Below are positions 1 to 64,000 of a stretch of 64,000 nucleotides of DNA, piece after piece. The number at the start of each line of letters is the position of its first letter. Within the stretch, counting starts at the first letter, position 1. The stretch is from Mya arenaria. Lineage: Eukaryota > Mollusca > Bivalvia > Myida > Myidae. The notes below the pieces were generated by a model. The model saw only the letters and a list, made by a program, of their open reading frames with translations, searched no databases and was not told where the DNA came from. Made by a program: the position numbers and the translations under genes. Location: NCBI RefSeq assembly GCF_026914265.1, contig NC_069125.1:71564046-71628045 (forward strand). The letters run 5' to 3'.

Positions 1-13
1 TTTAGAGACGTAC

Positions 14-2600
<2,587 letters not shown>

Positions 2601-3220
2601 AGATTTACATGCAGAAACTCCCCTAAAATGTGTAAATTAATCATATGACAACTGAAAAAGTGAACAGCTGATCAATACACAACCATTGTAAACAATTCTT
2701 TGTCCAGCTACGTGTAGTTCAGTGATTCAATTCCGTTTTCCTGTGAATGGTGTTGGAAAGAGTTTCGTTTAGGGTTTAACAAGAACTTTGAAATATTTGT
2801 TCTCTTACGAATATGTCATTTCCATATTCATATGTTCAATCTTTATGTAAGTCACAAGGTTGATCAGTTAATTTCATGTATTGAGATGGAAGATTGCGAT
2901 TGCTGAACTGGACGTATGTCTGTGTTATGGTCAATTATGTAAAGTTGTTAAACGTGTATTGGTTGGCTAAAAACTATTGGTTAACCAATCAAATTTACTG
3001 TAACAGAATATGAGAAAAACCATGAAATTTGTAAACACGACATTTCAATGTGGCAAAAGTTAATATTAAATAGGTTTTCAACGTGATTTGTATTTTCTTT
3101 ATCCAACATAGATAAATCTATAACCCAATGTAAAGATACACGTCCCAGCGATTGAAGCGTGCGTTTGATAAATGAAGTCAACTTCTTTGATTCACTGCCA
3201 GTAGTGGCACAGGCGCAATT
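2601..3220 (-). promoter_or_regulatory. Upstream region of ADGF-A, shared with two other loci
   Basis: The first 270 bp upstream of the ATG are nearly identical to 23729-24005 upstream of ADGF-B. The whole block is also recognisable at about 27490-28235. The strong retention compared with the introns suggests 5' UTR or promoter function, or recent gene conversion. I see no clear TATA box. Confidence 0.45.
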
Positions 3221-3245
3221 ATTAAGTCACATAATCATAAATCGG

Positions 3246-3247
<2 letters not shown>

Positions 3248-3310
<63 letters not shown>
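3248..3310. repeat. (TA)n microsatellite
   Basis: An uninterrupted alternating TA run of about 63 bp. Confidence 0.95.
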
Positions 3311-3314
<4 letters not shown>

Positions 3315-3469
3315 TAACATAAACATTAATAAGATATATCTTATTATAGTATATAGCCCATATAGAACATTAAAAAAAGTTTGTGTCAAGTACCTGTGAG
3401 TAGTGGGGTATATAATCCCATGGAGGAAGTTACAGAATGCCGTTAGGATCATCGCCTGTGAATGTTTTT

Positions 3470-3925
3470 ATATGAAACGCGATACTCGATAGTACGATGA
3501 TGAAAACGCGAAATCATGGAACTACGGTAGCGAAAACGCGACAGTACGATGATGAAAACGCGACAGAACGATAACGAAAATTCGATCATACGACAGAACG
3601 ATGTTGATCATGCCATATACTATCGTGTTTTCTCCGGCATCGTATTAAGTCACGTTTTCACCATCGTACGTAGTTTCGTGATTTCGCGTTTTCATCATCG
3701 TAGTATCGTATTGTCGCGTTTTCATCATCGTAGTGTCGTGTTTTTATCATCGTACTGTCGCGTTTTCATCAGCGTACCGTCGCATTTTCATTATCGTTCT
3801 GTCACGTTTTCATCATCGTACTATCTCGTTTTCATCATCGCACTGTCGCGTTTGTATCATCGTACTGTCGTGTTTTCATCATCGTACTGTTGTGTTATCA
3901 TCATCGTACTATCTGACATAGAAGC
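3470..3925. repeat. 22-bp-unit family, copy 1 (inverted halves)
   Basis: Degenerate 22-bp units (CGACAGTACGATGATGAAAACG) run forward at 3481-3600 and in reverse complement at 3640-3920, giving a foldback structure. The outer segment at 3925-3980 (CCTCCATGTGACAAAACG) recurs inverted at 7460-7500. Open frames through it are products of the repeat. Confidence 0.8.
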
Positions 3926-4071
3926 CGAATTCGCCCTCCATGTGACAAAACGTCGGTTTCAGCGGTGCGTGCATTAAGTCTTTGAATCATATCTTCAATT
4001 GAAGATTCTATCACGTATTTTGAATTGATCTGAAATACTGTTTATTTAAAAGTTTTAACAACTATTGACAC

Positions 4072-4263
4072 TGTAGTGTATTAACATAGTAAGGGGGACT
4101 ACTTATGTTATCCTATATTTAGTAAGACAAGCAATATGAGTTACGTCCCTTGCATGGGATGAGGAATTCTGGTAATTAAAATGGTAACCTTGAATGGTGC
4201 ATGTTATGGTTTACTCCTGCTAGTTATCCATTAACATCGGCCTAGAGCCGGACGAACATTACA
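4072..4263 (+). repeat. Possible 5' LTR of the Ty3/gypsy element
   Basis: A segment beginning TGTAGTG and ending ACA lies just before TGGCGACGAGGAT, which could be a primer-binding site. It contains an inverted pair (TAACATAGTA / TACTTATGTTA). No 3' LTR copy was found, so the boundaries are tentative. Confidence 0.3.
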
Positions 4264-4305
4264 TAATTTGGCGACGAGGATAAACTTTAAACATTTATCT
4301 GAGTT

Positions 4306-6610
4306 TTGATCAAGATGACATACAGACCACAGGCACATGGTGCATACAAAAACAGAAATGGGACAGAATATGGGAAAGGTCAGAAATGCTATGCATGTGG
4401 ATACGAGGGGCATATAAAGACAGATCCTAAGTGTCCAGCTAGAGGAAAGAAGTGCAGAAAATGTAAAAAAGAAAATCATTTTGAGTATTCACTGTATCAA
4501 GCCAGTACATGAAAGGAGACATACATGTTGACATAGGGGGGAATAACCATTCCCGTGATTATAGATTCGGGTCCAACCGTGAATATCATTGACAGAAACA
4601 TGTGGGAATACATGCAAGAAAGAAAAGTGAATTGTAACACTAAACTGACAAATAAAAAAGTGTATGCATATGGTAATGATAAACCTTTAACTGTAGCTGG
4701 GAGTTTCACTGCTGATGTAACAATGTCAAATTAAACTGTAAATGCTGAATTCATTGTGGTAGAAGAAAATGGACAGGCATTGTTAGGTAAAACGACTGCT
4801 GTAGAGCTAGGCATTTTACACATTGATATGCCGAGTATGGTGAACAACGTTATGACTGATGCTGAAAGGAAACAAGACCTGTGCAAGAAATTTCCAAAGT
4901 GTTTTGATGGTATTGGCAAGTTAAAAGATTATCAGCTTCACATTCCAGTTGATAATGACATTGAACCAGTTGTACAGCCATTGAGAAGAGTACCGTATGG
5001 GTTACGAGAGAAGCTTAAGAAGAAAATAGATGAGTAAGAAGAGTTGGACATTATTGAAAAAGTAAACACAACAAGTAAGTGGGTAAATCCAATTGTTGTC
5101 GTGCCAAAGAAAGATGATATAAGACTTTGTATTGATATGAGAAGAGCCAACGAAGCAGTTAAAAGGGAGAGATACCCTATTCCAACAACAGAAGAAGTTT
5201 TGCAAGATCTGAACAACTCGACTGTATTTTCAAAGCTAGACATCAAAATGGCCTACCATCAAATTGAATTGGACCAAGAATCTCGAGAAATTACTACATT
5301 CATGACTCATAAAGGAATGTATCGGTACAAACGACTTATGTTTGGGGTCAGCTGTGCTCCTGAGATGTACAATAAAGTGATTGCACAAACATTGAGTGGT
5401 CTAGAAGGTGTGGACAGTATATTCGACGACATTATTGTACATGGACGAAGTGATGATGAGCATAATGCAAGACTTGAAGCATTGTTAGAACGTCTTGAAA
5501 AGAAAGGACTTACGTTGAATCTGGAGAAATGCCAATTCAATTTGACTCATGTAGATTTTATGGGCATGGTTTTGTCAGACCATGGAGTAGGTCTTCACGA
5601 AAGTAAGGTGAAAGCTGTTCTTGAATTTAGAAAACCAAAAACTGTATCAGAAGTGAAGAGTTTCCTAGGTCTCGTCAATTTTAGTGGACGGTTTATTCCA
5701 AATCTCGCATCTATTGCTGAACCTTTGCGAAAGTTGACCAGAAAAGGACTTCCATTCACATGGGATGCTGAACAAGAGGAAAGTTTCAAAGAACTAAAAA
5801 AACAGTTGTCAAATGCGAAGAACCTTGGGTATTTCGACAAGAAAGATAAGACTCAAGTAATTTGTGATGCAGGGCCAGTCGGAATAGGTTGTGTTCTGGT
5901 GCAAGAAAATGGGCAAGGTGAATCCAGAGTGATTTTATATGTGAGCAGAACTTTGACGAGTATAGAACGGAAGTATTCGCAAACGGAGAAAGAAGCACTA
6001 TCCATTGTTTGGGCGTGTGAGAGACTACATATGTATTTGATCGGAATCGAATTTGAACTGCTGACAGATCACAAGCCGTTGCAGTTCATATTTTCTCCAA
6101 ATTCCAAACCATGTGCTAGAGTAGAAAGGTGGATGTTGCGATTACAACCATACACATATAAAGTCAGACATATTCCAGGGCATAAAAACATTGCAGATGC
6201 ACTATCGCGTCTAGTGCCTGAAACAAGCGTTCCAAAAGGAAAATGTGATTTTCTTAACACGGAGGAGTACGTTAAATTTGTAGCAACCGAGGCGACACCA
6301 ATTGCCATGTCAACAAAGACAATTGAACAAGAATCAAAGGATGATAAAGAACTAAAAGAGATTCTGTCAAACAAGAGCTATTTGCCGATAAAGCATGAAT
6401 TTAGGCTATTTAGTACTTCGAGGTACTAGAATCCTTGTACCCAAGACATTACGAGAGGACATTTTATCTTTGGGACACGAAGGTCATCCGGGCATTGTTT
6501 TAATGAAACAAAGATTAAGATCCAAAGTATGGTGGCCAGGGATAGATAAAGAGATAGAGAACTTTTGCAAATCATGTTATGGGTGCCAAGTAGCTAGTCA
6601 AGTTACTACG
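4306..6610 (+). pseudogene. Decayed Ty3/gypsy-type retrotransposon gag-pol
   Basis: The order is gag zinc knuckle, protease, reverse transcriptase, RNase H, integrase zinc-binding domain. A CCHC knuckle (CYACGYEGH) lies at 4390-4440, followed by a second knuckle that loses its last Cys. A DSG aspartic protease site is at about 4565. The RT (5044-5600) has VPKKDD, LDIKMAYHQI and an FDD active site (FDDIIVHG) in place of the usual YxDD. RNase H lies at about 5850-6230 (VICDAGPVGIG, DHKPL, HIPGHKN...DALSR). The integrase HHCC segment (HEGHPG...CKSCYGC) lies at 6470-6590. One frame carries at least four in-frame stops (about 4510, 4534, 4732, 5035) and a frameshift near 6394. The integrase core and 3' LTR are missing. 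It cannot be autonomous. Confidence 0.9.
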
Positions 6611-7069
6611 AAAATGCAATACGTCAAGTACGTACACTTAATTTATGTCATTGACATCGTTGCATTATTGTTTTTATAATTATCATCACGCAAGTCGTGG
6701 TCGTCAAATTATCATTAGTATTATCAAAATTGTCGACGTTGTCGCATCATATTTCCTATCATCATCACTATCACCATCACCATCAGTATCATCATAATCG
6801 GCATCGGCATCATCATCATCATCATGTGTTAAAGCAAGCAAGCTAGCAAGTACTGATTATTATGTCGTGCTTTTAGAACAAAAGCGTCTACAATGATCCA
6901 CAAGTGCTTTTGGATTATATTAGACGCTTGTGTTCTAAGACTACAACGTATAAGACCGATCTTTTCGGGGTCCCCTGTTTACCCTACCTCTCTGGGACAT
7001 CACGTTAATCCCGGATTACAGATAAAATAGCAGCATAAGCAGAAAATACTCAATCAGAATAGAGACCGC

Positions 7070-7070
<1 letters not shown>
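6611..7070. repeat. CAT-rich low-complexity DNA downstream of the retroelement
   Basis: The retroelement sequence ends at about 6610. A degenerate (CAT/ATC)n tract at 6745-6826 follows, then unannotated DNA with an inverted pair at 6875-6942 (TTTTAGAACAAAAGCGTC / GACGCTTGTGTTCTAAGA). No gene is seen. Confidence 0.6.
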
Positions 7071-7123
<53 letters not shown>

Positions 7124-7146
7124 AAGTAGTAGTTGTAGTTGTAGTT

Positions 7147-7220
<74 letters not shown>
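7071..7220. repeat. Compound (AGT)n-(GTTGTA)n-(AGT)n-(AGC)n microsatellite
   Basis: A pure trinucleotide array switches from AGT to AGTTGT to AGT and ends in (AGC)n. Poly-Leu, poly-Ala and poly-Thr frames through it are artefacts. Confidence 0.95.
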
Positions 7221-7223
<3 letters not shown>

Positions 7224-7449
7224 AATAATATCATTCATACACGGGTGCTTTTATGAGGTTAATATGACGTGATGTCATTTTACTTCTGACTGTCTCATTC
7301 GCTTTAACGCTGCGCCATCGTTTTTTTTCCAAACGACTGGAGAGTTTACAAGGCGTTTCTTAAACGCCTTAATAACTATCATTAAGTTGGTCGTTATTAT
7401 GATCGTACAGTTACGATTATAGCAGATCGTAAAAATTCTCTCAAACGCA

Positions 7450-8125
7450 CCCCTGCATACGACATTTTGTCACATGGAGGGCAAATTCTTCTATGCGCAT
7501 GCGCACCGAAAGGCGATAGTACGATGACGAAAACACGACAGTACGATGATGAAAACGCGACAGTACGATGGTGAAAACGCGACAGTACGATGATGATAAC
7601 ACGACAGTACGATGATAAAAACGCGACAGTACGATGATGAAAACACGACAGTACGATGATGAAAACGCGACAGTATGATGTTAAAAACACGACAGTACGA
7701 TGATGAAAACGCGACAATACGAAGATGAAAACACGACAGTACGATGATGAAAACGCGACAGTACGATGATGAAAACGCGACAGTACGATGTTAAAAACAC
7801 GACAGTACGATGATGAAAACGCGACAATACGATGGTGAAAACACGACAGTACGATGATGAAAACACGACAATACGATGATGAAAACACGACAGTACGATG
7901 ATGAAAACGCGACAATACGATGATGAAAACACGACAGTACGATGATGAAAACACGATAGTATATCTCATTATCATCATCGTACTGTCGCATAATCGCATT
8001 TCCGTTATCTTACTGTCGCGTTTTCATCATGGTTCTGTCGCGTTTTTGTTATTGTAGTTTCGTGATTTCGCGTTTTCATCGTCGTACTATCAAGTATCGC
8101 GTTTCAGATCAACACATTCACATGC
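7450..8125. repeat. 22-bp-unit family, copy 2 (longest)
   Basis: About 20 copies of the 22-bp unit (GACAGTACGATGATGAAAACGC) occupy 7510-7965; it flips to the reverse complement at 7970-8105. The left end carries TTTTGTCACATGGAGGG and GCGCATGCGCA; the right end carries GATAC...CGCGTTTCA. Both ends match other copies in the window, so this looks like a complete foldback-type element. Confidence 0.85.
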
Positions 8126-8473
8126 GATGGCCCTAATGACATTCCGTAGAAAATCTTTGTGGGGTCGATTTCACATATAAGAATTTTGTGTTTAGGTTTA
8201 TCCTTTTAATCAACTGATACAAAACATTATATAGGAAGTGAATGACATTGAGTTCAATACATGTAACACGTTTGCAGTGACTCTGTTTACTGAAATTCGA
8301 CTTATCAAATAAGCTACTCTCGCTTGGTACGCTTACGAACTTTCGAGAAATTGGGGCCAGATCCAAGATAGTAATGTAAAATACAAACATGATTGATATT
8401 AAATGAAGAAAATAGGTAAAAACATAATTTAAGTGATGTTTAATGCACATGGTGTAAATCAAGCACGTGCGAA
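8126..8473. other. 3' flank of ADGF-B
   Basis: About 350 bp downstream of the ADGF-B stop. No coding segment or recognisable repeat is seen, and no polyadenylation signal stands out. Confidence 0.4.
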
Positions 8474-23728
<15,255 letters not shown>

Positions 23729-24010
23729 AGATTTACATGCAGAAACTCCCCTAAAATGTGTAAATTAATCATATGACAACTAAAAAAGTGAACAGCTGAT
23801 TATTATACAACCATTGTAAACAATTCTTTGTCCAGCTACATTGTACGTGTAGTTCAGTGATTCAATTCCGTTTTCCTGTGAATGGTGTTGGAAAGAGTTT
23901 CGTTTAGGGTTTAACAAGAACTTTGAAATATTTGTTCTCTTACGAATATGCCATTTCCATATTCATATGTTCAATCTTTATGTAAGTCACAAGGTTGATC
24001 AGTTAATTTA
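23729..24010 (-). promoter_or_regulatory. Upstream region of ADGF-B
   Basis: Nearly identical to 2601-2875, with a few substitutions and an 8-bp insertion; similarity stops abruptly at about 24010. Likely 5' UTR and promoter. Confidence 0.45.
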
Positions 24011-24194
24011 ATGTATGTGTAGCATATGGCAGCTGAAAAAGTGGGTTCGGTTAACGCGTAAATTTCGCTGTTTGTTTCCCCGATTGCAGTGTATCGTTGC
24101 GTTGCAAGAGGGATACAAAACGTTAGCCACTCGCCATACTGAACTATTGCGTTCTGTAGGGCGAGCGTTTACGTCTGTAGATGTCACGTACGGT

Positions 24195-24300
24195 TAGTCT
24201 GAAACGCGATACTCAATAGTACGATGATGAAATCGCGAAATACCAATGGTGAAAACGCTATAGTTACGATAACGAAAACGCGATAATACGACAGTATATA
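24195..24300. repeat. 22-bp-unit family, copy 3 (terminal fragment)
   Basis: TGAAACGCGATACTCAATAG and degenerate ACGATGATGAAAACGCG units match the end of the copies at 3470 and 8105. Confidence 0.65.
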
Positions 24301-24870
24301 TGACAAGAAAAAAGTTGATGCATAGCATCAAGTCGGCGCAATGAAATTAGAAGAAAAACATGCATGCAGATAACCAAAAATGGTTATTATTTCAATGATA
24401 ATATTTTGTTTTATGTTGGGTGTACATATGCTCGAAGGACATTATGGTTATTTTTTTCCCAAGCTAATCCTCCGGTTAAAACTGAATAATAACAAAAATA
24501 TACATACGTTTCTTCGGATTAAATAGAGTCAATGGTCTAATACATAGATTTCAATAGCATGAAATTCACCTTTTATTTGTACCGGCATGTTCTGTGAACT
24601 CCTTGCTTTATATTTTGTACAAGTTTATGTAACACATTTCACTCATATGAGTATATAGAATGGGGGTAAAAATACTATATATCAAAGGGGAATTATCTGG
24701 AGTTCATTCTTTCGAATGGCATTTTCAAAACAAACAAATAAGCTCAAGGTTAATTTTTCAAAACTCGGCATTTTTGCTGTCACCAAGGGAGATTACTGCG
24801 TAGGAGGTTTACAGGCATAAAGGATATTTTAATAGTACCGTGTAACCTTCATCTATATCAATCGGAACAC
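24301..24870. other. Unassigned repeat-like DNA
   Basis: No gene seen. The end (CAATCGGAACACCTCGG, 24858-24874) matches the repeat that ends at 33560, here interrupted by the LINE that follows. Confidence 0.4.
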
Positions 24871-24872
24871 CT

Positions 24873-25831
24873 CGGCCTGTATCTATCTCGGAGATGATAG
24901 ATACTACTGGCACGTACACTTTGCAAGCAAACAAACACAAATTTAATCAACACTTGGTTAACCCAACCTGTACCCTATGCAACCTTGGCCCTGAAGATAG
25001 GGAACATTTTCTCACGCAGTGCTTATCACTGCAACATGCCCGGCAAAAAACACATTATACGTCTTGCCCATACCCTGACAAATGAACTTAACATTAAGGT
25101 TAGTGATACCATTACAAATAACCCAACACTCCTTACTCAGTGTATTCTTGACTGCTCCGCCCCAACCATTAGAGACATTATTGGCACCAACAGTGAAACT
25201 CTATTGCAAGTAGAGAGAATTAGCAGACAGCTAGTGTATGACCTGCACTCTGCTAGGAACTTTATACTGAAGAAACAGCAGTGCCAGCCCCCGTAGTTGA
25301 ACTGTCTCGCGCCAGGAAAACTGCTATATTCATCACTCAATTTCTCAACTGCTAGTCTGAACATTATTATTTACTGCCAGCTGATATTATCAGGCTTATT
25401 ACCGTATACTTAGCCATAGTATTATACCATACCATGCGATAGACTTATATGGTTACTGTGTAGTGGCTCTAGACTTATGTGTCGATAAATATATCGTCAA
25501 ACGTTACTACGTGTGTGTACATATCTGTTAATCAGTTTTAAGCAATGTTTTTTAGTTTTACGTAGCTAGTGTAGTGTGACTAGTACTGTAACGGATCTTA
25601 TCATACTCGTGATGCAGTAGTTTTTTAGTGATTTAATGACTTATGCCCTCAAGGCTCTATTATTATCACATTCTATGACCGACATCCCAGCTTAACTACA
25701 ACAAATTTAAAATATACACAACCAGACCTTAACGAAAACTTCAACAGCAGCAACCAACATTACCTATTCCGATAGGGTGCTCCGATCAACTAGCGGAGGA
25801 ATCTACAATAACAACAACAACAACAACAACG
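24873..25831 (+). mobile_element. 5'-truncated LINE with (AAC)n tail
   Basis: Only the C-terminal coding end and 3' UTR remain. The coding part (24894-25296) shows a CCHC-like zinc motif, CTLCNLGPEDREHFLTQC, typical of LINE RT C-termini, then a frameshift in an A-run near 25050, then LAHTLTNELNIKV...SRQLVYDLHSARNFIL. The 3' UTR ends in (AAC)n at 25810-25831. The flanks (ACACCTCGG / GATGGCCGAGTTG) join to the uninterrupted repeat seen at 33525-33555, which marks the insertion site. Confidence 0.75.
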
Positions 25832-26690
25832 ATGGCCGAGTTGCTATGATTGAGTTGGTATTTAAAATCAAAACGATAAGCAGGGCTATTATAATTCAAG
25901 GTTTCATGATCAATTAAAGTGTAAAGTTTTATAAAACAAACTAAACTTCATATTTTATCATGCAACGTGGAAACTATTGAAAGCATTGTTCTGCAATATA
26001 TGAACTAGTCCCTAAGTTGGAATATTTCTAAAGTAATATCAAATATAGTCGGCGCCCTTCTACTAATAATGCAAATGCGATTTAATGTCGTGTTTTCACC
26101 ATCGTCCTAGCTTTCGCGTTTTCACCATCGTAATATCGCGATTTAAAATGAATAATTATGGAACAAGTTGCCATCTTGTATCGCACAGATTAAGATATTA
26201 CCTGTTTTTAAATTGCTAGTAAAGAATCTTTTTTTTAGATAATTTGGCATAATTAGTTATGCTATTAAAAAGCTTTTTTTTCATTTATTTATTTAAAGAT
26301 TTTCAGTAAAGGAACTCTTTTAACATAACCTCGTATTTTATAAGTACTACATACTGTCATATTCATACTTTAATGTGATAGTTATATATAACTTTCTCAA
26401 ATATAACTTTATGTTACTAAAATATGTAAAGTGACTGTGATACAACTACGGCAATATTTATTTTAATGCATAAAGTCTAACTTTTAATATATTTGTGCAA
26501 TTTCGATTACAGCTATAGTATTACTTAAATTTTTAAGTTTTCTCTTTTGTTTTTGTCATCCTTGATGTGGTGTGCCTGTCATGGCTATTGATAATATCAT
26601 GTATGTATAATGCTATTTACTATACATGTTGTTTATTTTAAATGTCCATGTATGTGCATTCCTTGCTAAAATAAATCTATCCATATCTAT
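25832..26690. other. Non-coding DNA with a 22-bp-family remnant
   Basis: Fragments of the 22-bp family lie at about 26085-26140 (GTTTTCACCATCGT). Otherwise AT-rich with no gene seen. Confidence 0.45.
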
Positions 26691-26798
26691 ATATTTCGCG
26701 TTTTCGTTATCGTAGTATCGTGATTTCGCGTTTTCATTATCGTGGGATCGTAATGTCGTCTTTTCATAATCGTAATGTCGCATTATCATCATCGTACT

Positions 26799-26842
<44 letters not shown>

Positions 26843-26845
26843 TTT
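26690..26845. repeat. 22-bp-family fragment followed by (AAT)n
   Basis: Reverse-oriented units (GCGTTTTCATTATCGT) at 26697-26800 run directly into (AAT)n at 26801-26840. Confidence 0.65.
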
Positions 26846-27237
26846 ATTTAAAGAAGGTAACACATTAAGACATAGGCATCATATATTTAATTATAAACAA
26901 ACATAACACACGACTTATTTACAATGTGGCCTTCTGAAAGAACATACACACGCACACACACATAAATGCTTAGAATGAAAACGTAAGCATAAATTTATGT
27001 TATTTCAAAAGGGTACGTATTAAAATGTTATACGAAAACATAAAGAAACATGAATATAATACATTAATTATAAGATCAATGCCGAACAATACATCAATTT
27101 GTACCTAAAGGTTAACAAATCGTATCATTAAAATTTATTAACTGAGTAAGTAGGACAGTCACACATGTATTTAACACCTTAATCGAGATATATATAATGT
27201 AAAAACAATAGTCATGGAATTATGCGTACAATTCTTA

Positions 27238-27490
27238 CAACGTCGCGTTTTCATCAACATATACAGTACTGTCGGCGATTTCATCATCGTTCTGTCGCGT
27301 TATCATCATTGTATTGTCGCGATTTTCATCATATCGTACTGTCGCAGTATCATCATCGTACTGTCGTGTTTTCATCATCGCATGGTCGCGTTAGTTAGTG
27401 TCGTATTGTTCCGCATTCATCCTAGTACGATAGCCTTCCGATGCGCATGCGCAAAAAGATTTTACCCTCCATGTGATTTGAACGTTTACT
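27238..27490. repeat. 22-bp-unit family, copy with GCGCATGCGCA end
   Basis: Reverse-oriented units (TCATCATCGTACTGTCG) run to about 27425. The end GATGCGCATGCGCA...CCTCCATGTGA follows, as at 3930-3960 and 7460-7510. Confidence 0.7.
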
Positions 27491-28235
27491 GACATTGTAA
27501 ACATTTTTTCATCCAGCTACGAATAGTTCAGTGACCCAATTCTGTTGTCCTGTCAATGATGTTGCTAATTAAGAGTGTTGGCTAGAGTTTAACAGGAATA
27601 AGCATTTATTTTTTTACCTACGAATATGTTATTTTCTTAATTCCTATTTTCAAACTTTATGTAAGATTAGAATACGACCTACTTTTTAAGCCAATGAATT
27701 TGCAGGTAGGCAGTCATTGAGTACTAGACGTAAATCATTAAGAATTCTTCACTTTTCGCTGGTGTTTAAAATTTCGCCTACTGCCACTCATCCGATAATC
27801 CCTGTGTCAGATTTAGCATTGTGAATGCATCAGCCAATGAAGTTGTATACTAGTCAGTTAGATGACATGAAGTGATAAGTTCATTTCGATGGAAGATTGC
27901 GATTGCTGAACTGGACTTTTTTCTGTGTACAGATCACTGATGTGAAGTTGTTAAACGTGTATTGGTTGGCTAAGAAACATATCCGTTAACCAATCAAATT
28001 TGTGGTAACAAAATATTAGAAGAATTCATGAAAATTGTAAACACAGTGAAATTTCAACGTGGCAAATGTTAATATTTGAAGAGGTTTTCAAGGTAAATTG
28101 TATTTTTTCATCCAACATTAGGGGAAATCTTTACCAACGTAAAGATACACTTCTCGGTGACTGAAGCGAGAATTTGATAAATGGATGATTGAAGTCAACT
28201 TCTTTGATTCACTGCCAGTATGTCTACAGACTAGT
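27490..28235 (-). promoter_or_regulatory. Third, exon-less copy of the ADGF upstream region
   Basis: Recognisable match to about 2680-3210, including TCCAGCTACG.ATAGTTCAGTG, GATTGCGATTGCTGAACTGG and GTCAACTTCTTTGATTCACTG. No ADGF exon adjoins it. It marks either a third duplication unit or an older arrangement of the upstream flank. Confidence 0.55.
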
Positions 28236-29117
28236 CCAATTGTACGTTGACGGATTTTTTTAGATTTTTGATATGGCGAATCCTTCACGTACAAATTGTT
28301 TAGTATCAAAAGTGGGTAGTTGTTCCGATCAGGATTCCGGGTTAAAGCATATAGCGTCTATAAAATATCATAAAAACAAGAAATATTACCAGATAATGTT
28401 ATTTTATATTAGTTCCGTACACAAAAAAATAAATATCCAACTTATAATTATGAGTTTGACGGCTTTTTTTTCATTTCATTCTGTCAAAACATAACGATAT
28501 ATACATGAAGGGCACCTGCAAGGCTTTAGGGCACAGTTTTAAATTGCTCGGAACATTTCGGCCATGGCCGAGTTGTTACCCTTCGCATAATTGTTGTCTG
28601 TGTCAGTCAACTTTCATTTTATTGGAAAGGTAAACAACTTGTTTTAATGCACTAAATGCTTGTTTAGTGCAAAATAACATTTCACTTACATGGTAAAATA
28701 TGAATATAACTCTTTATGATCAATTTCAACCATAAAATACTTCACTTAAAACAATTTCAATATTTTTAAAACACCCCCGTTTTTTGCACATTCCTGTTGA
28801 GACGTTAGGGATTGGAAGAATCCCGTATAACATGTCTATTATTTTAGACTAGTCTACAGACTAGCCACAGAATCATTAATTTGCACATTTCATATTTATA
28901 AAGGGTTGTTGCATCACGAGTGCTTTGTATATTCTCCCATGGAGAATGTTACTCTGAGTTTGATTCACGAATAAGAGTGTTGTGTTCAAGTTAGTCCAAA
29001 TAATAGTACGTTGACAGATTTTTTTATCATTATTGGTATGGCAAATCGCTCACGTACAAATTGTTTTGTACCAAAAGTGGGTAGTTAGTCCGATCGGGAT
29101 TCCAGGTTAAAGCATAT
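28236..29117. repeat. Tandem pair of a dispersed repeat
   Basis: A segment (CGTTGAC.GATTTTTT...CACGTACAAATTGTTT...GGTTAAAGCATAT) occurs at 28244-28355 and again at 29010-29117. The first copy runs on to GGCCATGGCCGAGTTGTTA at 28560-28580; the second is split by the 4.27-kb transposon and resumes at 33387. Confidence 0.65.
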
Positions 29118-30468
29118 GGCAGATTTCACGTTTTGGTGACCAAAAAGTTCCCGGCGAATATTGATTTTTAAAATTAATTGCAGATTTGTGATTTCAACAT
29201 AATCTTTTACAGCAATTTCTTATCTATCATATTTTAGAACATTTGCAATGATTTATTCATGCATTTTTATAAAAAAAAGAATTTTGTATCACCATACCAT
29301 TTGTGCTAGTGTTACAATATTGCCGGTAAAAACTTGTTTTTTTTTAATATTTTGATCCAAAGAAGTATTTTGTCTTGCACTAAATGGTTCATTTATCTAT
29401 AAAACAGATTGTACAGACAAAAAATAAAGATTGTTTCGTTTTTCTCAAATAAATTTATTGAAACAAACCCTAATTGGACAACAAGACAGAAAATGTTTTC
29501 TGCAAACATAGGTTTTCTTTTTATATCAGATCAGATAAGCTATAAACATAAATGTTTTGTTGTGGTAATATAAATGTCTCTAGTATGGTGCAACTATCAT
29601 TACCTTTGATATTAAACATATATATTATAAATTGCTAATTGCGAGTATGTGCTAGTGTTACCACAAGACAGAATGAGTAACATTAGCAGTATGTCACATT
29701 AGCAGTTGGACAGAATGTTTCACAACAAAATAAAATACAGACCTACCACAGACTGTTTGAGCTTGATACAGTATAAAACAAACTATATAAATGATTGATA
29801 AACACGGTCAATTGATAATCACAAAAAAATCATAATAATCATACAAGATTTGACGAAGTTGCAGTGTGACAGACGTACACATTTTATGAGCTTCTACAGT
29901 TGAAAATAGTTTCTTTGACTCTTCATTTAGTTTAAATGTTGTTATAATGTTTTACTCATTTGAGATTTTAATAACCTGTTGTTACAATATAATTCTATTG
30001 CTTCTCATATAGTTCCTACTAGTTTTGTTCATGCTGATTTATAAATACACTGCTGACCTAAGTTTATATGGTGTCAGACTGAATGACGAATCCTGGAAAC
30101 ACTGTTCCCGCAGCAGTTTGATTAAACAGTCTCGTAAAAAAATATACCAATCTGGATAGAATAACTTCCAATACGAAAAACCAACAACAGAACTAAAGAT
30201 CAGACTGTTGTGTGTCTTAAAGGCCTAGTTTAAGCCTTTTAAAAGTGACCCTCCCCCTTTTAAGGCCTAATTTAAGGAATATTTGGCATGATAATCCCCC
30301 GCTGTGCATCTCCTTCTAATCACACTGGTTTGACAGTAGGGGCCAATTTCCTGTGTTTACCGGTAGGTTTATCGGCTCAGGGCCATTAAGGGTCCATTTC
30401 TATCTTAAAATATCCCATACTGCGCAGCAGGATACTCAGATCGGAGATCTGATAAGACAATTAGGCAA

Positions 30469-30792
30469 TTATGCACCAATCAATTGTAACCACGGCCCCC
30501 CAGGTCCGGGGGTATACTGGGGATAGCCGGGAAAAGGGCCGTGTTTTTACTTTCCAGGTGGCCCCGCATGGCCGTGTGAGTGCGGTGGTTTTGTCTTAGT
30601 GCCAAGATAGCGGAGATATTGACTTATATAGAGTCTCTGGGGTACGGGGGACATTTGGCCGGGGTTTTACCATCAGTTCGTCCCCGCAGGGCGGGGATTT
30701 TACCCAGGGTTTGATGGACCGAAAGTCAAAGTCCCCGCTATTCCCCGGACCTGGGGGGGGGGAGGGGCGTGGTTACAATTGACTGGTGCATT
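30469..30792. mobile_element. GC-rich hairpin MITE
   Basis: The ends (AATGCACCAGTCAATTGTAA, then CCACG..CCCCCAGGTCCGGGG) are inverted copies about 50 bp long. The core is unusually GC-rich for the window. Confidence 0.7.
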
Positions 30793-31576
30793 AGATTAAG
30801 ATCCATTTACAGAGGTTGTTTACATATACACAGTGTCATAAGAGATTGATCAGAAATCTTTACCCCGAACTGTAAATGCCTACAGAGTGACATGAACACT
30901 GATCAAAAGATCTTATCATAAAAAAGGCAAACAAACATCCAGAACTTTAAAACCTGTAACAAGAACCACCCCACCTGCGGTAACCTTGCATATAATCCAA
31001 CCCGACACAGCAAAGGACAATTCTTATAAAATAATGTTTAATGTAAGTAAATTGCAACAGTCAAACAATTCAGACGATTTACACATCATCTTCTTGTCTT
31101 CAAGGGTATGGTTCAGAAAGAGATAATAAAATTATTACATACTTTCTGTTGAGATATGAGAGTGTTCTAAGTTATATATGTCTGCCTCTAACACAAGAAG
31201 TCGTGTGTTTGGTTTGATCCCCACCAGGGGTACTTTCTCATTGCCTCACAAAACTAACACAATACGTAATGTTTTCTACCAAGGGAGCAGATTTGAGAGA
31301 TTAAATTCACAGAGCTGTCTTCACAATCTTACAAACTAAAACAAAACACTCAAACGTAAATGCCATAAATTCAAACATTTTAAATTTTTAGCAACAGATC
31401 CTTTTTGATACTACTTTTACTAACACTTCTTATTGTTTTGCTACATTCAAAAAACAGTTTTGTTTGAAATACTACAAGAATACAACGTCAATTTATTATC
31501 TGTAAATCTATTCATCAGACTCCTTCCACATGGAACAACATTTAGTTCGTCAACTTGCGCCACAATACCACTGGTC

Positions 31577-31632
31577 ATAATGCACCAGTCAATTGTAACC
31601 ACACACCCTAGGTCCAGGGGTGGGGTTCAGGG
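31577..31632. mobile_element. One end of a second copy of the hairpin MITE
   Basis: ATAATGCACCAGTCAATTGT and CCTAGGTCCAGGGG match the left end of 30469-30792; the rest is absent. Confidence 0.6.
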
Positions 31633-33386
31633 AAAATAGAAAAAGTCTTATCATATCTCCAATCTGATAAGACCTGCTGTGCAGTTTTCAATGTTTTATT
31701 ATGAAAATGGACCTTAACCAGGCCTTTAACTAATTTATCGTTATCACTGGCATTCAGTTTATTTAATCTGGGACAGTTTTAAATTGAATAAAAACAGTCA
31801 CTAGATTGAACAGTTTTAGAAGCACAGAAACAATGTTCTTAAACTTTTATATACTCTGGGGGGGGTTCAAACAGGAATCCAAAAGTAACAACACCAGGGG
31901 AGATGTCCTATTGTCCAATAGCACACTTTGTTCTGTCCAAAATGTAACACTAGCATTCAGGTGACTAAAATAAGGTAAAGATACAATATATAACACAAGT
32001 TTGTGTCAAAAATAAGATTTGTCAAATAAGAAACACAATGAATCACAAAATGAGCATACAAATATTGACTTTCATCTCAAGCATTCTCTCTTGGTGATGT
32101 CAAACTCTGCTTCTGTCCTATGTAACATTAGGGGAAAAGTCCTTTTGTCACATTAGCAAACATATTTCTGTCCCAATTATAACATAAGCATTCAGTTTAC
32201 TTAATCAAATTCAGATTAAGTATTAAACAGTTAAGCTTGTATCAAAAGCATACAATGGATCACAAAAAAACAAAACATAAATATGTGTTTTATAAAAAAA
32301 AGAAGGTTTCTGTCCAATGTAACATTTGCAGTTATGTCCATTTGTCACGTTATCATCTATATTTCTGTCCATTTTATAACGTTTGCATTCTTAATTCTGT
32401 CCAATAAATAACGATATCAAACACAAAAGCGGTATGAATTCAATATAAACTACGTACCTAATGAATGAATACTTACAAACGATAGTTTACAGACGACATT
32501 GTTATGTTCGAATGATTGACTCGGGGAAAGTCATCAAATTTCAACGATTTTCTTGCTTTATTAAGCGCTTGTCTTAATGCTAGCGTGACATAATGTTAAC
32601 GTTACATCGAAGGACAGAATGAGCCAAACTTGGATTAAGTTTTTATCAACGGTATTCACCACTATTTTTATCATTTCAATGTCAACTGTGAACCAGTCCA
32701 ATATAAAAGTAATCGCTACCTGGATGTTAACCCTCAGTCGGTGTAAATTATTCACGAATAGAAAAGGTGCTAAAATGGGACAGAATAGATTTTGCGTTAC
32801 ATTAACACATTTTTAGACCTAAAAAACTTTATGATCGGGAATGACCAATTTCTTGTTACATGCAATACTGTTTTTATCCGACACGTAGTCTTTGTTTTTA
32901 GTGATTTAATAAAGGTGTGTTTAGGCTTAAAACAGTTAGCAGTGGATCATGTCTGCTAATGTTACACAACAATTCGAGGACAGATTACCGTAACGTTATC
33001 ACCATGCGCAATTACGGAAAATTTAAGTATATTACGAACGAAATGCAATCATTTTAGATATATTATTGTTTTAATTAACATTTCTTGCAAACATTATTCA
33101 ACAGACAAGAATAAAATACTTACCAGATGTTACTGAAAAGCATCCTCAAAAAAGTGGTATATTGGTACCGGGAAGATTTTCTGTCTTTTTTGTCCTAAAT
33201 ATCGGCATATTTTTACATTTTTTTACCTTATTTAACACAATATTTTCATTATTTTAATACAAATCACTTCTATTAGGTGTTCTTATTGGGTTGGGAAAGG
33301 CAATTGCTGTATATATGATGTTGACATGCAATAACAATAAATGAAAGCAAATGGGCCAAATAATTGCCTTTTTTGTGAAATCTGCC

Positions 33387-33560
33387 ATATGGTGTCAATA
33401 AAATATCATAAAAACAAAAATATAATTATCAGTTTGATGTGGGGTTTTTTCATTTCATACTGTCAAAACATAATATATATACATGAAGGGCACCTGCAAG
33501 GCTGCGGTTCACAGTTTTACAACAATCGGAACACCTCGGAGATGGCCGAGTTGTTATTTA
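33387..33560. repeat. Second half of the dispersed repeat split by the transposon
   Basis: ATGGTGTCAATAAAATATCA, then CATGAAGGGCACCTGCAAGG and GATGGCCGAGTTGTTA, match 28360-28580. Confidence 0.65.
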
Positions 33561-33674
33561 TTTATGAGGTCTATCTTGAAGCCACATGCATTGTGCCACT
33601 ATAATACTAATTACAAGATAATGTTTAAATGAATACAATTTTTATTTAGATAATTGATAAAAAAAAAATTCATT

Positions 33675-33940
33675 TTTTCTCGTTCACTTGAATGATACTT
33701 GATACCTTTCCTCATTCACTTAAAGATACCTTTGCTCAAACACTTGAATAATACCTTTCCTCATTCACTTAAATGATACCTTTCCTCATACAGTAACACT
33801 TGAATGACACCTTTCATCATACACTTGAATGATGGCTTTCCTCATACACTTGAATGACACCTTTTCTCATTCACTTGGATTGTCCTTTTCCTCATTCACT
33901 CGAATGATACCTTTACTTATGCGCTTGAATGATACCTGTT
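33675..33940. repeat. Tandem repeat, about 27-bp unit
   Basis: About ten degenerate units of CACTTGAATGATACCTTTCCTCATT. Confidence 0.8.
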
Positions 33941-34347
33941 ACCCAACAGACCATATTATTTTATAGCAGACAGCCTTTTTCAGAGCCCAAAAATAAAAAT
34001 AAAATGGGGGGGGGGTGATTGTGCTTAATTCAATCACTGTTTATCACAGTCATGTAGGCAGGTATTGTAGGCTTATGTATATGATATTCAGAAATTAAGG
34101 GGGGGGGGGGGGGTAAGTGAATAAATAAAAATGATGAGAAATGTTCCTATGTACTGTGATTTATTTTTACCTCCTTGAGCAAACCAGTTTTGGATCATGT
34201 ACTCATTTGCCCCATACTGTTAGAAGCAAGAACCTTTTCATTTGTGTTATTAGTCTCCTGGGAATCATAAAGCATCTTAGTGAAACTTTTACCTGAGTGA
34301 AAAAAGTTAATTATAAAGAAAACTAACAATGTTTTTGATCCAAAACA
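33941..34347. other. Non-coding DNA with poly-G runs
   Basis: Contains G runs at about 34006-34015 and 34100-34113. No gene seen. Confidence 0.5.
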
Positions 34348-34710
34348 TTAAAGCTGCACTCTCACAACTTGTTTTGACAAGTTTTTTTATTTTTTGTCTT
34401 GGAACGAGCCAATTTTTGCGAAAATCCATGAAAACCAGTAATTAATGACTGCAGAAAAAAATTAAGATCACAGATCTTTATATATAAGTATAAAAATTGA
34501 TGTTTTATGTATTTTTCTTAAACCGTTAGTAACAGTTTAAACCATAAAACTTTAATTTTCGAACAGAAATATGAAAATCTTTGATCTTATTTTTTTTTTT
34601 CAGCAATCTTTTATTATTGGTTTGCAGATATTTACGCAAAAATTTGCTCTTTCCAAGACAAAAAATAAAAAAGTTGTAAAAATGATATATCTGTGAGAGT
34701 GCAGCTTTAA
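34348..34710. mobile_element. MITE with TTAAAGCTGCACTCTCACA inverted ends
   Basis: Perfect 19-bp inverted ends at 34348-34366 and 34692-34710. The sub-ends also pair (TTTTTTGTCTTGGAA / TTCCAAGACAAAAAAT). A relative lies at 12982-13225. Confidence 0.8.
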
Positions 34711-34871
34711 AATGAGAAAAAGAAATATCCAAATTGAAAAAAGCGAAAAAATGAGGGTATTACAACCATTCATTTCTTTAAAATAAAAATAAATAAATCA
34801 CATAAGTTGAAATTTCCATTAAGAAGCTTTCTGAATACAGCCCTAGGTATGCTCCCTGCTACACATTTTGT

Positions 34872-35790
34872 TTGAATATATTTTCTTATATATGTGTTAA
34901 TGCAAGCATCAGTTCTAAATGCAAACTTATACTTTATGCTGATGACAGCGCTATCTTATTTCCTCATAAAGACCCTGACATTATTAGACAAATTCTTGGT
35001 CAAGAATTGCAAAACTGCAGCATGTGGTTAACTGATAACAAATTATCCCTTCATCTAGGCATTCTTTTTGGCTCCAAACGTAAACTTGGCAAAATAGGGG
35101 ATTTCAGCATTCAATGTAATGGCCATGAAATCATGTCTCAAGATTCAGACAAATAAATATCTTGGGTCAATTTTGGACTCTGATTTGTCAGTTTCATCTA
35201 CTGTGAACAATATTGTTAAGGAGGTTTACTCTAGAATCAAATTTTTATATAGACAAGGTGAATTTTTAAACAAATTTCTTAGGAAAACTCTTTGTAATGC
35301 ATTAGGTCAATGTCATCTTGACTATGCTTCATCATCTTGGTACTGTGGCCTTACCATGAAGTCTAAAAATAGACTCCAGCTGGCACAAAATAAAATTGTT
35401 CGTTTTATTAATAATTTTCATTGTAGAACCTCGCTTTCAGTGGCAAGTTTTTCTGATCTTGGATTTTTAAATGTCGAACAAAGATGTAGACAACTTAAGC
35501 TAAATCATGTACACAAAATATTTTATAACAAATGTCCAAGTTATATGAAGGATAATTTTGCCAAATGTAATGAGGTTCACTCATATGGCAGTTGATCCAA
35601 CTTTAAATTTTATGTCCCACATAATGGTGGTTTTACAGCAGCTTCTTTTTATTATAATGGTATAGGGGATTGGAACATGCTTCCAAATAACATCAAAGAC
35701 ACAGAATCAAAGTATGTTTTTTAAGAAATTAGTCAAAACTCACCTCTTAAAGGAGATGGAGAAGTTTGAAAAGTCTGTCTTTTTGTATTC
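34872..35790 (+). pseudogene. Fragment of a non-LTR retrotransposon reverse transcriptase
   Basis: An RT core segment with LILYADDSAIL (the YADD active site) and NCSMWLTDNKLSLH is followed after a frameshift near 35150 by KYLGSILDSDLS. The thumb and C-terminal part follows (LDYASSSWYCGL, LQLAQNKIVRFI). A stop lies at about 35594, and further decay precedes the typical LINE end (NNIKDTESKY). It lacks the 5' part and endonuclease. Confidence 0.85.
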
Positions 35791-35847
35791 ATAATTTTTA
35801 TGTATTAGATAAATACATGTTTATTTCTAAAAATACGCACAATTTTT

Positions 35848-37404
35848 AGCTCTACTGGCCAAAGGCCAGAAGAGCTCATGCGATGGTAATGTGTACGTAG
35901 TATGTGCATCCGTGTGTTCGTGCGTCCGTGCGTCTGTAATCAATTGCTTGTGAACACGATACAGTCTTCAGTTTTGATTGTATCTCAATGAAACTTGTAC
36001 AGTATTTAGATATCCATTAGAGCTCGGTTCCTTTCGAAAACCAGCCAGATCTGACCATGCATGCCTAGATTATGGGCCTTGAAAGTATTAAAAAATGCTA
36101 TTGTGTAAACACTAGCTTGTGAACACGATACAGATCTCAGTTTTGATTGTATCTCGATTAAACTTGTACAGTATTTAGATATCCATTAGAGCTCGGTTCC
36201 TTTTGAAAACCAGCCAGATCCGACCATGCATGCCTAGATTATGGGCCTTGAAAGTATTAAAAAATCAGTTTGTCTGTAAACAATTGCTTGTGAACATGAT
36301 ACAGTTTTCAGTTTTGATTGTATCTCGATGAAACTTGTACTGTATTTAGATATCCATTAGAACTTGGTTCCTTTTGAAAACCAGCCAGATCTGCCCATGC
36401 ATGCCTGGATTATGGGTCTTGAAAGTATAAAAAATGCTATTTTAAGCTAAGTCTATTTTTAGCCAAGTCTACATGAGCGAAGTCTATTTTTAGCCAAGTT
36501 TACATGAAAAGTCACAAGATTTGTTCAAATTATGCCCCTGAGGTCATTACTGCCCCCCCCCCCCCCCCCTCACGGAGATTGTCCCGTAAGGGACCAGTGC
36601 GGCAAATGCAAACGACCTCGGCGACGTTGGCGGAGGCCCAGGGAAGAGTTCTCTTTTCTTTGTAAAGGAAGGACTCCCCGCCCATTAAATTGGGAAATAT
36701 TAAAAACCTTTTTGTCTGATACCACCATGCAAATCCTTGCTATTTTGAACAAGGCTTTATTGAGTGGTCCACTACCATGGTTGTTCAAATTATGCCCCTT
36801 GGGTCAACACTGGCACTGCCCTGGGTGTCACAATTTTCCTAGAGACTTATTCAAGAAATATTTTCAAAATCTTCTTGTTTCAAACCACAAGGCCCATACC
36901 TTTGATATTTGTTGTGGAGCATCATATGATGCAATTGAAAACATTTGAAATAATGCCCCTTGGGCAAAAGCTGGCCCCACCCCTTTTGACTTACTTATTA
37001 ATTTTTAAAGCTACAGTAATGAAATTTTGACCATGTGAACAGTTTTGCAAACAAGCATTAATGTTAAACAAGCATTAATGTTGTCCTTGGATGTCCTTGA
37101 CTTTGACCGACTTTTTATTTTTAAAGCTACAGAAATGAAATTTTGACGATGAGTACAGTTTTGAAGGCAAATATATTTTACCCTCAGATTACCTTTACTT
37201 GGCACATATTAAAATAGTTCATGCAACTAATCTGCTTACAAGACTTCCTGTCCTCCGATGTTGAACGTGCAGCGTTTTCAGCTAACCCAAACACTAAAAG
37301 TGAACTATATATTTGTTGCCTATTACTCAAACGTACATGCTCTGGATTGAAAATGACCACAAGAGCCATGCCAGTAGAGCATAGGCCCTTTTGGGCCTCT
37401 TGTT
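35848..37404. mobile_element. Element beginning AGCTCTACTGGCC with internal 175-bp repeats
   Basis: It opens with a hairpin (AGCTCTACTGGCCAAAGGCC...AGAGCT). Three tandem units of about 175 bp follow (35940-36435), each with CTTGTGAACACGATACAG and GCCAGATCTGACCATGCATG. A C-run lies at 36551-36568. It ends near another hairpin (GGCCCTTTTGGGCC, 37384-37397). This resembles dispersed bivalve repeats I recall; the class is unresolved. Confidence 0.5.
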
Positions 37405-37715
37405 ATATAGTTACTTTGGTAATTTTTAAATATTCCTTAACTATTTGTATAATTTGTGGTATATTATATAATTATGTGATACTGATAGTAGTTTATTTGT
37501 GATGAATGTCATATATTAATTATGCCCCCCTTCGAAGAAGAGGTATACATATTGCTTTGCACAGGCATGTCGGTCGGTCGGTCGGTTGGTAGACTAAAGC
37601 TTGTCAGAGTGATAACTCTGACAATGCCTGCACCCATGGCCCTCAAACTTGACTTGGAGGTTGGGCCTGACCAGTAGCTGACACCTATTGTTTTTGGGGC
37701 TCATCAGGTCAAAGG

Positions 37716-37736
37716 TCAAGGTCACAGTGACCTTGA
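37716..37736. promoter_or_regulatory. Perfect ERE/ERRE palindrome 1
   Basis: TCAAGGTCA, spacer CAG, then TGACCTTGA: a full inverted repeat with two ERR/NR5A-type half-sites. Sequence match only; occupancy is unknown. Confidence 0.6.
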
Positions 37737-37861
37737 ATGGTAAAAGGTTGTCCGTGTGATAACTCAACAATGCCTGCACCTATGGCCCTCAAACTGGACT
37801 TGGAGGTTGGGCCTGACCAGTAGATGACCCCTAATGTTTTTGGGGGTCATCGGGCCAAAGG

Positions 37862-37882
37862 TCAAGGTCACAGTGACCTTGA
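37862..37882. promoter_or_regulatory. Perfect ERE/ERRE palindrome 2
   Basis: Same 21-bp palindrome as at 37716, one repeat unit (146 bp) later. Confidence 0.6.
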
Positions 37883-38138
37883 ATGGTAAAAGTTTGTCCG
37901 AGTAATAACTCGACAATGCCTGCACCCATGGCCATCAGACTTGACTCAGAGGTTGGGCCTGACCAGTAGATGGCCCCTATTGACTTTAGGGGTCATTGGG
38001 CCGAAGGTCAAGGTCACAGTGACTTTGAACGATAAAAGGTTTTCCGAGTGATAACTCAACAATGCCTGCACCCATGGCCCTCAAACTTGACTTGGAGGTT
38101 GGGCCTGACCAGTAGATGACCCCTATTGATTTTAGGGG

Positions 38139-38159
38139 TCAAGGTCACAGTGACCTTGA
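38139..38159. promoter_or_regulatory. Perfect ERE/ERRE palindrome 3
   Basis: Same palindrome again. Units at about 38011, 38262, 38418 and 38561 carry versions with one changed base in the 15-bp core. Confidence 0.6.
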
Positions 38160-39177
38160 AAGCAAACTTGACAATTCCTGGACCTATTGTCATCAAACTT
38201 GACATTAAGGTAGGGCCTGACCAGTAGATGACCCCTCATGACTTTGGGGTTCATCGGGTCAAGGTCACAGTAACCTTTAACACAAAAAAGTTTACCATTT
38301 TTCTCCCAGTGATATCTCAACAATGCCTGAACCTATGATCATCAAACTTGACATGGAAGTTGGGCCTGACCAGGAGATGACACTTATTGATTTTAGGAGT
38401 CATTGGGTCAAAGGTCAAGTTCACAGTGACCTTGAATGCGAAAATGTTTCCAGTGATAATTCAACAATGCCTGCACCCATGGCCCTCAAACTTAACTTGG
38501 TGTTGTGTCTGACCTGTAGATGACCCCTTATGATTTTAGGTGTCGTCGGGTCAAAGGTCAAGGTTACAGTGACCTTGAACGAAAAAACCTTGTCTGTGTG
38601 ATTTTTGTCAATGCCTGCACCCATGGCCCTCAAACTTGACATTTAGATTTTTGGTGGCCAGCTGATGACTCCTATGGATTTTGAGGTCATAGAGTAGGTC
38701 ATGGTCATTAACACACTCTATCATCAAGCTTTGAATGGTCATAATCTTAAAACAGCCTCAACGGCATCCAATGTCAGTGACAAATCAAGTGTCATTTCGG
38801 TCCATGCTTTTAATACCTTAGACATGGACCCCATTGGAAATAACCTTTACAGGTTATCCTGTGCAATGTCATTTATTATGTTAAACTTTATTTGGTAAAA
38901 CTTGATTTGCCTAATTTGGTAATAAATTAGGTAGCTTTATCATTAACACCAGAAGTAATACTTGTTTTAGTAGATCTAGTATTATGTATTTCATGTAAAA
39001 CTTTCTGTGATATAACTTATCTAAATATCATGCAAATACAATATGTGATATATCTTATATTGATGTAAAATGTACTGTTATTGACATAATGCACGAATAA
39101 AACTACTACTATACTTCTGTTACAGCAAGATAAAGATTTTTCATGTTGATGAAAGGCAACAACTTGAGAAATAAGGG

Positions 39178-39219
39178 ATGACGAGCCTGTATCAGACAGT
39201 GAAATCATGCATCATAAAG
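39178..39219 (+). CDS. TMEM263-like exon 1 (tentative start)
   Basis: ATG in AAGGGATGA context, 14 codons, donor AAAG|GTAATG, phase 0. It has no homology support of its own. Confidence 0.4.
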
Positions 39220-41196
39220 GTAATGCCATACTGTAACTTGCTAAAATAAATTGCTTTTATGTATGCCCCTTATTTGAAACAGTCAAATTTCCGCTTAAAG
39301 AGAGAAAATACATTTATAAGAGTGTTAGCCTGAATAACATACAGTATACTTTGGTTAGGGCTGATGTTTGTCAAGCACCACAATTGCACAATAATTCGCA
39401 AAATGAGATCACAAACCTATTACTATATTTTGGGTGATTGATCCACTTTTGTTGCAGTCTCCGCCGTCGGAGCAGGTGGAGGTGGTTACCAAGGAGACAG
39501 AGAATGATGTTCTTGACAATCCGGAACATGTGAAGGAGCATGACTCTATGGACTTTACCTCCAACAAGAAAACAGATGAACAATCAGGTACTCATTCAAT
39601 TCTTAGAACTATGAGTGAAGTTTCAGAAAAAAAGCTTAAACAGAACATGCAGTATTTCCACTGGGGTAGCCCCACAGTTGTTACTATTTTATTTTTCGAC
39701 ATGCTAGAAAGTGGTCCTACTATCCTAGAATTGTTTAAAAAAAAATACATAGGGGGTAAGATGACAGGGTCACTTTTCTGAGGTTTTGTATCAGGTTGAG
39801 TTTGGTGTGTAAATGTGTATCCTTATGTGGTCGGAATCGATGCATGTTAAAATACCGAACGAGAGGTGAAGCAGGTAGTCAGAAAGCTATTATAATCATA
39901 AATTTCCTTTATTATATGTCCCCATTGATCATTTCAATGTTTAATCACACACCTTTTGCTATAAACCAACAACACTGCACTTAAAATTAACTCAACATTT
40001 CCCTGAATCCACATTCAGGAAGGCCCCATAAATCACATTAGGAATTTAGTGCATTTTCTTCAATACATTCAGAATAATTTCTGAAAAAAATATGTTGCAA
40101 AAAGTAATTTTATATTGTAAAAAACATCAGTCTGTAAAAGGTTACTGGTAGCACTCAACACATGATACTACAGTTTGCTGATACAGGTTTTGCAAACAAC
40201 TGTAGCGTAATGCTGATTATTCAATATAGCGTGCTGTATTTTCACTGGCATATGATAAAATTTGCTCATCATTGTCATAATGTAATTTCGGTTTGTAAGC
40301 TGAATAAAATTATTGTAAAATGCAGTCATTTAATGCCAAAGTAGTTTATTACTGCTGTGATTAAGTTTCATGTTGTGTTGTGAAAATAAATTGTTTTCAT
40401 GTTTGAAGAGAATAACAACTTTGTAAAATACTTAATAATTAATAATTGCTTCATTACAGTGTGAGTAATAATTAATAATTGCTTCATTACAGTGTGAGTT
40501 TTTGAATTCTTGAAGGTTAACTTTGTCTTAATTAACAGCCTCAGTAAACAAGTACTATATTATGCAATAAATATTAAGTATAATGATGCTAAAATCTTGT
40601 ACAAACAATCTACAGTTAGATAGCAATTTATCTGAAAAAAAAAACAGATCTAAGATCTGCTGAGAGATTAGATGGGCAATTAATATATTTTTTAGTAAAG
40701 AGACATATTATACTTCCGGCAATATTATGTTTCTGATTGAAATGACTTTATTACATAAACTTCCAAGGTCACTTCCGGTTTGTTTTTTCATTCTTCCTTT
40801 ATTGTTTTTAGTAAGAATTATCAGCCTATTCCTAGAAGGAGGATATTCATGACCGGGCACTTTTGAAGCATTGAAAAGTGTAACTTATATCTTCTTAGAA
40901 TAATTCTGAGTTTAAATGATAACCATTATGTATAACATTTTTGTGTTTTAATACCAAAATAACTTTTGTTTATCTTCATAACAGAACAGAAGGCCCAGGG
41001 CGGTGTCATATGGCGTGTGTCGAGTGGTCTGGGCTCCGGGCTCTACAACTTCACAACGGGTGCTGTTGGCTATGGAGTGGGAGGAGTGAAGTGGGCGGCA
41101 GGCAAGAGTTATGACGTCGGCTCATCTGTAGTCACCCATGTGAAGAACCCGCCACTGCCAGAAATGCTTCGGAAAAAGAAAGACAAGAAAGAATAG
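39178..41196 (+). CDS. TMEM263-like small membrane protein (three exons)
   Basis: Exons: 39178-39219, 39458-39587 and 40985-41196, giving 127 residues. Junction phases fit: AAAG|GTAATG to TTGCAG|TCTCC (phase 0) and TCAG|GTACTC to AACAG|AACAG (phase 1). The N-terminal half is acidic and polar (EQVEVVTKETENDVL). The last exon has RVSSGLGSGLYNFTTGAVGY and GVGGVKWAAGKS, a Gly-rich hydrophobic segment, then a KKKDKKE tail. This matches TMEM263 (RVTGGIF...TKGAVG...GGVAW.GGKS, tail KKKDK). TMEM263 is a small conserved membrane protein whose molecular role is not well defined. Exon 1 (MTSLYQTVKSCIIK) is supported only by phase and splice sites; the true start could lie elsewhere. ERE-like repeats lie 1.0-1.5 kb upstream. 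Confidence 0.65.
39458..39587 (+). CDS. TMEM263-like exon 2 (acidic linker)
   Basis: Acceptor TTTTGTTGCAG, donor ATCAG|GTACTC, 130 nt. Encodes SPPSEQVEVVTKETEND, then a DNPEHVKEHDSMDF stretch. No membrane segment. Confidence 0.65.
40438..40503. repeat. 33-bp tandem duplication in the TMEM263-like intron
   Basis: TAATAATTAATAATTGCTTC followed by ATTACAGTGTGAG occurs twice head to tail. Confidence 0.8.
40985..41196 (+). CDS. TMEM263-like exon 3 (membrane region and basic tail)
   Basis: Acceptor CTTCATAACAG; 212 nt to a TAG stop. Holds the Gly-rich TTGAVGYGVGGVKWAAGKS segment and the KKKDKKE tail. Higher GC than its surroundings supports coding. Confidence 0.75.
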
Positions 41197-43114
41197 ATTC
41201 AGTGTCTGCTAGTATAATGTTAATAGTGAAATGTTGTTAAGCTACTGGAAGTTATTGCTGTGCATCATGCTTGTGTTGAAGAATCGATATAACCATACTT
41301 GTGTGTTCATTTCAAATGCAATACTTTGATGACTTTTCTATATCATAGTTTTTTAACATATATTTTTAGTTTACCGTTATGATTTATTTATGTCTTTATG
41401 TGTAGCATTGTACATAGCTGTGAAGTTTATTTTAAAATTTAAGTTGATTATTGGGTGGTGAAGTGTTTTACATGTGATTTATGTTAAGTGAAAGGATGTG
41501 GTTATATTTTTGGATTACTGTTTCTGATTAATCACTGTATTGTCTGATATGTAACAGAAGGTGCCAAAGACAATCAATTGAAATCCTTTTACCTCTGGAT
41601 AAGTCCCACAGAAATATTGTGATATTAATAACATGTTTTGGTAAGGGCTATTCGAGTAAAACATGTAACCCATGGGGGGAAGGCAACTATTTAAATAGTA
41701 TATGGGTGGGTGTCTTTTTTGTTAATTTGGACTCTAAAAGGGTAAATTTCATTTATTTGCTTCTGTAGGGGGTGGTATATTTTAAAAGTGCCCTAAATAA
41801 GTCACCTATTATTTAGATCATTTGATCTATTTTTAAGAGTCAGATTTTTATAAACATTGTTTATTTTTTCACCATAGAAAGAAAACTACTGCTATCAAAT
41901 GCAAAGGAAAGAAGTCTTACTATATATATATATATTTTGAAATTGAAAGTTGTTATAGAATATTTGTATTCATGTTTACCCAGCTGGAATGGGAAGGATT
42001 TTGTGCACTTATTCATTAATCTAGTCATGTTTTAAATCTGAGAGACTTTGTCAACTTATTTTGTTCATTTATACATGCACCATCAGTGTCAGTTATAAGC
42101 TTTTAAGAAGAATCATTTTTTTGCATACTGATTATTTGTGTGTTAAAGATTCGCCATTTTTAGCTTAACTATTTTAAGAATAAGGAGGTAATGAAATATA
42201 CTTCTATATACATAACTTTAAACATATTTATTTCAAGTTAAGCTTTATTGGGGTTATCAGGGGCATACAAGAATGAATTATATAACATTAATCGTTTAAA
42301 GACTTTTAAAGATGAAAATTAAGTTACTACTAGCCTAGGACCTTATTGGCTGATGTTTGGTAGAGGAATGTTAACTGAATGAAAAGAAATTATCAGTAAA
42401 GAGGTTGATATAAAGTGGTGACACTGACATTTCAGCAAGCACTCACAAATCTTGATAACACTTTATGTTAAGTAACATAAACAAAATCATTGCTGATAAC
42501 CTGTGCATTGTCATTCTCTTGGTTGAAATCGTATACATATATGCACAGAGTAAATATACTCCTGATACACCAATGAATAAGCCCTTTTTTAGTAAGATTG
42601 GTAAGATTATACAAAAACTGTGCCATAGTTGAATACTGTCTTCCTGATTTGTCTTGTTTTTTGTTGATACAACTGTAAAGTTTAAATTTTGTTCTCTATT
42701 ACTGGCTGTTATATTTGAAATTTAATGTCAAAAGTTTATGAATATCATACACTTACGTTTTAAGTTGAGGTGAATCTCATTGGTAATTTGCATAACTAAC
42801 ATTTCTTCAATACTTGTTGGACAAATAGCTGTCTCTGTTGCCTTAGTTAGAGATGGTGATGTCCCTTGCTTTATAAGTGAAAGATCTGTGTGATGCAAGA
42901 AGAATGTTATTTAATATAGAGAGATACTCAATTTTAGTATCTATATTCATTTGATCATGCAATTTAAATTTATTCTTTAAAGTATATCACACTGAATGTT
43001 TTGTACGTCTATACCTTTAAGTGCTTGGCTCATATTTAGTAAACTACTCTGACAGAGAGAAAAAAATATTTTAAGATAACAAGATTACAATTTTCTAAAA
43101 TTAGCAACTAGTCA
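41197..43114. other. 3' UTR and intergenic DNA after the TMEM263-like gene
   Basis: AT-rich, with no coding segment. The early part is presumably 3' UTR. No clear AATAAA close to the stop was noted. Confidence 0.4.
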
Positions 43115-43195
43115 TATCATGTGTGTATCATGTGTGTATCATGTGTGTATCATGTGTGTATCATGAGTGTATCATGTGTGTATCATGAGTGTATG
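43115..43195. repeat. 11-bp tandem repeat
   Basis: Seven or so copies of ATCATGTGTGT, with GAGTGT variants at the end. Confidence 0.85.
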
Positions 43196-43309
43196 TTGTA
43201 GTCATGAATAGTTTAAATTCTTAAACTGATAAAAAGTGACAATGAAACAGATAAAAGGCTCGCACATATTCAAAGAGAGGAAACCACAAAAAACACTTTT
43301 TATTCAATA

Positions 43310-46300
43310 TGTATATCACGTTTTGACTTGAGCATAAGTCGACACTTCTGAACAAGGGTTTAGACTTCAGCTGGAGTCGACTGAGTCAGGGTTTAGACTT
43401 GAATTAGAGACTACTCTACTGAGCTAGGATTTTGACTTGAGCTAGAGCCTACACTTCTGAGCCAGAGTTTAGACTTGAGCTAGAGTCTACACTACTGAGC
43501 CAGGGTTTCGACTTGAGCTAGAGTCTACATTTCTGAGCCAGGGTTTATACTTGAGCTAGAATCTACACTTCTGAGCTAGAGTTTTGACTTGAGCTAGGGT
43601 CTACACTACTGAGCCAAGGTTTATACTTGAGCTAGGGTCTACACTACTGAGCCAGGGTTTATACTTGAGCTAGGGTCTACACTACTGAGCCAGGGTTTAT
43701 ACTTGAGCTAGGGTCTACACTACCGAGCCAGGGTTCATACTTGAGCAAGTGTCTGCACTACTGAGCCAGGGTTTATACTTGAGCTAGGGTCTACACTACC
43801 AAGCCAGGGTTCATACTTGAGCTAGAGTCTACACTACTGAGCCAGGGTTTTGACTTGAGCTAGGGTCTACACTACTGAGCCAGGGTTTATACTTGAGCTA
43901 GAGTCTACACTACTGAGCCAGGGTTTATACTTGAGCTAGAGTCTTCACTACTGAGCCAGGGTTTCGACTTGAGCTAGAGTCTACATTTCTGAGCCAGGTT
44001 ATTCCTTGAGCTAGAGTCTACACTACTGAGCCAGGGTTTCGACTTGAGCTAGAGTCTACATTTCTGACCCAGGGTTTATACTTGAGCTAGAGTCTACACT
44101 ACTAAGCCAGGGTTTATACTTGAGCTAGAGTCTACACTTCTGAGCCAGGGTTTATACTTGAGCTAGAATCTACACTTCTGAGCCAGAGTTTCGACTTGAG
44201 CTAGGGACTACACTTCTGAGCTAGGGTCTACTACTGAGCCAGGGTTTATACTTGAGCTAGGGTCTACACTACTGAGCCAGGGTTTATACTTGAGCTAGTG
44301 TCTACACTACTGAGCCAGGGTTTAGACTTTAGCTAGAGTCTACACTACTGAGCCAGGGTTTAGACTTTAGCTAGGGACTACACTACTGAGCCAGGGTTTA
44401 TACTTGAGCTAGGGACTACACTACTGAGCCAGGGTTTATACTTGAGCTAGGGTCTACACTACTGAGCCAGGGTTTATACTTGAGCTAGGGTCTACACTAC
44501 TGAGCCAGGGTTTATACTTGAGCTAGAGTCTACACTACTGCGCCAGGGTTTATACTTGAGCTAGTGTCTACACTACTGGGCCAGGGTTTATACTTGAGCT
44601 AGTGTCTACACTACTGAGCCAGGGTTTAGACTTGAGCTAGAGTCTACACTACTGAGCCAGGGTTTAGACTTGAGCTAGAGTCTACACTACTGAGCCAGGG
44701 TTTTGACTTGAGCTAGAGTCTACAGTACTAAGCCAGGGTTTATACTTGAGCTAGACTTTACACCACTGAGCCAGGGTTTATACTTGAGCTAGAGTCTACA
44801 CCACTGAGCCAGGGTTTATACTTGAGCTAGAGTCTACACTACTGAGCCAGGGGTTTGACTTGAGCTAGAGTTTACACCACTGAGCCAAGGTTTATACTAG
44901 AGCTAGAGTCTACACTACTGAGCCAGGGTTTATACTTGAGCTAGAGTCTACACTACTGAGCCAGGGTTTATACTTGAGCTAGAGTCTACACTACCGAGCC
45001 AGGGTTTATACTTGAGCTAGAGTCTACACTACCGAGCCAGGGTTTATACTTGAGCTAGAGTCTACACCACTGAGCCAGGGTTTATACTTGAGCTAGGGAC
45101 TACACTACTGAGCCAGGGTTTATACTTGAGCTAGGGACTACACTACTGAGCCAGGGTTTATACTTGAGCTAGGGTCTACACTACTGAGCCAGGGTTTATA
45201 CTTGAGCTAGGGTCTACACTACTGAGCCAGGGTTTATACTTGAGCTAGAGTCTACACTACTGCGCCAGGGTTTATACTTGAGCTAGTGTCTACACTACTG
45301 GGCCAGGGTTTATACTTGAGCTAGTGTCTACACTACTGAGCCAGGGTTTAGACTTGAGCTAGAGTCTACACTACTGAGCCAGGGTTTAGACTTGAGCTAG
45401 AGTCTACACTACTGAGCCAGGGTTTTGACTTGAGCTAGAGTCTACAGTACTAAGCCAGGGTTTATACTTGAGCTAGACTTTACACCACTGAGCCAGGGTT
45501 TATACTTGAGCTAGAGTCTACACCACTGAGCCAGGGTTTATACTTGAGCTAGAGTCTACACTACTGAGCCAGGGGTTTGACTTGAGCTAGAGTTTACACC
45601 ACTGAGCCAAGGTTTATACTAGAGCTAGAGTCTACACTACTGAGCCAGGGTTTATACTTGAGCTAGAGTCTACACTACTGAGCCAGGGTTTATACTTGAG
45701 CTAGAGTCTACACTACCGAGCCAGGGTTTATACTTGAGCTAGAGTCTACACTACCGAGCCAGGGTTTATACTTGAGCTAGAGTCTACACCACTGAGCCAG
45801 GGTTTATACTTGAGCTAGAGTCTACACTACTGAGCCAGGGGTTTGACTTGAGCTAGAGTTTACACCACTGAGCCAAGGTTTATACTTGAGCTAGAGTCTA
45901 CACTACTGAGCCAGGGTTTATACTTGAGCTAGAGTCTACACTACTGAGCCAGGGTTTATACTTGAGCTAGAGTCTAAACTACTGAGCCAGGGTTTTGACT
46001 TGAGCTAGGGTCTACAGTACTGAGCCAGGGTTTATACTTGAGCTAGGGTCTACACTACTGAGCCAGGGTTTATACTTGAGCTAGAGTCTACACTACTAAG
46101 CCAGGGTTTATACTTGAGCTAGAGTCTACACTACTGAGCCAGGGGTTTGACTTGAGCTAGAGTTTACACCACTGAGCCAAGGTTTATACTTGAGCTAGAG
46201 TCTACACTACTGAGCCAGGGTTTATACTTGAGCTAGAGTCTACACTACTGAGCCAGGGTTTATACTTGAGCTAGAGTCTAAACTACTGAGCCAGGGTTTT

Positions 46301-46645
46301 GACTTGAGCTAGGGTCTACAGTACTGAGCCAGGGTTTATACTTGAGCTAGGGCCTACACTACTGAGCCAGGGTTTATACTTGAGCTAGAGTCTACACTAC
46401 TAAGCCAGGGTTTATACTTGAGCTAGAGTCTACACTACTGAGCCAGGGTTTTGACTTGAGCTAGGGTCTACACTACTGAGCCAGGGTTTATACTTGAGCT
46501 AGAATCTACAGTACTGAGCCAGAGTTTTTTTTACTTGAGCTAGCCAGGGTTTATACTTGAGCTTTAGTCTACACTACTGATCCAGGGTATTTACTTGATC
46601 TAAAGTCTCAACAACCGGGCCAGCGTTTAAACTTGACCTACAGTC
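43310..46645. repeat. Large array of a 38-bp repeat with higher-order structure
   Basis: About 88 copies of a 38-bp unit (GAGCCAGGGTTTATACTTGA, then GCTAGAGTCTACACTACT). Units at the edges are degenerate; the middle is homogeneous. Variant units recur exactly 722 bp (19 units) apart, for example CGCCAGGG at 44541 and 45263, and GGGTTTGAC at 44851 and 45573. Further recurrences of GGGTTTGAC lie 7 units (45839) and 8 units (46143) on. Frames are closed by stops, so it is non-coding. Confidence 0.95.
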
Positions 46646-49022
46646 TTCAGTTTCCTTATTGGCTTGAATATTGTGAAAGAAAAGAAGAGGTATTGTGATA
46701 GCCGTTGCGTCTTTGTAAGCATCGTGCAAAGGCCTTGTACCTTGACCCGACGTTAACTCAAAAACCGTTCACTGATTAACCGAAACTTGGTACACATAAA
46801 GCTATAACACTGTTTTTGTTAATTGTCGAGTTATGCGCCTTGTTCAACTGAAAAAAAATAACACGAGCGTTTGCTGACAGGCATAGGGATACTGCTAGTG
46901 TTGAACATGCACTAGTTGGAACTCTTTAAATTACAAGTGAAATAGAATCAGCCTCGTGAAACCTTGTATCTTGATGTGGTCAGGCATGATTCTACTAAGA
47001 TACCTGCTGAAGCCAGGTGTTCGACATCAAATAAACAGGTTACATGGTAGAATATTACTAGCCTACACGTGGCTAGACTTATTCACACTCCATATTACGC
47101 ATTACTTTGTTGACTATGTGTGCAAATGAATTTGATGACATGTTATCATCTTTCGTTTAATGATCCTTTAAAATTGAATTATCCCAGTGTATCTGTTTAT
47201 AAAAATGTAGTATTTTAGATGCAATTGACTAGATATATTTCTCACCGTTAGTGCCAAAGGAGTAGTCGGTGATAGTAATAGTGAAGCATATCTTCTTGAA
47301 CATGTAGAAATCATGTGATTACACCTGTAATACCAAATGATATACATGTTGTTCGAATTTTTTTATGGCGTATTGATTTGTAATGTGCAATTTATTCCTT
47401 GATGGAACTTTTATGGTGTATTATTTGACATTATTTCATATAACAATTATTTCTGTTGGATGTGGAGGTTGACAAGATAATAAATCAAGACTTTCCCCCT
47501 CATGTTTTTATTACAATAAACAAGCGAGGATATTTGCGAATACTTCACATTATTGAATTTATTTATATTTTTCGTTTTAAACAGCATGGGTTTAAGAGAC
47601 AAGTGCGTCAAGCGTGATTGTTTGCACAAAAAGCGAGGTATTTTAGTAGCCTTTGTTGTCAGAAACCGCACGAAAACCGAATATGCACCTTGGGACTGAC
47701 GGCGGAAATTTATGAAGATAATACGATTTGTTTGAGGAAAAAATGGACTGAGAATTCGCTGATTTCATAAGGAATAGCGTAGGATGTTACCTTGTTTGGC
47801 GAAAGCATTGTGGCCAAATATAGCGCGACTGCATTCTGCAATTTGTGGATGAACGATATAAAGTACAGGTTGCAACACTTTCAAGAGAAATATATTCATT
47901 GTCCGTTATATTTATCTATTCCTTTTGTTCCACCAGATGTCATAGTGATTTTTGATTGCAATTCTTAAATAAACATCAGATTTAATGCATTCTTAATGGA
48001 TTTTTACAATAAACACCTGGTGAAATTGTCGCACAAATCATACAAGAAGAATTGCTTAAAATAGCATAAACCCCGTGAGGTGAAACTGACAAAGGCTGGT
48101 TATTTAGGTAAATTATTAGTTTCCGTGCTCTCTTATTATTTCCTGTCTGTAACCAAGCCTTTGACGAATTGCGATCGATGAATATTTTCTTTATAGACAT
48201 GTAATTATTTAAGAGTCAACAAGGCTGAATGCAGTCAGTTTGTCAATATTTGATAATTATTTTCGTACATTTCTATGACTTATTACTTGTAATTCTCACA
48301 GTAGAAACTGACATGCTCCTGAGTGACTGCATGTAATTGCGGAATCCTCTGTAAAGCCAGTCGTACTACGACCTCAACTGCTTGCCAAAAGATCCCAACC
48401 ACGTCTTCCGTAAACAACACTCGGGATTTGATACTAATAATAGTATTTGGACAAGACGATGTCTTGGCATTTTATGTCATACCGCTGTTATATTTAAACT
48501 TTTATAGAAACTTTTATGTTGGCAGACATGAACGAAGCAATGAAATAGACAAAAACTTAGTACTTTTATTAACTTATAATTGAAACTTACGTGCACTTAT
48601 AATACTGTGGCGGTAAAGGTTGCATTTGCTATCAAGACAGAACACATATATTCCAAGGAACATCAAATAACAATTCCCATGTGTTTTACAACAATGTCAT
48701 TATAGTTTCAATTGTATGCTTACTGAGTGTATTAACAATACGTGAATATTGACAAGAAATGAAGCTCTTTCAGGTATGTTGTAAATAAATGTTGGTTAAC
48801 TGTATAGGAATATGTGAACTACTTCGATGGTCAATTTGATACATGTGCGTCTTCAGCTATACATGTTTAATTGTATTTCTTTATTTTTTTCTAACAATAA
48901 AACAAATTTAAGACAGGGAATATTTTATAATACAGTTCAAACACGTTTCAAGTCTATTTCTATGCAACTATATAATACTTATAATATTAAAAACTTGAAA
49001 CAATAACTGATGTATTACTATT
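46646..49022. other. Intergenic DNA between the 38-bp array and the next gene
   Basis: No coding segment supported. A TTTATT (AATAAA on the minus strand) near 48881 could be the polyadenylation signal of the minus-strand gene that ends at 49023. Confidence 0.4.
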
Positions 49023-49379
49023 TCAAAAACTCAATTTATAGTTTGATGTATCTACTACGGGAGCCCCAAATTGTGTATGTTTCAAAAACGGTTTAGCGTC
49101 ATCTATACTCGGGTGTGTGAAGGTATAACCGATCGGTAGTGCATAGGGTAGCGGGGAACTCGGTGCAGAACCGGCTTTATCCTTTTCAGTCTCGTTTTCG
49201 TCACTCTTGGTTTCGGACTCCTCGATTTTGTACGTAATGGGTAGTTGGACGTTCTGGCGGTAGCGGGGTTGCTCCCACGGCCATGGGGGACGTTGCAGGG
49301 GCTCCGGATCCGTGTTATCGACGGCTTCCGACAGCCACTCGGGGTGCACGACGAAAAATGATTTCGATTGGAATGAATT
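49023..49379 (-). CDS. Unrecognised gene, last exon
   Basis: Acceptor TTTTTTCTTCAG; 118 codons and TGA. Contains FFVVHPEWLSEAV, RPPWPWEQPRYRQNV and LPYALPIGYTFTHPS. GC content is well above its flanks. Confidence 0.7.
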   Translation of the reverse strand, partial: NSFQSKSFFVVHPEWLSEAVDNTDPEPLQRPPWPWEQPRYRQNVQLPITYKIEESETKSDENETEKDKAGSAPSSPLPYALPIGYTFTHPSIDDAKPFLKHTQFGAPVVDTSNYKLSF

Positions 49380-52300
49380 CTGAAGAAAAAACTGAGTGTG
49401 GGACACCGCATTTTACAACTGACAAACACTTGTGCTAACAGCGCAATATCTTCTTTGTTGCATTGATGTAAACACTGAGCAAACTATTGCTTTTAAGGGC
49501 TATCGATACCTATAATCATATCACGGAGCTTGCTCTAATTCATCATGGAAGTTGCTCAGAACGGAACGAGTTCAAAATGTGAACATTACCGCACTGTACA
49601 GCACTAAGTATTTTAGGTCCGTGTCGATTATGGGCCATAATGGGTAGAAACGTTGATTTATTTTTATATGCTCGCTATATATTCAGGCCATCATGGTCAT
49701 ACTTACAACATTCAAAAGAAATGTGCACCTTTATTTCGTTCATTTTCAGGTGCCTCATTTAAAAGACACCTTAATGTTTCGCTCGAAAAGCACACCGTGT
49801 TTGGAATTTACATACAACCCATGAAAAAGTTTTTGGTGTTAGAAGTACTGGTATTTTACCAATTATCTTTTTCAAAGAAACACAATGAAATAAAGTACCC
49901 CGATTATACTTGCTATATTTGTAAAACTACTAAAACATGTGTGCTTTTTATTTAAGCAATACGTACCCCGAACAAGCTGTCTTGGTGGTACTGGTCCTTC
50001 AAAATCGGCCGGAGAGCCCTGCAGACAGAAAAACTCATTGTCAAAGCACGGATTAACTTTTTTCAATTTGTATTGACTCTTTATCACTTTTAAGTATCCA
50101 GTCGACCAAAGAGATAACGAAGAGATTAATTTAATGACTGTAATCCTCTGCACCGGGAGCGGATTAATGGTTTTAATGAGACAAAGAAAAGATTATTTTC
50201 GTAACCAATCCTCTTAGAGTCAACATGTCGGAATCGTCTCTAGAGGCTTTCATTGCTAGTATTATGAATGGAATCCAGTGATTCCTTTGTTACCATTTCA
50301 TTTTTGGCGAAATACGCGATCTTACCTGTTATACAATGTTGTATATTTTTTATAATAGCATTCTCAATAGAGTAATATCATGACGGTTACCGTATATTAG
50401 ATAAAGTCGAGTCCCGATGGCCCGAACTCCAATTAACCGGCGAAATTACCTCCAGTCTCGTGAAATTCGAGCCAAGCGGAAAGGTTTGCCATCAGTATTA
50501 AGAAATCGGTCCGATACATTAAATTCAGTTCGAGCCAACAAGGAATTTGAGCCAAGCGATTTCGAGCCAACAGGACTCGACTTTAATTGAATGTTTTCAT
50601 GTTTGCATTTCTGAACCTAATGCAACGAAAGACAGACTTGCACTAAAACCTGAAAACATAATCATATACATGTACAATTAAGCAAAACGTCCGAACTTCT
50701 TACAGGTTGTTACAAACGTACGTATCCGTCTTGTGAATAACTATGCAAACATTATAATATGATCTAGAAAACTAGCAAGGATCGGATATCAAAGTTCATT
50801 TAAACCCTAGGTCTTTTGTCCATAAGCCTTCCATTGAAAAGCTAAGTAATATATTGTTTGGTGGACTTAATATGACAACTTTAACGTGCTACAGTATATA
50901 AAAGAAAGTGTAATAAATAGTTCCGTAATTCGTTTTTTCAGACTAGATTTGGCTCTGATACAAAAGTAAATTGATATGAAATCAGCTATTCAACATGTCT
51001 TTTAAAGGGGTAGATGATAAGTTCCCTGGTGTTATACGACTCCTTAACTATTTCATTGTTCAAATGCTATTTAACAGCTGATATCAACAAGGAGAAACAT
51101 TTATCTGATTACAGCTTTTATTTCATATAAAAACATTAAATTACAAAGAAGACTTTTTATGAGCTAAATCTGTCGGTTGTATCATCCTGGACTGCAGCCA
51201 TGTAGCTTAGTCACGTTAGGGGTTGCACTATTCACATATCAATTAATTCATGTGTTCTATTTACGTGTGCACATAACTATTATGGACTTGGATATTGTTT
51301 TAAAACTAGAAAAGATCGGTGCGTGTGCCTGGTCCTTACACATGTTAATGTACAACGTGAGAATCTACATCAAACACCACTCGGTGACTTCAAATAGACA
51401 ATAAAATACAACGCCTCTTCCCTATCAATCCAAATTATTCGCAGCGTTTTAGTTGACAGAAAAGTACCTTGAGACTGTTTTTATTGAGCTGAGAGATTGC
51501 TATAAATGTAATTTGTTTAATTGTCAAATACCCTGGTAAAAGCAAGTACACGAGTCTATCGGTAAACTGGTCAAATGGTTGCCTAGGGACTGGTGTGCAG
51601 AGGAAAAGTTGTATAACGTCTAAATAAGGGAACTGACGAAGTATTAATCGTCACAGCATCTTGTCAGGGCGGGGCATGGTGGTGGTTCTGCAAATCTAGT
51701 GCTATGCAACCCTACAATACACAGCACAACACACAGACCTTTTCTGTTCAAGAGGGGTTTGTTCGCGTCTTCCTAAGCTGAAACAAAAATGATATTATCC
51801 AACATTTCACCTCGTTGAAAAGTTCCAGTAAGCATCTCCAGTTGTAACACAGTGCATCTTTAAATTTAAATTGTAGTTACTGGCCTTTTTGTTCTTCTAC
51901 ATAAGTATTGTAATAAAAGTAACGACTGCTTATCGAATGGAAATAATGAGCACGGGAATGACGCCCTTATAAACTGCGTAAGACAGAAATCCGTGTTCAC
52001 TGCGTGAAAAACCCTTATTCAAAGCGTGAGACTGTGACCCCGATTCACTGCGTGAAACAGAAGCTGTAATTCACTGCGTGAGATTATAATCCTGATTCAC
52101 GGCGTAAAACTCTAATTCACTGCATGAGACTGTTACTTAATTAACCAAGTTGTTTTAACCATGTTTCACCGCGTGGTACAGTAACCCTGATTCACTGCAC
52201 GGAACTCTTACCCTGATTCACAAAGTGATTTTACCATAATTATTTGGTTAAGACAATAACACTGATTCACTGCGTGAGACAATAATTTTGATTCAATACG

Positions 52301-55300
52301 GTATGAGACTGTAACCCTGATTCACTGCGTGAGACCGTAACCCTAATTCATTGCATGAGACTATAACCCTGATTCACTGCGAGTGCCAGTAACCCTGATT
52401 CACTGCTCGAGACTGTAACCCAGATTCACTGCGTGAGACTGTAGCCCCGATTCACTGCGTAAGGCTGTATCCCAGATTCACTGCGCCAGACTGTAAGCAA
52501 TATTTACGGCGTGAGACTGTAACCCTTATTCATTAATTGAGACATTAACACTTATTCACTGCGTAAGACAGTAATCATTATTCACTGCTCGAGGCAGTAA
52601 CCCTGATTCCGTGCTCGAGACTGTAACCCTTATTCACTACGTGAGACTGTTGCCCTTATTTACTGCGTTAGACAGTAACCCCTATTCAACGCGTGAGACA
52701 ATAACTTATACAATGCCCGAGACTGTAACCCCAATTCACTTCGTGAGACTGTAGCACTTATTTACTGCATGATATTGTAGCCCTTATTTACTGCGTGAGA
52801 CAGTAACCTTTACTCACTGCGTGTGACAGTAACCCCGATTCACTGCGTGAGACTGTAAACCCAATTCACTGCTTGCGACTGTAACCCTAATTAACTGTGT
52901 GAAACTGTAACCCGGAATCACGGCGTGAGACTGTAACCCTAATTCACCGCATGAGACTGTAACCCGAAATCACGGCGTGAGACTGTTACCCTGATCCTCC
53001 GCGTGAGATTGTAACCCTTATTCAACGCATGAGACTGTAACCATAGTCACTTCTCGAGACTGTAACCCTGATTTACTGCGTGAGACTGTAACCCTAATTC
53101 ACTGCATGAGACAGTTACCCGGAATCATGGCGTGAGACTGTAACCCTGATCCTCCGCGTGAGATTTTAACCCTGATTCACCACCCTTAATCACTGCTCGA
53201 GACTATAACCCTGATTCACTGCGTGAGACTGCAACCCTGATTCACTGCGTGAGACTGTAACCCTGATCCTCCGCGTGAGATTGTAACCCTTAGTCACTGC
53301 GTGAGACTGTAACCCTGATCCTCCGCGTGAGATTGTAACCCTTAGTCACTGCGTGAGACTGTAACCCTGATCCTCCGCGTGAGATTGTAACCCTTATTCA
53401 CTGGTCGAGACTTTAATCCTGATCCACCGCGTGAGACTGTAACCCCGATTCACTGCGTGAGACAGTAACCCTGATCCACCGCGTGAGACTGTAACCCTGA
53501 TTCACTGCGTGAGACTGTAACCCCGATTCACTGCGTGAGACAGTAACCCTGATCCACCGCGTGAGACTGTAACCCTGATTCACTGCGTGAGACAGTAACC
53601 CTGATCCACCGCGTGAAACTGTAACCCTGATCCACCGCGTGAGACTGTAACCCCGATTCACTGCGTGAGACAGTAACCCTGATTCACCGGGTGAGACTGT
53701 ATCCCTGATTTACTGCGTGAGACTGTAACCCTGATTCACTGCGTGAGATTGTAACCCTCATTCATCGCTCGAGACTGTAACCCCAATTCACTGCGTGAGA
53801 CTGTAACCCCGATTCACTGCGTGAGATTGTAACCCTCATTCATCGCTCGAGACTGTAACCCCGATTCACTGCGTGAGACTGTAACCCCGATTCACGGCGC
53901 GAGACAGTAACCCTGATCCACCGCGTGAGACTGTAACCCTGATTCACTGCGTGATACTGTAACCCTGATTCAGTGCGTGATACAGTAACCCTGATTCACT
54001 GCGTGAGACTGTAACCCTGATTCACTGCGTGAGACTGTAACCCCGATTCACTACGCCAGACTGAAACCCCGATTCACGGCGTGAGACTGTAACCCCAATT
54101 CACTACGCCAGACTGTAACCCTGATTCACTGCGTCAGACAGTAACCCTTATTCACTATGTGAGAATGTAACCCCGATTCACTGCGTGAGACTGTAACCCT
54201 GATTCACTGCGTGAGACAGTTACCCTTATTCACTGTGTGAGACAGTTACCCTTTTTCACTGTGTGAGAATGTAACCCCAATTCAGTACGCCAGACTGTAA
54301 CCCCAATCACGGCGTGAGACAGCAACCCCGATTCACTACGCCAATTTGTAACCCCGATTCACGGCATGAGACTTTACCACTGATTTATTGTGTGGAACTG
54401 TGCCCGTGATTTTATTTCAACATCATTAATTCATTAATACATTAATAGATACATTTAATACCAGGCTAAATAAACTGGCACCGGATTTTCAAACTCAAAC
54501 ATTTTTTTTATAAAATCAAAAAAAAAATCTTATAATTCCTCACTAAAAATTATAATACCGAATATGTGAAAAAATATTGAAAAATATATTTGATTTTTAA
54601 AAAAAATGTTTGAGTTTGAAAATCCGGAGCCAGTGGCTAAATATTATTATTTGTACAGGAAAACATTTCAATTCAACACGACATCGACACGACCGCTGCA
54701 CTGATATAATTAATTGGTCGTTTTTAGAAGTAAAATCAATATGGATTGTGAATTTAATTCATTTAATGTCACTTGTGAGGTATTGAACGGATTTTTCGCT
54801 CACTCTGAAATCCAAACAATTTGTAATGCGTTAAATACAGTATACCATACATGTTGAAATTTAAATTTCATTCTCGATTTATTTTAATCCTACAGGACGT
54901 GTACAATTTGTTTTTACATGTTTAACAAGTTTGCCCTTTAAATTGCTGTTCTATTTTGTAATATCTTATTGCAATTTTTAAATTTGTTGCGTTTCAAATG
55001 CATTTATAAAGCAAACAAATAAAATATATATTGACATCAGCATTTATTATATCTCTCAAAATATCGTTATCTTGTTTTAAAGTATTCACCTCATTATAAA
55101 TTGGTTACAAAAGTCCCAAACTGCACTTACTCTTTATCCGTGTCTATTTTATCCTCCGACATGATCACTTATATATTCCCACTGTAAGACAATAGCTCGT
55201 TGATTAAATAACTCCCAAGCAGCGATTGAATTACATGTGGCTTATTCTACCCGCTTAAGCGACAACGCTGGAGACGAATGCTTAAACCTTGCGGTCTGTT

Positions 55301-56405
55301 GGCTACCTAACAACTTAAATACTAATCGTTCATTCTTGGTTGGGCTTAGTCTGCCACTGCGGAATGATTGGTTGCAATAAAACCACACTGCCGTCGGCAT
55401 GGGTTAGTTAAGTATTTAAATATATGATAGTTCACCCTTTGTTTTATGTACAAATGTATGCATCAGTATCCAAAAATGGAAACTATTGCATTGGTAATAA
55501 CTTTTAAATTGCAACTCTTGGCAATGTCTCTGACAATTTCGTATGTCTATAATGGACAGTACCGAACGATGCATGCATGCATACTTGATTGAAATTGAGT
55601 CGCAGCTGTAATATGTATAGTGATTATGTAAATAATTTACTTTGTTAAACGATCATAAAGAGAAGTATAATTATAACACATATATATTTTGTCTGGGGCC
55701 CGTATTCACGTGGACCATGATCTGATAGGTTACCATACTTGTCAATTTCAAGTAATTCCATCTGTTATCAGAACAACAATTATACCAAATTACCTATTAT
55801 AACATGATTGACACGCGAACTAGTGTGTCAGGAAGTTCTTCTAAGAGATATAACCGTCTTTCTCTGTGTTAAGTTTCAGTAGCAAAAGGTGAATGTCGAT
55901 ATTTTTAGAAAATATACAAATTAAAAAAAAAATGCTTTCCTTACCTTAACTTTGACGTGTTCATACTGCCGTCTGAATAACAGGGGGATGCGGACGTCCT
56001 GCACTTCACCATGCTGTTGTCGCTGTAGTTAGGACCGCTTCGTCCGGTCCCGCCAAGTGGCTGGCGCCAGTGTTTACCTGTATACGCTACAATGTCCTCC
56101 CATCGCTTACAGTCACGCATGAATTCAAAGTAATGCCTGTACGTTACCCCACTGAAAGTGTCGTTAACATCGATGTCTCGAGAGCGAACAGTATTACTGA
56201 CATTATATCCCAAACTACCGACAGGACGATGTTGTTCATCCGGAGAGAACCTTCTGCAACTTGAGAATGGTGTTTGATCCTCCCAGCCTGGTGCTGGCGG
56301 CTGTCTGGTAGCTAGAGCGTGATCCCTCTCACAGTTACACAGCTGTAAGCCCAGCTCACAGTACGGGTTCGGGTGTTCGCTCACAAAGCCACTGCGCCTA
56401 TACAT
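49023..56405 (-). CDS. Unrecognised protein gene, three exons visible
   Basis: Exons: 56405-55945, 50018-49967 and 49379-49023, together at least 289 residues. Phases fit: AGTTAAG|GTAAGG (phase 2) to CTGCAG|G, then TTCGGG|GTACGT (phase 0) to CTTCAG|AAT. The joined reading crosses both junctions smoothly. The protein is soluble-looking, with no signal peptide or membrane segment. It is rich in aromatic, Pro and Ser residues (HPEWLSEAVD, QRPPWPWEQP), with an acidic Lys/Glu stretch (ESETKSDENETEKDK) near the C-terminus. I do not recognise the family. The start could be the ATG at 56405 or an upstream exon, because TGTATAG|GCGCAG is also a possible acceptor. The first intron is 5.9 kb and contains a 26-bp-repeat array and two MITEs. 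Confidence 0.6.
49967..50018 (-). CDS. Unrecognised gene, middle exon
   Basis: 52 nt, acceptor TCTGCAG, donor GTACGT. In the frame set by both neighbours it reads ALRPILKDQYHQDSLFG. Confidence 0.65.
50404..50583. mobile_element. 180-bp MITE, AAGTCGAGTCC inverted ends, TA target
   Basis: AAGTCGAGTCC at 50404 and GGACTCGACTT to 50583, each flanked by TA. The interior has CGAGCCAA repeats. Target and size suggest a Tc1/mariner- or pogo-type MITE. Confidence 0.75.
50584..51964. other. Intron sequence left of the 26-bp array
   Basis: Within the first intron of the minus-strand gene. No coding segment or repeat that I can support. Confidence 0.4.
51965..54405. repeat. Array of a 26-bp repeat
   Basis: About 90 units of GATTCACTGCGTGAGACTGT+AACCCT. 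Homogeneous in the middle (52.9-54.2 kb), degenerate at both ends. It lies inside the intron between 55945 and 50018. Open frames (for example MNRGYSLTRWIRVTVSR) simply translate the repeat. Confidence 0.95.
54473..54634. mobile_element. 160-bp hairpin MITE with 9-bp target duplication
   Basis: The ends pair over about 35 bp (ACTGGCACCGGATTTTCAAA / TTTGAAAATCCGGAGCCAGT). It is flanked by GGCTAAATA at 54464-54472 and 54635-54643. A 9-bp duplication suits Mutator-like elements. Confidence 0.8.
54635..55944. other. Intron sequence right of the 26-bp array
   Basis: Non-coding; an ATGCATGCATGCATAC run lies at about 55569. No gene supported. Confidence 0.4.
55945..56405 (-). CDS. Unrecognised gene, first visible exon
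   Basis: Reads MYRRSGFVSEHPNPYCELG..., later DTFSGVTYRHYFEFMRDCKR and GKHWRQPLGGTGRSG, to donor GTAAGG. Cysteine-containing but without a clear repeat pattern. The start is ambiguous (ATG or acceptor TATAG). Confidence 0.6.
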
Positions 56406-58943
56406 AGAGCAGTTTTTTGTATTATAGCGTAAAATATATAACGATTGGAGTTTATGTCTGTTTTCTTAATACAATGTATACAAAGTTACATTTTTTTGAC
56501 AATACATATAAATAACGCAACGTTGTTGCTACGGTTTAAACGTGACGCTTGGAAATCAAATGACGTCATACGTCATGCCTGTGGTAGATGTGGTGTTGAC
56601 TCATAGTCATAGTTAAAATATTAACCATAAGCGTTATAAAGAGGTTTATTTGCAACCAACATCATGATTGGTCAAATCCTTATCGGTGCGTAAATCAATG
56701 CGCCGTTTAAGTTATGCGGCTCAATAAAAGTTAAGGTTGCCGTTAACTTACGCCAGTGTTAAATCCTAAATAACCTGTCAGATCCCAGCCTCCTGTCCCG
56801 TAACGAAGCTTTCAATCCCATCATTCCGCATCCATCAACACCCTCATTAGCTTTAAAGTTCAAACCTTACAGTAACAACGCCTCTTCTCGGATATAACGA
56901 TGTCTCAATTGTCTTCTATCCATCAGTCTTGCCTGCTAAAGGTTATACAGCCATCGGATTACATATAAGGAACCTTTTATAAAGAACGGTGGAAACAATT
57001 ATCGGTAGTATTTTTTATATGTGAACAGAACGTTTGTGAATACAAAACTGAAGTGTCAACCTTCCTTAATGAGCTTGTCATTTTCGTCTGGTAATGATTC
57101 AGTGTCTGGCTATATGTAATACAGATTCTCAGAAAATGGTATTTAGCCGCGCTCAAAGACACTTTAATCTTATATACTGTAAGCTTAGGTACCGCCTGGT
57201 TTGTCGTTCAGTAAGATTCCATCAGTTTACGCCGTTAGTCAACATGGCCATATTCTTGGTACAGTCGTCTGCATGTAGCGGTGTTAAACAAAAAAGTAAC
57301 TTGCCGACCAATTTCTTATATTTAAAGGACTTGTGACACTAAATAAGCACTTTGTATCTCTTGTTCAATTTATTTCTACAATTTCGTTCGTACCTGTTTG
57401 AACATTTTCACACGATTTTGTTATATTTGTTTAAGTAAAGACTATTTTAACACCATTATGCTGGTGTCTTGACGAACAATATTCGGACGTTAATGTTGGA
57501 AATCTTGCTTTGTTCAGGTATTCGACCCGTAAAGGCTAGCTTTTCTTGAGGTGTTTGGAAACGCATTACAATATGCGAGTACTCCTTATATTGTTATAGT
57601 ATTTCAAATAATTGTACATTACGATTAACAATTAACAGTATTTTTTTTGATAAAAAATATTTCTATGAAGATAACACATTAAGGCACATATATAGTTTTC
57701 AATGTGGTCTTCAACTATGACAAACCAGAGATCATAACTGTATGGTCCATCCTAACCAAGTAGACATCTATACAAGTACTTGCAAATGTGTAGTCAACGT
57801 CAGCTAGCATTCTACTGTTTTCTTGCACTTGAAAAACCATTTTTGACACTTAAGTACAAATGTTTTGCCGTCGTTGGCAGATGCCGGGGCTCAAAAGGTT
57901 GTTTTGAACTGTTTTGATATGCGATCAATGTTATGATTGACGAGGATGATTTTTGCTCTAGTAGTAATAAACTGATGACTGCTTAAGAGTTAAAACAGGC
58001 AAGCAGTTAGATACCATCGGCATCACGAGATCCAGGTTATACGAACATCATCATTATAATTGAATTAATTAACTTTTGCTGCCAGATGCGATGCGCACAG
58101 CCAATATGCGGTAACTCATAACTCTTGACGTAATGATCTTGCAGTTATCCCCCTTTAAGAATGCGGTCGTTTATTCAGTTCTTCTTAACACCACCATTTG
58201 GTGTATCTAACACCACCATTTGGTGTATCTTCCGGTTTGTTCAATACAATCTTGGGTCATCGCATCCTGTTAGAGTTGACTCACATTCAAGTGCTGTTGG
58301 GAACTTGAGCAGTCAGAGCCCGCGGGATGGCAGGACAAGAATGAGATGACAATTCCGCAATTCATTACTTAAATTAACACCAGAAGTAACATCACTTTTA
58401 AACGTAAAATTAAAACATTTATGGCAACAATACATTTAACATATCGCAAATTAACACTTTCTAAAATGTTGATTTATATTTTACGGGACCTGCTGACCCA
58501 ATACAAACAATAGCAAGATCGACACTTTTTATATATTGTTATGCGATGCATTGCGATCCCAACATATCCGAAGATGTTGCGTTCATCGGATGATTACCGC
58601 AATTGCCGACAGGCAGTTCATTTAAGGAATGAAGGTTGCGTTGTAAATATTAGGCCATGACCCGTGTGCCTCAGACCCATCGTACGATATTTGGTTACTG
58701 GGGACGCAGTTTCCCCTGTGTAATTATATGCCTGTTAAACAATGTATTCATTTCCCCCATTGTTATGGTTTCCTTATGTTTAGTTCTGATTTTTATATAT
58801 GTCCACCTAGAATTTATCTGATCATTATTGACAGTTTTAACCGAAAATAGATATTTTTGTTTCAACTGCTAGACGCTGTACCTCTAAATCTTAAAATATT
58901 GTTTTTCTAAGACCACTAGAGCCAAATTAAAAAGTTAAATGTC
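56406..58943. other. Intergenic DNA between the unrecognised gene and the GPCR region
   Basis: No supported coding segment. A TTTCTATGAAGATAACACATTAAGGC segment at 57660-57685 resembles 26845-26870 and is probably a dispersed repeat. ACACCACCATTTGGTGTATCT occurs twice at 58189-58230. Confidence 0.4.
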
Positions 58944-59299
58944 TTAAAGATGCACTATGACTCCCAAATGAGATTTACCATATATAATACGATTGGTTTA
59001 ATTTACCAAAAATGATTGATAAATGTCGAAAACAATGGTTTAATTTGAAAGAAATGCGCAGAAAACACGGATTTTCTACCTTATGAGACGATAGTAGATC
59101 ACAGTAAATCTTTAAGCATTCACCAATCATTTAATATTTTTTGCGTTTTCAGCTATTACACACACGGTTATAAACTTGTTATTAGTAATAGATATCTTCC
59201 ATAAATGCATTATTTAGTAGTAGTTGAATGTTTATCACTCAAAATCAATATTTGTTATATATGTGTATGTAATGATTTTGAATAAGAGTGTCACTTTAA
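58944..59299. mobile_element. MITE with TTAAAGATGCACT-type ends
   Basis: The left end TTAAAGATGCACTATGACTC and right end AAGAGTGTCACTTTAA are imperfect inverted repeats about 356 bp apart. The style resembles the 34348 MITE, but the interior is unrelated. Confidence 0.6.
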
Positions 59300-59489
59300 C
59301 GAATTGCAACGTAAATAACGACAAACAGTATTGATACGTTTACATTTAATCATGTACAACGTTTGTAGTAATGAAAACAAACAAACTATACTCCGTTCTT
59401 TCTTTGTAACACATACAAGTATGTAGAATACTCACAGATGTATCAACTGCAACGGAAGTATGAAAGTAACGTGACAAAATAGTATCACT

Positions 59490-60242
59490 ACATGTCACCA
59501 AAACATCACTAACATGTTATGTCACCAAAACATCACTAACATGTTATGTTACCAAAACATCACTAACGTGTTATGTTACCAAAATATCATTAACATGTTA
59601 TGTCACCAAAACATCACTAACATGTTATGTCACCAAAACATCACTAACATGTTACGCTACCAAAACATCACTAACATGTTATGTTACCAAAATATCATTA
59701 ACATGTTACCAAAATAGCATTAACATGTTAAGTCACCAAAACATCACTAACATGTTATGTTACCAAAATATCATTAACATGTTACGCTACCAAAACATCA
59801 CTAACATGCTATGTTACCAAAATATCATTAACATGTTACCAAAATATCATTAACATGTTAAGTCACCAAAACATCACTAACATGTTATATTACCAAAATA
59901 TCATTAACATTTTACCAAAATATCATTAACATGCTATGTCACCAAAACATCACTAACATGTTATGTTACCAAGATATCATTAACATGTTACCAAAATATC
60001 ATTAACATGTTATGTTACCAAAACATCATTAACATGCTATGTCGCCAAAACATCACTAACATGTTATGCTACCAAAATATCATTAACATGTTACCAAAAT
60101 ATCATTAACATGTTATGTTACCAAAATATCATTAACATGTTACCAAAATATAATTAACATGTTATGTTACCAAAACAGTACTTACATGTTATGTTACCAA
60201 AATATCATTAACATGTTACCAAAACATCACTTACATGTTTTG
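59490..60242. repeat. Tandem array alternating 27-bp and 22-bp units
   Basis: The long unit is ATGTTATGTCACCAAAACAT+CACTAAC; the short unit ATGTTACCAAAATATCATTA+AC lacks the TATGTC part. Both types interleave in variable order. It lies downstream of the GPCR gene. Confidence 0.9.
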
Positions 60243-61222
60243 AGCAAGCAGATTGTCAGAGACTGTGTGAAAAAAAAAAAAAAAAGAAAAAAAAAGAAGA
60301 AGTATTAACAAATTAAGAATGTCTTGGGGTCCTTTAATAATAATAATTATAACGTTCTTTTATATCTATATTTTGATTTATCAACATATTTTAAGCGTAA
60401 CATAAAATTCTAACAGCTCTTTAGTTTTAAATCGCACTTTTTAAGAACAAGATATACCAACACTTGTCAAATCCTTTTAAGCAAATATTTGATTCAGCCC
60501 TAATCTGCTTTAACAATGTAGCTTAATAATGCATATGTTACTTGTTGTTGACTTTGATTTATACACTTGCAACAAGACAACTATTCTTGAAGATGTGAGT
60601 TATTTTACAAACACATTCATATGAGCATATTTGAAGTTTCTGGTTCTTAAAATACAGAGTATGAAACACTGATGGACCTCGCTCAGCAAAACTAGAGTGC
60701 CCCCTTTAGTTTAAAGGTCGACAATGCAATGTTCTAGATACTGTTTTTTACTATAGCAGCAAAGTCATATAATAAGATGTAATCCAAAATAAAAACAGCC
60801 TCAACATTAAAATGGTTCTATTACTGTTTTTCTCTAATTTCTTGAATAGAACGAAATATACTATATCTATGTTTGTCTGATTGAGGTTTTAGGCATATGA
60901 TAAAGTCTACCAGTAGATAATTAACAGATATTTATTGAATCCAAATAAATGTTTGGGCATTACGCGTCTGTTCTGCCAGTGGGCGATTTTATTACATTTA
61001 TTTATTTCATATTTCTTTTTGCACAAGTTGTGTATTGTTGGGTCTCTTATTGTTGCCGTCGCTTGTCCCTATACGGCGTTAAACATTGTAATACAAATGA
61101 TGTACGCATTGTTAGTCCTATAGCAATTAAAATAAATGTTTAAGAATCCACTAATTTTAATGAAACTGATGGCTTTACTTAATGAACACGCAGCAAATGT
61201 CTCCCAGGGGTATTATGTCACA
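60243..61222. other. 3' flank of the GPCR gene
   Basis: A purine run (A with G) at 60270-60300. Several TTTATT motifs (AATAAA on the minus strand), for example near 60930 and 60996, could end the GPCR transcript. No gene seen. Confidence 0.4.
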
Positions 61223-62764
61223 TCATCTACTTATTCCTGATATCGAGCCATTAAAGGAATACTCGCCTTGAGCACTCGGCGGGGTTTTAAAACACCATCT
61301 TCTACAAAAACTAATAAACAACCGCTTCAGAGATTTTCTAACTTGCTTGTTCACCACCCCATAAATAATGGGGTTCGTAGCATGTCCGATAAGAAAAAGA
61401 TGCCGAAGAATAAGTGAATTAGTCATTCCAAATATATCTAACCAAAATGGCATCCAGGTAATGAAATATATAACGGTGCACAGGAATAGCATTTTGGCTG
61501 TTCGTCGGTGGTAATAACGCTTCTTTCTATTTTTTTCAATGGTTCCAAACGTAAATGTCAATTTTGATTTCCTGTTTGCAGGCGAGGTACATATACCATT
61601 TGACAGTAACGTAACTTGTGTGTCTGTTTTAACAATGTTGACATTGTTCTGGAATGTTACTCTTTGGTCCGCTCGTTTGGTGTCCAATTTGTTGTCAATA
61701 GAAGGTTCTTCGTCTGATTCATCGGTTATATCTTTGTTCTGATCATTTATTTCTGGAATATTGTGACACTGCGAGTAATGCATGTCATCGGCTTTAATAG
61801 ATTGAGCAACACGTTTTTCAGACTCCTGAGTATCCTGATTCAGCGTTTCATCATGTAACTTAGTTTCTTGTAATTGAACCTCAATCGATCTATCAACAAA
61901 CAAGTCATCGTTTGCGTCCGGTGTGCACGAGAAGCTGTCGTCTTCTATATTTGTCTGGGTCTTTTCCACATCATTAGTCGCGCCACATGTTGAACTTTGA
62001 CGTTCTACCGTCGTGGAACTAGTTCGGCGTTTCGTAAGATTTTCTCTTACAACAGTTTTCTGCCATAATACCACATATATTATCGTGTAGAGAACCACAA
62101 TTAGAATAAGTTCTAAGAAGAATAATCCCATCTGGACGACCTGGTACAATTTGACTAACGTTTCGCCCATTACGGAGAAAGTAAAGTGACAGAACTTGAC
62201 GGCGGTTTGGTCGTGGGGGAAATGACAGGGTACGTCTTGAACATCCTGATCACTGACGACCGCAAACACGCCGATAGCTGGGCATGAAATCAACAAGCTT
62301 ACAACCATGATACAAAACACGCCATGGTTTATGGTACTGACGCTTAGACGTGTTCCAATGCGACACACCGCGATGTAGCGTTCCGACGCAATGGCCACAA
62401 GTGTGACGTTAGAAGCGAGGACTGAAAAATGTCGTACAACTTCAAATGCTCTGCAGACGATATCGGAGGTCACCAAATGGTACTCGTACACAATTGTATA
62501 AGGCATCACAAATATACACACCAACAAGTCTAAGAACGCTAACACTTTAATGAAAGTGTTGCTTGCCTTCCTTTCCTTCCTACGGAAATAAATGATGAGA
62601 ACCGGAATGTTGCCCGATATGCCGACGGCGGCCAGGAGCGTCACCATGACTGTCACGAGCAGGTACTCCAAACCCAGTGGCTGAAACGCCAACAAATTCT
62701 CTGCACTTTTGTTTGATATCTCGGAATAATTTTCCTGTCCAAACCGATAGTCCCTCGAATCCAT
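61223..62764 (-). CDS. Intronless class A (rhodopsin-like) G protein-coupled receptor, ligand unknown
   Basis: 513 residues in one exon. The extracellular N-terminus has two N-glycosylation sites (NYS, NKS). Hallmarks: GN in TM1 (residues 51-52), LAFLD in TM2 (D79), ERY at the end of TM3 (128-130), ITWMPFW in TM6 and NPIIY in TM7 (464-468). C104 and C180 probably form the TM3-ECL2 disulfide. The third cytoplasmic loop is about 185 residues, acidic and Ser/Thr-rich, with flanking basic clusters (KRR, KNRKKRYYHRR). Cysteines in the tail (FCRRWC) could be palmitoylated. Deviations: TWMP replaces CWxP, and TM5 lacks the usual proline. It resembles peptide- or amine-type receptors expanded in lophotrochozoans, but no ligand can be assigned. 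The start ATG (AACAAGATGGAT) precedes a normal N-terminus. Confidence 0.92.
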   Translation of the reverse strand: MDSRDYRFGQENYSEISNKSAENLLAFQPLGLEYLLVTVMVTLLAAVGISGNIPVLIIYFRRKERKASNTFIKVLAFLDLLVCIFVMPYTIVYEYHLVTSDIVCRAFEVVRHFSVLASNVTLVAIASERYIAVCRIGTRLSVSTINHGVFCIMVVSLLISCPAIGVFAVVSDQDVQDVPCHFPHDQTAVKFCHFTFSVMGETLVKLYQVVQMGLFFLELILIVVLYTIIYVVLWQKTVVRENLTKRRTSSTTVERQSSTCGATNDVEKTQTNIEDDSFSCTPDANDDLFVDRSIEVQLQETKLHDETLNQDTQESEKRVAQSIKADDMHYSQCHNIPEINDQNKDITDESDEEPSIDNKLDTKRADQRVTFQNNVNIVKTDTQVTLLSNGICTSPANRKSKLTFTFGTIEKNRKKRYYHRRTAKMLFLCTVIYFITWMPFWLDIFGMTNSLILRHLFLIGHATNPIIYGVVNKQVRKSLKRLFISFCRRWCFKTPPSAQGEYSFNGSISGISR

Positions 62765-63835
62765 CTTGTTTACTTAAAGTTATTTTACTGGAAAATACAT
62801 TATCCGACAAAAGTGATGTTATTCTAAATTACGTTTGTCTCTTTTCTTATAAGTCGTATATCATACATGAGAATATTACAAAATTCATTTGCGATTGTTT
62901 ATGCCATAGCTTAATCCACATTTAAAGGTACCGAAATACTACCCATCATAACAAATAGCTGCAGTCTTAAATACAAGTAAATGATGTTTAATAGTCTCCA
63001 GCTTCGCCCGACTTCATCAAATTAAACATAACTTTGACGTTTAACACCAGCTCCGGAAAAAGACACCGTCAGGAGCAGTTGTTACGCACGGTGTTATTGT
63101 AAAACCGGCCAATACATTGTATCCCGTTGAAGCATGTGCGGAGTGAAGAGACGGTCAGCACTGTCAAGCCGATGTCGCCGCAGGAAACTAGACTATCGTC
63201 CTCAGCAATGCGCAGCTGTCTATAACAATTATTGATCAATTAGAGACAATGCAAACCAGAGTTAATGCAATGATATTTATAGGAAATCGTGTACTCATGA
63301 ACGGTACTTACATTGATTTAGTTAATTTAACACAAAACTGCTTAACTTCACCCTTTCTAATGGATATCTTGCAAGCCTATTATTTTAATGAGAATCTAGC
63401 AAGTGGGTTTTAATGGCTACAAATACTCATTTGGACGCCTCTACTTTTGTGTACTATTCTCTAAATCATACCAATGCGTATTCATGGAAAGGGCATGGAG
63501 CTATTGGCCGTAGCCAAGCCTGATAACCACAATCGTTCTCCCTCGAGATCCACCGCATATGTCGTCTGCAAGACAGGATATCCAAATGTGATTGCGTGAC
63601 ATGCTTTTTGTTTAGGAACAAAATATAATACATTTGTCTTTATTGTGTTAACTTTATTATTTATGACCACAAGTTTGATATCAATTGTACATCCACGATG
63701 CATGGCATTGAATTATATTTATAGCTCATGTCCTCTAATTTATTTAAAGCCATATTTGAAGTATTCGAACATTGTACAGCAATGGAAACTACATGTACAA
63801 GCCTTGTAGCCAAACATTAACGGCCTAACAGACAC
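62765..63835. promoter_or_regulatory. Upstream flank of the GPCR gene
   Basis: About 1 kb without a supported gene; it would contain the promoter. No specific element identified. Confidence 0.3.
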
Positions 63836-64000
63836 TTAACGAGAGAAACGCAGAGATGATCAACACCCTTGAACGAGAGAAACACAGAGAGGATCAACAC
63901 CCTTGAACGAGAGAAACACAGAGAGGATCAACACCCTTGAACGAGAGAAACACAGAGAGGATCAACACCCTTGAACGAGAGAAACACAGAGATGATCAAC
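63836..64000. repeat. 34-bp tandem repeat running off the right edge
   Basis: At least four units of TTGAACGAGAGAAACACAGA+GAGGATCAACACCC at exact 34-bp spacing. Confidence 0.95.

Follow-up and report, generated by a model that had tools for sequence, protein, structure and literature searches.

Introduction

The Cg_HINE elements of Crassostrea gigas are described as non-autonomous Helentrons with satellite DNA-like arrays (PMC7492417). Their left flank, which comprises a subterminal inverted repeat (subTIR) and its inverted copy, is followed by a microsatellite, an array of 138-181-bp units and a right flank with a matching subTIR, and 7,151 dispersed short arrays fall into 13 clusters (PMC7492417). 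The pearl family (CvA, CvE and CvG), DTC84 and MgE of bivalves are modular elements with up to six core repeats of about 160 bp (PMC7492417; PMC5139131; PMC11136912). In DTC84, a palindrome close to the junction of the repeats is conserved, and the monomers of the BIV160/Cg170 satellites diverge except for short conserved segments comprising two motifs (PMC5139131). In mammals, transposable elements of the L2/MIR and ERV1 groups have given rise to binding sites of estrogen receptor (ER)-alpha, most of which are described as distal enhancers (PMC7145552). In the snail Marisa cornuarietis, the ER needs no ligand to bind GGTCAnnnTGACC, is constitutively active and does not respond to estradiol, and the ERR of the same species is stated, as data not shown, not to bind the estrogen response element (ERE) (PMC3778743).

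We analyzed a 64,000-nt stretch of the Mya arenaria genome, hereafter the window, which contains a tandem array with receptor half-sites. The element to which we assign this array shares with Cg_HINE the layout and the thousands of dispersed short arrays; the two are likened by description, not by sequence, and the parts of PMC7492417 covered mention no nuclear-receptor motif. The modular, repeat-bearing design is likewise common to pearl, DTC84 and MgE by description only, and the palindrome of DTC84 may or may not match that of the window. As in BIV160/Cg170, again likened by description, the units diverge outside short conserved segments. With the mammalian ER-alpha elements, as far as PMC7145552 was covered, the window element has in common that mobile DNA spreads receptor motifs genome-wide; in mammals, however, binding was mapped by ChIP-seq, whereas the window element is known from sequence alone and carries its motif in a tandem array, several per copy, within a rolling-circle-type element. 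The array contains an exact match to the classical vitellogenin-type ERE, AGGTCAnnnTGACCT, as the preliminary description of this locus had claimed, but the palindrome sits inside a longer and better conserved run of direct half-sites.

Elements of this type are known, as is mobile DNA that carries motifs. In open-licence full texts, TCAAAGGTCAAGGTCA was absent, AAAGGTCAAGGTCA and ATGCCCCC plus TCAAGGTCA occurred only in unrelated papers, and the papers with AGGTCACAGTGACC were by title none on mollusc repeats. A search for ERE, transposable element, mollusc and repeat returned nothing in the open-licence literature, and the matches listed, judged by titles and the starts of abstracts, gave no account of the window repeat. 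No rolling-circle array that conserves tandem receptor half-sites on such a scale is described in the titles and abstract starts of the open-licence matches listed.

Results

The tandem array and its half-sites

TRF reported a tandem array at 37596-38141 (period 146, 89% match) and 38306-38642 (period 144). Combined with a comparison of the units, this gives an array of eight head-to-tail units at 37596-38725 on the plus strand, the units being counted from CAATGCCTG at 37622, 37768, 37914, 38060, 38172, 38321, 38465 and 38609. The units are 144-149 bp long, except for the fourth (112 bp) and the eighth and last, which is partial. A k-mer search of the window did not find the repeat again outside the array.

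An inverted repeat with a 3-bp spacer (IR3) is present in seven of the eight units. The 15-bp palindrome AGGTCACAGTGACCT is exact at 37719, 37865 and 38142 and has a single change at 38011, 38262, 38418 and 38561, numbers and positions that agree with the preliminary description. When up to two mismatches were allowed, the window contained nine matches to AGGTCACAGTGACCT against a shuffle mean of 2.27, and none of 100 shuffles reached nine. All three exact palindromes extend to the 21-bp form TCAAGGTCACAGTGACCTTGA, located on the plus strand at 37716-37736 in unit 1, 37862-37882 in unit 2 and 38139-38159 in unit 4; at these three sites, the inverted AGGTCA repeat with a 3-bp spacer that defines an ERE is exact. 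On the same strand, the right half-site is changed once in unit 3 (TGACTT, 38008-38028) and unit 5 (TAACCT, 38259-38279), and the left half-site once in unit 6 (AGTTCA, 38415-38435) and unit 7 (AGGTTA, 38558-38578). The partial unit 8 (from 38609) retains AGGTCATGGTCA but has lost the inverted half and thus the palindrome.

The palindrome is the right-hand part of a longer motif block, exemplified by GGTCAAAGGTCAAGGTCACAGTGACCTTGA at 37707-37736 on the plus strand, in which a third GGTCA lies upstream of two tandem AGGTCA half-sites followed by an inverted one. The unit consensus around the palindrome is GGTCAAAGGTCAAGGTCACAGTGACCTTGAA, which reads as the half-sites GGTCA, a, AGGTCA, AGGTCA, cag, TGACCT. 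Units 4 and 5 lack bases upstream of the palindrome, inside the block. The ERR/NR5A-type half-site TCAAGGTCA is exact at 37716, 37862, 38008, 38139 and 38259 on the plus strand.

The element carrying the array

The array is preceded by a left flank at 37521-37569 on the plus strand, TATGCCCCCC-TTCGAAGAAGA-GG(TATA), in which a 5′ subTIR is followed by a partly decayed complementary copy, and a (TCGG)n microsatellite at 37570-37589 on the same strand closes the flank. Over 105 aligned columns, the segment 37521-37625 shares 76% identity with the left flank of another copy, L024, which comes from a stretch of this genome chosen by position alone and looks complete. L024 opens at 1897 with TATGCCCC and its inverted copy GGGGTATA, followed by a short and imperfect microsatellite (GTCGATCCGTCCGTCGG) and a central array of 11 usable units of ~146 bp. 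Its 3′ subTIR, GGGGGCATA at about 3600, is complementary to the 5′ one, and its 3′ end was placed by eye near ...CTCTTGTT at about 3630. The features of HINEs that were matched are the pair of 5′ subTIR and complementary inverted copy, the latter partly decayed in the window, the left-flank microsatellite, the central units of 140-180 bp and, in L024 only, the 3′ subTIR. A palindrome near the 3′ end is clear in an element of another host, L002 (GTACCTTTCAGGTAC), and there is no clear one in L024. The anatomy of L024 looks like that of a non-autonomous Helentron of the HINE/pearl type, and because its layout is that published for Cg_HINE, we assign the window array to a HINE-like rolling-circle element. 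The right flank of L024 detected no counterpart beside the window array in a blastn search; the window copy is truncated or decayed on its 3′ side and is without a recognizable 3′ end.

Just upstream of the element, a hairpin at 37386-37406, GGCCCTTTTGGGCC, is followed by TCTTGTT and resembles the 3′ end of L024; it may be the end of another element. Pfam did not support a known enzyme as the host gene of L024, the only match being a sub-threshold one to apolipoprotein.

Genome-wide dispersal

The preliminary description had proposed that the repeat, if dispersed, could seed nuclear-receptor sites across the genome, and a genome-wide count bears out the dispersal. Exact matches, which give lower bounds for the repeats, were counted in the 18 contigs of a 1.216-Gb genome. 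The 21-bp form TCAAGGTCA-NNN-TGACCTTGA occurs at 9,711 places at least, compared with none for the reversed-pattern control and a chance expectation of about 0.02 for the 18 fixed bases of TCAAGGTCANNNTGACCTTGA. A 23-mer anchor from another part of the unit was exact at 5,391 places or more (2,760 + 2,631), again with no match for its control. The 50 first-listed 21-bp sites form 25 clusters in 9.65 Mb, and many of the gaps inside clusters measure 138-156 bp or near-multiples of the unit; extrapolated from these 25 clusters, the genome total would be some 4,900 loci. All six stretches fetched at listed clusters are tandem arrays of one repeat superfamily. By eye, three of these (L050, L052 and L054) belong to the window's subfamily and three (L051, L053 and L055) to another, whose units are GATTTTGAGATCAGTAGGTCAAAGGTCAAGGTCACCGTGACCTTGAGGTGAAGAAACGG-like.

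In 25 hand-placed 10-kb stretches at round coordinates, an array of the window family was found in one, and the IR3 matches of these 250 kb (six exact, nine with at most one mismatch) all lie inside that single array. The idea of seeding holds in that a dispersed element spreads the consensus IR3 very widely, but the palindrome is not the chief conserved part, as detailed below.

Three arrays with identical site spacing lie about 7 kb apart at C1:5948968-5963639 (5.949, 5.956 and 5.963 Mb), probably a recent segmental duplication that carries the element. At L038:5258-5860, diverged stretches contain TCAAGGTCA at 5275, 5736 and 5853 and match the window family by nhmmer (E = 0.002) with no TRF call; they may be a more ancient relative that shares the motif.

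Conservation of the direct block and the palindrome

We counted steps per site on a tree of 19 units from the window and L024. In these two arrays, AAAGGTCAAGGTCA accumulated 0.50 steps per site and the remaining sites 1.62 (p = 0.001), and 2 of 144 windows were as low. The 15-bp palindrome changed at about the unit average (1.33 versus 1.53 steps per site, p = 0.35), which does not support the view that it is the preserved part of the repeat.

A fresh test set consisted of 12 units from the listed part of C1, which were chosen by the 23-mer anchor elsewhere in the unit and taken as 105 bp each, starting at the last three anchor bases. The cells that differ amount to 1.2% in AAAGGTCAAGGTCA, 0.9% in the left arm, 6.5% in the right arm and 11.1% in the flanks, and the 15-bp IR3 is exact in nine of the 12 units. 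Site permutation of the changes, a test that is not fully independent because the units are related, gave p = 0.00025 for the block, whose low level was matched by 2 of 80 contiguous windows, and p = 0.30 for the right arm. The whole IR3 was somewhat below average, with p = 0.011 by changes, a value helped by its left half, and p = 0.057 when distinct alleles were scored; 11 of 79 windows were equally low.

The two arms were then compared over all 5,391 anchored units, which measures a left-right contrast and is no absolute test against neutral sequence. The left arm TCAAGGTCA is intact 26-34 bases after the anchor in 3,323 units (61.6%), and the right arm TGACCTTGA, 38-46 bases after it, in 1,759 (32.6%), about half as often. 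Ninth roots of the intact fractions correspond to about 5% change per site on the left and 12% on the right; thus, the right arm, unlike the left one, resembles the flanks. Part of the right-arm loss is due to the variant TGACCTTTA, a change common to 5 of the 12 units. In 42 units of eight arrays, a set uninformative on absolute conservation since L050-L055 were picked through the palindrome, the right arm carried 42 changes versus 22 in the left, a difference that is not significant in a per-unit sign test (p = 0.31). Immediately preceding the left arm, AAAGG was 94-100% constant in 48 distinct strings versus 44-98% in the 20 columns before it, a figure of little weight because it was copied by hand and is conditioned on an intact left arm.

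On these limited samples, the direct block AAAGGTCAAGGTCA resists change more than the palindrome. The ERR/NR5A half-sites, which had been mentioned as an alternative to the ERE, fit these data better than the ERE does, and the half-site reading is more likely than the ERE reading.

Related repeats in other presumed hosts

A scan of prokaryotic assemblies with the 19-mer GGTCAAAGGTCAAGGTCAC returned seven loci, L001-L007, after a first pattern had returned none. Tandem arrays are present in L002 (PIVJ01000170.1) and L003 (PIVJ01000152.1), both in one Bacteroidetes MAG, and in L007 (NZ_CAHJWD020000427.1), in the assembly of a Bathymodiolus symbiont; L006 is one match at a contig end. L001, L004 and L005 are single matches, which were taken as chance and rejected as copies of the repeat. 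The three array loci are probably eukaryotic host contamination of bacterial assemblies, the host of L007 presumably being the Bathymodiolus mussel, and among 12 scanned genomes of the L007 symbiont genus only the known one matched. Searches for copies in viral contigs gave zero and then four loci; these have a G+C content of 55-72%, lack motif arrays and were taken as chance.

The motif spacing in these arrays is 138-166 bp, with one gap of 299. L002 and L007 units were aligned with the window unit, and significant alignment extended only over about 19-26 bp, which is the block; L003 was compared by eye. In L002 and L003, the next half-site is usually direct after the same CAG spacer (AGGTCA-CAG-AGGTCA), and in L007 it is also direct, 5 bp on. 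The left ends of L002 and L003 are of the same kind as those described above (TATGTCCACCCC...GGGGGGACATA), and the right end of L002 consists of GGGGTGGACAT plus the palindrome of its 3′ end. The block recurs, exact or with few changes, in successive units of L002, L003 and L007, but the ERE palindrome does not; as the loci were found via part of the block, agreement there is partly built in. When boundary units were left out, the excess conservation of the block in L002/L003 became smaller, at 3.5% versus 9.3% (p = 0.023, 26 of 129 windows as low), and with the fourth half-site included p was 0.0015 (4 of 120 windows as low), which favors the block as the conserved part of this family only moderately.

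At L039:7093-7695 on the minus strand, an array of 180-bp units contains AAGGTCAAGGTCA-like motifs at 7571 and 7391; its resemblance to the L007 unit did not reach significance.

Discussion

The window array is best explained as the central repeat portion of a single copy of an abundant rolling-circle element that is non-autonomous and of the HINE/pearl type. Each unit offers GGTCA-a-AGGTCA-AGGTCA and, in the window family, another half-site 3 bp on that is inverted, and the inversion of this last half-site produces the shape of a consensus ERE. As the element spread and its arrays expanded, thousands of perfect extended palindromes were placed in the genome, with several IR3 sites per array; the counts and the fetched stretches show this. 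We consider it about an even chance that AAAGGTCAAGGTCA is kept constant because a host DNA-binding protein reads it, with the ERE palindrome as a by-product. The reading would take place while source copies are active, and the reader would most simply be a nuclear receptor whose monomers recognize TCAAGGTCA or AAAGGTCA. We take TCAAGGTCA to be an NR5A/FTZ-F1 or ERR site and AAAGGTCA an NR4A site. Binding of nuclear receptors to the array sites is plausible from their sequence, and a mollusc ER could bind the by-product palindrome without ligand. Since the snail ER is ligand-free and constitutive, vertebrate-style estrogen responsiveness is unlikely. Several observations weigh against a host reader: elements with similar ends but AGGTCA-free units (L029 and perhaps L021, see below), the snail ERR that is stated not to bind the ERE, the reduced excess of the block in L002/L003, the non-significant sign test on the two arms, and the somewhat below-average change of the whole palindrome in the 12-unit set.

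The constancy of the block might instead stem from few recent source copies, homogenization and small samples, with no protein reading the motif; this is possible, if somewhat unlikely. Bivalve HINE/pearl arrays carry many unrelated monomers (PMC7492417, in the parts covered), and AGGTCA is found in the consensus of only 4 of the 19 TRF arrays with a period of 90-260 in 314 kb, three of which belong to the window family, two being parts of the window array itself. That the whole palindrome was no more constant than the unit in the 19-unit set also agrees with such a neutral history. However, homogenization and recent spread act on all parts of a unit, whereas the block is exceptional in a set chosen without it, and the left arm is intact twice as often as the right over 5,391 units.

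The notion of a host reader can be carried further. A bivalve rolling-circle lineage, perhaps with those of other animals, might depend on a host nuclear receptor, the half-sites being kept by selection across hosts and monomers; a germline receptor (NR5A/FTZ-F1, ERR, NR4A or a ligand-free mollusc ER) would open or transcribe the source copies, and the genome would gain thousands of high-affinity sites. We regard this extended form as unlikely. If it were true, the sites would act as a receptor sink or as raw material for new enhancers.

The block could also bind a protein encoded by the transposon, a Rep/helicase or an accessory factor, and be kept for transposition. Constancy inside the element and cross-host alignment over the block alone would fit any binder linked to the element. 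The known cis-requirements of Helentrons are the ends, not the central repeats. In the same genome, moreover, a complete-looking element at L029:8020-8510 has similar ends (TATGCCCCC...GGGGGCAT), with similar subterminal repeats, and 161-bp units free of AGGTCA. A 157-bp-unit array at L021:5535-6720 likewise lacks AGGTCA, and ~300 bp further on lie AGGTCAATGTCACATTCGGGGGCATTTG and CTCTTGTT, which resemble an element end. L029, and perhaps also L021, indicates that the block is not needed for the spread of such elements, and we consider the involvement of a transposon protein quite improbable.

A structural role, in which the palindrome would be retained because it forms a hairpin or cruciform in the DNA and thereby favors slippage during replication or growth of the array, is very improbable. 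The fold of one unit is far better than those of its shuffles (z = -6.0, none of 200 as good) and pairs both the palindrome and the GATGACCCC...GGGGTCATC arms, but another unit gives only z = -1.85 (9 of 200 as good). In addition, paired changes that restore the stem number 2 against 57 other changed pairs in the 42 units, the direct last half-site of L002/L003 forms no such hairpin, and the arms are intact unequally often.

Finally, that the host has co-opted the arrays as estrogen-regulated enhancers, including for the gene next to the window array, is extremely unlikely: perfect consensus sites do lie near its coding start and mammalian ER sites derived from transposable elements act mainly as distal enhancers (PMC7145552, as far as covered), but the mollusc ER tested in the parts of PMC3778743 covered does not respond to estradiol, the palindrome is not preferentially preserved, and a regulatory function for every one of thousands of arrays is unlikely.

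With host reading of the block as the favored explanation, two consequences follow if the reader is a receptor: an animal rolling-circle element would be tied to a hormone-receptor family, and the genome would be a natural test of whether thousands of strong sites can be absorbed. The exact extended EREs, at least 9,711 in number, belong to one kind of mobile repeat in all six fetched stretches, as do all IR3 of the 250-kb sample, and unless the repeat is masked, it could swamp computational searches for estrogen-responsive genes in genomes of this kind.

The neighboring gene and other repeats in the window

The same-strand gene downstream of the array is a TMEM263 homologue (Pfam PF15475, UPF0444; E = 1.2e-08, 35.5 bits with a cut-off of 27.6, at about 40987-41145). 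Its putative first coding exon (39126-39219, ATG at 39178) and second coding exon (39458-39587), both on the plus strand, were read by eye and are not a predicted gene model, and the putative last coding exon at 40985-41196 on the same strand is delimited by the Pfam match, the ORF end and an acceptor. The array does lie upstream of this gene as previously described, with the palindromes about 0.6-1.5 kb before the coding start. An acceptor-like TTCTGTTACAG precedes the putative first coding exon; the promoter is therefore probably further upstream, and the array may be inside a 5′ intron of the TMEM263-like gene. Estrogen regulation of this gene is unsupported, and nothing examined singles out the window copy among the thousands.

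Several other repeats were observed in the window. A second dispersed tandem family adjoins the array at 35932-36439 and recurs at L039:5829-6168 on the minus strand; its 169-bp units are 87-93% identical between the two places and lack AGGTCA. Broken ORFs at 34806-35595 contain LYADDSA, which we take to be the reverse-transcriptase motif of a decayed LINE. A 22-bp unit (CGACAGTACGATGATGAAAACA or the complement) forms several separate arrays, at 3705-3910, 7514-7961 and 26693-27392, and represents a dispersed minisatellite, and long minisatellites with units of 38 bp (3.3 kb) and 26 bp (2.4 kb) occupy 43326-46628 and 52010-54385, respectively.
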